Assembly (NCBI GenBank): GCA_019694675.1
Contig: JAIBBK010000004.1
Location: 1 to 64,000 of the forward strand
Length of the DNA: 64,000 nt
From: Ignavibacteria bacterium
GTDB lineage: Bacteria; Bacteroidota; Ignavibacteria; Tepidaquicellales; Tepidaquicellaceae
Direction: 5' to 3'
Under the pieces are notes generated by a model. That model saw only the letters and a list, made by a program, of their open reading frames with translations, was not told the origin of the DNA and did no database searches. Positions within the stretch are counted from its first letter, which is position 1. Every line of letters begins with the position of its first letter. The translations under genes were made by a program, and so were the position numbers. Positions 1 through 64,000 of the stretch are shown piece by piece.

Positions 1-272
1 CTGTCCATCAACTGCCTTGCGTAATTTTGATTGTTCGGGTTCCATGATGCCTGAGTGTGAACAACTCCCCAGCCGGGGTGAACGTCTGTCAGTATTGTGC
101 AGTCATTCACGCATGAAGCTCCGGCACTGCCTACTTCTCCCGTGACCGGATCAACTGCACAGATGGAGAAAGTATCCTGAGCCCGGATGACTTTGTGCGT
201 GAACATTGCGCAGATAACCAGCAGTATGCAAAGACTCTTTCCGATCATTTGATGTATTGGTTTTGATTTCAT
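1..272 (-). CDS. DUF1028 family secreted protein (5' part only)
   Basis: Reading the minus strand from an ATG at 272-270 gives an open frame that runs off the window edge. The first ~30 residues form a signal peptide (hydrophobic CILLVICAMF, then an Ala-Gln cleavage-like site). It is followed directly by DTFSICAVDPVTGEVGSAGA, which matches the usual start of DUF1028 proteins (TFSIxAxDPxTGExGxAxAS). DUF1028 proteins resemble Ntn-hydrolases and are often secreted; their function is not settled. Only ~90 residues are visible, so any C-terminal sorting domain cannot be judged. No strong Shine-Dalgarno is seen upstream. Confidence 0.75.
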   Translation of the reverse strand, partial: MKSKPIHQMIGKSLCILLVICAMFTHKVIRAQDTFSICAVDPVTGEVGSAGASCVNDCTILTDVHPGWGVVHTQASWNPNNQNYARQLMD

Positions 273-353
273 TCTTAAGATTTAACTTGTCCTGGTTTTT
301 TACTTGTGAAAGCAGATGCCCTGGCAAAGGCCTGATTCAGTGAGCGATTTATT

Positions 354-1079
354 TCACACTTTCTCCGCAATGATCCGTATCATACCCTTTGAAACATCAT
401 TCAGAATGATACCGAATCCGGCCGATGAAAGAGTTTGTGCCACAAACCCGCGCGGAATTCTTAACTTGCGGTAAGTTCCGGCACTCTGACTCCATACATT
501 TTCATTCAACTCGTAAAACAGATCAGTAACATTTACATAAGCATCATCATAATCAAGCACGCAGGTAAGTATGTGATTGGCATCGCTTTTGACATGAATG
601 AACCTGTCCGTTCCCGTTAATTCTTCTGTGTAATCCCGGAATGTCAAAATCAGCTTACCGCCCGTATTAAGCTTGCCGTAAGCTGAAATCAGAAGTTCCG
701 TTACTTCATCAATGCTCTCAAGATGCGTTAGAGTATCGCCGCAGCACAAGATAGCATCACAAGAATCACAGTACCGTGCAAAATTTCTGATATCATCGCA
801 AATTATTCTCAGGCCGGTTCCCGTTGATCTTGCTTTCAATTCACATAGAAGGGCGTAACAGAAATCAATTGCAGTCACTTCAAACCCTGCCGCTGTCAAT
901 GCAAGCGTCTGAATGCCATTGCCTGCACCGAGATCTGCAGCCCTCCGGGTTTCTTTTGGTTCAACTCCGTATTGCTTAAGGAACTCCCGGAACTGACTCA
1001 CAGAGGTTTCAATGTCGCCGGTCATCCATGAATAGAATCGCGACAGATGGTTATCGTAATGTTCCTTAGTATTGCCCAT
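354..1079 (-). CDS. Class I SAM-dependent methyltransferase
   Basis: A 241-residue protein from the ATG at 1079; a TTG two codons upstream is the only earlier option and is less likely. The SAM-binding motif I is clear (AADLGAGNGIQTLAL, about residues 48-62). An acidic residue ends strand 2 (VTAIDF) and motif-II/III-like stretches follow (ICDDIRNF; DAILCCGDTLTHL). Length and layout fit small-molecule methyltransferases of the Methyltransf_11/25 type. The substrate cannot be read from sequence. The gene lies 56 bp downstream of the SGNH hydrolase gene on the same strand, so the two may be co-transcribed. No signal peptide: cytoplasmic. Confidence 0.8.
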   Translation of the reverse strand: MGNTKEHYDNHLSRFYSWMTGDIETSVSQFREFLKQYGVEPKETRRAADLGAGNGIQTLALTAAGFEVTAIDFCYALLCELKARSTGTGLRIICDDIRNFARYCDSCDAILCCGDTLTHLESIDEVTELLISAYGKLNTGGKLILTFRDYTEELTGTDRFIHVKSDANHILTCVLDYDDAYVNVTDLFYELNENVWSQSAGTYRKLRIPRGFVAQTLSSAGFGIILNDVSKGMIRIIAEKV

Positions 1080-1135
1080 TATCAAAGTGTGATCTGATCT
1101 GAAGGCTAAACGGAATCAGTGATGTGAAACATGAC

Positions 1136-1765
1136 TCATGCAAAGATCTTTCTAACTTCTTCAGCAATTCTTTTTCCGAAAATGTGATTTGTCTCCGTAT
1201 CAAAGTGAAGGCCGTCTGTATCACCCGATCTCGCAAACTCATTGCTGTCAATGAACAGGCATCCGAATCTTTCGCATACGGTCTTGTAGAGTGCCGGAAG
1301 TTTGAGCGACTCCTTGCGGCCGCGGCTGTAAAGTATATCCATGAAATCCGAAAGCTTTCTCATTACGGGCGGAGCTATCACAAGGATCTTGGGGCATTTC
1401 TCTTCAGGTGAACTTGCGCTGAAGTAAATCCTGCGAAGGATTGCGAACAGTCCGGCGGCCGAATCCTCCGCAGTCTTTCCAAGGCAACTGTTGAGATCGT
1501 TTATGCCAAGCATCACTATGACAAGGTCAAGCGGCCTGTGCGATTCAAGTATCATCGGCAGTGATTCAGCTCCGTTGCGGTATGGAAGGTGCGGAAGGTC
1601 CCAGCAAGTGGTTCTCCCGCTCAGCGCTTCGGTGGTCACTTCAAAGTCTCTTCCGAGATCTGCCTGCAACACCGTTGTCCATCTGTCGCAGTGATCATAT
1701 CTTTTCCAGGTTTCAGGATTCGATCCCCATGTCAGCGAATCGCCGTAAACCAGTATGTGTTTCAT
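1136..1765 (-). CDS. SGNH/GDSL-type hydrolase (esterase)
   Basis: 209 residues from an ATG. All SGNH blocks are present: block I YGDSLTWG with nucleophile Ser10, block II Gly in EALSGRTT (about 50), block III LGINDLN with Asn89, and block V DGLH with the Asp184/His187 pair. The spacing is that of single-domain SGNH arylesterase/lipase-like enzymes (TesA or Mycobacterium arylesterase type) that cleave small esters. There is no signal peptide, so it is probably cytoplasmic. It lies upstream of, and in line with, the methyltransferase gene. The true substrate is unknown. Confidence 0.85.
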   Translation of the reverse strand: MKHILVYGDSLTWGSNPETWKRYDHCDRWTTVLQADLGRDFEVTTEALSGRTTCWDLPHLPYRNGAESLPMILESHRPLDLVIVMLGINDLNSCLGKTAEDSAAGLFAILRRIYFSASSPEEKCPKILVIAPPVMRKLSDFMDILYSRGRKESLKLPALYKTVCERFGCLFIDSNEFARSGDTDGLHFDTETNHIFGKRIAEEVRKIFA

Positions 1766-1825
1766 GTTTATTTTCGGACAAATTAAGTTTATTTTGCCGT
1801 AATTAAAATCACACTCTTCTTCTGA

Positions 1826-3088
1826 ATGCCGCCTTACCGCAATTGTACAACTTCATTCTTCCACATCTTCCTTTTTGTATTGTTGCTTGCTGCAGCTGTT
1901 CATATCAGCGGAGGAATTTCGCTCGGACAGTCATTTGTAACAGGCAGAGTGATTGATGAAAGGAGTTTTCCCGTGCCTTATGCAAAGCTAATACTGAACG
2001 GGAATGAAGTTACAGCTGACGTTACGGGAAGATTTCTTGTGACCAATACCGGAATTCCTTACAATGTAATAGTGGCGGAGAGGAATACTTCATCGGCTGT
2101 ATTTTACAAGGACCTTACCGTCACAAATCCCGATCTTGTGCTCTTCGGCGATCCTGATCCGCGGAATTACAGCAGGGCTGTTGTCAAGGTTGAGTTTCCT
2201 CCGCTCGCAGACACTTCCGAAGCATATGTAAGTTTCATCAGCAGGGAGATGATCTACTGCAATACTGTTGTGGGACGAAGCGGCAAAGATAATGTCACGC
2301 TTACGGTTGATTTCCCGTTTGCTTACTCCAATGTTACGGGCGATGTTGTAATGATTAGAAAGAATCCATCCGGTTATCAGTTCTTCAGAAAGAAGTCTGT
2401 CACAATTACACGCAATCCTGCACGCAACCGGGTGATACTCCCTGCAAAGCCGGAGTCTTCAACCGGTATAAAATCGGTGAAGCTTTTCAGCGGAATTGCA
2501 GACTATTATCAGGGAGAGATAAGCATGTCTCTTGACTTCCTCGACTATTCCAAAAATTCTCAGCTCACCATACTTGAAGTTGACGGAAAGAAACAGAAGA
2601 ATGTGATAGACCTGCCCTCCAAACTTCCGAATACTGTAAGGTTACGGGTTAATACATTTGCAGACACGCGATCGGGTAGCAAGTTCAGTTCCTATTATTA
2701 CACTTCACCGGGACAGGACCTGAAAGTCACGGAAGAGTTTCTGCCCGAACTTGTCGTTCCTTCCGACGGATACCTTGGTGTGAATGCCGCAACAGAATTC
2801 AGATATACTGTTGGCTCCGGTGCCGGAATTTACGTGCTTGAGTTCAGAAGCAGGAATCCTGACATGAAGTATTTTGTGGTAACTAACGAGACGGCAGGAA
2901 GATTTTCACTGCTCTCAAGGCAGGAGTTTACAAATTACGGCAATGTTACTTTTTCATGGCGCGTAAGGAAATATCTGACATACTTTACAGTGGATGAGTT
3001 CATACGTCCGAACATTTTCAAGAACGAGATCGGATATAAAGGAGTGCTCTACTCAAACGGAAGAAGCTTCAGGACGGGCTATTTCTGA
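1826..3088 (+). CDS. Secreted protein with carboxypeptidase-regulatory-like N-domain
   Basis: 420 residues. The N-terminus is a signal peptide (hydrophobic FFHIFLFVLLLAAAVHI, residues ~10-27). It is followed by GRVIDERSFPVPYAKLIL and VTGRFLV, the pattern of a carboxypeptidase regulatory-like beta-sandwich (about residues 38-75). The remainder (about 110-420) is beta-rich and not recognised. No T9SS sorting domain is present: the end (SNGRSFRTGYF) has neither the NPFNP motif nor a basic tail. The 3' end overlaps the convergent era gene by 20 bp. Probably periplasmic or surface-exposed; function unknown. Confidence 0.75.
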   Translation: MPPYRNCTTSFFHIFLFVLLLAAAVHISGGISLGQSFVTGRVIDERSFPVPYAKLILNGNEVTADVTGRFLVTNTGIPYNVIVAERNTSSAVFYKDLTVTNPDLVLFGDPDPRNYSRAVVKVEFPPLADTSEAYVSFISREMIYCNTVVGRSGKDNVTLTVDFPFAYSNVTGDVVMIRKNPSGYQFFRKKSVTITRNPARNRVILPAKPESSTGIKSVKLFSGIADYYQGEISMSLDFLDYSKNSQLTILEVDGKKQKNVIDLPSKLPNTVRLRVNTFADTRSGSKFSSYYYTSPGQDLKVTEEFLPELVVPSDGYLGVNAATEFRYTVGSGAGIYVLEFRSRNPDMKYFVVTNETAGRFSLLSRQEFTNYGNVTFSWRVRKYLTYFTVDEFIRPNIFKNEIGYKGVLYSNGRSFRTGYF

Positions 3089-3971
3089 GCATGTTCTCTC
3101 TTACGAAGCTCTTATTGTTTCTCCATCCCTTTCTGACCTTTACGAACAATTCAAGATAGACTTTCTTTCCCAGAAAGTGCTCGAGACTCTTCCTTGCAAG
3201 AGCGCCGGTCTTCTTCAGACTGTCACCTCTCTTTCCAATTATCACGGCTTTCTGTGATTCCCGCTCCACGATTATCTCGGCATTGATATAAACAAGTTTG
3301 TCGCTTCTCTCTGAAAATTCCTGTATGTGAACGAACACGCTGTATGGAATTTCATCATGATACTGCGAGAGGATCTTGTCGCGGATGATCTCCGCCGCGA
3401 AGAACTTCTCCGGCTTGTCGGTGAGTGTGTCCTCTTCGTAGAAGAATTCTCCGTCCGGAAGAAAGCTGACAAGCACTTTCTTAAGCCTGTCTGTGTTCTC
3501 TCCCTTTGCCGCAGAAACCGGCACGATCTCATTGAACTTAAATTCGTCTGCAATCTTTCCTGTGAGCGGAAGAAGGTTTGCGCGTGGCAGAAGGTCGCAT
3601 TTGTTGAGTGCAAGCACAAGCGGCTTCCCGGCAAGATTCTCTCCGAAGAAGTCCCTTACAAACCTGATGTCCTCAACCGGATCCTTTGCCGCCGCGTCAA
3701 CTATCTGCAGAAGTACATCCGCCTCCTCAAAAGATGAAGCGATCTCCGATATCATGTACCTGTGCAGTTCATATTTAGGGGTCAGTACACCCGGAGTGTC
3801 GATGAATACGATCTGAAAATTATCTTCGGTGAGTATTCCGCTTATGCGGTTTCGTGTGGTTTGCACTTTGCGGTTCACTACCGAGAGGTTGAAGTTCAGA
3901 AGCGCATTCATCAGTGTGGATTTTCCGGCATTCGGTTTTCCGAACACTGTAACGTATCCCGCTTTTCTCAC
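3069..3971 (-). CDS. era: GTPase Era (ribosome assembly)
   Basis: GTPase that binds the 3' end of 16S rRNA during 30S maturation. All G motifs are visible: G1 GKPNAGKS, G2 region KVQTTRNRISGI with Thr, G3 DTPG, G4 NKCD and G5 SAAKG. A C-terminal KH domain follows (VIIGKRGDSLKKTG ... KVYLELFVKVRKGW). I place the start at the GTG at 3971, which overlaps the TGA of the upstream lipoprotein gene (GTGA). This gives 300 residues, close to E. coli Era (301), and an N-terminus of the usual kind (xRKAGYVTVFG). An upstream TTG at 4001 would add ten poorly conserved residues. The overlap suggests translational coupling to the lipoprotein gene. Confidence 0.95.
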   Translation of the reverse strand: MRKAGYVTVFGKPNAGKSTLMNALLNFNLSVVNRKVQTTRNRISGILTEDNFQIVFIDTPGVLTPKYELHRYMISEIASSFEEADVLLQIVDAAAKDPVEDIRFVRDFFGENLAGKPLVLALNKCDLLPRANLLPLTGKIADEFKFNEIVPVSAAKGENTDRLKKVLVSFLPDGEFFYEEDTLTDKPEKFFAAEIIRDKILSQYHDEIPYSVFVHIQEFSERSDKLVYINAEIIVERESQKAVIIGKRGDSLKKTGALARKSLEHFLGKKVYLELFVKVRKGWRNNKSFVRENMLRNSPS

Positions 3972-4420
3972 TCCAGAACTCTTATCTGCTCCTTCGTCCA
4001 AAGTATCATCTGAGGTTTGTTCCTGAAAATAGTGATCTTACCCGTCACTTCAACTTTCTTTCCGGCAAGCGACTTTACATCGCCGAACCTGTCAAGGCTT
4101 CCCGCAAATATCGTGCAAGAAAAAGTATTCCTTGGAAACTTCTTTTCAAAATTGAGATAAACAACTTTCGGCCCTTCGTAGACATCTGCCACCGTTCCGA
4201 CCACTCGCAGAGAATCCCCTTCATGTGCCTTTGCATCCTTACTTTGGATCAGCATAAGGCCTCTGCCGTCAGTTTCCTGAACACCGGCTCTCGTTTCCAA
4301 TGAGGTGTCACCGGTATGCTCCGCTGAAGAGTTGCTTATCCTTACTTCACCCTTCTGCTTTGAACAGGATGAGATAAAGATGCTGATCGACAATACTGCC
4401 GTTGTCATGTACTTGTTCAT
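3968..4420 (-). CDS. Lipoprotein with predicted OB-fold domain
   Basis: 150 residues. The N-terminus is a lipoprotein signal (SIFISSC, lipid Cys at about residue 19) followed by a Ser/Glu/Thr-rich linker. The C-terminal ~85 residues (AHEGDSLRVVGTVADVYEG ... KKVEVTGKITIFRNKPQMIL) have the strand pattern of tRNA_anti-like OB folds. Comparable secreted OB domains occur beside nucleases or as stand-alone proteins. It sits directly upstream of era and overlaps it by 4 bp. A function in nucleic-acid or ligand binding at the envelope is inference. Confidence 0.75.
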   Translation of the reverse strand: MNKYMTTAVLSISIFISSCSKQKGEVRISNSSAEHTGDTSLETRAGVQETDGRGLMLIQSKDAKAHEGDSLRVVGTVADVYEGPKVVYLNFEKKFPRNTFSCTIFAGSLDRFGDVKSLAGKKVEVTGKITIFRNKPQMILWTKEQIRVLE

Positions 4421-4465
4421 GTCTTCTTTGTTTGATGTTCATACGTTCAGAAAATTATCCTCATT

Positions 4466-4663
4466 CTATGCTTCACCTTCGCAGCAGCTTATTACAATGT
4501 TCCTGCACACGGGACACTGGTAATGGCCGTGTACCCAGATGAACTGCACTTCACATCCGCAGTTCGGGCAGATTGCAGTTAAAGCGGATTCCTTCTTTGA
4601 CCGCTTTTTTCCGGCAGTTACATTCTGCTCTTTCTTCCTTTGCGGATCACTTTCCTCCGGCAT
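4466..4663 (-). CDS. Small zinc-ribbon protein
   Basis: 65 residues starting at an ATG that overlaps the 3' end of the TPR gene by 17 bp. A basic, Lys-rich first half (about residues 9-27) precedes a CPNC...CPVC pair, two C-x2-C knuckles about 14 residues apart, the layout of a rubredoxin-like zinc ribbon. The frame is open further upstream but that part lies inside the TPR gene and is not plausible as protein. Too short to assign a function. The overlap with the TPR gene suggests they are co-expressed. Confidence 0.6.
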   Translation of the reverse strand: MPEESDPQRKKEQNVTAGKKRSKKESALTAICPNCGCEVQFIWVHGHYQCPVCRNIVISCCEGEA

Positions 4664-5384
4664 TTGTTTTTGCAGATTCAATAATGCTTCTGAAATCCGC
4701 TTCCAGTCTTGGATTGAAGAGAAGCGCCTGCTCAAGATCGGCTGCCGCTTGCAGATACTGCCCAAGCTGAAAGTTAGCGAGGCCTCTTCCGGCATATGCC
4801 GCCGCCCGGTCGGTGATGTTCTCAATATAGAAATTGAAATCGGCAAGCGACTGGTCCGCAGATCCGATGAGCAGTTTCACAACTCCTCTTTGATAGTAAG
4901 CCTCAAACAATGATGGGTCAAGGGCGATCACTTTGTCGAAATCACTTACGGCCCTTGCATACTGCTTTGCCTTTCTGCTTGCTATCGCACGGTTCAGGTA
5001 TGCGGGTGCATACTCGGGGTTGGAATTCACGGCATTTGTAAAATCATTCACTGCTTCATTCAGCATGTTCTTCTCCGTGTAGACCATTCCGCGAAGATCC
5101 AGGGCTTCCGTAAACTGCGGGTTTGTGGCAATAGCGGATGAGAGATCGTTCATTGCATTATCCAGATCCTTCTGTCCGAAGTAGCCTTTTGCCCTGTAAT
5201 ACAGCGCGGACGGATTGCCGGGATTGCTTTCGAGATACTGCGAGAGAAGGTCAATACCTTCCTGAAAACTTCCGCCGTTAACATAGGCAGTTCCCTGCTG
5301 AAGCTGCTGTTCCGGCTCCATCTGTGAAAAGCAGATGCCCGATGCAAGGAACATGAACAGAAATGCGATTGAGTGTCTTAACAT
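4647..5384 (-). CDS. Secreted TPR-repeat protein
   Basis: I use the ATG at 5384 (MLRHSIAFLFMFLASGICFSQ) because it opens directly on a signal peptide; the open frame further upstream lacks coding character. About 245 residues. After the signal peptide come about five to six tetratricopeptide units, for example ALYYRAKGYFGQKDLDNAMN, PAYLNRAIASRKAKQYARAV, AYYQRGVVKLLIGSADQSL and AYAGRGLANFQLGQYLQAA, each ~34 residues with the TPR Gly/Ala/Tyr pattern. TPR arrays are protein-binding scaffolds. Export suggests a periplasmic or envelope role. It heads a run with the zinc-ribbon gene. Confidence 0.85.
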   Translation of the reverse strand: MLRHSIAFLFMFLASGICFSQMEPEQQLQQGTAYVNGGSFQEGIDLLSQYLESNPGNPSALYYRAKGYFGQKDLDNAMNDLSSAIATNPQFTEALDLRGMVYTEKNMLNEAVNDFTNAVNSNPEYAPAYLNRAIASRKAKQYARAVSDFDKVIALDPSLFEAYYQRGVVKLLIGSADQSLADFNFYIENITDRAAAYAGRGLANFQLGQYLQAAADLEQALLFNPRLEADFRSIIESAKTNAGGK

Positions 5385-5583
5385 GGAGTAAAGTTGAGAG
5401 GGATCAGTTCTTGTCCCTCTGCAATTTAAGCTATTGAAGGAAAATTTGAAATGCCAGTTACGACAATGTGATTGGCTGAATCCGGAATTTCCATATGAAG
5501 ACGAGAAGCAATACCTGCCTGCACATCCGGCCTCGCATCTTGAATTCATGGGAAATGTCCGGCCGGAAAAAAATTCACCCTGC

Positions 5584-5606
5584 TCCCTCCCCTGTTCGGA
5601 GAGGGA
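5584..5606. repeat. Short GC-rich inverted repeat
   Basis: An imperfect palindrome (CCCTCC ... GGAGAGGG) in the gap between the TPR gene and the aldehyde dehydrogenase gene. It resembles the pyrimidine/purine hairpins at 22416-22610 and may belong to the same dispersed family. It could form a hairpin in the transcript downstream of the aldehyde dehydrogenase gene, but there is no U-tract. Confidence 0.4.
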
Positions 5607-5626
5607 ACATGGCTATTAGACCATCA

Positions 5627-7141
5627 TCAATAGTTATCTATCTGTGCACGCTGAAGTTTGCCGGAGTAGTCTATGTAAACGGCCTTCCATTCTGTGTAGA
5701 AGTCGTACACCGTCCAGCCGCCTTCGCGGTGGCCGTTGCCTGTCTGCTTCACTCCGCCGAAAGGCATATGTGCTTCCGCTCCGATCGTTGCTCCGTTAAT
5801 GTAAGTTATGCCCGCTTTGATGTCTCTGATAGCGCGGCAAGCGGCGTTCACATCCTGGGTGAACACGCTTGAAGACAGCCCGTACTTGGTTCCGTTCAGA
5901 ATATCAATTCCCTCCTCGAGGCTTCCGCATTTCAGAACCGAAAGAACCGGCCCGAAGATCTCTTCCTGTTCGATCCGCATACCGGGCTTAACATCCGTGA
6001 ATATGGTCGGCTTGTAGAACCATCCTTTTGCAAGATCGCCTTTGTCTGCAAATTCGCCACCGCAAAGCAGTGTCGCCTTGTCTTCGTTCTTTCCGATCTC
6101 AACATATTCGTGAACGGAGGCTCTCTGCGATTCGCTTACGCAGGGACCGACGTCAACATTGCCGTCGTTGCCATAACCTAGGCGCAGTTTCTTAGCGCGT
6201 TCTGCGAGCTTTGCAACGAACTCATCATGAATGTCTTTGTGAAGTATGAGTCTTGAAGTGGCGGTGCATCTTTGCCCGGTGGTACCGAACGCTCCCCAGA
6301 GAACCGCATCGAGGGCAAGTTCCAGGTTTGCATCGTCCATTACTATCTGTGCATTCTTGCCGCCGAGTTCCAGCGATACGCGCTTCAGGCTTCCGCCCGC
6401 AACTTCATTGATCCTCTTGCCCACAAGGGTTGATCCTGTGAATGAGATCAGGTCAACATCCGGATGTCCGATCATTGCTTCACCCACGATCCTTCCTTTT
6501 CCGTGAACGATGTTGATGACTCCGGGAATGTAATCCTTTCCGAGGACTTCCTTGATCGCTTCATCAATGATCTCCACAAGTGTTGCCGCTGTTTTCGGAG
6601 TGAGTTCCGCCGGCTTAAAGACGCAGGTGTTACCGCAAACGAGTGCCGGAAACATTTTCCATGTCGGGATCGCCATCGGGAAGTTCCACGGGGTGATGAA
6701 TCCGCCCACTCCGATCGGCGCTCTGAAACTCAGGTTAAGCTTATCGGGGAGTTCGCTCGGAGCATTGTGTCCGAAGAGTCTTCTTCCTTCCGAAGCCGCG
6801 TAATATGCAGTGTCTATACCTTCCTGTGTATCGCCTTTGGTTTCAGCGAGCACTTTACCCATTTCTCTAGTCATCTCAAATGCGATCTCGTCTTTTCTGT
6901 CGTTCATCTTATCGCCGACGAGCTTCAGGATGTCTCCGCGTTTAGGAGCAGGCACAAGCCGCCATTTCTCAAACGCCTTCTTCGCCGCCGCCACCGCTTC
7001 CTTAACATCTTCCTCGTTGGATGAAGGAAATATGCCGATAAGGTCTTCATTCCATCTTGCCGGATTTCTGTTTTCGAAAGTATTTCCGCTCTTCGAATCC
7101 TTCCATTCGCCGTTAATAAGGTTCTTGAACTTCTCTGCCAT
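5627..7141 (-). CDS. NAD(P)-dependent aldehyde dehydrogenase
   Basis: 504 residues from an ATG preceded by AGGAG. Classical ALDH superfamily features: TPWNFP (Asn153), FKPAELTP, FTGSTLVG in the Rossmann fold, general base Glu258 in LELGGKN, catalytic Cys292 in GQRCTA, and the EIFGPVL cofactor motif. The C-terminal MPFGGVKQTGNGHREGG is like that of semialdehyde dehydrogenases in the ketoglutarate-semialdehyde and aminoadipate-semialdehyde clades. It oxidises an aldehyde to the acid with NAD(P)+. The exact substrate cannot be decided here. No signal peptide, cytoplasmic. The gene stands alone. Confidence 0.9.
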   Translation of the reverse strand: MAEKFKNLINGEWKDSKSGNTFENRNPARWNEDLIGIFPSSNEEDVKEAVAAAKKAFEKWRLVPAPKRGDILKLVGDKMNDRKDEIAFEMTREMGKVLAETKGDTQEGIDTAYYAASEGRRLFGHNAPSELPDKLNLSFRAPIGVGGFITPWNFPMAIPTWKMFPALVCGNTCVFKPAELTPKTAATLVEIIDEAIKEVLGKDYIPGVINIVHGKGRIVGEAMIGHPDVDLISFTGSTLVGKRINEVAGGSLKRVSLELGGKNAQIVMDDANLELALDAVLWGAFGTTGQRCTATSRLILHKDIHDEFVAKLAERAKKLRLGYGNDGNVDVGPCVSESQRASVHEYVEIGKNEDKATLLCGGEFADKGDLAKGWFYKPTIFTDVKPGMRIEQEEIFGPVLSVLKCGSLEEGIDILNGTKYGLSSSVFTQDVNAACRAIRDIKAGITYINGATIGAEAHMPFGGVKQTGNGHREGGWTVYDFYTEWKAVYIDYSGKLQRAQIDNY

Positions 7142-7742
7142 TAATTATTCTCCTGATTGATTTAAAGTTCGTTCAAAATACTCATTCACCCGCACTATAT
7201 AAATGGAGAATGCCGTCTGACAGTCTGTGAAATCCCATTGTCCTGTTATTAGTTAAGTTGCGTTTTGCCCTTAATTAGAAGATCGGTGGCAGTTCTGGGA
7301 GGCATGAATTCGTGCTATGCCGGCATCACAGTAAAGCCAGGAAATGTTTATGCATTGCCTTATGATAATCCTTGGAGTACGTTTGTGTTGGATATGCCGG
7401 GCAGAAAATAAGAAGCAGCAACAGAGAATTACATGCACCCGTTTGACTGAGGCAGATCCTGCAATTCAAAAGCCATTCAATGTGTGTGGATGATTACTTT
7501 TGACAGATTTCATGCAGAAGTAATATTTTAGTTCTACCGGATGCAAACCCGGTTGCTCTTATGGTTCCTGTTGCATTGAACAGATAGATTATTTCTTACC
7601 AGACCCTGCCTCGAACAGGACAAGCAGTCAGTTTCTTTCTTCCCAGGGCTACTTTGTCAAGTCCCAGACTCTGTGAAAGTGAGCCTGCATAAAACGTATT
7701 CTTTCAAACCAGCTTTCAGAAACATCATTAACTTTAAATGCT
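7142..7742. other. Intergenic region, no confident gene
   Basis: About 600 bp between the divergently transcribed aldehyde dehydrogenase gene and a T9SS cargo gene. On the plus strand a short open stretch (7309-7413, 35 codons, ending PWSTFVLDMPGRK) has a protein-like composition but no recognisable family, and might be a gene remnant. The region must hold the promoters of both flanking genes. I see no tRNA or convincing hairpin. Confidence 0.4.
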
Positions 7743-10700
7743 ATGAAATGGTCAATAGTTATTATCCGATTTGCTTTTGCATTTCAGATCGCATTCTCTG
7801 CGGGTGATTCAATTGCTCAGGGAAGGCAGTTCCCAATTCCAAAACCAATTACAGGCGCGGAGCAAAGTTATTTCAAATCCGGAACTCCGGAACCTGATAT
7901 CAGCAGGGTTTATCACAATACTTATAAGGATCTCAGCTTGCCTGGCGCTTCGGTATCATACACAGTCCTTCCGGGCGTGTTTACAATTTATGATCTGCAG
8001 TCAAATGGAGTTGTTCAGCAGATCTGGCAGAATCCTCTTTCTCCTGCATTCATACATGCAGTAGTAATGTATTCCACTGTTCCGGGGTTTGCCACAAGAA
8101 GCTGTGCATATTTTTTCAGTTTTGATTACGGATTATCATGGAATTACATCACGGATGTTCCTTCCGGGAATTTCAGAAGCGGCTTTCCTTCCATAAGCGG
8201 ATTTGTGAACGGCAATGCTGTCATTGCATGTCATGACAATTCGCAGTCAACAGTCTATTCAAATCTGTACTATGATATCATTCCTGGCGCCGGACTATTT
8301 ACAAGGCTAGTACCCGGAATTCCTGCTTCACAGGGTTTGCCAATATGGCCGATGGTTACCACTCTGCCGGATAATACTATATTCTTTGCGGCAAGTGTAA
8401 ACGGTCTAATTGAGTCTTACACGAATAAAGCTACAAACATTTCCCCTCCGGGAATGTTTTCCGGTTATCAGCTCTACAATGGCGATCAGGCAGGTGGCTA
8501 TGCCGTCGGTACTGCTCCCAACGGGACCATCGGCCATGCATATATTGGCTCAGATGTTGCAGAGCCAAATGATGTGTTCTACAGAAGCTCTGCTGATGGC
8601 GGACTGACTTTTTCCAATCCTGTGAAGATCTGGGACTGGAATTTGAATACGGACTCTGTAGGCTGTCTGCGCGGAGTAAGTCTGGTGTTTGACAATAACA
8701 ATCAGCCCTTCGTGGCGTTCAATACTTCCAAGCTTAACGAATCAGGATTTTTTCCTGAAGAACCCAGCCAGATAAGGGTGTGGTCACCCGGCGTTAATGG
8801 TGGAATTCCAAAGATCATAGCCGACAGCAGTAATGTTCCTTTCTTCCCGAATACGGGCTCGATCACTGATGCCTTCCTGCCTTTGTGCAGACCTTCGGTG
8901 GGCAGGGCTTCATCTTCAGGTTCGATCATTGTTGCTTTCTCTGCATCAACCCAATATTTCGGAACTGACTCAAGCAGATATTATTGCGCATATGTTTCCC
9001 ATTCTACAAATGCCGGGGTTTCGTGGAACCTGCCGCAAAGAATTACTCCGGAAAGTCCGCTGAGGGACTGGAGATATATCAGCGTTTCACCCACAAGCCA
9101 TCAGAGTTCAAATAACCTGACTGTCCAGATGCTTTGCCAGTCAGATTCAATTCCGGGTTCTTATGTGAACGGAGCACCGTTGGGACGCGGAGAATTCGTA
9201 AGCATCAGGTATCTGGCCAGTACTTCGCCCGCTCCCGCTCCGCCTGCATTGCTGCAGCCCCTGAACGGATCATATATCCTGCACGGGCCGATACTTCTTG
9301 ACTGGTCTAATGTATCGAATGCGGTTACATATTCCGTCCAGTTGTCGTCCGATTCGCTCTTCGCAAATCTGATTGTGAATGAAAATGATCTTTCTGAATC
9401 ACGTTTTGTGATTGACACTCTGCTGATTGACTATAACTCCCGGTACTTCTGGCGGGCAAGGGCAGTAAATACTTTCGGCTCCAGTGACTGGTCATACCCG
9501 TGGAAGTTCATCACATATCCGATGATGCCGCTTGTTCCGGTCCTGACCTCGCCTGAAAACGGAGCAACTAATGTATCCGCGACCCCGAGGCTTAACTGGA
9601 ATATAGTTCCGAATTCATTGTCGTATTCAGTGCAGATTGCCCGGGAGCCGGCATTCCTAACTCCCGTATATGAAAAGGATTCATTGCTGTTGCCTGAGCA
9701 TACAGTGCCGGCATCTGTCCTTTCACATGACTCGGTGTATTTTTGGAGAGTCAGGGGAAAGAATCAATTTGGGTTCGGAGCGTTTTCACAAACCTGGTCA
9801 TTTACGGTTGTAGCCGAACTTCCTGCGGCTCCTCAGCTTCTGAGCCCTGCAAATGACACAACTGTTTATACTAATGTGGTGACTTTTGCCTGGCTTGTGT
9901 CGCCCGGGGCGGCAAGTTACACTGTTCAGGTGTCATTGGATTCCTCATTCAGCAATTCTGTTATCAATGTTTCGAATATCACCTCAAGAAAGTACACTAC
10001 ACCCGCCGGAATCCTCAACTACAATTTGACCTATTACTGGAGAGTGCGCGGAACGAACGCAAACGGTAACGGCGCATGGAGCGGGAGCTGGAAATTCTCC
10101 ACTACATCCGCATCTCCGCCGCCGGTTTTGATTTCTCCGGCAAACGGACAGGTGGGTGTTGGCCTCACAGTTCTCCTCGACTGGTCGAACTCCGTGAATG
10201 CGTTAAACTACGACTTAATGCTTGCAACGGATTCACTCTTTCAGAATGTCATTGCCGATGTAAGATCACTTGGTGTTTCACAATATTCTGTGCCTTCTCC
10301 ACTTCTCACATACTTTACTCGTTACTTCTGGAAAGCCCGGACAAACAGTTCAGTCGGATCCAGCGACTGGTCAGCAACATGGAGTTTCAGAACACTTCAG
10401 ATAGGTGCACCGGGGACTCCTGTCCTTCAGTTTCCGGCAAACGGAGCGCTCAATGTTTCAACCATGCCAAATCTGAGATGGACAGTTCCGGCCAATACTT
10501 CTCACTACAGGCTCAATGTATCAGTTGACAGCAGTTTCGGCATTGTGACTTACATAAAGGATACAATCTTGCCACCGGAATTTATTTTGCCTGACAGTAT
10601 GCTTGCATTTAATACGAATTATTACTGGAGAGTGCAGGCACTAAATTACAACCAATCCGGTAATTGGTCATCTGTATTCAGATTCAGGACTGCAGCTTAC

Positions 10701-11300
10701 GGGAGCGGACTACCGGGAAAACCCGTTCTTGAATCTCCTGCCAATAATTCAAGCAATGTCTCTGCCGTGGCGCTGCTCAACTGGGGCAATACAATGCTTG
10801 CAGACCGCTATGACCTGAACGTGTCCACTGATGTTAACTTCAGTAATATAGTTCTGAGCACCGATACGATCACGATATCTCAGTACAAACTTCAGCCCGG
10901 CACTCTCAATCACAATACTCTTTACTTTTGGAAGGTAAGATCTCTTAATGCCAATGGTGCTGGGAAATGGTCCGAAGTTTTTGCATTCAGGACTGCATTG
11001 CTTACACAGTTGGAGACCGGCAACGGAAGTATGCCTGCAGAATTCAAGCTCTTCGGGAATTATCCCAATCCGTTCAATCCGCTGACGAAGTTTAGATTTG
11101 ACGTCCCGCGGGAATCATTTGTAGAGATTGCTGTGTATGATATCAACGGCAGGATTGTATCAACAATAATAAATGAACTGATCCAGGCAGGCGCTTATGA
11201 AGCATCTTTTGATGCCTCTGCTCTTGCCAGCGGCGTTTACTTCTGCAGGATGAATGCAAACGGTTACAGTTCAGCGGTCAGGATTTTGCTCCTGAAGTAG
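7743..11300 (+). CDS. T9SS cargo: sialidase-like N-part, six Fn3 repeats, sorting domain
   Basis: 1185 residues. A signal peptide (~1-25) leads into a ~450-residue beta-propeller-like region with sialidase/BNR-type phrases (SFDYGLSWNYI, SSADGGLTFSNP, STNAGVSWNL). From about residue 498 there are six fibronectin type III units of ~100 residues, each with the YFWRxR or YYWRVR signature and closing W-S-x-x-W-x-F. The C-terminus is a T9SS type A sorting domain (GNYPNPFNP, VYDINGRIV, SGVYFCRM, ending RILLLK). Family knowledge: such proteins cross the outer membrane by the PorV/PorU route and are anchored or released at the surface. The reading-like N-part may bind glycans or only be structural; the sialidase catalytic residues are not evident. 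Confidence 0.9.
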   Translation: MKWSIVIIRFAFAFQIAFSAGDSIAQGRQFPIPKPITGAEQSYFKSGTPEPDISRVYHNTYKDLSLPGASVSYTVLPGVFTIYDLQSNGVVQQIWQNPLSPAFIHAVVMYSTVPGFATRSCAYFFSFDYGLSWNYITDVPSGNFRSGFPSISGFVNGNAVIACHDNSQSTVYSNLYYDIIPGAGLFTRLVPGIPASQGLPIWPMVTTLPDNTIFFAASVNGLIESYTNKATNISPPGMFSGYQLYNGDQAGGYAVGTAPNGTIGHAYIGSDVAEPNDVFYRSSADGGLTFSNPVKIWDWNLNTDSVGCLRGVSLVFDNNNQPFVAFNTSKLNESGFFPEEPSQIRVWSPGVNGGIPKIIADSSNVPFFPNTGSITDAFLPLCRPSVGRASSSGSIIVAFSASTQYFGTDSSRYYCAYVSHSTNAGVSWNLPQRITPESPLRDWRYISVSPTSHQSSNNLTVQMLCQSDSIPGSYVNGAPLGRGEFVSIRYLASTSPAPAPPALLQPLNGSYILHGPILLDWSNVSNAVTYSVQLSSDSLFANLIVNENDLSESRFVIDTLLIDYNSRYFWRARAVNTFGSSDWSYPWKFITYPMMPLVPVLTSPENGATNVSATPRLNWNIVPNSLSYSVQIAREPAFLTPVYEKDSLLLPEHTVPASVLSHDSVYFWRVRGKNQFGFGAFSQTWSFTVVAELPAAPQLLSPANDTTVYTNVVTFAWLVSPGAASYTVQVSLDSSFSNSVINVSNITSRKYTTPAGILNYNLTYYWRVRGTNANGNGAWSGSWKFSTTSASPPPVLISPANGQVGVGLTVLLDWSNSVNALNYDLMLATDSLFQNVIADVRSLGVSQYSVPSPLLTYFTRYFWKARTNSSVGSSDWSATWSFRTLQIGAPGTPVLQFPANGALNVSTMPNLRWTVPANTSHYRLNVSVDSSFGIVTYIKDTILPPEFILPDSMLAFNTNYYWRVQALNYNQSGNWSSVFRFRTAAYGSGLPGKPVLESPANNSSNVSAVALLNWGNTMLADRYDLNVSTDVNFSNIVLSTDTITISQYKLQPGTLNHNTLYFWKVRSLNANGAGKWSEVFAFRTALLTQLETGNGSMPAEFKLFGNYPNPFNPLTKFRFDVPRESFVEIAVYDINGRIVSTIINELIQAGAYEASFDASALASGVYFCRMNANGYSSAVRILLLK

Positions 11301-11439
11301 ATCTCAAGTGCAACTGTCATTAATGTAACCTTAGATGTGTGAGCAAGTGTAACAGTCAAGAGTTTTCCTGAGCCTGTCAATTGCATGGTCTGTATTTCAA
11401 TTGAGTTGAAAACCTCGATCAGATGAGCTATTTTGCCCT

Positions 11440-11512
11440 GCGTCCTTAGCTCAGTTGGTAGAGCAAATGACTCTTAATCATTAGGTCGGGGGTTCGAGTC
11501 CCCCAGGACGCA
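11440..11512 (+). tRNA. tRNA-Lys (anticodon CTT)
   Basis: Full cloverleaf of 73 nt. The acceptor stem GCGTCCT pairs with AGGACGC, with discriminator A. The D-arm is GCTC-AGTTGGTA-GAGC. The anticodon stem AATGA/TCATT has loop CTCTTAA, giving anticodon CTT (Lys). The T-arm is GGGGG-TTCGAGT-CCCCC. The terminal CCA is not encoded. A terminator hairpin follows 5 bp later. The 3' side carries the remains of a tyrosine integrase, so this gene was probably an integration target. Confidence 0.97.
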
Positions 11513-11517
11513 CTTGA

Positions 11518-11556
11518 AAAGCCCTGATAAATATAATACTAATCAGGGCTTTGTCT
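11518..11556 (+). terminator. Rho-independent terminator of tRNA-Lys
   Basis: An 11-bp stem AAAGCCCTGAT / ATCAGGGCTTT encloses a 13-nt AT-rich loop and is followed by a T-rich tract (gtcttt). It lies immediately downstream of the tRNA. Confidence 0.75.
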
Positions 11557-11583
11557 TTATTGATTAGTGTGTTAGCAGATTTG

Positions 11584-11730
11584 TTAGCAGATTTTCAATC
11601 CGCCGAGTTTGTCTATTCGTTTTCTGACAGCCGCTGCGTTCTTCCTTTTGTAGTACTGACGGGTAGTTTGAATGGAAGTATGGCCTGACAGATCAGCGGG
11701 ATCCGCCTTAAACACATCGGGCGTAATCTA
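11584..11730 (-). pseudogene. Tyrosine integrase, C-terminal remnant
   Basis: On the minus strand a ~47-residue frame contains ADLSGHTSIQTTRQYYKRKN, the end of the tyrosine recombinase catalytic domain (consensus LGHSSIxTTxxYxH), followed by a typical basic tail ending in TGC TAA. A stop codon lies just upstream, and the conserved Arg-His box of the recombinase is missing. Only the last part of the gene survives. The consensus catalytic Tyr position fits the YY pair. Its position ~70 bp from the 3' end of tRNA-Lys is the standard place of an integrase gene in a tRNA-targeted element. Confidence 0.75.
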
Positions 11731-12401
11731 ACGTTACATGCATTATTGTTATTGTGAGTAGGGATTCTCAACAGGTAATCTGTATGCAATGACCTGTCAT
11801 TACTGGTAAGCCCGGCTAATTCAATTTCCGTTTGGCTAAGCAGATCATTGTACGCAACTAAGCCGTTGCGCATTTCTGTGATCTCATTCGGATCAGCATA
11901 TTGCACTGCAGCGCCGGCCGAATCCCGCAAAACTATTTCACCTTCCTGCAATGCATACACAAGGTCTGCGCTTGTGAGGAAATCCAATTGCTGTTTCAGT
12001 ACATCGGCCGGATGTATCTTTGCGAGTTCGCCATGGCTTTCATGGTTTTCAAAGTGTTGTCCGAGATACTGAACAATCAGCCCGTGTACGACCATTGCAT
12101 CGAGTGTATTCACAACAAAGTCACATGACTGTATCGGCAGTTTTTCATCATCCGGTACCCGTGCATACCATTCGGGCCGCCTTGAAATTGCCAGGCATTT
12201 CCAGGTGAGCGAAGCTTGAAATAAATTTGAGAGTATGCAAACCATGAGGTCTGCTTTCACTTCATCAAGTCTTCCTTTTTTCAAGCCGAGATCATCCACC
12301 AGGCTTGCAGCAAGCGCACGCAGGTCTGTGTTGTTTGACGTTAAGCGGAAGTCAAACCACCAGTAGTCATGGGGGTGGAATTCCTTTCCTAAGCCTGACA
12401 C
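11613..12401 (-). pseudogene. Accessory gene of an integrated element, 3' end disrupted
   Basis: The frame opens at a GTG (12401) and runs ~220 residues before entering, out of frame, the integrase tail. No signal peptide. A central stretch (DLMVCILSNLFQA ... CLAISRRPEWYARV ... VVNTLDAMVVHGLI) resembles winged-helix-like proteins of plasmids and integrative elements with the pattern LxxNLxxA ... VxxSRxxxxY ... VIDxLxxxGLI. The last ~35 codons are probably not original coding sequence. I do not recognise the family with confidence. Together with the integrase tail it marks a decayed mobile element beside tRNA-Lys. A more degraded copy of its 5' end lies at 14570-14645. Confidence 0.5.
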
Positions 12402-12696
12402 AGTAAAATGTTGAATAACGTATGAAAGAATGACAGCGAAAACTCAATGGGTCGAACTGACGAACAAGTATATGCCGGCAATTGAGATTGTCGATCTGTT
12501 TGCCCTTCTGCCCTGCATTCCGTGATGGAATGGAACACATGATTCACTTATGCTTATGACTCTCAATTCTCAAACAAAGATACCCTCTTTTTGCATTTTT
12601 GATCATAAGCGAAGCCATTAGATTTACTTACTTTGTTCTCTCCGTTCATTCAAAATCCCCGTAAGTTCTTTTTTAAACAACTTTAATGTTCCTGCA

Positions 12697-14448
12697 ATGA
12701 AAAGGAATAATACAACTCAATTAATTCAGACAGATTCTTGTGATGTTCGTCACAGACCTGTTTCCTTTCAACTATTTCTCATGCTGGCCGCTTTCCTTCT
12801 TTCGACCACTGTTGCTCTCCCGCAATGGCAAAATACCGGTGGTACACATTGCCAATCAAGTTCAGCTACAATTGCTTCTTCGAATAATTCTCTGTGGATG
12901 GGACATGTATACAGCTCAAACACGGGCTACTGCATCTTTTCAAAATGCATGGATTCCATCTGGATTACAATAGGGTCATTTGGCAATTACAATGGGGGGT
13001 TCTATGAATCGTATTCTGATCCGGAGATCGTGCCAGTTGGAGACACTCTGTTTGCAATCATGGAGATAGATTGGTCTGCGCCGCGGTGGGAGGGTACATA
13101 CTTGCGCGTTTTCAGATACTTTGACGGCTATTGGCACTATGATAATGTTCCTATTGTATATCTTGCCCGGTTCACATATACAAGATCACTTGCTGTTTTT
13201 CAGGGCATGCCTGTTGTGGCAATCTACAGTGATGACCCTAACTATAATCTTCTCCGCATTCTCAGACTGGAAGAAAGTACCTGGAGAGATATCGGTTATC
13301 CCAGCGGAGGCAATCTTAATGAACTGAACGATCACTTCACGGTTGAAGCTGACAACAGCAGTATTTACATTGCCGGCCTTGATCTAACCGGAACAATTTT
13401 GGTTAAGCAGCTCTATGACTCAAGTTCCGTTGATATCGGATCTCCCGGTAACAGTGGTGAGAGAATCAAATCAGTGGATCTCAAGTTGATAAATGGTCAG
13501 CTGTTTGTTTCCTTCAGTGACAGAGACAACGGGTTCAGGACAACCGTAAAGAAATACGATGGCTCAAACTGGAACTATGTAGGACTGCCCGGATTTTCTG
13601 ATGGTCCAGGCACCGACATACATTTGTCGAATGATGGGAGCATTCCATATGTTGCATTTAATGATTCAGTCAATAGTGGCATAACGGTGATGAGATTCAA
13701 TGGTATTCAGTGGCTGCCGGAAGGACAGCCGGGGTTCAAGAAGCTAAATTGGGGAAGCAGCGGCCGGCAAAACATCACTGTTCCTGACGGTAATGCATAT
13801 GTTGCGCTGACTCTAAACGATACTGACTATTGCAGCGGAAGCAATTCCAGCTATGTAACTACAATGGGATACGGAAATAATGTGCTTCCCGTTAATTTGT
13901 CGAGTTTCTATACAATTCAACGATCCGGAATAGTTGATCTTTTTTGGACAACTTCGTTGGAGACAAATAATGAAGGTTTCTATGTTGAAAGAAAATTATC
14001 AGGAAGCGAATGGAAGAGCTTGGAATTTGTGAAGGGTGCAGGCAATTCCGCTGTACCTACTGATTATCATTACATAGACAGAATTGAAAATCCCGGTGTT
14101 TACAATTACCGACTAAGGCAAATTGATTTCAACGGAAACTTCAGCTATTTTGATTTGGAGGGTACAGTCACTGTGGGACTTCCTGAGGAATTAATACTCT
14201 TTCAAAACTCTCCCAACCCGTTTAATCCGGAAACTAACATTTCATTTGGTAAACCAATGTCTGGATTTGTTCGACTCAGAGTTTACGATGTTTCGGGAAG
14301 AGAAGTTAAAACGCTCATAGATGACTTTCTGGAAGCCGGATATTTCAAGATAAGATTTGACGGAAGCGGATACTCTTCCGGCACATATTTTATCAGACTT
14401 GAAACAGAGAATAAGACGTTAACCAAGAGAATGGTTTTGGTGAAGTAA
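12697..14448 (+). CDS. T9SS cargo protein with propeller-like N-part
   Basis: 583 residues. The N-terminus has a hydrophobic segment (FQLFLMLAAFLLSTTVALPQ, about 24-43); a later Met there could be the real start. The middle (45-390) is beta-rich, with repeated phrases of the kind PYVAFNDS, LFVSFSDRD and YVALTLND, suggesting an irregular beta-propeller. About residues 393-490 form the Fn3-like linker also seen in other cargo here (YHYIDR ... YNYRLRQIDFNGNFSYFDL). The C-terminus is a T9SS type A domain (NSPNPFNP, VYDVSGREV, SSGTYFIRL, ending KRMVLVK). Probably a surface protein; no enzyme motif seen. Confidence 0.88.
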   Translation: MKRNNTTQLIQTDSCDVRHRPVSFQLFLMLAAFLLSTTVALPQWQNTGGTHCQSSSATIASSNNSLWMGHVYSSNTGYCIFSKCMDSIWITIGSFGNYNGGFYESYSDPEIVPVGDTLFAIMEIDWSAPRWEGTYLRVFRYFDGYWHYDNVPIVYLARFTYTRSLAVFQGMPVVAIYSDDPNYNLLRILRLEESTWRDIGYPSGGNLNELNDHFTVEADNSSIYIAGLDLTGTILVKQLYDSSSVDIGSPGNSGERIKSVDLKLINGQLFVSFSDRDNGFRTTVKKYDGSNWNYVGLPGFSDGPGTDIHLSNDGSIPYVAFNDSVNSGITVMRFNGIQWLPEGQPGFKKLNWGSSGRQNITVPDGNAYVALTLNDTDYCSGSNSSYVTTMGYGNNVLPVNLSSFYTIQRSGIVDLFWTTSLETNNEGFYVERKLSGSEWKSLEFVKGAGNSAVPTDYHYIDRIENPGVYNYRLRQIDFNGNFSYFDLEGTVTVGLPEELILFQNSPNPFNPETNISFGKPMSGFVRLRVYDVSGREVKTLIDDFLEAGYFKIRFDGSGYSSGTYFIRLETENKTLTKRMVLVK

Positions 14449-14569
14449 CTTTTTGCGATCTGAATTCTTCTGAAAAGTCAAAGCGTAATTTGAATTTGGA
14501 CAGTTGACTAACGCTTATCTGACGCACAAATGATGTACAAGACCTTTAACTATCAAAACTGCATAAGCT

Positions 14570-14645
14570 TGACTCTGTTTGATGTTAAGCAGAAATCAAA
14601 AACAAGTAGTCTTGAGGTTGGTATTCGTTTCATAAGCCGGATATA
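14570..14645 (-). pseudogene. Decayed second copy of the accessory-gene 5' end
   Basis: This stretch aligns to the 5' part of the accessory gene near 12328-12400: tgtttgatgttaagcagaa against tgtttgacgttaagcggaa, then agtagtc, ggtgg/ggttgg, cctaagcc/cataagcc in the same order. The reading frame contains stops. The two copies flank the cargo gene at 12697-14448. Confidence 0.45.
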
Positions 14646-14888
14646 CTCTGAGACAACCCCCCGGAAGAGGGCAGAGATGAGGGAGTAAATCTTATGAGTG
14701 CGATTTCTTCGGGATGAGCAATTGCAAACTAGAAATCGTTTTGAATTTGTCCGCGCAAGAGTTTACCATCTTAAACAAGAAGCAAATTGGATTGTGCTTA
14801 CCAACATCTATTGAAGCAGTTGAAGGGGGATGCCGCTATTATGGAAATCAAGAGTAATGATAAAAGACCTGTAATATGAATCGCATTA
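14646..14888. other. Intergenic region, no gene seen
   Basis: No gene-like frame. A stretch near 14655-14690 (CCCCCCGGAAGAGGG) recalls the GC-rich hairpins elsewhere in the window. Nothing else recognisable. Confidence 0.4.
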
Positions 14889-15557
14889 TCAACCGCCTAA
14901 TGCTATCGTTATCACAACAAATATTGCTCCTATGAGGCTCATCATTATTCCCATTAGGAATCGTTTACGTCCCGCATATTTACCAAGAATCCAACCGCAG
15001 GAAAACATCATCAGAATGGCGATTGAATTTGAAGTGCGCAGCGCAATGTTCAAATCGCTGATAAAAATAAATGGAAGTGCAACCGGAAGTGTAGACAGGA
15101 AAACAAGAACAAATATTTCCACCGCTGTTACAAAATTCTTTGAATCAAGCCTCTTGATTTCCGCAGGCGGCATCTTTGAGGAGTTCTTTCTTATCACTTC
15201 CAATTCATCAGGCTGCAGAACTGATGCAATAGTTGATGGAATTGCATCACTGATAAACTGACGTGCCTTTTCAGTATCTTTGGTCTTTTGTACAAAATTG
15301 AATACTGTAGCCTCACGTACATTATCGGTCAAAGTTGTGAGCAGATACATCACGGCATCTACAATGCCCCAGGCGATGTTACAGCCCAATGCGCCAATCA
15401 GCATATCATTCACTATTGTCTTATCCGACTTTGTTATGCTGAGAGTACAGGTAAACGTTAACGCCATGATTAGGCCATACAAAATTTCCGAAACACGGTC
15501 TTCCGTATTCAGCAAACCTCTTTCTTTGTACGGCTCCTGCAAATCATCCTGATTCAT
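14889..15557 (-). CDS. VIT-family-like membrane protein
   Basis: 222 residues, ATG preceded by AGGAT. The N-terminal half has the VIT/CCC1-like signature (RVSEILYGLIMALTFTCTLS, then IGALGCNIAWGIVDAVMYL). Helices follow at about 27-45, 52-72, 148-165, 172-190 and 200-220, with a ~70-residue soluble loop between the second and third (TKDTEKARQF ... PPAEIKRLDS). The family includes vacuolar iron/manganese transporters, but many bacterial VIT-like proteins have no known substrate. It lies next to an AI-2E-type transporter gene on the same strand (63 bp gap). Metal transport is inference. Confidence 0.75.
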   Translation of the reverse strand: MNQDDLQEPYKERGLLNTEDRVSEILYGLIMALTFTCTLSITKSDKTIVNDMLIGALGCNIAWGIVDAVMYLLTTLTDNVREATVFNFVQKTKDTEKARQFISDAIPSTIASVLQPDELEVIRKNSSKMPPAEIKRLDSKNFVTAVEIFVLVFLSTLPVALPFIFISDLNIALRTSNSIAILMMFSCGWILGKYAGRKRFLMGIMMSLIGAIFVVITIALGG

Positions 15558-15620
15558 ATGTTATCCTTATGAGGATTTATTTTAATGTTCTGACTTTTCC
15601 AATAATTCTGAATCTTATTT

Positions 15621-16694
15621 TCAATTTTGCGTATCAGCATTCATCCAGGCTATGAAAAGAGAATAACCGATAGAAAACAAGACCGCACCCAAGAACAACC
15701 CGAGAAAACCCATTGACATCAACCCGCCTGTTGCTCCTATGAACAATACGAAACTTGGGACTGTTGACTTTCGTCCCATCAAATAGGGCGTCAGGAAATT
15801 GTCAACTGAAGTTACGAAAATCACCCACACAAGAAACAGGATCGCTGTCAGTAAATCATTTGTTGCAAACTCATAAAAGGAAATGGGAAAGAGTATGACC
15901 CATGAGCCAATTTGAGTGATAGACAGCATCAGGCACAGAACAGTCCATACACCTGCATAAGGAACTCCGGCCAAATACAATCCAAGACCGGCCAAAGCTG
16001 CCTGTATCACTGCCACACCAAGAACACCCTTTACAACTGCCTGTATCGTGTTGACAATAAGTTCCGAATAGGTCCCACCGTTTGAAGGAGCTAATCTGTT
16101 AAAAAGCTTTTGAGACGAACTGATCAGCGAGTCAGAATTGACAAGAAAGAATGCTGCAATTATAACAGAAATCAAAAATTGAGATAATCCGCTGCCTAAA
16201 CTGCTCAATGCGGAAAGTAACCAGCTTCCCAGCTTTGTGAATTCATCTTTATGCTGCATAACTGCGGCCCCCAGATTGTCTGAAGCAAGCTGCCACAAAT
16301 CCACAACAGGCTTTAGAAATGTCGGCCAGGCTTTTACGGTTTCGCCAGGCGGCGGGATCAGATTATCTCCCTTACTGTATAATTCGCGCAGTTGATCAAT
16401 TTCAGTTATAATTGATCCGGTTAAGAACCAGGCCGGTATTACCAAAATGCTTAGAATTCCCAGAACTATTAGAATTGCGGATAACGTCCTATGTCCCCGA
16501 AATAATTTGTTTAATTTTTTATATATGGGATAGAACACAATTGCTATTATGACTCCCCAGATCAGTACAAAAGAAAATGGCTTCACGATATCGATACACA
16601 AGCTTATCAATAAGAAGAGTATGCCTAACCGGATAAGAGTATCTATTATATTTGTTATGTTAAAATCTGATGAGCCGGTCCCTGAGGGTTCCAT
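15621..16694 (-). CDS. AI-2E family (PerM/YhhT-like) membrane permease
   Basis: 357 residues with about eight hydrophobic segments arranged as in the AI-2E transporter family: paired N-terminal helices (LFLLISLCIDIVKPF, FVLIWGVIIAIVFYPIYKKL), a soluble middle region, and a C-terminal helix bundle with FLTPYLMGRKSTVPSFVLFI and the Gly-rich GATGGLMSMGFLGLFLGA. The KxxxPxxxxIG pattern (KSTVPSFVLFIG) is conserved in the family. Members include Na+/H+ antiporters and putative AI-2 exporters, so the substrate is open. It is first in a likely two-gene run with the VIT-like gene. Confidence 0.85.
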   Translation of the reverse strand: MEPSGTGSSDFNITNIIDTLIRLGILFLLISLCIDIVKPFSFVLIWGVIIAIVFYPIYKKLNKLFRGHRTLSAILIVLGILSILVIPAWFLTGSIITEIDQLRELYSKGDNLIPPPGETVKAWPTFLKPVVDLWQLASDNLGAAVMQHKDEFTKLGSWLLSALSSLGSGLSQFLISVIIAAFFLVNSDSLISSSQKLFNRLAPSNGGTYSELIVNTIQAVVKGVLGVAVIQAALAGLGLYLAGVPYAGVWTVLCLMLSITQIGSWVILFPISFYEFATNDLLTAILFLVWVIFVTSVDNFLTPYLMGRKSTVPSFVLFIGATGGLMSMGFLGLFLGAVLFSIGYSLFIAWMNADTQN

Positions 16695-16993
16695 TTCCTG
16701 TAATTAAAATTTTGAATGATGTCCGGGTAAAATTACAAACAATAATATTCTATAGTTCATACAAAATTGGTAATTGATATATCCAACTTCCGTCAAATTG
16801 TTGGAACCCTTGCAGTGTAATATCACACTTTAAAAAATGTTACCTCAACTTCTTCTTACCCAAATTGTTCAACAGAAAATGAAGAAGTTATTGACGCAAA
16901 GAATGCAAAGCATTTTGAATAATTGTCCTTTACATTGCATTAAGTAATATGTCAAATACAACAGGAGACCATGAAAGTCCTTAACTTGTCAGC

Positions 16994-17542
16994 GGACAGA
17001 AAGTGACCAGGCATCTTCTTACAATGGAGCAAGAGTTTCCACGGCGGAAGATGTAAACGGCGACGGGTATTTTGGGGTAATTGCAGGCGAACTACTGCAA
17101 CGGTCACACCGGCAAGGCTTTTGTTCACTGCGGCAATGAATCCGGCGGACTCAGGGCTAGCGTTCGCCAGTACAATTATTCTGCAAACGAAAACATTTCT
17201 GCCGGCGGACTTGCCGGCTCAAGCGGAATCGTCAGATTCAGCATGTTTGGCAAGAGTACATTCGTCAGAACGAAAGGAAAGATCGTTTATTAATACAAGA
17301 GGAATGGACTTCTTTTCAGCGGAAACATCATCACAAACAGCAATGCGTGTTCCGGCAAAGGAACACTTGCAGACTTCTGGACAGTGGATGCAGCCGATAT
17401 GAGCATGACAGACAACGCATCGTATATCTTTACAAGCTGCTATGTTACTACTGATCTCACCGGCGACAACTTCGTTGATGCTACAGACTTTGCGATTGCG
17501 GGCAACAACGCGGCGAACTTTGTGAGCGTGATAAGTCCGTAG
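16994..17542 (+). pseudogene. Decayed FG-GAP/dockerin-like gene
   Basis: A degraded, internally deleted relative of the gene at 17866-22338. The first frame gives one FG-GAP unit (TESDQASSYNGARVSTAEDV, NGDGYFGVIAG). A frameshift near 17095 leads to GKAFVHCGNESGGLRASV and the linker ISAGGLAGSSG ... GKIVY. There an in-frame TAA (17291-17293) interrupts the frame, which then continues through LFSGNIITNS and ends in DLTGDNFVDATDFAIAG and NNAANFVSVISP. All these match the intact gene in order. Only one of its 14 repeats is left, and no start or signal peptide is present. Confidence 0.85.
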
Positions 17543-17865
17543 AACTCTTCAGCAGAGTCCCCGGCAGGCGCCTGGAGATTCTGCTGAGACAATAGGCGTG
17601 TGAGACTAATTTATGACCGCCGGCAACTTCTGACCTCAACACCGTCGTCCTCTCATGATTGCGTGAGCGGTTCGCCATATGAAGAGAATGCCAAATGATT
17701 TCTTAGCATGGTGTGGTTATCGCAAAGCAAGAAGAAGTTCTGACATTCGCTTCGCACAGGATTACAAATCGCCGTGTTGATCCTGTAGAAGTATTGCTTG
17801 TTAATTGGTTTGAATTAGCTTAGTTTTCCACCCAAGTAAATATTTTAATTTTAAGTATAGGATTA
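17543..17865. other. Intergenic region upstream of FG-GAP gene
   Basis: No gene recognised. The last ~60 bp before 17866 is AT-rich and probably holds the promoter and leader of the FG-GAP gene; no clear Shine-Dalgarno is seen (taggattaATG). Confidence 0.4.
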
Positions 17866-20800
17866 ATGAAACCATTCTTTCTGATTCTTTCCTCAGCATT
17901 GCTTCTCTCCTTCACGTTTTCCGATAATAACAATGAGCAAGAGGTCATAAACAACCACAACAACATAATCTCTCCGGAACTGAAATGTCCGTCTCCCCCG
18001 TCATTTGTTCAGTCAATTGAAAATGACAAGGTAAAACAGACCGCCGGAATTTCCGGCAACGACATTGACCGGGGCTGGTATCAGAAAGCAATGGAGCAGA
18101 TCGAAAAGGAAGAATACAATATTTCCTATGATGAAAAGCTCGGAGCCTATCAGTCACCTAACAGAGTTAACAATATTCGTTTCATTTATCATAAGGACGG
18201 ATTCACGGCAAAGACACGTGATAACAGGGTCCCGCTTTTTAATTTGAATGATAAGACGATAGAGGAGAAAGATAAAAAATATGAGACGATTGACGAGTGG
18301 AGCATTAAGTTGAAAGTGGAAAATGGAGAGTTGAAAGTGGAAAGTGAAAAGCTTCAGGCAGCAGGAAATAAAGCATGGATTGAGAATGACATGATGAGAA
18401 TTGATTACACAAACACAAAAGACGGCATGCGGCAGGACTTCATTGTAAAACAAAAGCCCGCAGGCGAAGGAAAGCTCAGATTGAATTTTTCCGCAGAGAC
18501 AAAGCTAAAGATGATAGTCGGCGCTGATGCATTGATGTTCAGGAATGATAAAGGCGAGGAGAAGATGAAATACTCCGCGCTGAAAGTGTGGGACGCAAAC
18601 GGAAAGGAACTCAGGGCATACTTCGAGAAGAACAATCACGAATTAGGAATTGAGAATTACGAATTAAGAACAAATTCAAAGGTCAAAGATCCAAAATCTG
18701 AAATCAAAACAAATCCTGATTCCTTCTGCATCGTTGTCAACGATGAAGATGCCGTCTATCCGATCACCATCGATCCGTTATCCACAAGTCCAAACTGGAC
18801 TGCGGAAAGCAATCAGGCAAATGCACTGTTCGGTTCCAGCGTATCCACAGCCGGCGATGTGAACGGAGATGGTTATTCCGATGTGATAATTGGAGCGAAT
18901 GGATTTGACAACGGACAGACAGATGAAGGAAGAGCTTTCGTTTATAATGGGTCTGCCTCGGGACTTTCGCCGACAGCAAACTGGACTGCCGAAAGCGATC
19001 AGGCAAATGCACGGTTCGGTTCCAGCGTATCCACAGCCGGTGACGTGAACGGAGACGGATATTCCGATGTGATAGTTGGATTGTATGCATTTGACAACGG
19101 ACAGACAGATGAAGGCAGGGCTTATGTTTACCACGGCTCGGCCTCGGGACTTGGGCCGGCACCAAACTGGGTAGCAGAAGGCAATCAGGCGAGTGCAAGT
19201 TTCGGATTCAGCGTTTCAACAGCAGGTGATGTCAACGGAGACGGATATTCCGATGTGATAGTTGGAGCGTATGCATTTGACAACGGACAGACAGATGAAG
19301 GCAGGGCTTATGTTTACCACGGCTCGGCCTCCGGACTTTCGGCGACTGCAAGCTGGACGGCAGAAAGCAATCAGGGAAGTGCATTTTTCGGTTATAGCGT
19401 CTCCACAGCCGGCGATGTGAACGGGGACGGATTTTCCGATGTGATAGTTGGAGCGTATGTGTTTGACAACGGACAGACAGATGAAGGAAGGGCTTTTGTT
19501 TACCACGGCTCGGCCGCGGGACTTGCGCCGACAGCAAACTGGACGGCAGAGAGCGATCAGCCGGGTGCACAATTCGGCAATAGCGTTTCAACAGCCGGCG
19601 ATGTGAACGGAGACGGATATTCCGATGTGATAGTTGGAGCATGGAAATTTACCAACTATGAAGGAAAAGCTTTCGTTTATCACGGGTCTGCCTCGGGACT
19701 TGCAACATCAGCAAACTGGACTGCGGAAAGCAATCAGGCAAATGTACGGTTCGGTTCCAGCGTATCCACCGCAGGTGACGTGAACGGAGACGGATATTCC
19801 GATGTGATTGTGGGATCAGATTGGTTTGACAACGTACAACCAGACGAAGGAAGGGCTTATGTTTACCACGGTTCGGCCTCGGGACTTGCGCCGGCAGCAA
19901 ACTGGACAGTGGAAAGCGATCAGCTAGGTGCGCAATTCGGCAACAGCGTCTCAATAGCCGGCGATGTGAACGGAGACGGATATTCCGATGTGATTGTGGG
20001 AGCATTTTTGTTTGACAACGGGCAGCTAGACGAAGGCCGAGCTTTTGTTTACCACGGCTCGGCCGCGGGACTTGCAGCGACTGCAAGCTGGACTGCGGAA
20101 AGCGATCAGCAGAGTGCATATTTTGGCTATAGCGTATCCGCAGCCGGCGATGTGAACGGCGATGGTTATGCCGATGTGATAATTGGAGCGAATGGATTTG
20201 ACAACGGACAGACAGATGAAGGAAGAGCTTTCGTTTATCATGGGTCTGCTTCGGGACTTGCGCCGACAGCAAACTGGTCTGTGGAAAGCGATCAGGCAAA
20301 TGCACGGTTCGGTACCAGCGTCTCCACAGCCGGTGACGTGAACGGAGACGGATATTCCGATGTGATAGTTGGAGCGTATGTATTTGACAACGGACAGACA
20401 GATGAAGGAAGAGCTTTCGTTTATCACGGCTCGGCCTCGGGACTTTCAGCAACTGCAAACTGGACTGCCGAAAGTGATCAGGCAAATGCACATTTCGGCA
20501 TCAGCGTATCCACCGCAGGTGACGTGAACGGAGACGGATATTCCGATGTGATCGTCGGAGCTCCTTCCGGCGCACGGTTTAATGAGGGTGAAGCATTCGT
20601 TTATCATGGTTCTGCTTCGGGATTGTCGGCAAACAAATGCTGGATTGATTATGGAGGAGGTCCAAACAGATCATTCGGCAACAGCGTTTCAACAGCCGGT
20701 GATGTGAATGGAGACGGATATTCCGATGTGATAGTTGGAGCGTGGGCACTTACGAACGGACAGGCAAATGAAGGAAAAGCTTTCGTTTATCACGGGTCTG

Positions 20801-22338
20801 GCTCGGGACTTGCGATGACAGCAAACTGGACGGCGGAAAGCAATCAGGCAGGTGCACGGTTCGGTTCAAGCCTGTCCACAGCCGGTGACGTGAACGGAGA
20901 CGGATATTCCGATGTGATTGTGGGAGCAGATTGGTATGACAACGGGCAGTCAGATGAAGGCAGAGCTTTTGTTTACCACGGCTCGGCCTCGGGACTTGCG
21001 CCGGCAGCAAACTGGACGGCGGAAAGCGATCAGATAGGGGCATCTTTCGGCTGGAGCGTCTCCGCAGCCGGCGATGTGAACGGAGACGGATATTCCGATG
21101 TGATTGTTGGAGCGTATGCATTTGACAACGGACAGACAGACGAAGGAAGGGCTTATGTTTACCATGGCTCGGCCTCAGGACTTTCGGCGACTGCAAGCTG
21201 GACGGCAGAAAGCGATCAGGGAAGTACATATTTCGGTTATAGCGTCTCCACAGCCGGCGATGTGAACGGGGACGGATTTTCCGATGTGATCGTGGGTGCA
21301 CCTTTCTATCAAAACGGACAAACACAAGAAGGCAGGGCGTTTGTATATTACGGAAACGGAGGAACAGGATTAAGATCAACGGTTCAGCAATACAAACCCG
21401 GAACAACCAACATAATATCATCCGGTGGATTATCCGGAACAGATGGTCAGGCAAGACTGAATCTTTTCGGAAGAAGTAATTTTGGCAGAGCTGATGGAAA
21501 AATCGTTTATGAATACAAAGACAACGGATTACCTTTCAGCGGAGCAATCATTACAAACAGCACCTTATCTTCGGGTTCAGGGATAATTACCGATCTCGGC
21601 ACTTCCCCGGCAGGAGTTCAGCTGAACAATGATATATCCGGACTGCTTACGAACAAGGTGTATAAATGGAGAGCAAGGGTCCAGTACAGTCTTGTGAATA
21701 ATCCCTATCAGAAATTCGGCCCGTGGAAGTATTTTGCAAACTATGTACCTCTTCCTTCCGGAAGCATAAGAGCGAAAACAGTTCCGCCTTCTGTTTTCAC
21801 CCTTTCATTCAAAGGATTGATACAGGGATTTTATAATTCTGCAACCAATTCAATGATAGGAGATACAGTGCAGATCACTTTGTATAAGTATTCCTTTCCT
21901 GATCCGCCGGTGGGAACCGCTAAAGCTTTGTTGGATTCAACAGGAAGCGGAACTTTCAGCTTTACCGGCATTATCAATAATACGCTATATCATATTAAGG
22001 TGAATCACAGAAACTCAATTGAAACCTGGAGCAACGCAACACAGGTGTTTACAAATTCTTCCATGGTCTATGACTTCACCACGGCAAGTGCAAAGGCATA
22101 CGGAAACAACATGATGCAGGTTGATGCATCACCGGTGAGATTTGCATTTTACGGCGGTGATGTGAATCAGGACGGAACGGTTGACGCAACTGATGTGAGT
22201 TTGGTTGACAATGACGCAGCAAACTACGAGAGCGGGTATGTTGTCACTGATCTCACCGGCGACAACTACGTTGACGGAACTGACTTTGCAATAGCCGATA
22301 ATAATGCTGCGAATTTTGTTTCAGCGATCTGGCCGTGA
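17866..22338 (+). CDS. Large secreted FG-GAP repeat protein with dockerin-like tail
   Basis: 1490 residues. The signal peptide is residues 1-19 (FFLILSSALLLSFTFS). An N-domain (20-305) carries two in-frame low-complexity insertions (about 148-164 and 258-284). Residues ~310-1165 hold exactly 14 FG-GAP/integrin-alpha-type units of ~62 residues, each with NWTAES(D/N)Q, FG-SVSTAGDVNGDGYSDVI and GRAFVYHGSASGL; the DVNGDGYSD loop is a Ca2+-binding motif. Fourteen units fit two seven-bladed propellers. A ~250-residue linker precedes a C-terminal pair of dockerin-like Ca2+ loops (GDVNQDGTVDATD and DLTGDNYVDGTD). There is no T9SS sorting domain, so its route across the outer membrane is open. A decayed paralog lies just upstream. 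Probable role in surface adhesion or a complex, by inference. Confidence 0.9.
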   Translation: MKPFFLILSSALLLSFTFSDNNNEQEVINNHNNIISPELKCPSPPSFVQSIENDKVKQTAGISGNDIDRGWYQKAMEQIEKEEYNISYDEKLGAYQSPNRVNNIRFIYHKDGFTAKTRDNRVPLFNLNDKTIEEKDKKYETIDEWSIKLKVENGELKVESEKLQAAGNKAWIENDMMRIDYTNTKDGMRQDFIVKQKPAGEGKLRLNFSAETKLKMIVGADALMFRNDKGEEKMKYSALKVWDANGKELRAYFEKNNHELGIENYELRTNSKVKDPKSEIKTNPDSFCIVVNDEDAVYPITIDPLSTSPNWTAESNQANALFGSSVSTAGDVNGDGYSDVIIGANGFDNGQTDEGRAFVYNGSASGLSPTANWTAESDQANARFGSSVSTAGDVNGDGYSDVIVGLYAFDNGQTDEGRAYVYHGSASGLGPAPNWVAEGNQASASFGFSVSTAGDVNGDGYSDVIVGAYAFDNGQTDEGRAYVYHGSASGLSATASWTAESNQGSAFFGYSVSTAGDVNGDGFSDVIVGAYVFDNGQTDEGRAFVYHGSAAGLAPTANWTAESDQPGAQFGNSVSTAGDVNGDGYSDVIVGAWKFTNYEGKAFVYHGSASGLATSANWTAESNQANVRFGSSVSTAGDVNGDGYSDVIVGSDWFDNVQPDEGRAYVYHGSASGLAPAANWTVESDQLGAQFGNSVSIAGDVNGDGYSDVIVGAFLFDNGQLDEGRAFVYHGSAAGLAATASWTAESDQQSAYFGYSVSAAGDVNGDGYADVIIGANGFDNGQTDEGRAFVYHGSASGLAPTANWSVESDQANARFGTSVSTAGDVNGDGYSDVIVGAYVFDNGQTDEGRAFVYHGSASGLSATANWTAESDQANAHFGISVSTAGDVNGDGYSDVIVGAPSGARFNEGEAFVYHGSASGLSANKCWIDYGGGPNRSFGNSVSTAGDVNGDGYSDVIVGAWALTNGQANEGKAFVYHGSGSGLAMTANWTAESNQAGARFGSSLSTAGDVNGDGYSDVIVGADWYDNGQSDEGRAFVYHGSASGLAPAANWTAESDQIGASFGWSVSAAGDVNGDGYSDVIVGAYAFDNGQTDEGRAYVYHGSASGLSATASWTAESDQGSTYFGYSVSTAGDVNGDGFSDVIVGAPFYQNGQTQEGRAFVYYGNGGTGLRSTVQQYKPGTTNIISSGGLSGTDGQARLNLFGRSNFGRADGKIVYEYKDNGLPFSGAIITNSTLSSGSGIITDLGTSPAGVQLNNDISGLLTNKVYKWRARVQYSLVNNPYQKFGPWKYFANYVPLPSGSIRAKTVPPSVFTLSFKGLIQGFYNSATNSMIGDTVQITLYKYSFPDPPVGTAKALLDSTGSGTFSFTGIINNTLYHIKVNHRNSIETWSNATQVFTNSSMVYDFTTASAKAYGNNMMQVDASPVRFAFYGGDVNQDGTVDATDVSLVDNDAANYESGYVVTDLTGDNYVDGTDFAIADNNAANFVSAIWP
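18301..18360 (+). repeat. In-frame dispersed repeat (VENGELKVES type)
   Basis: The bases encode a self-repeating stretch KLKVENGELKVESEKL inside the FG-GAP protein gene. The DNA repeats itself (gttgaaagtgga ... gttgaaagtgga). It is unlike the surrounding protein and looks like a dispersed element inserted in frame. Confidence 0.55.
18640..18720 (+). repeat. In-frame dispersed repeat (NYELR type)
   Basis: The DNA (aattaggaattgagaattac and onward) encodes LGIENYELRT followed by KVKDPKSEIKTNPD. Similar AATT-rich sequence occurs at 45625-45705 (between genes) and 45883-45920 (inside another gene, encoding NYELRIANL). It is unlike the flanking coding sequence. Confidence 0.6.
18793..21357 (+). 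repeat. 14-copy ~186-bp coding repeat array (FG-GAP)
   Basis: Fourteen units with a period of about 186 bp, slightly shorter in the few variant units. The segment encoding AGDVNGDGYSDVIVGA is nearly invariant at DNA level. Unit 11 is the most divergent (CWIDYGGGPNRSFG). The high DNA identity between units makes the array prone to copy-number change and to assembly error. Confidence 0.9.
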
Positions 22339-22415
22339 ATTGCAATTGCCCCGAAGGGGTCCCTTTGGGAAAAACTGGAAATCAGAAATTAGAGATTAAG
22401 AATTTTTCAAATCCT

Positions 22416-22610
22416 CATTCCCCCTCTCCCTTTGGGAGAGGTGTTAGGAGTGAGAGTTCAAGATTAATGTACGACTTCGACTGCTCTTGAGTTCGCTACC
22501 TCAATCCCCCTATCCCCTTGGGAGAGGCTAGGAATGGGGGGTTCAAAAGAAACCTGCAACTCTGGCCACTCTCATGTTCACTACCTCACCCTGCCCTCTC
22601 CCTGAGGCAT
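22416..22610. repeat. Degenerate tandem of GC-rich hairpin units
   Basis: Two ~86-bp units and a partial third. Each starts with a hairpin of the form CCCCTCTCCCTTTGGGAGAG (variant CCCCCTATCCCCTTGGGAGA) and continues with gttcaa ... actgctct/ccactctc ... ttc(g/a)ctacctca. The third keeps only ccctgccctctccctgaggc. Comparable hairpins occur near 5584. Possibly a REP-like or MITE-like element, or transcript-end hairpins for the FG-GAP gene. Confidence 0.55.
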
Positions 22611-23181
22611 TCCCAAAACCTCTGATCAATAGAATGAAAATTATCCGCATTCAAGTCTGTCAGTTTTGAGGCCCGGAGAGTTTTGAATTCAAAAGCTAAG
22701 AAAAATGTCTACCTTAACTCTGCAGGAAAAGGGGGGCTTACATATAAATCAGTATTTACAGATTTGAGCTGTGAACATTTGCGGTTACTATTTTGTACTT
22801 ATGTTCTTACCCACCCCCTGCCCCCGCCTGATGTGTTACAGACAAAAAGTCTTGTGTGAATGCCTGGTTATCTTCGTTTAAGTTACAGAAGAGTATTTTA
22901 GCTGTCTGTATCATTTCTGCATCGGTAGATACGTATGGTCCTTTTATTTCAGCTCATTTCATTTTTTGATTAATCTTAGTTTATGAAATTAGATCATTAT
23001 CAGAGGAGCAAATCCATTTTTCAGACCACTCTTCATTAAAATCTTCATAGGTTTTGCAATCCCTACCGGGAAAACTCTGGATTTGGAATAAGTCACAGCA
23101 TTTTTGGAATCTAGTTTGTTTTTGGAGCATTTTCATACAAATTTGTTCTAGACCCTCAAAAATTCGCTGGAATCATCATTT
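22611..23181. other. Intergenic region before the 21-bp array
   Basis: No gene-like frame in either direction. The sequence is mixed, with AT-rich parts around 22880-23000. No tRNA or IS remnant is recognised. Confidence 0.4.
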
Positions 23182-23485
23182 TAGCAGAGCGTCCGAACTC
23201 TTTAGCAGAGCGTCCGAACTCTTTAGCAGAGCGTCCGAACTCTTTTGCTGGACGTCCGAACTCTTTTGCTGAGCGTCCGAACTCTTTTGCTGGACGTCCG
23301 AACTCTTTTGCTGAGCGTCCGAACTCTTTTGCAGGACGTCCGAACTCTTTTGCTGAGCGTCCGGACTCTTTTGCTGGACGTCCGAACTCTTTTGCTGAGC
23401 GTCCGAACTCTTTTGCTGGACGTCCGAACTCTTTTGCTGAGCGTCCGAACTCCTTTGCTAGTTGTCCGAACTCTTTTGCCGGGTG
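23182..23485. repeat. 14-copy 21-bp tandem repeat array
   Basis: Fourteen units at an exact 21-bp period; the core GTCCGAACTC starts at 23191, 23212, 23233 and so on to 23464. From the third unit the sequence before the core alternates strictly between GAGC and GGAC up to unit 13, giving a 42-bp higher-order unit. In the GGAC units it forms the palindrome GGACGTCC. The unit is a multiple of three, so frames stay open on both strands (minus: AKEFGRS/AKEFGRP heptads; plus: VRTLL heptads). There is no signal peptide, no ribosome site and no recognisable flanking protein, so I treat it as noncoding. There are no spacers, so it is not CRISPR. Confidence 0.9.
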
Positions 23486-24454
23486 CATAATGTTCATTTG
23501 CAGTGCGTTTTTAAACATTTATCATTCACGGCGGAACTCAAGCAAAGTCAGAGGCCCTTGATTTTGCCAGATCCCGCCGGCTTTCGAAGTTTCCGGGGAA
23601 GCCGGGCGCTTCAATCAGAACCAAAGTACAGAAAAGGCCGTATTCAACCGGTTCCCGGCAAGTTCATCAATGGCTTTTTCCCGGCAATCCGTGCGACAAA
23701 TAAACGATTCACCGCAATTTAAAAGAAATGATTTTCCGTTCCAAAGTTAAGTTTTTCACTTTGTGAATGCAGAAGGGGGTGGATCTATTTGACTAAACTA
23801 TTTTAGATTAACTTAGTGTAGAAGGTAATCCAGAAATGATTTCTTGTCCTGACACCTCTGCGACCCTCATTCAAGATCTGCCGGCCTCAGCACTGCTCCG
23901 TTCCCACTCCCCGCAGGTGATCAGGGGGTGGGTTTCACCACTGTCGCTGTTGTGCCCAGATATTGGCGGTGCAAGCTGATTGATAAATTATATCAGGCAG
24001 AGGTCAATTTTCATTGAGCGTCAAATCCGATTTGCGATCATCGTGAAAAGAGAAGTAATCATGTATAAAGTCCTGTTGAAAAACATACTGCGAGCTATCG
24101 AAAAAGGGTAACTACCCCGCCCGGTCTTTTGACGAATGGCGCCAGCACTAGAGCGCGAGGTGAAAATATTTTATGGATATCCAGAGTACGGACTATTTAA
24201 GATTTATTTCAGCAAAATAGATTAGTCAAAGTACTCCGAATGAAGTTCAATTGAATTTCATTTTTCATATTTTGATGTGAAGTAAATTCACTTAAATAGT
24301 TGAATTGAGAAGTAATATTTATGTGATTGTCTGTTGAAGATCAATAGATGCGATTCTTACTAACATGTGATCATCCAGCTAGATTCATTCAAAATCCAAT
24401 GGTTTGGTTGGAACACAATCTTGAAGTTATTCTAATTTTTAAATATTCGTAAAC
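23486..24454. other. Long intergenic region upstream of the restriction island
   Basis: About 970 bp with no supported gene. The first ~500 bp is GC-moderate and broken by stops; from ~24160 on it becomes clearly AT-rich, like the following nuclease gene, so the left border of the transferred island may lie near here. No integrase or direct repeat was found. Confidence 0.4.
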
Positions 24455-25207
24455 ATGTCAAAAAAATCTGAGATAAGAAAACTTGCACTTGAACTTCTTG
24501 AACAAATCCCTGATGGAATTCGCTATTCTCAATTAGTAAAAATGATCCAATTAAATGACCACCGTTTCAAGAAAAACACAATTAGTGGGGCAATTTGGAA
24601 TTTGGATGAAGTCAGTGCGGAATTCGTTTATAAGCCTGATAGGGGTTTATTCAAACTCATAAAATATGGTGACGAATACGAAGAAATTGACACCAAAATA
24701 AAATTAAATCCAAATGATAAGAGCACGACAAAGCAAATCAAAGAAGAAGATTTTTATAAGAGTTTTGCCGATTGGCTTGAAAAGGAAATCGAGGAGTGCA
24801 CAAAGGCAATACCATTAGGGGGCAAAGTATTCAACGACAAATGGGGAACCCCGGATGTGATTGGAGTAAGAGAGTCAAAAAGGGGCGACATAGTCCAGTT
24901 TCCAACGGAAATTGTTTCTGCAGAAATAAAAACTGATTCTGCTGGTCTCATAACTGCTTTTGGTCAAGCATGCGCTTACAAAATTTTTTCACACAAGTCA
25001 TATATAGTTATCCCTTCAAGTTCTATTAGTGACGATATCACACGACTAGATGCTTTGAGCAGGCTCTTTGGGATAGGGTTAGTATTGTTTGATTCGAAGA
25101 ATGTTGATGAACCGAACTTTGAAATTCGAGCTAGAGCCCTTAAACACGAGCCGGATATGTTTTTTGTAAATAAGAATCTGAAAGTAATATCAGATAAGCT
25201 GTTTTGA
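24455..25207 (+). CDS. HrgA-like protein: winged helix plus PD-(D/E)XK nuclease-like domain
   Basis: 250 residues, ATG. The N-terminal ~75 residues look like a winged-helix domain (IRYSQLVKMI ... ISGAIWNLDEV ... KPDRGLFKLIK). The C-terminal part has the PD-(D/E)XK arrangement: Asp134 in WGTPDVIG, then Glu157-x-Lys159 in SAEIKT, followed by FGQACAYKIFSHKSYIVIP, where a Gln/Tyr follows the core as in many restriction nucleases. It resembles HrgA/COG2958 proteins found beside restriction-modification genes. The gene is AT-rich compared with its neighbours, which suggests transfer. It ends in TGATG, overlapping a small ORF that leads into the MmeI-like gene. Confidence 0.65.
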   Translation: MSKKSEIRKLALELLEQIPDGIRYSQLVKMIQLNDHRFKKNTISGAIWNLDEVSAEFVYKPDRGLFKLIKYGDEYEEIDTKIKLNPNDKSTTKQIKEEDFYKSFADWLEKEIEECTKAIPLGGKVFNDKWGTPDVIGVRESKRGDIVQFPTEIVSAEIKTDSAGLITAFGQACAYKIFSHKSYIVIPSSSISDDITRLDALSRLFGIGLVLFDSKNVDEPNFEIRARALKHEPDMFFVNKNLKVISDKLF

Positions 25208-25335
25208 TGACCGAATTGAGGGACGGACATGAGTGTTGTGAAGTAATTAATAGTGTTACTAATATTGATGAATTGATAAACTTCTTAGGGAAAAAATGTT
25301 ATGAGCGAATTAAAGATTTCGATTATGCCCCTTAG
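25207..25335 (+). CDS. Possible 42-residue coupled ORF
   Basis: The ATG overlaps the stop of the nuclease-like gene (TGATG). The 42-codon frame (MTELRDGHECC ... DFDYAP) overlaps the first codons of the MmeI-like gene. It has balanced composition but no recognisable family. It could be a coupling peptide that carries ribosomes from one gene to the next, the stub of a former gene, or chance. Confidence 0.3.
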   Translation: MTELRDGHECCEVINSVTNIDELINFLGKKCYERIKDFDYAP

Positions 25336-28063
25336 CTGGAACGAAATAAAAGACCGAGCATTAAAATTTTCCAAAGAATGGGAAGATGCATCAAATGAAG
25401 ATGCAGATGCAAAGCCGTTCCTTGTCGAGTTCTTCAATGTGTTCGGAATCAGCAGCCGCAAGGTGGCTACGTTCGAACACCGCATTAAAAAACTCAATGA
25501 GCAGGACGGATACATTGACATGCTTTGGAAGGGCATGATGCTTGTTGAAATGAAAAGCCGGGGCAAGAATCTCGATAAGGCGTATGAGCAGGCAAGGGAA
25601 TATCTCCACGGGCTAAAGGAGCACGAATTGCCAAAGTTTATAATAGTTTCGGACTTTGAAAATTTCAGACTGTATGATTTGGAGGAAGACACGATGACGC
25701 ATTTCAAACTCGATGAACTCGTTGATAATGTTCAGCATTTCGGATTTATCTCCGGCTATCAAAAGAAAGTTTACAAAGAGCAGGACCCGGCAAACATCAA
25801 GGCAGCCGAACTCATGGGCAAGCTGCATGACCGGCTTAAGGATATTGGCTACACCGGGCATCCGCTTGAAGTGTATCTCGTAAGACTTCTGTTCTGCCTC
25901 TTTGCAGATGACACTACCATATTCAACAAACAGCAGTTTCAGGACTTCATTGAACAGCGAACTATTGAGGATGGCTCTGATCTTGCCGCGAAACTTCATG
26001 AGCTTTTTCAGGTACTCAATACACCCAAAGACGAGAGGTTCACAAATCTTGATGAACAGCTTGCAGAATTTCCTTACGTGAACGGAAAGCTCTTTGAAGA
26101 GCAATTGCCAATGGCAAGCTTTGATGCGAAGATGAGGCAAGCCCTGCTTGATTGCTGTTCAATTGACTGGGCAAGAATTTCGCCTGCAATATTCGGTTCG
26201 ATGTTTCAGAGTGTGATGAATCCTGTTGAGCGGCGCAATCTCGGAGCTCACTATACAAGCGAGAAGAACATACTCAAAGTCATCAAGCCGCTGTTCCTTG
26301 ATGAACTTTGGAAAGAGTTCGCTACAATCAAAGACAATCCAAACAAGCTTCGCGATTTCCATTCTAAAATGAGCAAGCTCAGGTTTCTCGATCCTGCATG
26401 CGGATGCGGGAATTTTCTCGTTATCGCTTACAGAGAACTTCGCATGCTTGAGCTGGAGATTCTCAGAAACCTGAACAAGTCCGGACAGGGCGCTCTTGAT
26501 GTCGGCGACATCATCAAGCTTGATGTTGATATGATGTACGGAATTGAGATAGAAGAATTTCCCGCCCGCATTGCCGAAGTTGCAATGTGGCTGATAGACC
26601 ATCAGATGAACATGCAGGTGAGCAACGAGTTCGGCCAGTATTTTACTAGGCTGCCGTTGAGGAAGTCGGCGAAAATTGTGAACGGCAATGCGCTGAGGTT
26701 GGATTGGGAAGAAGTTGTTTTGAAAGACGATTTGAATTTCATTCTGGGAAATCCCCCTTTTGCTGGAAAGCAGGTTCAAAGTCCAAGCCAAAAGGAAGAT
26801 ATGAATTTAGTTTTTCGGGGATTAAAAAATACTGGTATACTTGACTATGTGACTGCATGGTACTTGAAGGCTACAGTCCTATCTCAGGATTCCAAAATCC
26901 AAATCGGCTTTGTTTCCACAAATTCAATAACTCAAGGTGAACAAGTTGGCATATTATGGCACTTAGTTATGAAAAAATTTGAGATGAAAATCAACTTTGC
27001 ACATCAAACTTTTAAATGGGGTAATGAAGCAAAGGGCAATGCTGCAGTTCATGTTGTGATAATAGGTTTCGCACACTTTGATACCAACCATAGATCTTTA
27101 TATGTCTATGAAAATATAAGCGCGGAACCAGTTCTCACGTCTGCAAAAAACATCAATCCATATTTGGTAGATGCAAACAATGTTTTCATCTTTGCAAGAA
27201 CAAAGCCATTATGCGATGTTCCTGAGATCATTAAAGGCAGTGAAACAACTGACGATGGTCATTTTATTCTCACATTAGAAGAGGTTTCAAATTTGACCCA
27301 AAAAAATGAGAATGCCAAAAAATTTATAAGACCTTTCATTGGTGGCGGTGATTTTATTAACAATAGAGTTAGATATTGTTTGTGGCTCAAAGACATGAAG
27401 TCAGATGAACTACGAGACATTCCGGAAATACTGGAACGTATTGAACGTGTAAGAAGATTTCGATTGTCAAGTTCTAAGGAGAGAACTAGAAGTTGGGCAA
27501 ACTTTCCGACATTATTCACTGAAGACCGGCAGCCAAGTTCACGCTTTTTGATGTTTCCAAAAGTATCATCAGAGAAGCGAACATACATACCCTTTGCTTT
27601 TGTAGAGCCCGTGTTCATCATTAATAATACTGCTTCGTTCATTCCAGATGCTTCACATTTCACATTCGGAGTACTTCAAAGCAAAATGCATATGACTTGG
27701 ACTAAGTATGTTTGTGGCAGACTCGAGAGCAGATTCATATATTCAAACAAAATCGTTTACAACAACTTCCCCTGGCCGGAGCAGCCCACAGAGAAGCAAG
27801 TGCAGGCAATAGAGCAAGCGGCGCAGGGAGTATTAGATGCGCGGGCTGAGTTTCCAAACAGTTCGCTTGCAGATTTGTATGATCCTCTCACCATGCCGCC
27901 AAAGCTTCTAAAGGCGCATCAGACATTGGACAAGGCAGTTGACCTTGCATACCGTCCTCAGCCGTTCACATCAGATGCAAAACGGATGGAGTATTTGTTT
28001 GAGTTGTATGAGAAATATACGGCGGGGTTGTTTGGGGGCAGCGGCAAGAAAAAAAAGAAATAG
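25301..28063 (+). CDS. MmeI-family type IIL restriction-methylation enzyme
   Basis: 920 residues in one chain. The N-terminal nuclease domain has Asp73-x9-Glu83-x-Lys85 (YIDMLWKGMMLVEMKSRGKN), the same spacing as the catalytic D-x9-E-x-K of MmeI. A helical spacer follows (about 150-330), then a gamma-type adenine methyltransferase with motif I LDPACGCGNF (363-372), GIEIEEFPARIAEVAMW, and motif IV NPPF (484-487). The target-recognition part (about 600-830) ends in SNKIVYNNFPWPE. Family knowledge: such enzymes bind an asymmetric site, methylate one strand for protection and cut ~20 nt away. Start alternatives are this ATG or the ATG at 25325 (MPLSWNE). Residues ~485-825 are encoded by visibly more AT-rich DNA than the ends. 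Confidence 0.9.
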   Translation: MSELKISIMPLSWNEIKDRALKFSKEWEDASNEDADAKPFLVEFFNVFGISSRKVATFEHRIKKLNEQDGYIDMLWKGMMLVEMKSRGKNLDKAYEQAREYLHGLKEHELPKFIIVSDFENFRLYDLEEDTMTHFKLDELVDNVQHFGFISGYQKKVYKEQDPANIKAAELMGKLHDRLKDIGYTGHPLEVYLVRLLFCLFADDTTIFNKQQFQDFIEQRTIEDGSDLAAKLHELFQVLNTPKDERFTNLDEQLAEFPYVNGKLFEEQLPMASFDAKMRQALLDCCSIDWARISPAIFGSMFQSVMNPVERRNLGAHYTSEKNILKVIKPLFLDELWKEFATIKDNPNKLRDFHSKMSKLRFLDPACGCGNFLVIAYRELRMLELEILRNLNKSGQGALDVGDIIKLDVDMMYGIEIEEFPARIAEVAMWLIDHQMNMQVSNEFGQYFTRLPLRKSAKIVNGNALRLDWEEVVLKDDLNFILGNPPFAGKQVQSPSQKEDMNLVFRGLKNTGILDYVTAWYLKATVLSQDSKIQIGFVSTNSITQGEQVGILWHLVMKKFEMKINFAHQTFKWGNEAKGNAAVHVVIIGFAHFDTNHRSLYVYENISAEPVLTSAKNINPYLVDANNVFIFARTKPLCDVPEIIKGSETTDDGHFILTLEEVSNLTQKNENAKKFIRPFIGGGDFINNRVRYCLWLKDMKSDELRDIPEILERIERVRRFRLSSSKERTRSWANFPTLFTEDRQPSSRFLMFPKVSSEKRTYIPFAFVEPVFIINNTASFIPDASHFTFGVLQSKMHMTWTKYVCGRLESRFIYSNKIVYNNFPWPEQPTEKQVQAIEQAAQGVLDARAEFPNSSLADLYDPLTMPPKLLKAHQTLDKAVDLAYRPQPFTSDAKRMEYLFELYEKYTAGLFGGSGKKKKK

Positions 28064-28205
28064 ACGCATCATCCACAATTTTTTGTTCGACACCTTGGGG
28101 GTCATTACATTATTGTAACGAATTTTTTTACCTCGCTCCTGTAAGTGTCCCCAAATCTCCTACATCCCAAAAGTAGACAAAAAATGTTTAACTTAAAAAA
28201 GACAA
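28064..28205. other. Gap before IS3 remnant
   Basis: AT-rich, no gene. Stretches such as GTAAGTGTCCCC might be a decayed IS end, but no inverted-repeat partner was found. Confidence 0.35.
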
Positions 28206-28297
28206 ATGAAGAAGTCAAAATTCTCTGAGAGCCAGGCAGTAATATTGTAATGCTTGCTTCAAGTGGAAATGGAATTTCCGAAAACTGTTCCTATTGA
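28206..28297 (+). mobile_element. IS3-family OrfA remnant
   Basis: The ATG opens MKKSKFSESQAVIL, the typical N-terminus of IS3-family OrfA transposase helix-turn-helix proteins (consensus MKKSRFTESQIVxxLK). A stop follows at once, and the next frame continues NGISENC before a second stop. Only ~90 bp remain; nothing of OrfB is seen. It lies at the right edge of the restriction island. Confidence 0.55.
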
Positions 28298-28308
28298 ACC
28301 ATTAAATA

Positions 28309-28731
28309 TTAGATCAGGGATTGAATCATATTAAATCCACCACAATATAAGTACGCTCTTCCAGCCATGTTATTGTAATTGTGGGCGCCAATGAGAATTT
28401 CATCAAAACCATCACCATTCACATCCCGCAGGTGTATTGGTTCGCCGGGAAGTGGAATTTCTGATTTTTGATTTAGGTAGAGCATGATGCATGGTGTCTC
28501 ATGATAATTCTGTTGTTTCTCTATCAGTCTGCCGCTACGCTCTTCTGATGATATTACACTTACCTCTTTCTGCCCTTCCTTCAGTGCATTATCACGAACC
28601 AAACATCTTTTCGCTGACTCTGCTATCGATTCACGCACCTTTGGAGAGAGTTCATACTGCTTTTGCAACTCGTATATGAACTCCCTCTCAGATGTCTCGT
28701 GTTGTGCTCTTAGAATTGTTCTTTTTTCCAT
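28309..28731 (-). pseudogene. Chimeric ORF: DUF1670-like N-part fused to FG-GAP fragment
   Basis: Start at the ATG 28731 with AGGTG upstream. Residues ~1-88 resemble the N-terminus of DUF1670 proteins (FIYELQKQYELSPKVRESIA ... EGQKEVSVISSEERSGR), a family of presumed DNA-binding proteins. From about residue 90 the sequence becomes an FG-GAP unit (LRDVNGDGFDEILIGAHNY, GRAYLYCGG) like those of the cargo gene immediately downstream, and then ends. This looks like an insertion or deletion join of two unrelated genes in one frame. Whether it is expressed is unknown. Confidence 0.55.
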
Positions 28732-28789
28732 TGTCACCTCGTATTTGCAACTTAGTTGTTAATACAAACTTTTGAGGCGACAAATGTCG

Positions 28790-31700
28790 CTACTTCAACA
28801 AAACCATCTTCCTCGCCGAAACAAAACTTCCGCTTTCGATGCGGTAGATGTATGTGCCCGATGCTAACGAACTTCCGTCGAACTTCGCGACATAGTAACC
28901 CGCATCTTTGAATTCATTCACAAGCGTCATGACTTCCCTTCCCGCCATGTCAAAGATCTTCAGCACTACATTGCCTGATTGCGGAATGCCGTAGGCAATG
29001 GTTGTCAGCGGGTTGAACGGGTTGGGATAGTTCTGATCAACGAAGTATTTATCCGGAACACCGATCGTGACTGCTTCCGGGAGATCGAAGTATTCGAAGT
29101 TGCCGTTGAAGTCGATTTGTTTGAGGCGGTAGTGGTACTTTCCCGTTTCAAGGTTCTTGTCTTCATAAGAGTAGTCTGTGATCTGTGAGGATGAAACTTT
29201 GCCTGGTATGTACATAATGGACCTGAAGTCATTATCTCCAACTGACCTGAGCAATTCGAAACCCGAGTTGTTTTCTTCAGCGGCAGTTGACCACTTCAAC
29301 AGGACTGATCTGCCTTCCACAGATGATGTGAATGAAGCAAGCTGAACAGGCAACGGCCTGTCAATGTACACCACCTTTGTGCACAGTATTTCATTTCCGC
29401 TCAATGCGCTTAATGCAAATCTGCCCGATATACTGCCCATTTCAACGTAGACCGAATCGTTATTGCTGTCGGATATGATCCTTGCCCTTGCCGTCCTGTC
29501 ATTCTGAATCTCAAACCTGACATTGGCTTGCTGTTCATATACATAGAGGTGTGTTGTATTATACATTACATTGAAATCGCCGGTCATGCATTGGTCGTTT
29601 GACATCCACACGATGTAAGACGTGTCTGAGTACCTTCCTGAAACCGAAACCAGAATATCAACTGCAGGTGAACTGCTGCCGGCCTGAACCGAAGCGTTGC
29701 CGCTTACGTCGGTAATACTGCTGGTATATGTATTCTGACTTCCTCTCCTGAAGAAGTTCACTCTTACCCCGTTCATCGGCTGGTTGTCAATATTGTTCAC
29801 GGTTGCCGTTACATCCACCGTATATCCCGCATTGGTGACGGAGAAAGGAGATGTTGAGAGAGTCAGTCCTCCAAGAGTATTTTCCGGAATTCCAAAGCCA
29901 TAGTAAAAACAAGCCGTTCCGGATTGGTTTGGCCCCCAGTCTGGTCCACCGATGATCACATCCGGATAATGATCCGCATTGATATCTCCCGCTGTTGAAA
30001 CGGAGAATCCAAATCTTGAAGGATATTCATCGGGCGCATTCATAATATAGTCAGCTTTGTTATCCATATTATGAGAACCAAGAAAGACATACACCCTGCC
30101 TTTACGGTTATCATGTCCCCACGAACCGACCATTACATCCGAGAAACCATCGCCGTTGAAATCATCGTTAAGAAATACCTGACTGAATCTTTCATCTTCA
30201 CCATAAACCTGCGGGGCAAATCCGAGATCCGGTATGTTGTCCATGTTTGTGCCGCCCCTGAACAATGTGGCTCCGTTGAAGGGATGGATCTCATCACCCC
30301 TGCCGATCACTACGTCGCTGAAACCATCATTGTCCACATCGCCCGCTGATCCGACATAAGAACCGAATTTAAGATCGAACCCGACTGCCTCTCCTGTCAT
30401 TATCACATCCGGAACATCATTCATCTGTGCTCCCCCGAGATAAACATAAGCTCTTCCGGTGTTGTTGAGATATCTGTAAGCTCCCACAACCACATCTGAA
30501 AATCCGTCGCCATTCACATCTCCAGCATATGAAACGCTCTTGCCAAAATCAGAACCCGGAGACGGGTCATTAAGAATTACATCAGCAATATTATCCATCT
30601 GAAGCCCGCCAAAATAGATGTAGGCCTTACCGGCTCTTGAACCTACAATGACATCATCAAATCCGTCAAGATTCATATCACCTGCTTTGCAAACCGAATA
30701 CCCGAACCTGTCACCTGCGGTTTCTCCGTTCAGGACAATCCCGTTTATCAAGCCTTGCTGATTGCCGAAGTACAGATATGCTCTTCCGGCAATGCCGCTA
30801 TTTCCGGTTGAGCCGATGATAACATCATCATATCCGTCACTGTTGACATCTCCTGCTCCGGAACATGAGAATCCAAAATTCGGAATTTCTCCGTTTATGA
30901 TCATATCCGGGATGATTGGTGTGGAAACAGAACCAAAGTATATTGCAGTCCATCCGTTGCCGTAACCCGGTGCCCCTATCATAAGATCATCATAACCGTC
31001 TGCGTTGAAGTCACCTGCTGAATTTACTGTATATCCAAAATGCGCTGGATTAATGAGATCGACGGATTCAATTCTGTGTTCGCAATTAAGAAGAGCCGGA
31101 GCAATGACTCTTACAGTCTTACTGCATGAAACCGAATCTGAGCTGTATATGAGTATGAATCTGCCGCCATAGAATCCGGGATTGATGAATGCAGTATCAT
31201 TATCCATGCCCGAAATTATAGATGCATTGGCTCCGCCTTCATTCAGTAACGCCCAACTTCCTTGTGTTCTGTCAGAGACATAACGGACCGGAGAATAAGA
31301 ATAATAAATGGAGTCCGCACCCGAGATCAAGCAATTCTCTAAGGTCAACTGTCCGCCTGTTACAGTCTTAAGTATGGTACCGTAAGCTCCAACAGCCCAA
31401 CCGGTGTTGTTATCAGTGAAGTGAACTGAATTCAACCAGATATCAGTCCCGCTTGTCTGAGGAGTCCAAGTTATTCCTGCGTTTGTGGTCTTAAGAATCT
31501 TGCCGCCCTCTCCGACAACCCAACCGGTGTTGTCATCTGTGAAATAGACCGACCGCAAGTGATTACTAGTCCCACTTGTCTGCAGAGCCCAGTTCAATCC
31601 GGTGTTTGTGGTACTGAGAATTGTGCCGTAGTATCCCACAGCCCAGCCGATGTTCATGTCTGTGAAATGTACTGAATACAACAAGTTACTCGTCCCGCTT

Positions 31701-32272
31701 GTTTGCGGAGTCCAGCTTGTTCCGCCGTCTGTGGATCTGAGAACTGTACCGTCTTGTCCCACAGCCCAACCGGTGTTGATATCTGTGAAATGAACTGAAA
31801 ACAAATATTGACTCGTCCCGCTTGGCTGAAATATCCAGCTCGATCCACCGTTTGTAGTCTTCAATATTGCGCCGTATCCTGCTACAGTCCAGCCGGAGTA
31901 ACTGTCAACGAAACAAACTGAATGCAGCCAATTCCCAGTCCCAATAGTCTGCATAGTCCAGTTTGTCCCACCGTCTATGGTCTTGAGACTTGTGCCAAAC
32001 TTTCCCACAGCCCAACCGGTGTTAGTGTCTATGAAATAGACTGATTGTAAAGGATTTCCTGTCCCGCTGGTCTGCGGAGTCCAGTTTGCTCCACTGTTTG
32101 TGGTCTTCAGAATTGTGCCGGCATTACCAACAGCCCAGCCGGTGTTGTTGTCTGTGAAATAGACAGAAAGCAAACTACTACTCGTCCCGCTTGTTTGCGG
32201 AACCCAGCCCAGTTGGCCGTTTGCAGTGTTAAGAAATAAACTGAGAATAATTGAGCATAATAAGATCTTCAT
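28790..32272 (-). CDS. T9SS cargo: seven YCF48-like plus seven FG-GAP repeats
   Basis: I start at the ATG 32272 (MKILLCSIILSLFLNTANGQ), a good signal peptide; upstream open frame lacks coding character. About 1160 residues. Order: seven YCF48/BNR-like units of ~42 residues (SVYFTDNNTGWAVG, GTILKTTNSGANW), an Ig/PKD-like spacer, seven FG-GAP units with DxNxDGxxD Ca2+ loops, a Big-type beta-sandwich (VTATVNNIDNQPMNGVRVNF), the Fn3-like linker ending in YHYRLKQIDFNGNFEYFDL, and a T9SS type A sorting domain (NYPNPFNP, IFDMAGREV, SGTYIYRIESG, ending KKMVLLK). Two seven-bladed propellers in tandem are predicted. Surface-located; binding or adhesion by inference. Confidence 0.9.
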   Translation of the reverse strand: MKILLCSIILSLFLNTANGQLGWVPQTSGTSSSLLSVYFTDNNTGWAVGNAGTILKTTNSGANWTPQTSGTGNPLQSVYFIDTNTGWAVGKFGTSLKTIDGGTNWTMQTIGTGNWLHSVCFVDSYSGWTVAGYGAILKTTNGGSSWIFQPSGTSQYLFSVHFTDINTGWAVGQDGTVLRSTDGGTSWTPQTSGTSNLLYSVHFTDMNIGWAVGYYGTILSTTNTGLNWALQTSGTSNHLRSVYFTDDNTGWVVGEGGKILKTTNAGITWTPQTSGTDIWLNSVHFTDNNTGWAVGAYGTILKTVTGGQLTLENCLISGADSIYYSYSPVRYVSDRTQGSWALLNEGGANASIISGMDNDTAFINPGFYGGRFILIYSSDSVSCSKTVRVIAPALLNCEHRIESVDLINPAHFGYTVNSAGDFNADGYDDLMIGAPGYGNGWTAIYFGSVSTPIIPDMIINGEIPNFGFSCSGAGDVNSDGYDDVIIGSTGNSGIAGRAYLYFGNQQGLINGIVLNGETAGDRFGYSVCKAGDMNLDGFDDVIVGSRAGKAYIYFGGLQMDNIADVILNDPSPGSDFGKSVSYAGDVNGDGFSDVVVGAYRYLNNTGRAYVYLGGAQMNDVPDVIMTGEAVGFDLKFGSYVGSAGDVDNDGFSDVVIGRGDEIHPFNGATLFRGGTNMDNIPDLGFAPQVYGEDERFSQVFLNDDFNGDGFSDVMVGSWGHDNRKGRVYVFLGSHNMDNKADYIMNAPDEYPSRFGFSVSTAGDINADHYPDVIIGGPDWGPNQSGTACFYYGFGIPENTLGGLTLSTSPFSVTNAGYTVDVTATVNNIDNQPMNGVRVNFFRRGSQNTYTSSITDVSGNASVQAGSSSPAVDILVSVSGRYSDTSYIVWMSNDQCMTGDFNVMYNTTHLYVYEQQANVRFEIQNDRTARARIISDSNNDSVYVEMGSISGRFALSALSGNEILCTKVVYIDRPLPVQLASFTSSVEGRSVLLKWSTAAEENNSGFELLRSVGDNDFRSIMYIPGKVSSSQITDYSYEDKNLETGKYHYRLKQIDFNGNFEYFDLPEAVTIGVPDKYFVDQNYPNPFNPLTTIAYGIPQSGNVVLKIFDMAGREVMTLVNEFKDAGYYVAKFDGSSLASGTYIYRIESGSFVSARKMVLLK

Positions 32273-32615
32273 TATTGTTCTGATTAGAAGTTTTGAAATC
32301 CTTACTGTACGGATTCTGCACCCGTTCTTTGCGGCAGGTTTTAGAGGAATTGTGTAGAAAGCATACAGCTGTTCCGTACTGCTTTCGTTCTTGTATAACT
32401 TCGTCCTCAGGCATCTGAATTGAAATGCAAATTTATGTCGCACCTTTAGCAATTTGCATTCCACATATCAATATTCTCCCGTTCAGAAGAGTGTTTCGGG
32501 AACAAGTGCGTTTACAAACAGGAGTCCGGCAACGAGCGGGGCGGCAGCGAAGGATGGATTCCTGATCCGGATCTATTGCACAGTTACCATTCAGTCAATT
32601 GTCAGTGTGCACACA
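32273..32615. other. Intergenic region, no gene seen
   Basis: Holds the promoter region for the cargo gene on the minus strand. No recognisable RNA or element. Confidence 0.4.
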
Positions 32616-33230
32616 TCAGAATTCAAACCCGCCTCTGATCACGAATGAATTGTATTTGGTGGCAAAGGAAACTACCGGTTCGGCGAAGAACCTTGTATTT
32701 CCTGAGATCTGAAAGCTTATTCCTCCGCCAAGATTGAACCCGAGATCAAAGTATCCTTCTTTTTCATCTCCCTTGGTTGAAGCAATTATTGCAGAAACCG
32801 GGTCAACCATACCGAGTCCGGTTCTTATCTCCCCGAAACCGTAATAATTGACAGGGTCATTCCGGCCCAGTTTGCCAACCAGTGTTCCAAACTTGGCATA
32901 TATCAGGAATTGATTTCCTTCCAGTTCCTCCAATTCATCCTTGTCATCAGTCCCGGCAAACTGAATGCCTAAGCCGCCGCGCAATGCAACATTCCTGTTT
33001 ACATTTCCTGTATAGCTCAGATAGAGGTCCACCCCGAATCCAAACTGTGAATTTTTTGTATAAGGAAAAACATACCCGGCACCAAAGCTGAGTCCGCTGG
33101 TAAGCTCCGCCTTAATTGAGCCTGCAGTTGAATCCTTAACTTTCGCAGAAAGATCAATTGCTGATTCTTGCGCCGTGCAATTGCCGGCAAGCAGCAGGAA
33201 CAGCAACATAATCGGTATTAACGTTTTCAT
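32616..33230 (-). CDS. Outer-membrane beta-barrel protein
   Basis: 204 residues. The signal peptide is LIPIMLLFLLLAGNCTAQ. The rest alternates hydrophobic and polar residues in short strands (LSFGAGYVFPYTKNSQFGFG, FDLGFNLGGGISFQISGN, FAEPVVSFATKYNSFVIRGG) and ends in Phe (GGFEF), the hallmark C-terminal residue recognised by the BAM complex. About eight strands, like small OmpA/OmpX-type barrels. No function can be assigned. Confidence 0.75.
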   Translation of the reverse strand: MKTLIPIMLLFLLLAGNCTAQESAIDLSAKVKDSTAGSIKAELTSGLSFGAGYVFPYTKNSQFGFGVDLYLSYTGNVNRNVALRGGLGIQFAGTDDKDELEELEGNQFLIYAKFGTLVGKLGRNDPVNYYGFGEIRTGLGMVDPVSAIIASTKGDEKEGYFDLGFNLGGGISFQISGNTRFFAEPVVSFATKYNSFVIRGGFEF

Positions 33231-33686
33231 ATGACTTCATCTTTTTTGATTGTTGTCAAAACTGGCAACTGCTAATTGCCTTTCTGTTGATTCTCATGCT
33301 CCAAGCATTTGCCCTGTAAAAGACAGCATAAACAAAACCGCCGTTCTCTTTGAAACTACATTTGTTCCAACATCCTGAGACGTGGAAGCTAAGTATCATT
33401 CAGGAAAACCTTCAGACATCAGCCGGTCAAAATTTGTCATTCAGAAATGACCAATTGTCATGGAATTGTCAAATCTTTTGACTTCTAAAAACTCTCTGAC
33501 AGAAGACCTCAAGAGAGCAGGCGTATATGCCGGATGTGGTGCTGAACCACGGTAAATGACTCCGGCAGATGTATTGATGTGACTTTCACTGAGAGTCCAT
33601 GAATGTTTTCAAGTGAATCGGTAAGTCTTAAGTTAATCTATCATTCAGAAAGATTGAAAAGAACTGATTGAATCAATTGAACTGAT
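33231..33686. other. Intergenic region, no gene seen
   Basis: About 450 bp with stops in all frames. Contains TTGTCAAA at ~33254 and ATTGTCAAAT near 33465, a motif also seen upstream of several small envelope-protein genes here. Confidence 0.35.
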
Positions 33687-34169
33687 CTACGGATTTGAAA
33701 AGCCGCCGACGCCAAGCGTGAATAATACGACGAGCACACCCGCTGTTGTACCTGCCAATGTTCCAATGACTGCGAAAGTTGTCTTCACTCCGTCCACCTT
33801 CTCAACAGAACTGTAAACAAGACGGACGTCGCTGAGAGGAATGTATTGCGTTCTGTCCGAAAATCCCGATTCACCATTCCCTCCTGCAACCATGTTGTAC
33901 TTCCCGGTTATTACAAACCTTCCTTCTGAACTGTCTCTTCCTTCCTCGAAGAATACCATTTTATCAGTGCAGTCAATATTGCTTCCGCTCCTGAGCACGA
34001 TCTTCGAGATCTTTATGCTTTTGTATGATCCGTCCGGTTCAGGTGACATGATCGATGATTCTGTCGTGGCACAGCCGTTAAGGGCAAAGAGGCAGAAAAA
34101 TATTGCAAAGATTCCTGCCCCGGATCTTACCAGGCTTTGATTGGCTTTTACTATTCTTGAGGTCTTCAT
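33687..34169 (-). CDS. Small lipoprotein with hydrophobic tail (repeat family)
   Basis: Start at the ATG 34169, preceded by AGGAG. 160 residues. The lipobox is LNGC after a hydrophobic stretch (IFAIFFCLFA). The middle is a small beta domain (IKISKIVLRSGSNI ... GRFVITGKYNM ... IPLSDVRLVYSSVEKV). The end is a hydrophobic, Gly/Ala-containing segment (TFAVIGTLAGTTAGVLVVLF) that could span a membrane. The same architecture, with a D-(I/V)-x-x-(V/L) strand before the tail, recurs at 37372, 48309 and 49253 and, without the tail, at 47800. Function unknown; probably envelope-located. Confidence 0.7.
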   Translation of the reverse strand: MKTSRIVKANQSLVRSGAGIFAIFFCLFALNGCATTESSIMSPEPDGSYKSIKISKIVLRSGSNIDCTDKMVFFEEGRDSSEGRFVITGKYNMVAGGNGESGFSDRTQYIPLSDVRLVYSSVEKVDGVKTTFAVIGTLAGTTAGVLVVLFTLGVGGFSNP

Positions 34170-35144
34170 GGCTTTTACTCCTACTCTTGCATTTGATTTC
34201 TTTCTTTCCCTTTCTGATACAAATCTATAAGGAATGAAGCCGCAAACTGTCATCGTGCAGTAAAAGAAATATTTAAGAATTGTCAAAATTTATGGGACGA
34301 CGATAAGCTGTTCTTTCAAAGCAGATCGTTTTCTCCTTGCACAGATCAACCTATCTATCGGCTGTTCTTTGTGCCTTCCCGGTTATGTCGGCAGTATCAC
34401 GAGCAACCTGTCCCGACCAACGTGTACAGGCTTTTGGCCACTTCTGCTTTCAGAACTCTGTTGAACACGTAAAGGCAATGCGCTAAATTGCAGTGAAGAA
34501 TATGATACCGGGACGATATGATGTTAAAGAATTTCCACTTCTTTACGGCAGCAATCCTCAATTGGGTAAAGGCTTTGGAGGAAGGCGGTTGCGAAGTTCT
34601 GATTCCTGACAGCTTCAGATTTATGGCAAATGACAATCGAATCAGAATATTCTTTGCCACAATACCGGTTCGCTGACAAATACTCCGGGGATAACGCCAA
34701 CCTGAGGCGTGATGAGTCTTAAAGGAATTTTTATTAGTTCACTTTACTTGCATTACTTCGGAAATCAAGACCCGGCAATGTATTCAAAGCTGTTTGCTGT
34801 GGCAAGCAACAGGAAGTTACGGTTACGGGGATGGAGGCCTTGTGAGTCCGGCTTTTGCTGAAGTTGTTGCGCAGATGATGATCAGCTTCAACACGGTGAT
34901 CCGTTAAGAGATAATTGGTATCTTGCTTACAAACCTCTTATGCATAAGAATTCCTCTGCATCACTCTGCCATACAAACTTTGATCGATCCGGATTTCCTG
35001 TCAATTGTACGAATGTGTTGAATGAAGAAGGATTACGGCAGCAAATTGTTGCTGTCCCTGTAGAATGAGCCGGGCATGCTCCGGCAACGGCGGCACATCA
35101 TCGCCAATAGTTGATATTCTGCATGATGTAACCGGGCTTACGAA
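34170..35144. other. Long intergenic region with decayed sequence
   Basis: Nearly 1 kb without a supported gene. Short in-frame stretches have a protein-like look (for example around 34800-34860, GYGDGGLVSPAFAEV), suggesting an eroded gene, but frames are broken and no family can be named. AATTGTCAAAATT is present near 34275, upstream of the small lipoprotein gene. Confidence 0.4.
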
Positions 35145-36794
35145 ATGAAGCGGTCCGGAAAATACTCTTACACCGGTCTTATGATTGCATATGGTAAAAA
35201 GCCTGAGTTCAATCGCTCTTCACCGCCAACCTGCTTAGTGGTATTTTGTCTTTTATGTTTTTTCATTCCGCAAGTTCATGCATGCGACTCATGTGAGATT
35301 CAGACCATATTGCCGAAACAATTTCTAAAGGAGGACAAGGGGTTGGCGGCAATGACTCAAACTCTCAGAGCCGGTAATTCTTTTCTCTTTGAGTCTGCAG
35401 GTCTTTACTTCCGAACCGACAACTTAAATTCCGGCCGGACAAATTCAGTCAGGATCATACCTGATAAGAAGTTCTCGCCCTTGCCTCTGCAAATCCTCAA
35501 ATCAAAGACGAGCCACAAAAGCTGGGAATCCAAAAAAAGATTCGGCGTTGCTGTTTCAGAACTTGCCGTAATTCAGTTCATTCCATGGGCAAATGCTAAA
35601 TGGATCCAGAACCCGGGTTGGGCAGATGTAAATGCAGATATCTGGTGGTACAACATTGAACACGGCTGGGAGTATGACGGCGACAGTTTTGTCACAAACA
35701 ACTTTACGCACCCGTATCATGGAAATTTCTACTTTAATACTGCCAGAACCAACGGCTTTAATTTCTGGGAATCAATTCCCTTTGCATTTGGCGGCAGCCT
35801 GCTTTGGGAGTATTTTGCGGAAATTTACAGGCCTGCATTCAATGACTGGATCAATACAAGCGTCTCAGGATTCAATCTCGGTGAAATGACATACCGGGTT
35901 GCCAATCTCATTACGGACAACACAGCCCGGGGCTCCGACAGGGTTTGGCAGGAGATATTTGCAGGAATACTCAATCCTGTCAGAGTATTCAACAGGATGA
36001 TCTCCGGAGAAATATCCAGAGTTCATCCCAATTCCGATCTGCACAGGCAACCTGTAAAGCTTCATGTTGACGGCGGAATGAGAAGGATAGTCCAAAGAGG
36101 ATCTGACATTGCGGATTCAGCATCTGTTGAGGGATTGCTCGGGCTAAGACTGAATTACGGAGATGTGCTTGAATCGGATCTCAATATGCCGTTCTCAAGC
36201 TTCACACTTTGGGGTCACATATCGAACGGAACAAACTTTCTGACCGAATTGCATTCAATAGGATTACTGGCCGGCTGGAAGCTTGGAGGAAACAGATTTC
36301 ACAAGGAAGTTTTTTCTATCAACGTCTCGTATGACTTTTCTTACAATCCCGCTTTTGAATTCGGAGCACCCTCAATCACATTTAACTTCACACTTAAAAA
36401 CATGCTTGATGACAAGATCTTTGTGAGATCAGACCTTGGCCTTGTTGCGATACTATTGGGTTCAACATCAACAGAATTCTTTTACGGATATGACGGAAGG
36501 AATTACGATTTCGGCCCCGGCCCTGGCATCAGGTTATACTCGAGAGTTACTGACGGCAACTGGAATTACATTTCACTTTCATATACAGGCGCAATGATCT
36601 TCACTATGTCAGGCACTCCCGAGTCATCGCATTATCTGCATGATGCGATCATAGAAGGACAGTTGCCGGTAAGTGATCTCTTCGCAATCGGCCTTGCATT
36701 CGAGTATTACTGGAGGAACAGTTTTTATAAGCTTAATGAAGATGTCAGCAGAGGATCACCTATAGGCAGAGTGTCCTTCATAACAAGATTGTGA
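35145..36794 (+). CDS. DUF3943 domain protein
   Basis: 549 residues. A hydrophobic segment (CLVVFCLLCFFIPQVHACDSC, about 34-48) acts as signal peptide; the ATG used is the first, but Met13 is a possible later start. Residues ~125-290 match DUF3943: WWYNIEHGWEYDGDSFVTNN, FTHPYHGNFYFNTAR, GGSLLWEYFAEIYRPAFNDW, GFNLGEMTYRVAN and ILNPVRVFNRMISGE. The rest (300-549) consists of amphipathic beta strands that may form an outer-membrane barrel, ending in RVSFITRL. The family's role is unknown. It stands alone on the plus strand among minus-strand genes. Confidence 0.85.
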   Translation: MKRSGKYSYTGLMIAYGKKPEFNRSSPPTCLVVFCLLCFFIPQVHACDSCEIQTILPKQFLKEDKGLAAMTQTLRAGNSFLFESAGLYFRTDNLNSGRTNSVRIIPDKKFSPLPLQILKSKTSHKSWESKKRFGVAVSELAVIQFIPWANAKWIQNPGWADVNADIWWYNIEHGWEYDGDSFVTNNFTHPYHGNFYFNTARTNGFNFWESIPFAFGGSLLWEYFAEIYRPAFNDWINTSVSGFNLGEMTYRVANLITDNTARGSDRVWQEIFAGILNPVRVFNRMISGEISRVHPNSDLHRQPVKLHVDGGMRRIVQRGSDIADSASVEGLLGLRLNYGDVLESDLNMPFSSFTLWGHISNGTNFLTELHSIGLLAGWKLGGNRFHKEVFSINVSYDFSYNPAFEFGAPSITFNFTLKNMLDDKIFVRSDLGLVAILLGSTSTEFFYGYDGRNYDFGPGPGIRLYSRVTDGNWNYISLSYTGAMIFTMSGTPESSHYLHDAIIEGQLPVSDLFAIGLAFEYYWRNSFYKLNEDVSRGSPIGRVSFITRL

Positions 36795-37371
36795 CATCCG
36801 CAATATCAAAGATGTATGTGCAGATGCCTGCTCATGGCGAGAATGATATTTCGTTTCTGTTATGCAGTCATTTTCTTTTGTCCATAACAAAAGAAAGAAT
36901 TATGATCGTCCCGGAGCAAACAGCAGGGATACCATCATTCCCGAAGCACCTGATTCTCTGTTTGTCTTTCAGTGCAATGTACATTAGCGTTCAATAATTT
37001 CTTCCTTGGAGTTTCAAGCAATCCGGATCCTTTGTATGAGGTTGATCCATTCTTTGATCAGCATCAAGGCACCGGCACTCCGTCAAATACAAATATCCAT
37101 TCAACGATGCTGTGATCATTTCTTCAGAGATACCGGTCCTTCAATGAACAAACTGTTTAAATGATCCAGTTGACGATCAGCGTATATTGACTTTGACTCT
37201 TTCATCTTACACACTGTTATAAGACAATCGATCAAACAATGAATCGAACACCATCTGCCATAAAACAGTATCCGTTGTTCATTATGGTTTTAGCTGCTTC
37301 AACAAGTTTGCCTTACCAGGATGAAACAAAGTTGATTATGAGTATTTTCAATTGTAACTGATCACTTCTTG
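36795..37371. other. Intergenic region, no gene seen
   Basis: Between convergent genes. No convincing frame, tRNA or element. The fragment GACGATCAGCGTATATTGACT near 37174 resembles the 3' end of the PorV/PorQ-like gene at 38173 (GATGATCAGCGTATAAAC), so a short gene remnant may lie here. Confidence 0.4.
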
Positions 37372-37947
37372 TCAATACTCTTTCTTATTTGCCTTAATGA
37401 TTCTGACAAGTTCATCCTTCTTGTTTTTAAGAACTTTGTTCAGATAGTATGTTTCATCTGCATTAGGTGCAGCATTTCCTCCAATTATGCCTCCGGCAAT
37501 TGTAGTTAGAAGTGCCACACCAACGCCTGCCATACCTGCCTCGGCGGATTCTAAAGTACTTCCTTCACTCGTCGAACCGATTGCGTATCCCATAAGACTT
37601 CCCACAAGTGCTCCGCCAACTATTCCTGCTGTAATCCAAAGCCCTGTGTTGCCCTTCCTTTTGAATGTCAGCCTTTCAATGTCGGAGATGTTGAGATCCA
37701 ATGAACTATTGTTAACATTTCCAAATCTGACTGTGCTGTCATTCAAAAATGTAATTCTTTCAAATCCGCCTTTCTCAACTTTGAGACGTACACCGGGACT
37801 CCCGGTTTGATTTTTTGACGTATCATCGTAATACCTCAGCAAGAACTGCTTTGTGATGAATGGTCCCTCATAATTCTCCTGTGGGTAAACTGTCAGAACG
37901 CTTGAAGTGAGAATCAAAAAAACTGAAACCCAAATTGTATTCTTCAT
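37372..37947 (-). CDS. Small secreted protein with glycine-zipper tail (repeat family)
   Basis: 191 residues, ATG preceded by AGGAG. The signal peptide is WVSVFLILTSSVLTVYPQ; there is no lipobox Cys. A beta domain (VRLKVEKGGFERITFLNDST ... LDLNISDIERLTFKRKGN) is followed by two glycine-rich hydrophobic segments (GLWITAGIVGGALVGSLMGY and VGVALLTTIAGGIIGGNA), glycine-zipper-like. The D-I-x-x-(L/V) strand before the tail links it to the small lipoproteins at 33687, 48309 and 49253. Function unknown; membrane insertion is probable. Confidence 0.7.
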   Translation of the reverse strand: MKNTIWVSVFLILTSSVLTVYPQENYEGPFITKQFLLRYYDDTSKNQTGSPGVRLKVEKGGFERITFLNDSTVRFGNVNNSSLDLNISDIERLTFKRKGNTGLWITAGIVGGALVGSLMGYAIGSTSEGSTLESAEAGMAGVGVALLTTIAGGIIGGNAAPNADETYYLNKVLKNKKDELVRIIKANKKEY

Positions 37948-38172
37948 AATTCTACTTAACTCCTTTTAATTTCAAAACTATCAATAATGCTCTTCCCAAT
38001 TGTCACAGATATGTAAATTGCAGATACAACTCTCTTTCTATTGTTGCTGTTACAACGCGTCCGCAAGATAGATCAAACTCAATCCTGCTGAACTTGCAGA
38101 ATCATGCCATGTTACGCTGAAGCAATGGAAATGCACCGGCCATACGCAATGTGTTAGTTGCATAAGAGCGAT

Positions 38173-39318
38173 TTAGAATATCCAGTTGATGATCAGCGTA
38201 TAAACCTGAAAATTCTTCCAGTCATCTTTCTTCTCATTGAGAGGCGGCTGTTTCAGACTGACAAAGTCGAACTTAATCTCTAACGGAGTCTTTGAATCCG
38301 TCAGTTGTCTGACAGGAATATTCACTCCGAATCCGTATGTGAATTCATTTGTGCTGAAACCTTCCTCCCTGATACCGTTGATCAGAGTATCGTAAGTCGC
38401 ATTCCGGTTGTCGGTAGTGAAGTATCCTGCCCGAAGCGACACGATCTCGAGAAAAGTGAATTCGAGCCCTCCGTGAAATCCGCTGTAGTATTTTGAATTG
38501 AAGAGGTCTTCATATTCCAGATTCACAAGAAAGTTGTACGACTTCAGCTTTGATGATATTGACCTGTCATCAAGTGACAGTTCATAAGCTGCACCCAGTC
38601 TTAATATTACCGGCAAGGGGTCCGCCTGTGATTCATCAACAGTTGAGTACTCCGCAAAATTGACATTAACAAGGCTTGAGCCAAGATTCACCTTGTGATC
38701 CATCCCTTTGGATTTCAGGTCAAATGATTTTATGACTCCAAGGTCAAAATAGAAGATGTCTTTACTTCCCCCTGAGCCTTGTTCATTGCCTACGGTTAAA
38801 TTATTCTCCATTCCGGTAAAGACATGCAGGAGATTTAGATTTGTTCCGGCGAACAGGCCCTTCATTACTTCCGCTGAATAACTCAGCCGGTAAGTTGTGA
38901 GGTCGGGATCATATGTCTCAGTGCGTACATAATTTCCGTACTCATCGGTGATAACAATGTCATCATCAATTCCATAGTCAAAATAATCGCGGCTGAGTCC
39001 AGCAGTTCCATACTTTCCAAAGTTGTAAGAAGCGCTGAAGTAGTTGTAGCTTGCATCATCCAGATTATAATACGGTTTTGCATAGCTCCCGGTAAGATTC
39101 AATCCTTTTGTTCCCGCCATTCCTGCAGGGTTCCAGTAATAAGACAGGGCATCACCTGTTACGGCCGAAAGCCCTCTTCCCATAGCTTCGGCTCTTGCGC
39201 TTGGCTGTCTGCCGAAGTAAAGCTCCCGAAATTGTCCATTGTAATTCTGTGACAGAGAATCTGATACAGATGAGGCCAGCAAAGTAAGAAGCGTCACCAA
39301 GCAATAGAGTTGTTTCAT
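38173..39318 (-). CDS. PorV/PorQ-family outer-membrane protein, paralog 1
   Basis: 381 residues; ATG preceded by GGAGG. After a signal peptide comes the family signature GRQPSARAEAMGRG ... YYWNPAGMAG (about 38-70), as in PorV/PorQ (consensus ARAxxMGxA ... NPA). The rest is a FadL-like barrel of alternating strands ending in IINWIF with terminal Phe. PorV delivers T9SS cargo to the PorU sortase; paralogs may be substrate adaptors. Two more paralogs lie at 41217 and 42335, with a radical SAM gene between. Confidence 0.85.
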   Translation of the reverse strand: MKQLYCLVTLLTLLASSVSDSLSQNYNGQFRELYFGRQPSARAEAMGRGLSAVTGDALSYYWNPAGMAGTKGLNLTGSYAKPYYNLDDASYNYFSASYNFGKYGTAGLSRDYFDYGIDDDIVITDEYGNYVRTETYDPDLTTYRLSYSAEVMKGLFAGTNLNLLHVFTGMENNLTVGNEQGSGGSKDIFYFDLGVIKSFDLKSKGMDHKVNLGSSLVNVNFAEYSTVDESQADPLPVILRLGAAYELSLDDRSISSKLKSYNFLVNLEYEDLFNSKYYSGFHGGLEFTFLEIVSLRAGYFTTDNRNATYDTLINGIREEGFSTNEFTYGFGVNIPVRQLTDSKTPLEIKFDFVSLKQPPLNEKKDDWKNFQVYTLIINWIF

Positions 39319-39484
39319 TTTTTCATCCTCCGAATTAAAGTTGAAGCAAATGTTTGTTGCGAGTTAATGTAACTGTCAGATCAATTGATTTGAAACTCTT
39401 CACTTCTTCTCAAGCAACTGCGCTTTACATTATCATTGCGTTGTGTCCCATCTTAAGAGCGAGATCCATTGCAGACAGGACATT

Positions 39485-40810
39485 TCACAGTGCATGTTTT
39501 CGTTTCATGTCCAGGTATTCCCGCCTGAATACAATGTTCATCCCGAGCAAAAATGCCATCATGAAAGGATGTATACTCAAAGACCTTCTTATGATCTGAG
39601 AATACCCGGCAAGTTTGCCGTACAACTCCATGAACCCGTTCTCGCATTCTTTGGCTGTCATTAGTTTGGGAACAAAGAAACAGGTGTTGCAGGCAGCATT
39701 GTAAAAGCTGTTGTTCTTCAGCAGTTCCTGCTCTTCATCAAACAGTATCCTGTTATCCTGCTTCAGCTTCCGGTAAACCCTTGTTCCCGGCACGGGGATG
39801 AGAATGTTCAAAATGGGTATTGATATGTTTCCCGAACTGATAAAGTCGTAAAGATGCCGCGGCGTTTCCTTCGTATCATTGTCGAGTCCGAACATGAAAT
39901 ATCCCGCGACCTTGATACCGCTCCTGTTAATGTTCCTGAGTCTTTCTTTGTAGCTCTGCACCTTATATGACTTATTGACTCCTGCAAGATTTTCCTGGTT
40001 GAGCGTTTCCATTCCAATGAACAGCAGTCTGCATCCGGCTTTGTACAGAAGGTGAAGAACCTCAAGGTCATCGCCAATATCAACAGTAACCTGAGCGCCC
40101 CATTTGAGCTTGATCTTGTTATCGATCATTGCCTTCAGAAGCTGTACAAGGTATTTGCGGTTGTTGTAAATGTTGTTGTCAACAAATCCTGCTTTCCCGG
40201 ATATTTTACTGATGCTCTTAAGATCTTCTATAACAAACTCAATTTTTCGCAGCTTGTAATGTCCTCTGTAAACTGCGGCAGTGCAGCAGAAGTCACAATC
40301 ATTGACACAACCTATACTGCTCAGTACCGGCATGAAGGTAATTTTTTTGTCTGCCAAAATGGAATAGTCAAACGGAAAATTGATATCGATTCCGAGATGA
40401 TATTCCCGTGCCAACTGATTGTTTTCGACATCAGCCAGGATCTTCTTCATATCATTTGGTCCGGGATTGCCATGAATGACGGAATCGCAGACATCAGTCA
40501 GGAGATATGAGCTGAAGTGCGCCTGATATCCTCCGAATATGACAGTCTTATTCCTTCGTTTGAACTCCCGTGCTATTTCAATTCCCTGTGCGATATCATA
40601 ACCCATTGAAGTAACTGCAATCACAGAGGCATCCGTATCGTAATCAATATCATCGAAGTACTGAAGAACAACTTTCTTTTCCCAATCATGAGGCGTAGCA
40701 GCACTCAATGCGGGCATTGCAAGAGAATGAACATAAATGCTGTCGCCTTTGAGCAATACACCGTCTGAAGTTTTGTACGTGGGCTGTATGTAGTAAATTT
40801 TCTTCTTCAT
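39485..40810 (-). CDS. B12-binding-type radical SAM protein
   Basis: I choose the ATG at 40810 (MKKKIYYIQPTYKT), preceded by GAGGG; further upstream open frame belongs to the leader. 441 residues. The N-terminal ~150 residues have a Rossmann-like cobalamin-binding layout (VIAVTSMGYDIAQGIEIARE, KTVIFGGYQAHFSS), though the DxHxxG cobalamin His motif is not obvious. The radical SAM core has C-x3-C-x2-C in GCVNDCDFC, GFVDNNIYNN, GAQVTVDI and MFGLDNDT. Such enzymes methylate or rearrange unactivated carbons. Substrate unknown. It lies between PorV/PorQ-like genes, and its leader is nearly the same as that of the lipoprotein gene at 48309. Confidence 0.88.
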   Translation of the reverse strand: MKKKIYYIQPTYKTSDGVLLKGDSIYVHSLAMPALSAATPHDWEKKVVLQYFDDIDYDTDASVIAVTSMGYDIAQGIEIAREFKRRNKTVIFGGYQAHFSSYLLTDVCDSVIHGNPGPNDMKKILADVENNQLAREYHLGIDINFPFDYSILADKKITFMPVLSSIGCVNDCDFCCTAAVYRGHYKLRKIEFVIEDLKSISKISGKAGFVDNNIYNNRKYLVQLLKAMIDNKIKLKWGAQVTVDIGDDLEVLHLLYKAGCRLLFIGMETLNQENLAGVNKSYKVQSYKERLRNINRSGIKVAGYFMFGLDNDTKETPRHLYDFISSGNISIPILNILIPVPGTRVYRKLKQDNRILFDEEQELLKNNSFYNAACNTCFFVPKLMTAKECENGFMELYGKLAGYSQIIRRSLSIHPFMMAFLLGMNIVFRREYLDMKRKHAL

Positions 40811-41085
40811 TTTGATACCCTCATTCTTAAAGTTTAAAGAACACTGAACATTCCTGCCTGAGGCAGGGATCATTTAAACATGAACATAATCTTTACATCC
40901 TTAAAGCTCCCGGTCGTCGGCAGCAATAGTGAGCAATGCTCGACAATCCGCAAGGTCGTTCAAAGGAGAAAGGATATCCGGTAATAGCACAATAAGTTGT
41001 TTCCATGGTCTTTCATTTAGGGTTAGGATCCTCATCTTACTGAATCTCTTCTTTGTGTTGGTGCATAAAATTAGAATCTATCCTA
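40811..41085 (-). promoter_or_regulatory. Duplicated leader/promoter region A
   Basis: This upstream region of the radical SAM gene aligns to 48690-48990 upstream of a lipoprotein gene. Near the starts both have ctcattctta(a/t)agtt(t/g)aa(a)gaaca(c/t)tgaa and CCTGAGGCAGG ... GATCATTT. Farther up, 40997-41060 and 48900-48963 are identical but for one base over 64 nt. Such conservation outside genes suggests a shared regulatory sequence or a recent duplication. Confidence 0.75.
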
Positions 41086-41216
41086 ATTCCCTTTGTCACA
41101 CTTTTGTAAATAATACAAATGTGATTTTCCCGGGATTGGCGGCTTGAAACTGAAATTTCCTGAACTCAGTCCATTTCATCCATCTTTCTCCAAACAGATT
41201 GATTCTGACATGTTCC

Positions 41217-42281
41217 TCAAAATATGATCCCGATTTGAACTGAGATCATCCCTGCTGCACCCCATGATATCTGTTTCTTCTGAAGTGGCGGCTGTTCCGT
41301 TAGCGATGCATCAATGCCGACACTCATAGGAAACTTTGCATAAGGCACTTTTTCAATCCGGATTCCGAATCCGTATGTGAATTGGCTCACACTTGTATTG
41401 CAATCCTCGCAATCCCTCAGATCCTGAGCGAAGTATCCTGCTCTCAGAACGAGCCATTCAAAAAAAGTAAGTTCAAGACCGGAGCGTATGGCCTCATAGT
41501 AATCAGAGTTCAGATTGTCCTCATACTCAAGCGTCAGTCCTGCCTGAATTTTGAAGTTCTCCGTGAAATTGTAATTTGCGCCCATACGAAGAATTGACGG
41601 CAGGCCTATCGGCGAGGGCAATGCAGATGATTCATACGGGAATACAAAGATGTTCGACAGGCTGAGCCCGAGATTAAGCTGATGAAAATTCTTGTCTGAG
41701 TGAAAATTGAATGACTTAAGCAGTCCTACATCAAACCCCGTTCCGAAATCATCAACCTCCTTCTGCATGCCGTTTGCCATGACCGGGCTGTATGAGAAGA
41801 CCGGTTGCAGGAAAGTAATGCCGATCCCCCAGTAGAGACCTTCCGTTACAGGCCTCGCATAATAGATCCTGTCATATGATGTTTTCAGTGCAGTAAGCTC
41901 ATGAACCGAAGGAATTATGCCGCTTGAATCCACCCAACCCGGATCGATTTCCTCAATTATAAGCCCGAAAGTTCCGGTGTTGCCAAAACTGTAAGCAACG
42001 CTGAGATAGTCAAATTTTGCTCCGGGGTTCGCGTAGTAATCTGAGGAATGCGCTAAAGCAGCAAAGCCGCCGTAAAGTATTCCAAGCGATGCAGGATTTG
42101 CATTATGACTGAATGCATCGCCTATCAATGAAACTCCGCATCTGCCGAGGGCTTCTGACCGTGCGCCCGGATACCTGCCGTAAAATGATTCAAAGAATGC
42201 TCCGTTGTACGATTGCGAGATCGAGCGGTCCGAGATCATCGTGAAGGCTATTATCAGTAAAAGTCCGCTATATCTTTTCAT
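41217..42281 (-). CDS. PorV/PorQ-family outer-membrane protein, paralog 2
   Basis: 354 residues. Signal peptide YSGLLLIIAFTMISDRSISQ. Family signature YGRYPGARSEALGRCGVSL then NANPASLG. Beta-barrel strands follow, with FFEWLVLRAGYFAQD and FTYGFGIRI shared with the other two paralogs; the C-terminus is IGIIF (terminal Phe). About 30-35% similar by eye to paralog 1. Probable outer-membrane T9SS-associated or lipid-transport barrel. Confidence 0.83.
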   Translation of the reverse strand: MKRYSGLLLIIAFTMISDRSISQSYNGAFFESFYGRYPGARSEALGRCGVSLIGDAFSHNANPASLGILYGGFAALAHSSDYYANPGAKFDYLSVAYSFGNTGTFGLIIEEIDPGWVDSSGIIPSVHELTALKTSYDRIYYARPVTEGLYWGIGITFLQPVFSYSPVMANGMQKEVDDFGTGFDVGLLKSFNFHSDKNFHQLNLGLSLSNIFVFPYESSALPSPIGLPSILRMGANYNFTENFKIQAGLTLEYEDNLNSDYYEAIRSGLELTFFEWLVLRAGYFAQDLRDCEDCNTSVSQFTYGFGIRIEKVPYAKFPMSVGIDASLTEQPPLQKKQISWGAAGMISVQIGIIF

Positions 42282-42334
42282 GACAGATACCCTTTCATTT
42301 ATTCAGATCATCCAGATCAAATATTGCTTTGGCA

Positions 42335-43333
42335 TCAATACCAGTATGTGAATCTCAGAGAATACTGATCATACTTGTCAGCCCCGCTTGTATATGGATC
42401 AAATGAAGGAAGATTCAGCCGTGAGTAGTCAAATATGAATGCGAATTTCGGCTCCATGCCTCTTTCCATGCCGCTGAAGTATCCCGGAAGGAGAATGTTT
42501 ACGCCGACGCCGTAAGTGAACGCCGTATGTGTTTTCTTTCCCGGAACATCCTGCGCAAAGAAACCCGCTCGGAGAAACAGAAGGGGGTCAAGTCCGAATT
42601 CAAGTCCGGAATGAAAGGACTGATAATCCTTTGAATTGAGAACGTCTTCATACTCAACACTTACTATTCCCTTGAAGTACTCCCAGAACATTCTGCTGTA
42701 AGATGTTCCTGCTCTCAGTATCACAGGAAGTTTTTCCGTTTCATTTCCATCTGATGATTCATAGCCTGCCGAATTCAGATTGACGAGGCTTGTTCCCAGG
42801 ACTATTTCATCATGACTGCCGGATTCATCGAATCTGAATCTCTTCATTGCGCCGATATCAAAATACAAGACTGTACCTCCGATTGTATTCCATATACTGC
42901 CGTTGATACGATTTTTGTCGGCATTAAAAATATTTACACTGACACCGGCATTCAGATCTTTGACAATTTGAGATGCGGCTGTTACTCTTATATTGTTCAC
43001 GCCGATGCTCTGGTCATAGCTCAGGCCTGCACCGAAAGTTTCTCTTACGCCGAATACTATGCATCCCATGACGTTGGGTGCTTCAGTGCCCTTTACCGCC
43101 GCACCTCCGTCAATGTTGAGCCCCTTCACTCCGGACAGGCCGGCCGGATTGTAAAAATAGCCGGTGGGGTCGCCCGGTACGGATGCCAGGCTTCTTCCCA
43201 TTGCCTCTGCCCTTGCGCTCGGCTGAGGCCCGAAGAACAGTCCGCTGAACTCTCCGTTGTATGCCTGCGCGAATGTGTTCCCTCTGATAAAACAGATAAT
43301 GAGTATCAGCACAGTATCTATGGTGCGTTTCAT
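42335..43333 (-). CDS. PorV/PorQ-family outer-membrane protein, paralog 3
   Basis: 332 residues, ATG preceded by AAGGAA. The signal peptide ends near FIRGNTFAQ. Signature FGPQPSARAEAMGRSLASV then YFYNPAGLSG, closest to paralog 1. The FLRAGFFAQDV and FTYGVGVNI strands recur, and the protein ends LRFTYWY. Its distance to paralog 2 is 53 bp, so the two are probably co-transcribed. The three likely arose by local duplication. Confidence 0.85.
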   Translation of the reverse strand: MKRTIDTVLILIICFIRGNTFAQAYNGEFSGLFFGPQPSARAEAMGRSLASVPGDPTGYFYNPAGLSGVKGLNIDGGAAVKGTEAPNVMGCIVFGVRETFGAGLSYDQSIGVNNIRVTAASQIVKDLNAGVSVNIFNADKNRINGSIWNTIGGTVLYFDIGAMKRFRFDESGSHDEIVLGTSLVNLNSAGYESSDGNETEKLPVILRAGTSYSRMFWEYFKGIVSVEYEDVLNSKDYQSFHSGLEFGLDPLLFLRAGFFAQDVPGKKTHTAFTYGVGVNILLPGYFSGMERGMEPKFAFIFDYSRLNLPSFDPYTSGADKYDQYSLRFTYWY

Positions 43334-43459
43334 GATGTCTTTTTCCTTTCAAAATTTAGAGCATAATTTGAATAAAAGGTGCTGGTCAATTTGTTGTCTC
43401 ATTTGAGTTTCAGTTCACATGTCAGGTTTCGACGCTGATGATTGCAGAGCGATTTCTTC

Positions 43460-45568
43460 TCACTTCACCAGCATCATCCTCTTCACATCCGTAAAATCAT
43501 CAGTCTCAAGTTTGTAAAAATACACCCCGCTCGCAAACCCGCTTCCGTCAAACTCTACCTCATACGTTCCCGGCAACTGTTTTTCATTTACAAGCTTTGC
43601 AACTTCCTTTCCCATGATGTCATACACGGTAAGCCTTGTAAAGCCTGCAGACTGTATCTTATATGTGATTTTCGTTGCCGGGTTGAAGGGGTTGGGATAG
43701 TTCTGACTCAAATTGAAATTGTAAGGAATCTGAACATGAGTTTTTTGTACTTCTGTAGTTACACCTCCGGTTGTTGTTTTGAGTATTGTACCGGCGTCCC
43801 CTGCAGTCCAGACGGTGTATTTGTCCGTGGCAAATACAGAAAACAGCCAAGAGATTGTTCCGCTCAAGAGAATTGACCAGCTTGCTCCGCCATTTGTTGT
43901 CTTTAGAATTACTCCCGAACTTCCAACAGCCCAGCCGGTGTTGTTATCAACAAATTCAACTGAGAACAAATAGATATTTACTCCACTGGACTGGCTTTCC
44001 CAGTTTGTTCCGCCGTTTGTTGTCTTAATAATTATGCCTGACTCTCCAACGGCCCAGCCGGTGTTTGTATCTGTGAAACACACTGACCGCAATACATAAC
44101 TCGACCCGCTTGCCTGGTTAATCCAGTTTGTTCCTCCGTTAGTGGTTTTGAAAATTATTCCGGCTTCACCTGCAACCCATCCGGTATTCACATTTGTAAA
44201 GTAGATTGAATACAACCAGACACTCATTCCTACTGGCATACTTGTCCAGTTTGATCCGCCGTTTGTGGTTTTGAGAATTGTACCATAGCTTCCTGCAACC
44301 CAGCCGGTGTTGTTATCTGCAAAATATACTGACAACAAGGAATTAAATGTCATACCCCCCTGATTGATCCAGTTTATTCCGCCGTTTGTTGTTTTAAGAA
44401 TTGTACATTGTGAACCATAATTTCCTCCCACTGCCCAGCCGGTATAGCTGTCTTCGAAATGAACTGAATACAAAGTGTTAATTGCCCCATTTTGCTGATG
44501 GATCCAGTTTGATCCGCCATTTGTCGTTTTAAGAATTTCTGGTCCGGCTCCGACAGCCCAACCGGTGTTGCCGTTAGGGAAATCAAAGGAGTACAAAGTG
44601 TTATGAACACCGACTGACTGGCGGATCCAGTTTGTTCCGCCGTTTGTAGTTTTGTCTATCAGACCGGTTTCTCCAACTAACCAGCCTGTAAGGTTATCAA
44701 TGAAGCAGGCTGAAGACAATAGATCAAATGATCCTAATGGCAGAGAAATCCAGTTAATTCCTCCGTTTGTCGTTTTGAGAATTGTAGTGTATTGACCGAT
44801 TGCCCAGCCGGTACTATAGTCCGCAAATTGAATTGACTGTAAAGGGTCACTTGTTCCGCTTATCTGATTCATCCAGTTTGCTCCTCCATCTGTTGTTTTC
44901 AGAATCAATCCTCCGCTTCCTGCAGTCCAACCCGTTTTAACATCTGCAAAATAGATTGAGTACACAGCTGAACCGTTTTGCTGTGTCCAGTTTGTTCCTC
45001 CATTAGTGGACTTGTAAATGCCGGAACCTCCCGCTGCCCAGCCATTACTGAGGTCTGTAAAACAAACTGAGCTGAGATAAAAGGATATGCTGCTGTATTG
45101 GACAGTCCAGCTAATTCCACCGTTTGTTGTTTTGAGGATTTCACCGGGCACAGATAATCCATAAGATTCTCCAACTGCCCAGCCAGTGTTGCTGTCTTCG
45201 AAGTGAATTGAATTCAACCATGAGTCTGACCCGCTATTCTGCCTTTCCCATATTGTTCCGCCATTTGTGGATTTTACAATTGTTCCATGCGGTCCCACCG
45301 CCCATCCTGTATTGTGATCAATGAAACAGACTGAATTCAAAGGGTCGTATATGGAGCTTGGCAGATTTGTCCAGTTTGTTCCTCCGTTTGTTGTTCTTAC
45401 GATTGTTCCAAAAGTTCCCACTGCCCAGCCTGTGTTGCTGTCAACAAAACACACTGAGATCAAATTGTTGCCTGTCGGCAAAGGATTCTGCCAGAACCAG
45501 CCGATCTGCGCAAATGCAGATATATGAACTGCAAAGAAAATTACTGATAACGCTGTAAACCGTTTCAT
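43460..45568 (-). CDS. T9SS cargo with 14 YCF48-like repeats
   Basis: Start at the ATG 45568 (MKRFTALSVIFFAVHISAFAQ, preceded by GGGGG); 702 residues. After the signal peptide there are 14 YCF48/BNR-like units of ~42-45 residues (SVCFVDSNTGWAVG, GTIVRTTNGGTNW), consistent with two seven-bladed propellers. The C-terminus is a T9SS type A sorting domain (NYPNPFNP, VYDIMGKEV, SGVYFYKLET, ending VKRMMLVK). The 3' end DNA is close to that of the next gene. Secreted; catalytic motifs absent. Ycf48 in cyanobacteria is a photosystem assembly factor, but here the repeats are simply a binding fold. Confidence 0.9.
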   Translation of the reverse strand: MKRFTALSVIFFAVHISAFAQIGWFWQNPLPTGNNLISVCFVDSNTGWAVGTFGTIVRTTNGGTNWTNLPSSIYDPLNSVCFIDHNTGWAVGPHGTIVKSTNGGTIWERQNSGSDSWLNSIHFEDSNTGWAVGESYGLSVPGEILKTTNGGISWTVQYSSISFYLSSVCFTDLSNGWAAGGSGIYKSTNGGTNWTQQNGSAVYSIYFADVKTGWTAGSGGLILKTTDGGANWMNQISGTSDPLQSIQFADYSTGWAIGQYTTILKTTNGGINWISLPLGSFDLLSSACFIDNLTGWLVGETGLIDKTTNGGTNWIRQSVGVHNTLYSFDFPNGNTGWAVGAGPEILKTTNGGSNWIHQQNGAINTLYSVHFEDSYTGWAVGGNYGSQCTILKTTNGGINWINQGGMTFNSLLSVYFADNNTGWVAGSYGTILKTTNGGSNWTSMPVGMSVWLYSIYFTNVNTGWVAGEAGIIFKTTNGGTNWINQASGSSYVLRSVCFTDTNTGWAVGESGIIIKTTNGGTNWESQSSGVNIYLFSVEFVDNNTGWAVGSSGVILKTTNGGASWSILLSGTISWLFSVFATDKYTVWTAGDAGTILKTTTGGVTTEVQKTHVQIPYNFNLSQNYPNPFNPATKITYKIQSAGFTRLTVYDIMGKEVAKLVNEKQLPGTYEVEFDGSGFASGVYFYKLETDDFTDVKRMMLVK

Positions 45569-45624
45569 GTTACTAACCCCCAATCTTTGTTGATTTATCA
45601 ATTTGTCTGAACTGTGTGATTCGA

Positions 45625-45705
45625 TCAATTAGGAATTAGGAATTGTTCCCAAAATCATCTCAAAGGTTTCCAAACATCGCCACAACAATTCGAAATTCTT
45701 AATTC
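45625..45705. repeat. Dispersed AATT-rich repeat
   Basis: Contains ATTAGGAATTAGGAATTG and, at the other end, AATTCGAAATTCTTAATTC. It is the same kind of sequence found in frame at 18640-18720 and 45883-45920. Confidence 0.5.
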
Positions 45706-47763
45706 TCACTTCACCAGCATCATCCTCTTCACATCCGTAAAATCATCCGTCACAAGTTTATAGAAATACACTCCGCTTGCAAACCCGCTGCCATCAATCT
45801 CTACCTCATACGTTCCCGGCGACTGCTTCTCATTCACAAGCACAGCCACTTCATGCCCGAGCACATCATAGACCGTGAGCTTTACCAAATTCGCAATTCT
45901 TAATTCGTAATTGATAATTGTCTTTGGATTGAAGGGGTTGGGGTAGTTCTGTGAAAGTGAGAATTGCTCCGGCACCTCAGATGAGACAACTCTAACTCCC
46001 ACTTGCGAGAGCGGGCGCCGCCATACTGAGTTACCGGAAGTTCCTGCAAAGACATAACCACTCTCGGTAATGAGTAATGCAGGTACATAGATTCCGGAGC
46101 CGCTTGCCGGAAATCCCGAATTCCACTCACTCCAGCTTGCGCCAATATCAGTGGAGAGATAAGCACCGGAATTCAATGTCCCTGCAAATATGTTGCTGCC
46201 GGATATTGCAAGAGCAGCCACATATCTATTATTCAGCGCCGTCTGAGTCCAGCTTGTGCCGTTATTGGTGGAGAGATAAACACCAGAATATTCTGTCCCT
46301 GCAAACATGTTGCTGCCGGATATTGCAAGGGAATATACAACTCGATTATTCAGCGCTGTCTGCGTCCAGCTTGTGCCGGCATTTGTGGAGAGATACACAC
46401 CGGCATATGTCCCTGCAAATATGCTGTTGCCGGAAATTGCAAGAGCATAAACATATTCATTATTCAGCGCCGTCTGCGTCCAGCTTGTGCCGTTATTGGT
46501 GGAATGATAAACACCAGAACTAAGTGTCCCTGCAAGAATGCTGCTTCCGGATATTGCAAGGGACCGCACATCTCGATCATTCAGCGCCGTTTGCGTCCAG
46601 CTTGTGCCGGCATTTGTGGAGAGATACACACCGGCATATGTCCCTGCAAATATGCTGCTGCCGGATATTGCAAGGGAATACACACCTCGATCATTCAGCG
46701 ACGTCTGCGTCCAGTTTGTGCCGGCATTTGTGGAGAGATACACACCGGCATATGTCCCTGCAAATATGTTGTTGCCGGATATTGCAAGAGAATTTATACC
46801 TTGATTGTTTAGCGCTGTTTGCGTCCAGCTTGTGCCGTTATTGGCGGAAAGATAAACACCAGACCCCCTTGTTCCTGCAAAAATGTTGCTGCCGGCAATT
46901 GCTAGGGACTGCACATATCGATTATTCAGCGCCGTCTGCGTCCAGCTTGTGCCGTTATTGATGGAAAGATATACTCCGGAATTTGTCCCTGCAAATATGC
47001 TGATTCCGGATACTGCAAGGGAATACACACGTCGATCATTCAGTGCCGTCTGCGTCCAGCTTGTGCCGTTATCTGTTGTAAGGAATACTCCACCACTGCC
47101 AAACATGTTTTCACCTCCGGCAAAAACATTATTTCCGCTTGCAGCAAATGAATTAATCTGTACGCCAGATAAACCTGCAGCAGTCCAGCTCCCGCCATTA
47201 TTAGTTGACAGATAAACCTCTGCATATGTTCCTGCAAAAACAGAGTTTCCGTTTGCAAATAGTGAAGAAATAAATGAACCCGGTAAGCCATTATTTACAG
47301 GAACCCAGCTACCGCCATTGTTGGTGGATAGATATACCTCCCCTAAAGTCCCTGCGAAAATATTGTTACCGCTAATGGCCAGAGAGGAAATTTGACGGTT
47401 TGATAAACCTGAAGCAGTCCAGTATCCTCCGTTATTGGTTGAAAGAAATACTCCGCCGCCCATATTGCCGTTTGTTCCAGCGAACAATATGTTCCCGCTT
47501 AGGGCAAGAGCGCTTACATTTTGAATCGGTAATCCATTGTTTACTGCGGTCCAGTTCATGCCATTGTTGGTTGACAGATAAACGCCACCGTTTTCTGTTC
47601 CCGCAAAAATGTTACTACCGGACTCAGCAAAACATTTAACAGTTCCACCATGCGGACCATTTGTCTGAACCCACTGCGCATTGCAGTTATTAATGTTCAA
47701 CGCGCATTGCGTGATCTGAAGCAGTAGAAAAGCTGCTGCAAATATTTTCTTTGACTTTTTCAT
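45706..47763 (-). CDS. T9SS cargo with 14 FAGT-type propeller repeats
   Basis: 685 residues, ATG with AGGAG upstream. Signal peptide about 1-29. It has fourteen units of ~38-43 residues (SLAISGSNIFAGT, GVYLSTNNGTSWTQTALNN) and probably forms two seven-bladed propellers; units 6-13 are very similar at DNA level, showing recent duplication. The T9SS type A domain (NYPNPFNP, VYDVLGHEV, SGVYFYKLVT, ending VKRMMLVK) contains an in-frame dispersed repeat encoding NYELRIANL right after NPFNP. Surface protein of unknown ligand. Confidence 0.9.
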   Translation of the reverse strand: MKKSKKIFAAAFLLLQITQCALNINNCNAQWVQTNGPHGGTVKCFAESGSNIFAGTENGGVYLSTNNGMNWTAVNNGLPIQNVSALALSGNILFAGTNGNMGGGVFLSTNNGGYWTASGLSNRQISSLAISGNNIFAGTLGEVYLSTNNGGSWVPVNNGLPGSFISSLFANGNSVFAGTYAEVYLSTNNGGSWTAAGLSGVQINSFAASGNNVFAGGENMFGSGGVFLTTDNGTSWTQTALNDRRVYSLAVSGISIFAGTNSGVYLSINNGTSWTQTALNNRYVQSLAIAGSNIFAGTRGSGVYLSANNGTSWTQTALNNQGINSLAISGNNIFAGTYAGVYLSTNAGTNWTQTSLNDRGVYSLAISGSSIFAGTYAGVYLSTNAGTSWTQTALNDRDVRSLAISGSSILAGTLSSGVYHSTNNGTSWTQTALNNEYVYALAISGNSIFAGTYAGVYLSTNAGTSWTQTALNNRVVYSLAISGSNMFAGTEYSGVYLSTNNGTSWTQTALNNRYVAALAISGSNIFAGTLNSGAYLSTDIGASWSEWNSGFPASGSGIYVPALLITESGYVFAGTSGNSVWRRPLSQVGVRVVSSEVPEQFSLSQNYPNPFNPKTIINYELRIANLVKLTVYDVLGHEVAVLVNEKQSPGTYEVEIDGSGFASGVYFYKLVTDDFTDVKRMMLVK
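45883..45920 (-). repeat. In-frame dispersed repeat inside a sorting domain
   Basis: The bases encode NYELRIANL within the sorting domain, where other cargo have a strand such as TTITYGIPQAGNV. The DNA matches the AATT-rich element at 45625-45705. The domain length and later motifs are preserved. Confidence 0.55.
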
Positions 47764-47799
47764 CTCACTTACTCCTTAGTTTGAGTTAATGCCTCAAAG

Positions 47800-48153
47800 T
47801 CAATCAAACTCTATCTTACTCAAGACTGCATCTGTTCTTTCCACCGAATTGATTTTCCCAACGGATACACTTTTGATGTCGCTGAATTCGATCTTACCCT
47901 TGAATTGCATTATGGAATCAGAACCTCGTAATTCGTATGTGCCTAACCCGATTATCGAACTGTCGGTAATTTTATAAGTATCCAGATAATAGGTCTTCCC
48001 ATCTTTTGTCAGCACAGTAATTCCTACAATCGGCTCCGGCTTATCAAGATTTGCGTATTCAGCAAAATGCTTTGTTGTCATGCAACTCATCATATATGAA
48101 GCAGATAACATCAGAATCAACGACCTCATGAGTACTCTTAACTTTTTCATCAT
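47800..48153 (-). CDS. Small lipoprotein, tail-less copy (repeat family)
   Basis: Start at MMKKLRV (ATG 48153 or 48150; GAGG upstream). ~117 residues. A lipobox-like MMSC follows a short hydrophobic stretch. The domain (ITVLTKDGKTYYLDTYKI, DSSIIGLGTYELRG, GKIEFSDIKSVSVGKI) is nearly identical to that of the gene at 48309. After SVGKIN it diverges: the hydrophobic tail is replaced by SVERTDAVLSKIEFD. The DNA of both genes aligns over ~345 bp, including their 5' leaders, so this is a tandem duplicate with an altered 3' end. Confidence 0.7.
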   Translation of the reverse strand: MMKKLRVLMRSLILMLSASYMMSCMTTKHFAEYANLDKPEPIVGITVLTKDGKTYYLDTYKITDSSIIGLGTYELRGSDSIMQFKGKIEFSDIKSVSVGKINSVERTDAVLSKIEFD

Positions 48154-48234
48154 AGTAACCTCATTCTTTAAGTTGAAGAACATTGAACATTTCCCAGTCC
48201 GGCCAGGCATTTGATCATTGAAACATTGGTACGA

Positions 48235-48300
48235 TAGTACCAATACCAGCTGTACCAATACCTACTTATTAATGCTGTTAACAGTGTCTCCTGGTTCGAT
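48235..48300 (-). pseudogene. Remnant of a third copy's 3' end
   Basis: Reading the minus strand, cactgttaacagcattaata and ggtattggtacagct match the 3' end of the lipoprotein gene at 48309 (gcactgttagtagccttca and ggtattggcacagct). It lies just upstream of the tail-less copy, as expected for a deleted or recombined third copy. Confidence 0.5.
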
Positions 48301-48308
48301 TAACCATA

Positions 48309-48689
48309 TCAATGAGCTGTGCCAATACCAATTATGAAGGCTACTAACAGTGCTCCGGCAATTATACCGATGGTCGCAACGACATTGATTTTCCCAACGG
48401 ATACACTTTTGATGTCGCTGAATTCGATCTTACCCTTGAATTGCATTATAGAATCAGAACCTCGTAATTCGTATGTGCCTAACCCGATTATCGAACTGTC
48501 GGCTATTTTATAAGTATCCAGATAATAGGTCTTCCCATCTTTTGTCAGCACAGTAATTCCTTCAATTGGCTCCGGCTTATCAAGATTCGCATATTCAGCA
48601 AAGTACTTTGTTGTCATGCAACTCATCAGATACGAAGCAGATAACATCAGAATCAACAACCTCATGAGTACTCTTAGCTTTTTCATCAT
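48309..48689 (-). CDS. Small lipoprotein with hydrophobic tail (repeat family)
   Basis: Start at MMKKLRV (ATG 48689 or 48686). ~126 residues. Lipobox-like LMSC after LLILMLSASY. The beta domain has ITVLTKDGKTYYLDTYKI and FSDIKSVSVGKIN, followed by a single hydrophobic glycine-containing segment VVATIGIIAGALLVAFIIGI at the end. If the lipid anchor and the tail are both real, both ends would be membrane-attached, an unusual layout. Its ~300 bp leader is shared with the radical SAM gene at 39485. Confidence 0.7.
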   Translation of the reverse strand: MMKKLRVLMRLLILMLSASYLMSCMTTKYFAEYANLDKPEPIEGITVLTKDGKTYYLDTYKIADSSIIGLGTYELRGSDSIMQFKGKIEFSDIKSVSVGKINVVATIGIIAGALLVAFIIGIGTAH

Positions 48690-48990
48690 AGTAACCTCAT
48701 TCTTATAGTTGAAGAACATTGAATATTCCAGCCTGAGGCAGGCAGAGATCATTTGACTAACGTGATTCTCTTCGACCGGTCAAATCCTTATCCTAAGCCA
48801 GCCGAATAACTGCCCGCCTATATTAAATTGGCGATAAACACATTTCGCCAATCCGCAACATCAAATAACGGAAACAGGATATTGTTATGACAAAAGACAT
48901 TGTTTCCATGGTCTTTCATTTAGGGTTAGGATCCTGATCTTACTGAATCTCTTCTTTGTGTTGTTTAATAAATTCAGAATCTGCCGTAAA
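48690..48990 (-). promoter_or_regulatory. Duplicated leader/promoter region B
   Basis: Counterpart of region A at 40811-41085. The 64-nt block 48900-48963 (ttgtttccatggtctttcat to ctttgtgttg) has one mismatch to its partner. Between block and gene lies CCTGAGGCAGG ... GATCATTTGA. Confidence 0.75.
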
Positions 48991-49252
48991 TCCAGCAACA
49001 AGTGTGCAGAGATCACTTGAATGCTGAAGCAATTGTAAGACAGCAGGTTCATTTTCCAGATCCCTTATTCACCTGACAGAACTGAGTCTGTTGTTCAGAG
49101 AATCATCAGGGTATAAGGTCATTCAGTGTGTTAAGTGGAACGAACCTGCAATCAATACAATGGGACAAGATCGGATCACAGAACGTATTCCTAAGATCAA
49201 TGATCCGGTTACGTTGTCAGTGATCTGCGAGATTTCATTGCTCATTCCTTTG
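48991..49252. other. Intergenic region, no gene seen
   Basis: No supported frame, tRNA or repeat beyond the leader region. Confidence 0.35.
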
Positions 49253-49726
49253 CTACTTGGTTAACGCAACGGTAACTGCGTAAACAGACAATGCAAGGAG
49301 CAGAAGTGTACCAAAGATTACTAACGGGATTGAAATCAAAATTCCCGTTCCTATCCCCAGCCCTGTTTTTGCTTCATCAAGTTCCGGCGCATATATCTTC
49401 AGAATATCTTTGACAAGGATCGTGTCATTATTGTTGAAGGTTCTGAAAGAACCTTTATTGTCCGTCCATACAGTATCCCAATCAATAAAGACTATGGCGT
49501 ATGGCCGGTTCAGGTCACTTTTCAGGAGTTCCATTTCCCGCCCTTTACAGTATATGATCTTTTTTGACATCAGCACGATCCTTTCAATTTCTTCGAAGTC
49601 ATTCTCAAGATCATATTCATAGTTTTGCTGTCTTTCCACAGTCATACAGCCTTGTTCAAGTGCACAAATTAGTGCAATTGTTATTATGGATTTGCAGAAG
49701 AAACCAATACAGATCCTGTCCTTCAT
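49253..49726 (-). CDS. Small lipoprotein with hydrophobic tail (repeat family)
   Basis: 157 residues. A hydrophobic stretch (SIITIALICA) and lipobox-like EQGC. Beta domain with IERIVLMSKKIIYCKGREME, YAIVFIDWDTVW and ILVKDILKIYAP, then a long hydrophobic tail (ISIPLVIFGTLLLLALSVYAV). Same order of parts as 33687 and 48309 but divergent in sequence. Function unknown. Confidence 0.65.
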   Translation of the reverse strand: MKDRICIGFFCKSIITIALICALEQGCMTVERQQNYEYDLENDFEEIERIVLMSKKIIYCKGREMELLKSDLNRPYAIVFIDWDTVWTDNKGSFRTFNNNDTILVKDILKIYAPELDEAKTGLGIGTGILISIPLVIFGTLLLLALSVYAVTVALTK

Positions 49727-50200
49727 CTTCAGCCCCTTTTAATACATTATCAAAATAGGACTTGCGATCATTTGAATTGTCACAGAGTTGTCAAAAGTCA
49801 GCAAGGGAATCTTACAGCCGTACATTGTCTCCGAATCTCCGTCTCATGTTAGAACTACCTTACATTCGCCGGCAGTTTTTTGCATCGGTATTCTTAGTTT
49901 TGGTTTAATGTAAAGGTTTCCCGAACAAGAATTGTGCCGCCGGAAATCAGAAGTCCCGCTTACCGGTCAAATGGTTTGGATGAGCAAACGCGGACATAAT
50001 TTCTTTGAAGCTGAATCCGCACTTCAAGTACGGACAAAGATGCGTCTTCATACACTGCATTCGTAATTCACAAAGCCGACAATTTTTCCTCATTCATCAG
50101 GCAAAATGAATGTTACTTTTAAACAACAATCAGCATACTTTCTGCAATCTCAAGAACTGATTATAGTACTCTGTAAATTCATAATTAAATACTTCTGAAA
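49727..50200. other. Intergenic region between divergent genes
   Basis: No gene seen. Contains AATTGTCACAG near 49777, also present upstream of the gene at 37372 (near 37999). The right part is AT-rich and precedes the porin gene. Confidence 0.35.
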
Positions 50201-51484
50201 ATGATCCGCTATATACTGTCGTCTGTTGTCACATTCACCATACTGCTGTTCTGCACTCCCGGCGTACGTGCTCAGTTCACGGAGCCTGTGGACTCTTCTC
50301 AGTCGCAGGTCCTTCCAAGCCCCGGAAAATCGGGCCGGTATTTTATTCCCGACATACCTTCAAAATGGCTCAAATGGAGCGAGTTTGACGGAAAGGCCTT
50401 TTCATTCAAGATCGGGTTTGCCCCTATTGTGGACTATACATGGAACGGACAGGACAATGAGAGCAGAGAACAGGTTGGTGATCAGGAAAGCAAGATCGAT
50501 CTCAGGTCGGGGAGAGTGACTTTCTCCGGAAAGTTCAAGTTCAGCAATCCACTGAAGTACTTTCTCAGCGTTGAGTACAAGGGTTTTGACAGGAGCCCGG
50601 AAGATCCTATATTCGGTGTTACAGATCTGTATCTGTCAATTTATCTGAACAAGTTCATGGGAAGTGTTACCGCGGGAAAGATCAAAGAGACCTTTGTATA
50701 TGAAATGGTCGGGGACGCGGCAAATCTTCCCAACACAGAAAGAATTCTCAATCCCTTTTTCCAGAGCAGAAGTATCGGCGTAAAATTTGCGAACACATTT
50801 TACGAAGACAGAATGACATTTGCAATCGGGGCTTTCAATGACTGGTTTACAAAGGACATTTCGTTTGAAGATAATGGTACACAGTTTACGGCAAGACTGA
50901 CGGGACTGCCTGTGTATGATGAGAAGGGCAAGAAGTATCTTCACATCGGAGCTAGCTCAAGGTACAATCAGGCGGCAAAGGGTTTGCTGAGATACAGGGG
51001 AAGAAATGAATCGAACATCGGGCCGTTTTATGTGGATACGAAGGACATACCTGCAGACCATTCATGGAGTGTCGGTCTTGAGGCGCTTTGGAACTACAGG
51101 AATTTCTCACTGCTGAGTGAATACGTTCAGTCATGGGTCTCAAGTTATGACCACTCCAATCCCACATTCAACGGATTCTATTTTACAGGCAGCTGGGTGA
51201 TCTCGGGTGAGCAGAGGCCTTACGACAAGAAAGTTGCATATGCGAGAAGGGTAATGCCCACAGGCGGTTCCGGGGCATGGGAAATTGTTGCAAGGTACTC
51301 CAGGCTTGATCTTGACGACAAGCAAATAAGAGGCGGACTTCTTAACAAGCTTTACTTTGGACTTAACTGGTGGGCAACACAGCACTGGAGAGTCTCACTT
51401 GGCTACGGACTTGGCACTCTTGACAAGCTTGATCTTAAGGGCACTACAAATACAATAATCACGCGAATTCAGTGGATCTATTAA
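50201..51484 (+). CDS. OprP/OprO-like outer-membrane porin
   Basis: 427 residues. Signal peptide ILSSVVTFTILLFCTPGVRAQ. The remainder matches the phosphate-selective porin family: SFKIGFAPIVDYTWNGQDN, DLRSGRVTFSGKFKF, YFLSVEYKGFDR, VGKIKETF-like TAGKIKETFVYEM, NPFFQSRSIGVKF, ARYSRLDLDD, and a C-terminal NTIITRIQWIY strand. A 16-stranded barrel is expected. Phosphate or polyphosphate selectivity cannot be judged without the key basic residues. It stands alone, convergent with a cargo gene, and is followed by palindromic repeats that may act as a transcript end. Confidence 0.85.
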   Translation: MIRYILSSVVTFTILLFCTPGVRAQFTEPVDSSQSQVLPSPGKSGRYFIPDIPSKWLKWSEFDGKAFSFKIGFAPIVDYTWNGQDNESREQVGDQESKIDLRSGRVTFSGKFKFSNPLKYFLSVEYKGFDRSPEDPIFGVTDLYLSIYLNKFMGSVTAGKIKETFVYEMVGDAANLPNTERILNPFFQSRSIGVKFANTFYEDRMTFAIGAFNDWFTKDISFEDNGTQFTARLTGLPVYDEKGKKYLHIGASSRYNQAAKGLLRYRGRNESNIGPFYVDTKDIPADHSWSVGLEALWNYRNFSLLSEYVQSWVSSYDHSNPTFNGFYFTGSWVISGEQRPYDKKVAYARRVMPTGGSGAWEIVARYSRLDLDDKQIRGGLLNKLYFGLNWWATQHWRVSLGYGLGTLDKLDLKGTTNTIITRIQWIY

Positions 51485-51492
51485 GCACTTCC

Positions 51493-51701
51493 GCCCACGA
51501 ATAAATTCGTGGGCTGTGGTTTGAATGTGCAATGCTACTACCCGCGAATGAATTCGCATACTATCGCCCACGAATAAATTCGTGGGCTGTGTGTTGAACA
51601 TGCGGAGGATTTATTAAACGCACGTAATGAACGCCCACGAATAAATTCGTGGGCTGTGGTTTGAACATGCACTGCTTCCGCCCGCGAATGAATCCGCGGG
51701 C
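51493..51701. repeat. Cluster of five REP-like palindromes
   Basis: Three exact copies of the 22-bp palindrome GCCCACGAATAAATTCGTGGGC at 51493-51514, 51566-51587 and 51633-51654, a compensated variant GCCCGCGAATGAATCCGCGGGC-like copy at 51680-51701, and a half-degraded one near 51541. Each is joined by similar linkers (tgtggtttgaa, catgc). It fills the gap between convergent genes. A degenerate member lies near 63097-63125. Confidence 0.85.
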
Positions 51702-51712
51702 TAATGGCTCAG

Positions 51713-53314
51713 TCACTTTATCAACAGCATCCTTCTGCTATCTGCAAAATTCCCGGATTCAATCCGATACATGTAAATGCCGCTTGACAAATTACTGCCG
51801 TCGAAATTAACCTGATATGTCCCGGGGCTTTGATACTCATTTACAAGAGTTGTGACCTGCCTTCCGAGAACGTCGAATACAGTAATATTTACAAAGCCTG
51901 CAAGTCCCACATCGTAACTGATCGTTGTAACAGGATTGAACGGGTTCGGAAAATTCTGATGAAGCTCATATTCTGTAATGTCAGATGACTGAAGCTCCTC
52001 TATTCCGGTCATCTGTGAATACTTGACCGTCATGATGTCTCCTCCATTGCCCTGAACGTTGCCGCTGACATAGACTGAACCGTTCTTGTCCACATCCATA
52101 CAGGTGGCTACATCGTCCGGCTCCGTGCCTGAGCAAGCCATGCACCATTTCATAACCCCGGATGCATCGAGCTTTAAGGTAACAAAATCTCTGCCTGTGA
52201 TTGCATTGATGCAGGTTCCGGTAAGATACACACTGCCCGCCGGGTCAATTTTCATCGCGGATACTTCATCATCCGAGCTTCCGGTACCGTTGTATCTGAA
52301 TGACCAAAGCAGATTGCCTGAAGAATCGTACTTCACGGCTATGTAATCACTGCCTGAACTGTCTTCAATTGTCCCGGACACATAAACGAAATTTGCAGCT
52401 GATGCATTTATCTGAACAGGACGGCATGTTCCGGGATACTCAACAGCCCACTGCAACTGGCCGTTTCGATCATATTTTATGGTTGTCATCAGTTGTTCAT
52501 TGTTCAGTCCCATACACACACCGGCAACGTATATGTTTCCGGATTCATCATTATCCACTGACACTCCGTAGTCTGTGCTATCTCCGGGTCCGTTATGGAA
52601 TGCCACCCATTGCTGAATTCCCGAAGGACTGAACTTCACAGTTCCGATGTCAGTAGTGCGTTGTGCCATCCGGAAATTGTTACCGGTTATAATGATATTT
52701 CCCGAGTCATCAACCGACAGATCTTTTGCATAGTCATTCTCTTCCCCATCAAACATTGCAGACCACATCACGTTTCCCGAAGAATCATATTTCAGAATCA
52801 GATAATCATAATAGAATCCGGGACCTATACAACTTCCGATGCTCACAACATTCCCGGAATGATCAACGACCATATCACAAATACTGCTGCGCCACCCTCC
52901 GTATTCCTCCGACCATACCAGTTCCCCTAGTGCATTATACTTGACAATCAGCGCGCCATCCGGAACTGTAGCGTTAAATATACTTCCCGCCACATATACG
53001 TTCCCAAGATCATCGGATCCAACTACGGCGGCCTCATTAAAAAAAGGCCCACCCGGACATATTGCGCTCCAAAGCAGTGAACCGTTTGCCGAGTATCTGA
53101 GCGTGAGAAAATCTGAGATGCCGAATACACTTTCAGCAGTCCATCCTGCAACAGTAACATTGCCGTAAATGTCTGCCGTAATGGCACGCGAGTACTCGCA
53201 AAGTCCTTGCTGCCCGTTGAATCTTGCGACCCATTCCTGAGTCACCTGTGCATTTGAGCCGCCCGTTAGAAATAATGCGGGCAGTATCATCAAAAGAAGA
53301 AATAGCTTATTCAT
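51713..53314 (-). CDS. T9SS cargo with eight SBBP-type repeats
   Basis: 533 residues, ATG with GGAGG upstream. Signal peptide LFLLLMILPALFLTGGSNAQ. Eight SBBP/PQQ-like propeller units of ~50 residues (LLWSAICPGG, DDLGNVYVAGSI; IKYDRNGQLQWAVEYPG) fill 25-430. The T9SS type A domain follows (NFPNPFNP, VFDVLGRQV, SSGIYMYRIESG, ending RRMLLIK). Eight units point to an eight-bladed propeller. Surface or secreted; no catalytic motif. Confidence 0.9.
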   Translation of the reverse strand: MNKLFLLLMILPALFLTGGSNAQVTQEWVARFNGQQGLCEYSRAITADIYGNVTVAGWTAESVFGISDFLTLRYSANGSLLWSAICPGGPFFNEAAVVGSDDLGNVYVAGSIFNATVPDGALIVKYNALGELVWSEEYGGWRSSICDMVVDHSGNVVSIGSCIGPGFYYDYLILKYDSSGNVMWSAMFDGEENDYAKDLSVDDSGNIIITGNNFRMAQRTTDIGTVKFSPSGIQQWVAFHNGPGDSTDYGVSVDNDESGNIYVAGVCMGLNNEQLMTTIKYDRNGQLQWAVEYPGTCRPVQINASAANFVYVSGTIEDSSGSDYIAVKYDSSGNLLWSFRYNGTGSSDDEVSAMKIDPAGSVYLTGTCINAITGRDFVTLKLDASGVMKWCMACSGTEPDDVATCMDVDKNGSVYVSGNVQGNGGDIMTVKYSQMTGIEELQSSDITEYELHQNFPNPFNPVTTISYDVGLAGFVNITVFDVLGRQVTTLVNEYQSPGTYQVNFDGSNLSSGIYMYRIESGNFADSRRMLLIK

Positions 53315-53640
53315 TTTTCAAACCTCCGCTTTGATTAGATCATTTTGAAGTTGCATCTCACCGGATCACACCGGTTATTGCTGCGGAAGGAACCGGCATA
53401 ATGCATTTAAAACATTCATTGAACATCTCTCCTTTACAAAGCTCTATGCATTCTACAACTCTCATCACATGATAACGCGAATATCAAAATCCTGCCCGAG
53501 CTTTACGGGGACTCTCCGCTTTCATTTCAATTCTATCACAAGCAGTGAAGCCGTTCTGCGTTCATGCTCATCTCCTGCACTGCAGGCTCCATGACCGATC
53601 AGCGGAGCATTTCATATGGAGTCTGCTGATTGCGAGACCG
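53315..53640. other. Intergenic region, no gene seen
   Basis: About 325 bp. No frame or element recognised. Likely holds the promoter of the SBBP-repeat gene. Confidence 0.35.
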
Positions 53641-55359
53641 TCACTTCAGCAAAACCATCTTCTTCGCCGAAACAAAACTTCCGCATTCGATTCGGTAAAT
53701 GTAAGTGCCCGATGAAAGCGAACTGCCGTCGAACCTGGCAACATAATTGCCCGCGTCCTTGTATTCATTCACGAGTGTCTTGACTTCCCTTCCCGCCATA
53801 TCGAAGATCTTCAGCACAACATTTCCTGCCTGCGGGATGCCGTAGGCGATGGTTGTGTGCGGATTGAACGGGTTCGGATAGTTCTGATCAACGAAGAATT
53901 TGTCCGGAACACCTATTGTCACCGCTTCAGGCAAGTCGAAGTATTCGAAGTTGCCGTTGAAGTCGATCTGTTTCAGGCGGTAGTGGTAGATGCCGGATGC
54001 TTCAGGGTTATCAGCAAATGAATAAGATGAATTAGTTGTAGTAGAACCCGAAGCGTTCACAATGCCCAGTATCTGCCTGCCACTGTTATCACCTGACCTT
54101 TCTACTTGAAATGAATTGCAGTTTGTTTCTGAGGATGTAGTCCATTTCAACAGCACAGTGTTGCCATTAACGGCAGATGTAAATGAGATCAATTCCACCG
54201 GCAGAGGTCTGTCGATAGCAGTTCTGCACATAGTTATGTTCGGAGTTACGCATTTGTCTGTCGCAGAGAATTCGACAAGCCCTTCACACATGAAAGGGGA
54301 GTTTAACTTCCTTCTCACTATTACGTGAGCATTGATTTGCTGCGAAGAAGTGAAAGGAAGCGCAGGCACTACTTCTACTGAATAACAATTTGTATCGGGC
54401 ATTATAGAACGGTCGAGTGTAATAGAGTCGCCGCTTACAAGATCTTGATCTGTCACTGTCAGGTCATACTCGTAAACATCTCCTCTGTTCGGCACACTTA
54501 TTATTCCACTGCATTGCAGAAAAGTCGTATCACCGTTATAAGATGCATTAGATATGACGATCTCCGGATAAGATGACCATTCGCAACCCGGATTTCCAAA
54601 AACGGCAAATGGTATATCGTGCCAATATTGTCCTGAACTGCCGTCCCTCAATTCTCTCCACCAGTCTAACCACGAGTAATACTGATATGCAATTCCATAT
54701 CCTTCTATAGGAGGCACCCATACGTCAGGTCCGAAATCTCCACTTATCGTAAACTCAAGCCAATATCTTCTATCAGAACCGCCCCGAAGAGTTGTTCCTA
54801 CACGGCCGGTATTTCTCATTACCGGCCTGTTCGCAGAAACGTAATCATTGTTTCTGTAAATGCATGACCATATTGTACGCGTCAGTCTGTTCTGGGAAAA
54901 ATCTCCGAACAGAACCGGCCCGGGTGAAGGCCGAGATCCTTCCTGAATACGGATTGTCAATCCGGTAATTGTCGGTCCCCACGTAGAGCCTGTCTGATAA
55001 GCATAAGTGTAAACTGAGTCAATTTTCCACAAGCCATCCGGCAAAGTGAACATACCGGCCAAAGCAAGTCCTCGTGATGCGTTGAATCCGAAGGCAGTAT
55101 ATGGTTCATGAAGCAGGCTGATATTACAGCCATTGAGCAGTACTCCTGTATTGATGCAAGAAGTGTTGTGGAATTCATAACTATCAGTCTCCAAAGCTGA
55201 TGTATTTATGAATCCGGTTACAATGAAACTGTTCCCGGCATTCTTTGAATCTTTGGAAAGGTCTGCTGAATAATCAGGATCGTCCGCTTTGATGCCGCAA
55301 TTCAGAACAAACAGGAAGAACAAAATTAATTCAAAGATTACAAGTCTGTGAGTTTCCAT
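53641..55359 (-). CDS. T9SS cargo protein, unrecognised N-part
   Basis: 572 residues, ATG with AAGGAA upstream. Signal peptide LVIFELILFFLFVLNCGIKA. Residues ~40-210 form a beta-rich domain (GLWKIDSVYTYAYQTGSTWG, LTIRIQEGSRPSPGPVLFGD) I do not recognise. Residues 270-370 hold a second beta region (YEYDLTVTDQDLVSGDSITL). The Fn3-like linker (PLPVELISFTS ... YHYRLKQIDFNGNFEYFDL) leads to the T9SS type A domain (NYPNPFNP, IFDMAGREV, SGTYIYRIECG, ending KKMVLLK). Its sorting-domain DNA is close to those at 28790, 55556 and 58336. Confidence 0.88.
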   Translation of the reverse strand: METHRLVIFELILFFLFVLNCGIKADDPDYSADLSKDSKNAGNSFIVTGFINTSALETDSYEFHNTSCINTGVLLNGCNISLLHEPYTAFGFNASRGLALAGMFTLPDGLWKIDSVYTYAYQTGSTWGPTITGLTIRIQEGSRPSPGPVLFGDFSQNRLTRTIWSCIYRNNDYVSANRPVMRNTGRVGTTLRGGSDRRYWLEFTISGDFGPDVWVPPIEGYGIAYQYYSWLDWWRELRDGSSGQYWHDIPFAVFGNPGCEWSSYPEIVISNASYNGDTTFLQCSGIISVPNRGDVYEYDLTVTDQDLVSGDSITLDRSIMPDTNCYSVEVVPALPFTSSQQINAHVIVRRKLNSPFMCEGLVEFSATDKCVTPNITMCRTAIDRPLPVELISFTSAVNGNTVLLKWTTSSETNCNSFQVERSGDNSGRQILGIVNASGSTTTNSSYSFADNPEASGIYHYRLKQIDFNGNFEYFDLPEAVTIGVPDKFFVDQNYPNPFNPHTTIAYGIPQAGNVVLKIFDMAGREVKTLVNEYKDAGNYVARFDGSSLSSGTYIYRIECGSFVSAKKMVLLK

Positions 55360-55555
55360 TTTTAACTTCCTTTCATTTAGAATCTCAATTTATAATGTGT
55401 TAACCCAAAAACACCCGCAACACAGAAACAAAAGATACCCATAATATCTCAGTGACCGCAGTCTGTAGTTGTCTCAAACGTATCCCAATGTGAAGAATTA
55501 TTCTCTTCTCACCTGCTTCACAATCTCAGGAAAGTGAGCTGGCCAATAAATTCAA

Positions 55556-55803
55556 TCACTTCAGCAGAACCATCTTCTTCGCCGAAACAAAACCTCCGCT
55601 TTCGATTCGGTAAATGTAAGTGCCCGACGAAAGCGAACTGCCGTCGAACTTTGATGCATAGTAGCCTGCTTCTTTGAATTCATTCACGAGTGTCGTGACT
55701 TCCCTTCCCGCCAAATCGAAGATCTTCAGCACAACATTTCCCGCCTGCGGGATGCCGTAGGTTATTGTTGTGAGCGGATTGAACGGGTTCGGATAGTTCT
55801 GAT
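55556..55803 (-). repeat. Near-identical 248-bp sorting-domain segment, copy 1
   Basis: Matches 58336-58583 base for base except one A/G at 55793/58573. It covers the stop codon back to just upstream of the NPFNP motif. Flanking coding sequence differs. Confidence 0.95.
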
Positions 55804-58168
55804 CAACGAAGAATTTGTCCGGAACACCAACAGTGATATCATTTTTCAGATCGAAATACTGATAGTTGCCGTTGTAGTCAATCTGCTTCAGTCTGTATGT
55901 GTACCTGCCCGCGGCAACATTCATGTCTTCATACATGTAACCTGATGCTGTGTTCATACCGTTCACAAATCCAAGGGCCTGATACTCTTGCCGGTCTGAG
56001 GACCTCTGAACTTCAAATCCCGAATTATTAATTTCTGCCGATGTTGACCAGTTAAGCATTATGTCGTTGCCATTAATCGAACCCGAGAAGCTCGCGAGTT
56101 CAACCGGGAGCGGATTGTCAACATAAACATGCTTACTGCAGAGTATCTCAAATAAATTTTGATAGTACAGGACAAAATGTCCGTATGAGCTTCCTGCATT
56201 CACGTAAACGAAACTGTTGTTGTTGCCGGATACGATTGATGCCTGAGTAGTTCCGTAGTTTGATACAGTCCAGAATCCTCCGGGAAGTGAACTCTCATAA
56301 TAAACGAATTCAGAGTTTGCAGGTATGTGTCCGGGACCGGTGATCAAACAGTTTCCTGTTACGGTGGATGATCCGCCACCGTTCGTTGTGTGAAGTATGA
56401 CACCGTAATCTCCCGCAATCCAGCCGTGCAAAGGATCCGAAAAGCAGATCGCGTTAAGATTAAAGTTGCTTCCGCTTTTTCTTACCTCCCAGATCTGTCC
56501 TCCGTCAGTTGTTTGTACAAGAAGTCCGTTCGATCCTGTGAACCAACCGGTCTGATCATCAACAAACTTTATGCATAGGGCATTATTTGTTGTTGGTATC
56601 TGCCGCATGTGCCAGCTTTCTCCTGAATCTGTTGTATAGTACAATTTGTCCAGGCTTCCGTCGGTCCATCCCGTCTGTTCGTTTATGAACTCAATGGCAA
56701 TATGAAAACTTTCCGGGTCAACAATCCTTGTGATCCAGTTGCTGCCGCCGTCAGACGTCTTAAGCATGACTCCGTTGTATCCACCCGCGAAGCAAAGGTT
56801 CTGATTGACTGTTTCAACGCTCAGCAATCTGACTGATGTGCCGCTTTGCTGAAGATTCCAGTTCATGCCTCCGTTCGTTGTCTTTGCTATCACACCGTTC
56901 TCTCCCACTATCCATCCTGTCAGTTCATCAAGGAATGCAAGGTCCCAGATGACCTGAATGCCTGTTTGTATGTTGACAATATTCCATGTTGCACCGCCGT
57001 TCACTGTCTTCAGCAGTACGCCGGAATTTCCGCCTGCCCATCCCGTCGATTCGTTCACAAAATCTATTGCCCAGAGAAACGAGCTCACTCCTGACGACTG
57101 GTACATCCATGTGTTTCCGCTGTCGGTTGTGTTCATAATGACGCCATTGTGGCCGCATGCCCATGCTTTGTCCGAACTGATGCAGTCAATGGCATTGAAA
57201 TCGCTGTAGAATCCTCCGTGCAGATAATTCCAGGCATCTCCGCCATTAGTTGAGCTGAAAATAAATCCAAAGTATCCGGCAATGAGCCCGGTTACCGCAT
57301 CCTTCATCCTGATGCATTTCATTGTCTGAGATGTTCCGATGATCTGTGATGTCCAGATCTGTCCTCCGTTGGTTGTCTTTTTGACGGTGCCGTTCTCTCC
57401 GGTTACATACCCGGTATTATTGTCAATCATATCAACTGAATTCAATGTCATGAATGTACTGCTGTTCTGTATTGACCAGTTAATGCCGCCGTTTGAAGTG
57501 TGAAGTATCACTCCGCCGTCTCCGGAAATCCATCCGTTGTTCAGGTCAAGGAAGTCTATTGATTGAAGTCTTTGAGATGTTCCGCTGACTTGCTCTGACC
57601 AGTTTATACCGCTGTTCGAGGTCATGAGTATTGCACCGTCACTTCCCACAGCCCAGCCTGTATTCACATCAGCAAAGTGCATTCTTAGAAAATATCTTGC
57701 TCCGCCAGAGTGCTGTACGGCCCAGGTGAATCCTCCGTTTGTTGTCTTTAAGATCCTTTCATCCGCTCCTGCTGTCCACCCGGTGTTTGCATTGACAAAG
57801 AACACTGCATAGACGTATCCTGCGGCTCCCGTGTTCAGGGGAGTCCATTCCGAACCTCCGTCAGTTGTTCTGTAAATGAAGCCGTTTGCAGATCCTCCCA
57901 CCCAACCCGTATTCTGATCAATGAATGAGGCAGACCACAGGTATTCAGTCAATCCGTTGGCAAGTTCATTCCAGGTGACGCCGGCGTCGGTGGTTTTAAA
58001 TACAATTCCGCCGCCGCCGACTGCGATGTAAGCGTCCCCGCCAAGATAATCAATGTCTGTAAATGGATTGGCTGTCGGATACGGATGTTGCCATTGCCAG
58101 GCGTGCTGAGGAAGACAGGCGGTTGAGGATATTAAGATGAATAGAAATGAAATTATAACTTTGGTCAT
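55556..58168 (-). CDS. T9SS cargo with 14 YCF48-like repeats
   Basis: 870 residues; strong Shine-Dalgarno GGAGG before the ATG. Signal peptide VIISFLFILISSTACLPQ. Fourteen YCF48/BNR-like units (FVNANTGWTAG, ERILKTTNGGFTW) fill ~30-610, suggesting two seven-bladed propellers; unit boundaries are marked by GW/GY and G-G-x-x-W. An Ig/PKD-like spacer follows, then the Fn3-like linker (PLPVELASFSG ... YTYRLKQIDYNGNYQYFDL) and the T9SS type A domain (NYPNPFNP, IFDLAGREV, ending KKMVLLK). The last 248 bp are shared almost exactly with the next gene. Confidence 0.9.
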   Translation of the reverse strand: MTKVIISFLFILISSTACLPQHAWQWQHPYPTANPFTDIDYLGGDAYIAVGGGGIVFKTTDAGVTWNELANGLTEYLWSASFIDQNTGWVGGSANGFIYRTTDGGSEWTPLNTGAAGYVYAVFFVNANTGWTAGADERILKTTNGGFTWAVQHSGGARYFLRMHFADVNTGWAVGSDGAILMTSNSGINWSEQVSGTSQRLQSIDFLDLNNGWISGDGGVILHTSNGGINWSIQNSSTFMTLNSVDMIDNNTGYVTGENGTVKKTTNGGQIWTSQIIGTSQTMKCIRMKDAVTGLIAGYFGFIFSSTNGGDAWNYLHGGFYSDFNAIDCISSDKAWACGHNGVIMNTTDSGNTWMYQSSGVSSFLWAIDFVNESTGWAGGNSGVLLKTVNGGATWNIVNIQTGIQVIWDLAFLDELTGWIVGENGVIAKTTNGGMNWNLQQSGTSVRLLSVETVNQNLCFAGGYNGVMLKTSDGGSNWITRIVDPESFHIAIEFINEQTGWTDGSLDKLYYTTDSGESWHMRQIPTTNNALCIKFVDDQTGWFTGSNGLLVQTTDGGQIWEVRKSGSNFNLNAICFSDPLHGWIAGDYGVILHTTNGGGSSTVTGNCLITGPGHIPANSEFVYYESSLPGGFWTVSNYGTTQASIVSGNNNSFVYVNAGSSYGHFVLYYQNLFEILCSKHVYVDNPLPVELASFSGSINGNDIMLNWSTSAEINNSGFEVQRSSDRQEYQALGFVNGMNTASGYMYEDMNVAAGRYTYRLKQIDYNGNYQYFDLKNDITVGVPDKFFVDQNYPNPFNPLTTITYGIPQAGNVVLKIFDLAGREVTTLVNEFKEAGYYASKFDGSSLSSGTYIYRIESGGFVSAKKMVLLK

Positions 58169-58335
58169 GATTATGTTACCTCCTTTGTGTAAAAGTTCTT
58201 CCGGGAATCCGCTTTTGAGGGGGACTCCCGGATATGTTCCGATTCACTTCGGAATTACTTCACAGGCATACCTGCATCTCAGTCCCCGGGTGTTCTGTTA
58301 TACAGATGCCAGAACCCTGAACTGTTACCCGTAGC

Positions 58336-58583
58336 TCACTTCAGCAGAACCATCTTCTTCGCCGAAACAAAACCTCCGCTTTCGATTCGGTAAATGTAAG
58401 TGCCCGACGAAAGCGAACTGCCGTCGAACTTTGATGCATAGTAGCCTGCTTCTTTGAATTCATTCACGAGTGTCGTGACTTCCCTTCCCGCCAAATCGAA
58501 GATCTTCAGCACAACATTTCCCGCCTGCGGGATGCCGTAGGTTATTGTTGTGAGCGGATTGAACGGGTTCGGGTAGTTCTGAT
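58336..58583 (-). repeat. Near-identical 248-bp sorting-domain segment, copy 2
   Basis: Partner of 55556-55803. The match starts exactly at the stop codon, ends at the NYPNPFNP codons, and does not extend into the 3' noncoding flank. Confidence 0.95.
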
Positions 58584-61413
58584 GCAAACCGAACTTGCGT
58601 GGTATTGCGTTCACCAACAATTTTTCCTTTTCAGTCTTGGCGTTAGGACCTTTCAGCAGTGCATTGATCCTATATTGCTTTAGGTCAATTTCTTCGAAGG
58701 TGTTTCCGGAACTCAGATTATCTCCCGCGCCGGCAGAGAGTATCTCGCGGTTGATGAGAGCATGAAATCCTTTCGGAGTGTTTGTGTTGATTGCATATAT
58801 CTCATCGTAATCCGAGATCGCTTCTTCGATGTTGCCTTGCTTTATGTTTGATTGAATCGCCATGTCTTCGGAAACATTTCGCGTGATGATCGAGTGTGAA
58901 GTGTCTGCCGCTATAGCAAAAAAGTAATTTTCCAAAAGTGCATACTCTGTTATAGTTGCCTGTTTCTTAACGTAACAGTTGAATATCCTTGCAAGACTTG
59001 TAGAAGTTGAACTGCTGTCTTTGTATTCAGATACAATTTCTTTGTAATATTCAATTGCAGCCTCATACTCGCCGTTGAACTCGCTTTGATATGCAAGAAG
59101 ATACAACTCTTGTACAGAGTTCGGATTATCTGATTCATAGAAGTGCAGCGTATCGTACATTCCAAAACCGATCGAATCAAGCTGGTGATTGTTAGTTGCT
59201 CTTGCAGAAGTTGAGTTGCTGTCATGTGGACTGTAAATGACTGATTCAGCATTTGCAACATTGAACTTCGAACTGTCGGGAGGGTTATCGTGCCAGTAGT
59301 TCTTAACCGCATAGAAATCCCTGGTTCCTCCCGTAGGATTAGCGCCATTTATGTAATAACTGCTTCCCTGCAGCACAAAACTGTTGTATCCGTAGTTCAG
59401 ATCCGGCATTGCATCCGAGTCAAACAGAATGCCCGCATCAGATGGACTGCCTGTGATCAGATTGTCCCCGGCATACCAATAAACAGAACCGCCTGATTGC
59501 AAAGGATGCATTACGGGAACTGATGAAGATGAAAGATAGACATTGTCATCGCACGAATTATCGAATGTATTCTTCAGAAGATCCGGCGAAGAATAAAATG
59601 AGTAATAGGAGTAATAGAAATCCGAGATGACATTGTACTTGATCGTTCCGTTCGAGTTATCGAGAAACATTCCAGATTCGCCGTTAGAGTTTCCGTCTAA
59701 AGTATTGAAGGCAATGTAAGGCGATGACTGAATAATGGTCATTCCGTTGTTGCAGTTGCTTATGCTATTGTTGATGATGTTGAGCATTTCTCCCGGGCAG
59801 TATTCTGCATAGATGCCGTGAGTGAAGCCGATTCCAAGATTGGTTGCGCTTACGGTATTGTTCTTCAACAGTACATGCGCGCTATTCTGAAGATAGATTG
59901 CATTGTTAAGCACTTGAGATGTCTGATTCACAAAACTGCATCCGGAGATTTCAGCTGAGTATGGTTCGGGAGATTCCTCGGGATCATACCTGTCCGAGAT
60001 CATTATGCCGTACATCGCATTTTTGATCGTGCAGTTTCTGATAGTATCATGCGAGGGATCATTCAGCGATATGCCGTTCCATTTCTTTGTGGAATCAACC
60101 GAAGCGAACAGTGCATCATTTGCAATTAGCCTTGCGCCTGAATCACAAACAATGCCGGAGTTCTCACCGAAAAGAAGCTTTGAGCCGGGATTGAGGATGA
60201 GGGCGGTTTCATAGCCGCTCAGGTGCAGAGTGAAGTTGTCGGGAAGTGAGATAACTGCGCTGTCGTTCAATACGAATTTGCAACTGTCATCAATTACAAA
60301 AGGAGACTCCAAGGCGCATGGAAATCCATGAAGCCCCTTTTCAAAGATCATTCCATTTGAAAAGCCGTTGATTCTGCCACCCTTATTGCAGAATGTACTG
60401 CCCGGCTTGAAGACAATTGCTGAGTTTAAGGCGAGTGTAAGACTGCTGCCACTCGTCAAAGTCAGCCTGTTTGGCGCATGTACGATCAATCTCGAACCGC
60501 CATACAGAATGAGAAAGGCAGAATCGCCCACAACAAGATCAGTGTAAGCTGAATCTCCAGTGTTCGACGGAGTAATCATATCGAATGTCCTTCCGGCGGA
60601 AATCTTCATTGCGGCATGCTTTCCGATAACAATGCTTGTAGGATAGTGAAGAAGCGTGTCCATAATAGTTGCCGAATGATTCAAGTTGAAATCCACATAC
60701 AAGCTGCCATAATCGTCATGCTGAATCGCCGTATATTTGTCAGAGAATATTGGATAGGTAGTGAAATCTGGATTCGAGATGAATCCAAAGCTGTTTCTGG
60801 ACTTTGAATAGACACTGTCAATATTCACAAATTGATTCCACACTTCAAATTCTCTACCAGTTGTATCCAAATTGAATTTCTGACAATTGCCACACTTGAA
60901 TTCAGCAAGGATAGAGTCTTGATTGTAATAATACAACAGGAAATCGTTGCTAAAGTTCGGCCATTGGGTAGATGGTCCAAAAGGATAATCAATGTCAGAA
61001 TAATCTATTGTAAGAGAGTCAATGGGCAAAAAACAATGAATGCCATTTGTGTCAAGTATGGAGACGGAAATGATAATCTTATACTTGCCGTAACCAATAG
61101 ATCCGTTTCCGGTTGCGGGTAAGCTATTACAGTCATGATTCAGGGAAAATCTCTCGTTGTGTGGATTGACCACATCGTTGAATATCTTTTTTTTACCTCC
61201 AAAGAGGAATACCTGATTGTTTTCTTCCCATTGAGAGTTCGGTCTGTATGATTTGTCCCCTGCAAAGATAAATCCCATTGGCCTAACCGAAACCAATAAT
61301 GTGTCAGTGACACTTTCATTCTTGATGATCAATACATTATCCTCAACTTGGCACAAAGATAATCTTACTCCGGACATGAGCATAATGACGATTAGTGTTG
61401 TTGCCTTTTTCAT
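58336..61413 (-). CDS. T9SS cargo: right-handed beta-helix plus helical domain
   Basis: 1025 residues. Signal peptide TTLIVIMLMSGVRLSLCQ. Residues ~250-680 are a parallel beta-helix of the NosD/CASH type (LTLTSGSSLTLALNSAIVF, IRNCTIKNAMYGIMISD, NIINNSISNCNNGMTI, YIAFNTLDGNSNGESGMF). Residues ~770-930 look helical and TPR-like (EYYKEIVSEYKDS, NIEEAISDYDEIYAINTNT). The T9SS type A domain closes the protein (NYPNPFNP, IFDLAGREV, ending KKMVLLK). Beta-helices of this type often bind or cleave polysaccharide; no catalytic residues are evident. The beta-helix/TPR combination is unusual among the cargo here. Confidence 0.88.
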   Translation of the reverse strand: MKKATTLIVIMLMSGVRLSLCQVEDNVLIIKNESVTDTLLVSVRPMGFIFAGDKSYRPNSQWEENNQVFLFGGKKKIFNDVVNPHNERFSLNHDCNSLPATGNGSIGYGKYKIIISVSILDTNGIHCFLPIDSLTIDYSDIDYPFGPSTQWPNFSNDFLLYYYNQDSILAEFKCGNCQKFNLDTTGREFEVWNQFVNIDSVYSKSRNSFGFISNPDFTTYPIFSDKYTAIQHDDYGSLYVDFNLNHSATIMDTLLHYPTSIVIGKHAAMKISAGRTFDMITPSNTGDSAYTDLVVGDSAFLILYGGSRLIVHAPNRLTLTSGSSLTLALNSAIVFKPGSTFCNKGGRINGFSNGMIFEKGLHGFPCALESPFVIDDSCKFVLNDSAVISLPDNFTLHLSGYETALILNPGSKLLFGENSGIVCDSGARLIANDALFASVDSTKKWNGISLNDPSHDTIRNCTIKNAMYGIMISDRYDPEESPEPYSAEISGCSFVNQTSQVLNNAIYLQNSAHVLLKNNTVSATNLGIGFTHGIYAEYCPGEMLNIINNSISNCNNGMTIIQSSPYIAFNTLDGNSNGESGMFLDNSNGTIKYNVISDFYYSYYSFYSSPDLLKNTFDNSCDDNVYLSSSSVPVMHPLQSGGSVYWYAGDNLITGSPSDAGILFDSDAMPDLNYGYNSFVLQGSSYYINGANPTGGTRDFYAVKNYWHDNPPDSSKFNVANAESVIYSPHDSNSTSARATNNHQLDSIGFGMYDTLHFYESDNPNSVQELYLLAYQSEFNGEYEAAIEYYKEIVSEYKDSSSTSTSLARIFNCYVKKQATITEYALLENYFFAIAADTSHSIITRNVSEDMAIQSNIKQGNIEEAISDYDEIYAINTNTPKGFHALINREILSAGAGDNLSSGNTFEEIDLKQYRINALLKGPNAKTEKEKLLVNAIPRKFGLHQNYPNPFNPLTTITYGIPQAGNVVLKIFDLAGREVTTLVNEFKEAGYYASKFDGSSLSSGTYIYRIESGGFVSAKKMVLLK

Positions 61414-61419
61414 AATATT

Positions 61420-62823
61420 CTACTTTAAATGGAGAATTTTCAAGATTGAAGGACTTGTTCGCCATATATCAGCTATTCTCAAGGCAACGAAGTAAACCCC
61501 GGATGGCCACAAATCGCTTCTTATGGATACCTCATGGAGGTCGTTGACACTTTTTGCTGTGTGAGTTACAAAGATTCGTTTCCCGCATGCATCAAAGACT
61601 TCAAGAGAAAAAGGAGAATTTCCCGCGTTTTTAAAACTGACTGTTGTGTTGTTATTGAATGGATTGGGATAAGCAGATATTGAGTTGCTGCCGTTTACAG
61701 TTTGGTCTAAGATATTAGTTGTGAGAGATGGCGCATACCCATTACTGTCTGTTTTCACAACAAACATGTTAAACTCGCCAAATCTTACCGGAGGACTAAC
61801 AATACCGGAACATGCATATCCATTATCTGCGCACGATATGATCATGTTAAAATATGTTCCTCTATGAATTTCCCTGACGGGATAGTATCTGACCCAGCTT
61901 ATAATGCCATTCTCATTAACCTTGATGAGAGTACCGTTATAGCGTTCAACTCCGTACACACTGCTGAAACCGCAAACAAATATGCATCCTTTATCAAACA
62001 ATAAGTTCTCGAAGTATGTAAATCTCGATTCTATTGCCAAGACAGAATTCCATTGCAATACTGAATTTGAATCTGTCTTTATCAGGCGGGCGCTTTCAAA
62101 ATTGATTTGCTCAAGGAAGTACATACTTCCTGAGTTACTGTCAGCCGTCACATAAGTACCCAATCCGCACTCCAATCTCTTAATGGAATCCCCCTCATTA
62201 TTAATTATTACAGGCTGACCTCCTGAGATAAGAATTCTGCCTGATCCCATGCTATGAAATCTCGGTACTTCTTTGAAGCAAGATCCGACCGGAATCTTTC
62301 GGAAGTCAGATGTATCCCCATCATTATTAATTGAGAAAAGAAGATAGTCCTTGTCATTGGGAACAAATGAATTGCCCACAACGCCCAAACAAAGCGCAGT
62401 TCCTGACTCAGACAGCAATACATCCGTAATTGAGTTGTCCATTCCCTTTCCCAGTTTCAACTTCCAAAGTGAATTTCCAGTGCCGTCAATTCTTTGAATA
62501 AAGCCATCCTTCAGTCTGCCTTCAGTGCCTCGCGCAAATCCAGTTAGAAGAAGACTATTGTCTTCAAGGGCAACGACATTGTAAGGAGCCCCATCATCAT
62601 ACTGCCTTGTCCACAATATACCTCCATTGGGTCCCAGTTTTAGGACAACGTACCTGTAGTGAGGAAGTGCACTTGTCAATAAATAGCAACTATCCGGTGT
62701 CTGTTCAATATAGACATCCTGAATATCCCACCCGAATGAGAATTCCCGAGTCCAGGTAATCGGCTGCGCTGTGAGGGTAATTGAGGCAAGAAGAAGAATG
62801 ATATGTGCAAGCAATACTTTCAT
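61420..62823 (-). CDS. T9SS cargo with propeller-like N-part
   Basis: 467 residues; AGGAT upstream of the ATG. Signal peptide LLAHIILLLASITLTAQ. Residues ~20-370 contain repeated units of the type VLKLGPNGGILWTRQYDDG, FIQRIDGTGNSLWKLKLG and LIKVNENGIISWVRYYP, i.e. a PQQ/SBBP-like propeller of about six to seven blades. The C-terminus is a divergent T9SS type A domain (AYPNPFNNNTTVSF, VFDACGKRI, SGVYFVALR, ending ILKILHLK). Only 6 bp separate it from the beta-helix gene, so they are probably co-transcribed. Confidence 0.85.
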   Translation of the reverse strand: MKVLLAHIILLLASITLTAQPITWTREFSFGWDIQDVYIEQTPDSCYLLTSALPHYRYVVLKLGPNGGILWTRQYDDGAPYNVVALEDNSLLLTGFARGTEGRLKDGFIQRIDGTGNSLWKLKLGKGMDNSITDVLLSESGTALCLGVVGNSFVPNDKDYLLFSINNDGDTSDFRKIPVGSCFKEVPRFHSMGSGRILISGGQPVIINNEGDSIKRLECGLGTYVTADSNSGSMYFLEQINFESARLIKTDSNSVLQWNSVLAIESRFTYFENLLFDKGCIFVCGFSSVYGVERYNGTLIKVNENGIISWVRYYPVREIHRGTYFNMIISCADNGYACSGIVSPPVRFGEFNMFVVKTDSNGYAPSLTTNILDQTVNGSNSISAYPNPFNNNTTVSFKNAGNSPFSLEVFDACGKRIFVTHTAKSVNDLHEVSIRSDLWPSGVYFVALRIADIWRTSPSILKILHLK

Positions 62824-62967
62824 AACATCATCCTTAAGTTAGTGTAAATTGCTCTGATCGGCGGCCAATTGAAATGCAAAAGAAAGTCCAAAAAGACAAG
62901 GTGTACATTAGTTCGTCTGAATTCAAATCTGTAGTACATGTGATCGCACAGTTCAATGCAGCTCAGT

Positions 62968-63065
62968 TCACTTCATTACAACCAACTTCTACACTTCAAC
63001 AAACTCTACCGCATTCATGTGATTCGACCAGTTCTTTTGCCGGGCAGGCGGACTCACCACAAGTC
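62968..63065 (-). pseudogene. Decayed copy of a sorting-domain 3' end
   Basis: Aligns over its full length to the end of the downstream cargo gene (~63142-63238): cttcatt/cttcag ... aacttct ... acaaactc ... attcatgtgattcgacc/attcatgtggttcgacc ... gccgggcaggcgg(a/g)ctcaccacaagtc. The frame is not maintained. The rest of the intergenic region 62824-63140 holds a degenerate palindrome (~63097-63125) and nothing else recognisable. Confidence 0.6.
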
Positions 63066-63140
63066 GGTAAGAGAGGGTGCCGCTGGCATGATCTGCCGCT
63101 ATTCATCCACGGATGAATCAGTGGGCTGGATGTGTTTGCA

Positions 63141-64000
63141 TTACTTCAGCACCGTAAACTTCTTCACTGCTACAAACTCACCTGAATTCATGTGGTTCGA
63201 CCCGTCCTTGTGCCGGGCAGGCGGGCTCACCACAAGTCTATAGAAGTACGCTCCACTCGCAATACCCGCCGCGTTGAATTGTACCTTATAATATCCCGCA
63301 GTCTTCATCTCATGCACAAGTGTTTTCAATTCTCGTCCGAGCATGTCATACACTTTAATTGTTACTATTCCATCACTCGGAAGATCGTAGTTGATCGTTG
63401 TGACAGGATTGAACGGGTTCGGATAGTTTTGCGAGAGACCATACTTGTCCGGAATACCGATGGTGACCGCTTCCGGCAGTTCGAAGTATTCGAAGTTGCC
63501 GTTGAAGTCAATTTGCTTCAGGCGGTAGTTAAACACTCCCGAAGAACCCGGCCTGTCTGTATATGAGTAGCAGGATTGTTCATCTGTTGTTCCGTTTCCT
63601 TTTACACTTCCTGCCTTCTGCCAGACAGCAGAGGAGACTGTCTTCCGCTCAATATCAAATCCCGCATTTGTTATCTCCGCTGATGTTATCCACCTGAGCA
63701 TCACTCTGTCCCCAATCACTTCTGCATCGAATGTTGCAAGTTCTGCAGGCAGAACATAATTGTTCCAGTGATCATCAATGTAAACTCCGTCGAATATTGC
63801 GCCGGGATGATTACCCTCATAGCACTGAAAAAGTGCAAACCTGAATGCCCCGTCAATATCTCCGCTTCCGGCACCTTCAGGTCCTACGTCCGGGTCAGGC
63901 TCGATATATGGAACAGGAGATCTGAATACAAAGAGGCTTACAAGATCATCATTTGTTCCCGCCTGAAATTCATACTTCAGCAGTATGAGATAAGTAACGT
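63141..64000 (-). CDS. T9SS cargo protein (C-terminal part, cut by window edge)
   Basis: The frame is open from the window edge to a stop at 63141; the N-terminus lies outside. Visible: a beta-rich segment (LLKYEFQAGTNDDLVSLFVF ... GAIFDGVYIDDHWNNYVLP), the Fn3-like linker (PAELATFDAEVIG ... YNYRLKQIDFNGNFEYFEL), and a T9SS type A domain (NYPNPFNP, VYDMLGREL, SGAYFYRLVV, ending VKKFTVLK). Between FYRLVV and the last strand about 17 extra residues (SPPARHKDGSNHMNSG) interrupt the domain; the DNA for them is repeated at ~63010-63065. The N-part resembles a CARDB or metallopeptidase-linked region but is too short to name. Confidence 0.85.
   Translation of the reverse strand, partial: VTYLILLKYEFQAGTNDDLVSLFVFRSPVPYIEPDPDVGPEGAGSGDIDGAFRFALFQCYEGNHPGAIFDGVYIDDHWNNYVLPAELATFDAEVIGDRVMLRWITSAEITNAGFDIERKTVSSAVWQKAGSVKGNGTTDEQSCYSYTDRPGSSGVFNYRLKQIDFNGNFEYFELPEAVTIGIPDKYGLSQNYPNPFNPVTTINYDLPSDGIVTIKVYDMLGRELKTLVHEMKTAGYYKVQFNAAGIASGAYFYRLVVSPPARHKDGSNHMNSGEFVAVKKFTVLK

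Follow-up and report, generated by a model that had tools for sequence, protein, structure and literature searches.

The window, a 64,000-nucleotide stretch of an Ignavibacteria bacterium contig (C17 of the source genome G000, whose assembly comprises 3.70 Mb in 104 contigs), carries a tandem array of 21-bp units between a gene for a large FG-GAP repeat protein and an MmeI-type restriction-modification gene (Table 1). TRF described the array at period 21 (14.3 copies, 88% match, 0% indels, score 444) and also at period 42 (7.1 copies, 94% match, score 502). Alignment of the units one by one resolved positions 23180-23473 into 14 units, each agreeing with the consensus at 16/21 positions or more, followed by a 15th at 11/21. 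Units 1-3 are of the GAGC type (TTTAGCAGAGCGTCCGAACTC), units 3-13 alternate strictly between a GGAC and a GAGC type (TTTTGCTGGACGTCCGAACTC and TTTTGCTGAGCGTCCGAACTC), unit 14 is divergent (AGTT), and the palindrome GGACGTCC is located in units 4, 6, 8, 10 and 12. TRF and the unit table thus bore out the first-pass annotation, which had described 14 units with an exact 21-bp period, two alternating types in units 3-13 and a palindrome on alternate copies beside restriction genes. The alternating types make up a higher-order repeat of 42 bp within the array. The units abut one another, and the unique spacers between identical repeats that define a CRISPR array are absent from the unit table. 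Elsewhere in the window, Pfam identified a Por_Secre_tail domain, which suggests a Bacteroidota-like phylum with a T9SS, and a 250-aa protein with no Pfam family, possibly a member of the restriction island, is encoded at 24455-25207, just 5' of the MmeI-type gene.

Table 1 Positions of the array, its flanks and the adjoining features in the window
Feature	Position	Strand	Basis
Array of 14 tandem 21-bp units, with a 42-bp higher-order repeat across units 3-13	23180..23479	- (sense relative to gene X)	TRF, unit table, sister arrays
Gene X-side edge of array, common to C27 and C100 arrays	23159..23179	-	Unit table
Far-side (5') flank of array, 90% identical to C100	23477..23917	-	DNA alignment
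Mechanical ORF through array, 120 aa, AKEFGRS/AKEFGRP heptads, judged no gene	23156..23518	-	No open-frame excess, no codon-position signal in class
Decayed gene X N-terminal remnant, 45 aa, 53% identity to C100 gene, 1 TGA and 1 TAA	22852..22986	-	tblastn, DNA alignment with C100
MmeI-type restriction-modification protein, neighbour, not assigned to locus	25301..28063	+	Pfam PF20473, PF20466, PF20464, PF20467, PF20465
FG-GAP repeat protein, 1490 aa, neighbour, not assigned to locus	17866..22338	+	Pfam PF01839

The 21-mer family of the window array has further members in the source genome, on contigs C10 (15 copies, with partial alternation of GAAC and GGCC types), C27 (12.7 copies, at a contig end) and C100 (10.3 copies), and small fragments on C56 and C34. 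A sequence search found no copy in 98 other relatives, nor in the phage or plasmid collections. The search for the 21-mer in relatives, which the first-pass annotation had called for, was productive within the source genome, where one sister array lies 5' of a gene, and empty in all 98 other genomes. This gene, hereafter gene X, is a minus-strand gene of 251 aa (C100:25292-26044) whose start lies ~215 bp beyond the C100 array, so that the minus strand reads, in order, conserved flank, array and gene X. On the far side of the window array, 440 bp are 90% identical to C100, which indicates that the locus was duplicated. The same arrangement recurs in the window, where the place of the gene is taken by a 45-aa remnant of the gene X start holding two stops; tblastn of gene X placed the match at 22855-22965 (57% over 37 aa, E 5e-7). 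To judge from these alignments, the window array is an orphan copy of a duplicated locus whose gene X has decayed, and it may lack a present function.

Contigs C17 and C27 also carry an identical second 21-mer, CTCTATAGCAGATCGTCCTTG, at their ends (C17:143302-143343, L217 and L218; C27:37236-37277, L219 and L220), from which the two contigs probably join within one assembly-breaking array. Other intergenic tandem repeats of the source genome have units of 47, 55, 69, 92-95 and 114 bp (L178, L179, L174, L181), and some of these have inverted-repeat units, e.g. CGTTCCCAATCGGGAGATTGGGAACG.

Three overlapping genome samples were searched for gene X. Homologues were found in 7/99 genomes, the source genome included, by protein search with the C100 gene; in 23/395 sampled genomes of the phylum with a 14-protein profile (A1); and, by protein search, in 34/149 relatives of genome G243, with 32 of these belonging to a single genus. 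Nearly all homologues from the 99-genome search were preceded, as shown by TRF, by 21-bp arrays of unrelated sequence. Most arrays lie no more than 500 bp 5' of the gene X start codon (median 214 nt from array end to start, IQR 140-370) and range from ~2 to 27 copies; TRF arrays were found at 43/65 gene X ORFs, and arrays of at least five units at 63/85 loci examined.

The association was measured by a self-match test that takes the best 42-bp self-match among lags 8-69. The discovery set was drawn from 65 distinct gene X ORFs; 59 had 500 bp or more of 5' sequence and were kept, and six with less were left out. Five of the 59 (L190, L195, L200, L204 and L244) were supplied by a search for arrays or overlap with its results. 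The best lag was 21, 42 or 63 at 45/59 gene X loci compared to 83/640 other ORFs of the same genomes; this control rate of 13%, which exceeds the 3/62 expectation probably because of the 3-periodicity of coding DNA, is the null to use. A best-lag score of at least 0.74 was reached at 39/59 gene X loci and by 20/640 control genes; several of these 20 either have an array in common with a gene X or, on inspection by eye, look like divergent relatives of the gene X protein. Mean self-identity over the 600-bp stretch preceding gene X was 0.297, 0.414 and 0.295 at lags 20, 21 and 22, respectively. The test set was assembled from a protein search around G243 (28 loci, L370-L397), none of them found through arrays; L393 was dropped as it had no 5' sequence. 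Among the remaining 27 loci, which are mostly from one genus and so not fully independent, the best lag was 21, 42 or 63 on 25 of the 5' sides and on 4 of the 3' sides. Many of these arrays are degenerate, with units 61-75% alike, yet the 21-bp spacing held over 8-10 units. A 42-bp higher order is common, lag 42 being the best at 12/59 discovery and 3/27 test loci. Exceptions were the 14/59 discovery and 2/27 test loci with another best lag, the arrays 3' of gene X at L244 and L316, and the L304 array, which lies 2.3 kb 5' of gene X with another gene between. In general, then, 21-bp spaced arrays accompany gene X. While the array by itself fits known satellites, its link to one gene family is new; a literature search found no report of a pairing of gene X with 21-bp arrays.

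We asked whether the arrays could be translated, on the gene X strand, into a heptad-repeat peptide (AKEFGRS in the window). The period is a multiple of three, a minus-strand frame is open in the C17, C27 and C100 arrays with similar ends, and three of the four most variable columns in the source genome's own arrays are third codon positions, a pattern whose chance was estimated at ~0.26. As the first-pass annotation had noted, one plus- and one minus-strand frame are stop-free across the window array; this is uninformative, since a random tandem 21-mer leaves any given frame open in ~71% of cases ((61/64)^7). The C10 array contains in-frame stops. Across the 43 TRF arrays, 0, 1, 2 or 3 frames were stop-free in 7, 12, 18 and 6 arrays in the sense direction and in 6, 13, 17 and 7 in the antisense direction; the two strands are alike, and seven arrays have no open sense frame. 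Period-3 variability was detected in 0/63 arrays of at least five units at p<0.05, and the codon rhythm (7 cycles per unit) had a power of 0.080, reached by 4837/5000 permutations. Repeats within long ORFs served as period-3 controls, imperfect because one lacks the signal (L203, 0.030), which was strong in the other two (L202, 0.639; L192, 0.219). The coding hypothesis was rejected on the open-frame counts and the absent period-3 signal: arrays of the gene X class are noncoding, in keeping with the earlier remark that nothing supports translation, and a translated array is very improbable.

The unit-variability spectrum was then read at other frequencies in the same 63 arrays, with column permutations as the null. 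Variability power peaks at 2 cycles per unit, or 10.5 bp (0.200 compared to a flat expectation of 0.100; 0/5000 permutations). The peak was present in the 41 discovery arrays (0.188) and the 22 test arrays (0.221; 0/3000 permutations each), as well as in 45 non-redundant units (0.181, 0/3000). One turn of B-DNA is 10.5 bp, and the combination of this rhythm with the absent codon rhythm gives substance to the proposal that 21 bp matters as two helical turns. Degenerate arrays typically retain two conserved blocks per unit (e.g. TTCAC and CTTAGAA in L387, CCGATGG and CCGGAAG in L396). The first-pass annotation had gone on to suggest an array of protein-binding sites. This stands as the best reading. 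The phasing claim rests on the class; taken singly, the four arrays of the source genome do not show the 2-cycle peak.

An array transcribed in the gene X 5' leader could instead act as RNA, as a type III toxin-antitoxin-like repeat or in leader control. Type III systems (ToxIN and kin) have repeats of ~35-47 nt. Like them, gene X-class arrays lie directly 5' of one gene, at the median 214 nt from its start codon; they differ in their 21-bp repeat, in a gene X product that is mostly acidic and helical with a variable C-terminus, and in lacking an RNA structure signal. No folding signal was obtained from 32 consensus units (z sense -0.10, antisense -0.07, in a pseudoknot-free fold), no Rfam family other than tRNA was found in 8 loci, and the sense strand of the one array-gene X interval scanned was free of terminator-like sites. 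As to a ToxN/CptN/TenpN-type endoRNase, gene X has no Pfam family and the fold search is compatible with either answer. The 10.5-bp rhythm is a B-DNA signature and, with the acidity of gene X, also argues against an RNA role, which we consider unlikely.

We next compared the units themselves. Three loci of different genera, with gene X 59-72% identical, keep GGCGGAACGnnTTAACTnnnn while the surrounding DNA hardly aligns, and unit similarity correlated with gene X similarity over 35 loci (Mantel r 0.31, 0/5000 permutations). In other gene X pairs the proteins are 57-69% identical and the units unrelated, indicating that units turn over fast. As judged from these alignments, units can be alike between close gene X homologues at times and different between distant ones. 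No universal unit motif was found (information 7.03, compared to 6.09 +- 0.15 for letter-shuffled units and 6.88 +- 0.16 for random strand choice). A scan of all species genomes for the 21-bp pattern was set aside: among the matches listed, most were heptanucleotide AGTCCGA repeats, chance matches or coding DNA. The AGTCCGA repeats (L038-L154), which match because 21 is 3 x 7, occur in many phyla, including Acidobacteria, Elusimicrobia, Pedobacter, Deltaproteobacteria and others. The same search gave a perfect 21-bp array, TTGATGAATCGGTCCGAACTC (6.4 copies, 100% match), in Lederbergia sp. NSJ-179 (L128:901-1034), just 3' of what reads by eye as a Dps-like gene and with no gene X seen there; it has the 10-base core GTCCGAACTC in common with the window repeat.

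Arrays of constant unit length invite comparison with bacterial satellites, of which an earlier survey by Subirana and Messeguer reportedly described 22/44-nt examples. The gene X arrays are similar to the 20-22-nt class in their constant ~21-bp length with little sequence conservation between loci, in being noncoding, and in the occurrence of one sequence family with several members (C10, C17, C27 and C100) in one genome and 0/98 other relatives. In Bacillus, the excerpted accounts describe noncoding 20-21-nt satellites of constant length and species-specific sequence, with several families per genome and a short conserved core, point out that the unit spans two helical turns, and offer protein binding or small RNA as possible roles (Subirana & Messeguer 2021; PMC8161180, PMC6749651). 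According to the same excerpted text, constant 20-22-nt bacterial satellites have no accepted function, and a partner gene goes unmentioned there (PMC8161180), whereas the arrays described here lie 5' of gene X and carry the 10.5-bp conservation rhythm. A selfish or neutral satellite, in which a 21-bp duplication recurs at a tolerant site 5' of gene X and is homogenised without function, would be consistent with units that differ from locus to locus, with the wide range in copy number and with the other intergenic tandem repeats (47-114 bp) of the source genome. Against it, degenerate arrays retain the 21-bp spacing across 8-10 units, and neither the 10.5-bp rhythm nor a core shared by different genera would be expected of neutral DNA; we regard a functionless satellite as quite unlikely.

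The gene X protein of C100 has no Pfam family, and no DNA-binding domain was found in gene X. The proteins are acidic in 12/14 members (pI 4.5-5.3), which argues against gene X as the DNA binder and for another protein or indirect binding. An AlphaFold2 model of the G015 protein (pLDDT 89, pTM 0.54) predicted helical bundles at residues 13-108 and 114-213 followed by a C-terminal beta sandwich. The C-terminus varies between members, being a beta sandwich, FN3-like repeats (by eye) or, in the source genome, a proline-rich tail. Foldseek of the G015 model in the PDB gave nothing at E<=0.001. By VIA-align the beta sandwich resembled jelly-roll/cupin-like folds (best Z 9.9), and the helices matched LemA (2etd) at Z 9.3, within the range of common bundles. 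Ten matches at E<=0.001 in a viral structure library were uninformative, PHROGs gave weak tail-protein matches for 2/14 gene X proteins, and PADLOC gave no convincing match.

Ten of the 14 gene X proteins also had weak profile matches to NCBIfam NF052641, the 'PQLLE family protein', several of them spanning most of the 211-aa model, with a best score of 41.1 bits compared to the curated cut-off of 80 bits. Gene X proteins score at most 41 bits and so fall outside the family as defined; on these profile scores, PQLLE is a remote relative. Two over-cutoff PQLLE members, at G177:C12 (L293) and G330:C32 (L325), have 21/42-bp arrays 5' of the gene, as gene X does; no paper under the PQLLE name was found in the literature search. 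At one locus of G048, contig C2 (L356:6056-7861), an ORF lies between a 21-bp array and gene X and has a first dozen residues that are gene X-like and a different remainder, as if the array and gene X start had captured another gene. Arrays of 21/42 bp also stand beside helical-looking proteins of 204, 235 and 243 aa at L232:7618-8598, L255:1152-2234 and L199:1492-2524, which are beyond the reach of the gene X profile; these may be divergent members of the family or may form a second partner family.

Iterons and single-protein partition sites, such as pSK1-Par-like loci, typically have direct repeats that span about two helical turns and lie 5' of a gene. The gene X arrays have the same architecture and might accordingly form a centromere-like or origin-like set of sites with gene X as the binder. 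The nine gene X proteins checked against Pfam had no Rep initiator, ParA/ParB or HTH domain. Several paralogues with differing units occur per genome (five matches in G048), and one gene X searched in viral contigs, plasmids and phages had no relative there. An origin or partition role is highly improbable on this evidence. The analysis, which covered one genome per species, likewise gave no evidence for the nucleoid or phase-variation roles raised in the first-pass annotation.

For a defence-island hypothesis, neighbours of gene X were scanned with PADLOC (93 neighbours and 93 control ORFs, each from a list of 104). Array-spanning ORFs and three others were dropped from the neighbours; some long ORFs, one array ORF and the list end were dropped from the controls. 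The scan gave 129 families for gene X neighbours compared to 82 for random ORFs; these are counts of families rather than of loci, many of which hit a single protein, and so no measure of enrichment over the controls. The neighbour families include AbiLi (3 members), AriA, GajA and Cas9. Gene X loci at L351:4988-6981, L355:9329-10405, L365:9048-10826 and L368:2733-7446 adjoin defence-type genes, namely a restriction enzyme paired with a methylase (as judged by eye), ATPases, and Cas9 with Cas1. The closeness of the window array to restriction genes may be nothing special.

We favour, with a little more confidence than doubt, the interpretation that an array of the window type makes up one half of a locus, acting in cis, with gene X as the other half, and is a candidate array of helically phased DNA sites. 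Along one face of B-DNA, each 21-bp unit would expose a pair of short contact blocks, and a protein would bind many units side by side. Such binding might control gene X, with array copy number tuning its expression, or might load the gene X product, an acidic protein with two predicted helical bundles and an exchangeable C-terminus. Judged by where the array lies, regulating gene X is its likeliest role; site-specific loading of the gene X product is the bolder proposal. In the window, the array would be a duplicated orphan whose gene X decayed, and the two-type alternation would stem from a 42-bp duplication unit.

More broadly, and more tentatively, the loci may represent a hitherto undescribed two-part system of the source phylum, in which a fast-evolving, phased 21-bp array is combined with a modular two-bundle protein bearing jelly-roll-like, FN3-like or proline-rich C-termini. 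Each gene X paralogue would keep its own array sequence, so that array and locus would form self-specific pairs, and the system could explain at least part of the 20-22-nt satellites. If the pairing is a true one, the system would be widespread, given that gene X occurs in 23 of the 395 genomes sampled from the phylum and 34 of 149 relatives of G243. Linking constant-length satellites to one gene family and to a DNA-face signature would turn their role into an experimentally tractable question.

Follow-up and report, generated by a model that had tools for sequence, protein, structure and literature searches.

Homologous leaders upstream of a radical SAM gene and a predicted lipoprotein gene in an Ignavibacteria bacterium, probably derived from local duplication

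Comparison with described systems and the genes involved

Regulon operators, riboswitches, and attenuators present a conserved block that is similarly spaced from the start codons downstream, while dispersed promoter-bearing repeats (i.e., MITE- or RUP-like elements) place short non-coding sequences upstream of genes. Another described route to shared leaders is the duplication, segmental or in tandem, of the DNA upstream of a gene, through which a neighbouring gene captures a promoter. We compared these systems with a locus found in a window of 64,000 nucleotides (positions 1 to 64,000 of contig JAIBBK010000004.1 of an Ignavibacteria bacterium), in which two related leaders, here designated A and B, precede a radical SAM gene and a small predicted lipoprotein gene, respectively (Table 1). 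As in regulons and leader RNAs, a block is located at a similar distance upstream of both starts; however, we identified neither further members nor a clear fold, informative covariation, or an Rfam match here. The leaders resemble MITE- and RUP-like repeats in being short non-coding sequences upstream of genes, but only two copies are present, which are neither dispersed nor found elsewhere, and no terminal inverted repeats were found. Segmental duplication likewise places homologous non-coding DNA before two unrelated genes at one locus, and a clear tandem gene duplication adjoins the leaders; what differs from this system is that one 64-nt block is much more alike here, so that constraint or gene conversion is needed as well.

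All genes concerned are located on the minus strand, and those flanking leaders A and B are co-directional. The radical SAM gene encodes a B12-type protein, for which matches to NCBIfam models (e.g., HpnJ, PhpK, and BchE) all remained under the cut-off; its likely start is backed by an orthologue in L019. The 125-aa lipoprotein, which carries a predicted signal peptide with an LMSC lipobox, matched no family in Pfam or NCBIfam. Possible N-terminal extensions of the two open reading frames (from ATG 40873 and ATG 48752) were rejected because indels shift the frame between them, because the MKK starts of both genes are preceded by a GAGG ribosome-binding site, and because the MKK start of the lipoprotein gene also precedes the signal peptide.

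Three genes of the PorV/PorQ family are located around the radical SAM gene between 38173 and 43333 (38173-39318, 41217-42281, and 42335-43333), with only the first scoring above the family cut-off. The interval 43460-47763 encodes two secreted, beta-propeller-like proteins that carry type IX sorting tails and extended series of internal repeats of 114-141 bp.

Table 1. Positions in the window of the two leaders, their conserved segments, and the associated genes
Feature	Positions	Strand	Basis
Leader A, intergenic, upstream of radical SAM gene	40811..41095	-	blastn within genome; global alignment to leader B
Leader B, intergenic, upstream of lipoprotein gene	48687..48995	-	blastn within genome; global alignment to leader A
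B12-type radical SAM gene, likely start ATG 40810	39485..40810	-	Pfam PF04055, E 1.2e-13
Small predicted lipoprotein gene (125 aa), start ATG 48686	48309..48686	-	Translation: signal peptide with LMSC lipobox
64-nt conserved block, copy A	40997..41060	-	63/64 identical to 48900-48963
64-nt conserved block, copy B	48900..48963	-	63/64 identical to 40997-41060
Start-proximal conserved segment A, with CCTGCCTCAGGCAGG palindrome and ribosome-binding site	40808..40880	-	Alignment; three copies in assembly
Start-proximal conserved segment B	48684..48759	-	Alignment; three copies in assembly
Start-proximal segment C, edge of tandem duplication, without 64-nt block	48148..48225	-	Repeat and alignment
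Truncated tandem duplicate of lipoprotein gene, altered C terminus	47800..48150	-	87% aa identity over 112 residues; 373-bp repeat at 93%

Uneven divergence of the leaders and a partial third copy

A blastn search of the genome with leader A yielded significant matches only to leader A itself and to leader B, the latter in two segments (151 bp at 80%, E 2.5e-32; 60 bp at 83%, E 1.5e-10). Aligned locally, the two leaders scored 65, as compared to a maximum of 13 across 200 shuffles; the similarity is real and far above chance. In a global alignment, 201 of the 279 ungapped columns were identical (~72%), in addition to many gaps, and four zones could be distinguished: (i) approximately 35 bp ahead of the block with ~70% identity; (ii) the 64-nt block itself; (iii) approximately 60 bp at ~65%, followed by ~65 bp that could barely be aligned; and (iv) the final 60-75 bp before the start codons, with ~80% identity. 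Alignable homology thus spans most of the region between the leader ends, excepting the ~65-bp middle part, and the alignment fades gradually at its ends. A preliminary description of this DNA, made from the sequence alone, had reported nearly identical leaders of ~280 bp, a wording that suits the 64-nt block but not the remainder, given the overall identity and the poorly aligning middle part. Its more specific observations agree with our alignments, namely that the block copies differ by a single base, that the block is located roughly 190-210 bp from the start codons (it ends 186 nt before the start in A and 213 nt before it in B), and that further conserved blocks occur near the start codons (60-78 bp, 79-83% identical).

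When the alignable columns were permuted, a run of 64 with one mismatch was obtained in 0 of 20,000 permutations; the uneven divergence along the leaders is therefore real. The single difference within the block also counts as low because the tandem copies of the lipoprotein gene downstream of segments B and C show 7 third-position differences across 101 codons, which suggests that weakly constrained sites at this locus have drifted further than the block.

The preliminary description also mentioned a third, shorter version of the leader before the gene at 47800. We found that this similarity covers only the last ~70 bp of the leader (segment C), lacks the 64-nt block, and forms part of a 373-bp tandem duplication (47848-48219 versus 48384-48753, 93% identity), the unit of which takes in the greater part of the lipoprotein gene, continues for ~70 bp into the leader, and stops there. 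As the third copy does not include the block, it does not strengthen the argument that a control element is shared. The CCTGCCTCAGGCAGG palindrome near the start is present in A, imperfect in B, and lost in C.

Distribution of the block, the leader, and the radical SAM gene

The assembly (3.70 Mb in 104 contigs, ~92% complete) was searched by sequence as well as by models built from the block and start-proximal copies; beyond these searches, the analysis of this genome covered stretches of contig C17. It contains two copies of the 64-nt block, located 7.9 kb apart, and three of the start-proximal segment, all on one contig and within 8 kb. The genome-wide search with the block that the preliminary description had called for hence recovered both known copies, each of which precedes a gene, but neither the sequence nor the model searches of this ~92% complete assembly identified a third site upstream of other genes; a pattern search of the assembly with three mismatches allowed returned the two lipoprotein leaders only. 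The block was also not found in 59 relatives, among 391 genomes of the class, or in plasmids, and no exact 22-mer match was obtained in ~85,000 GTDB species genomes or in IMG/VR viral contigs, two collections from which records very near the own genome have possibly been left out. The genomes searched included no second genome of the same genus. A literature search returned nothing bearing directly on this locus.

Several weak matches were rejected. A match in G020 (E 2e-4) corresponds to a palindrome-like stretch rather than to the block and falls between two unrelated genes, immediately following one and 130-190 bp ahead of the other; a match in C37 (34 nt, 83%) falls inside a coding sequence and was attributed to chance, as were weak matches of model R1 in relatives (E 0.005-1), which occurred in nearly all genomes.

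The radical SAM gene has a patchy distribution, with relatives at E<=1e-60 in 15 of the 391 class genomes, and a search for related loci in genome_contigs with its protein yielded a single remote match. When aligned with leader A, the region upstream of its closest orthologue (G022:C338, 79% identical) did not surpass shuffled sequence, which gives no sign that the leader has long belonged to this gene. Comparisons with L018 and L020 were set aside because these minus-strand matches, taken in contig orientation, did not represent the upstream side. Radical SAM relatives that directly follow small lipoprotein-like genes were observed in two genomes of the family (G021 and G022:C77, 46% identical; L038:3762-5737 and L039:2135-5670). 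The lipoprotein-like protein of G021 showed marginal similarity to the lipoprotein of the window (E 0.007), and across the class the neighbours of the radical SAM gene differ in most genomes; for these two reasons, the link between radical SAM enzyme and lipoprotein represents a lead and not evidence.

Origin and possible function of the shared leader

We consider it probable that local segmental duplication or ectopic recombination placed one ancestral leader before two unrelated genes 8 kb apart. One ancestral intergenic sequence would have been copied locally (from A to B or from B to A), by an event at or near the start codon, and the copies would since have drifted apart, with the exception of the 64-nt block. 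Because the copied piece reaches the ribosome-binding site and the start codon, it probably included the promoter and the 5′ untranslated region, and this shared promoter may give the radical SAM gene and the lipoprotein gene similar expression. The third copy resulted from a tandem duplication that carried most of the lipoprotein gene and the last ~70 bp of the leader. Local duplication is common here, as the 373-bp lipoprotein tandem, the PorV-family paralogues, repeat proteins, and other partly intergenic repeats are present on the same contig. At the level of sequence, the leaders share a common descent, are confined to this locus among everything searched, and have diverged unevenly. Duplication and neutral drift alone do not explain a block identical at 63 of 64 positions beside much lower identity elsewhere; the extra identity needs a second cause, i.e., constraint or a short gene-conversion tract, two causes that look alike where only two copies exist. 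The block may thus have been kept alike as a functional core (a promoter or operator region) or have been refreshed by gene conversion.

A reading that gives more weight to constraint is that the block represents a lineage-specific cis-regulatory site (i.e., an operator, an activator site, or a promoter core) co-regulating both genes. Conservation far above that of the flanks, the similar distance to both starts, the low divergence relative to third-codon positions of the lipoprotein copies, and the relatives in G021 and G022:C77 located directly downstream of lipoprotein-like genes are all consistent with such a site; however, the assembly holds no third site, scans for sigma-70 and Bacteroidota-type promoters yielded nothing above chance, the close radical SAM orthologue lacks the block, and the lipoproteins beside the relatives show only marginal similarity, with different neighbours in most relatives, so that we regard co-regulation through this site as rather unlikely. 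Common control by a regulator, as proposed in the preliminary description, is possible as a control element confined to this gene pair in this lineage, but it is accompanied neither by a genome-wide set of sites, given the two copies, nor by sites in relatives. A more specific version, which we hold to be quite doubtful, is that the block is young and genus-specific, arose once, and was copied so as to put a radical SAM enzyme and a lipoprotein that act together under one switch, in which case the lipoprotein-like genes beside two radical SAM relatives would represent the same partnership in the form of an operon. There is a still slighter chance that the shared DNA is not a leader but what remains of a small coding sequence or an insertion element that has decayed. 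In A, a frame of 44 aa (40901-41035) crosses the block and extends into the homologous DNA that follows it, and in B the same frame continues across the block before a frameshift; the minus-strand peptide, however, had no Pfam match even at E<=10 and no relatives in family genomes or phages, the homology reaches the start codons, and no inverted repeats were found at the ends (i.e., no inverted repeat pairs of at least 24 nt in 38-52 kb). With no family above threshold, the block was rejected as protein-coding on either strand.

A structured leader RNA common to both genes (riboswitch-like or an attenuator), also raised in the preliminary description, appears very improbable. In both copies, an A+U-rich hairpin that directly precedes the block retains all of its 9 pairs, one of them with changes on both sides, and the copy-B segment has a slight folding advantage over shuffles (z -1.8). 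Covariation equal to that of the hairpin was nevertheless reached in 247 of 500 shuffle controls, a comparison of little power with two sequences; folding of the block itself does not surpass that of shuffles (z ~+0.7), folding of the whole leaders does so only slightly (z -1.0 and -1.2), no Rfam match was obtained even at E<=1 across the 36-54 kb searched, and the near-start palindrome of A is not maintained in B and C. The remaining proposal, spread of a promoter-bearing element, fits insofar as a single local copying event is meant, but not if a mobile or dispersed element is meant, given that searches of the assembly, relatives, plasmids, and viral contigs revealed no additional copies. 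A regulon, a riboswitch or leader RNA, and a mobile element are hence not supported as general explanations.

If the leader shared through local duplication gives both genes one promoter, the locus would illustrate, on a small scale, rewiring through locally duplicated regulatory DNA, and would hint at a connection between a poorly known radical SAM enzyme and a lipoprotein. Otherwise, it would represent an ordinary duplication in a duplication-rich region, and a caution against calling two similar leaders a regulon.

Repeats of other kinds were also observed on this contig. A palindromic repeat array (GCCCACGAATAAATTCGTGGGC) is located at 51487-51717 and recurs at ~64835-65182, and partly intergenic duplications of 270-530 bp with 85-88% identity are found outside the window (G000:C17:68411-68918, 71858-72128, and 72214-72738). 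A short tandem array with copies 84-93% alike occupies DNA without a long open reading frame at 23180-23479.
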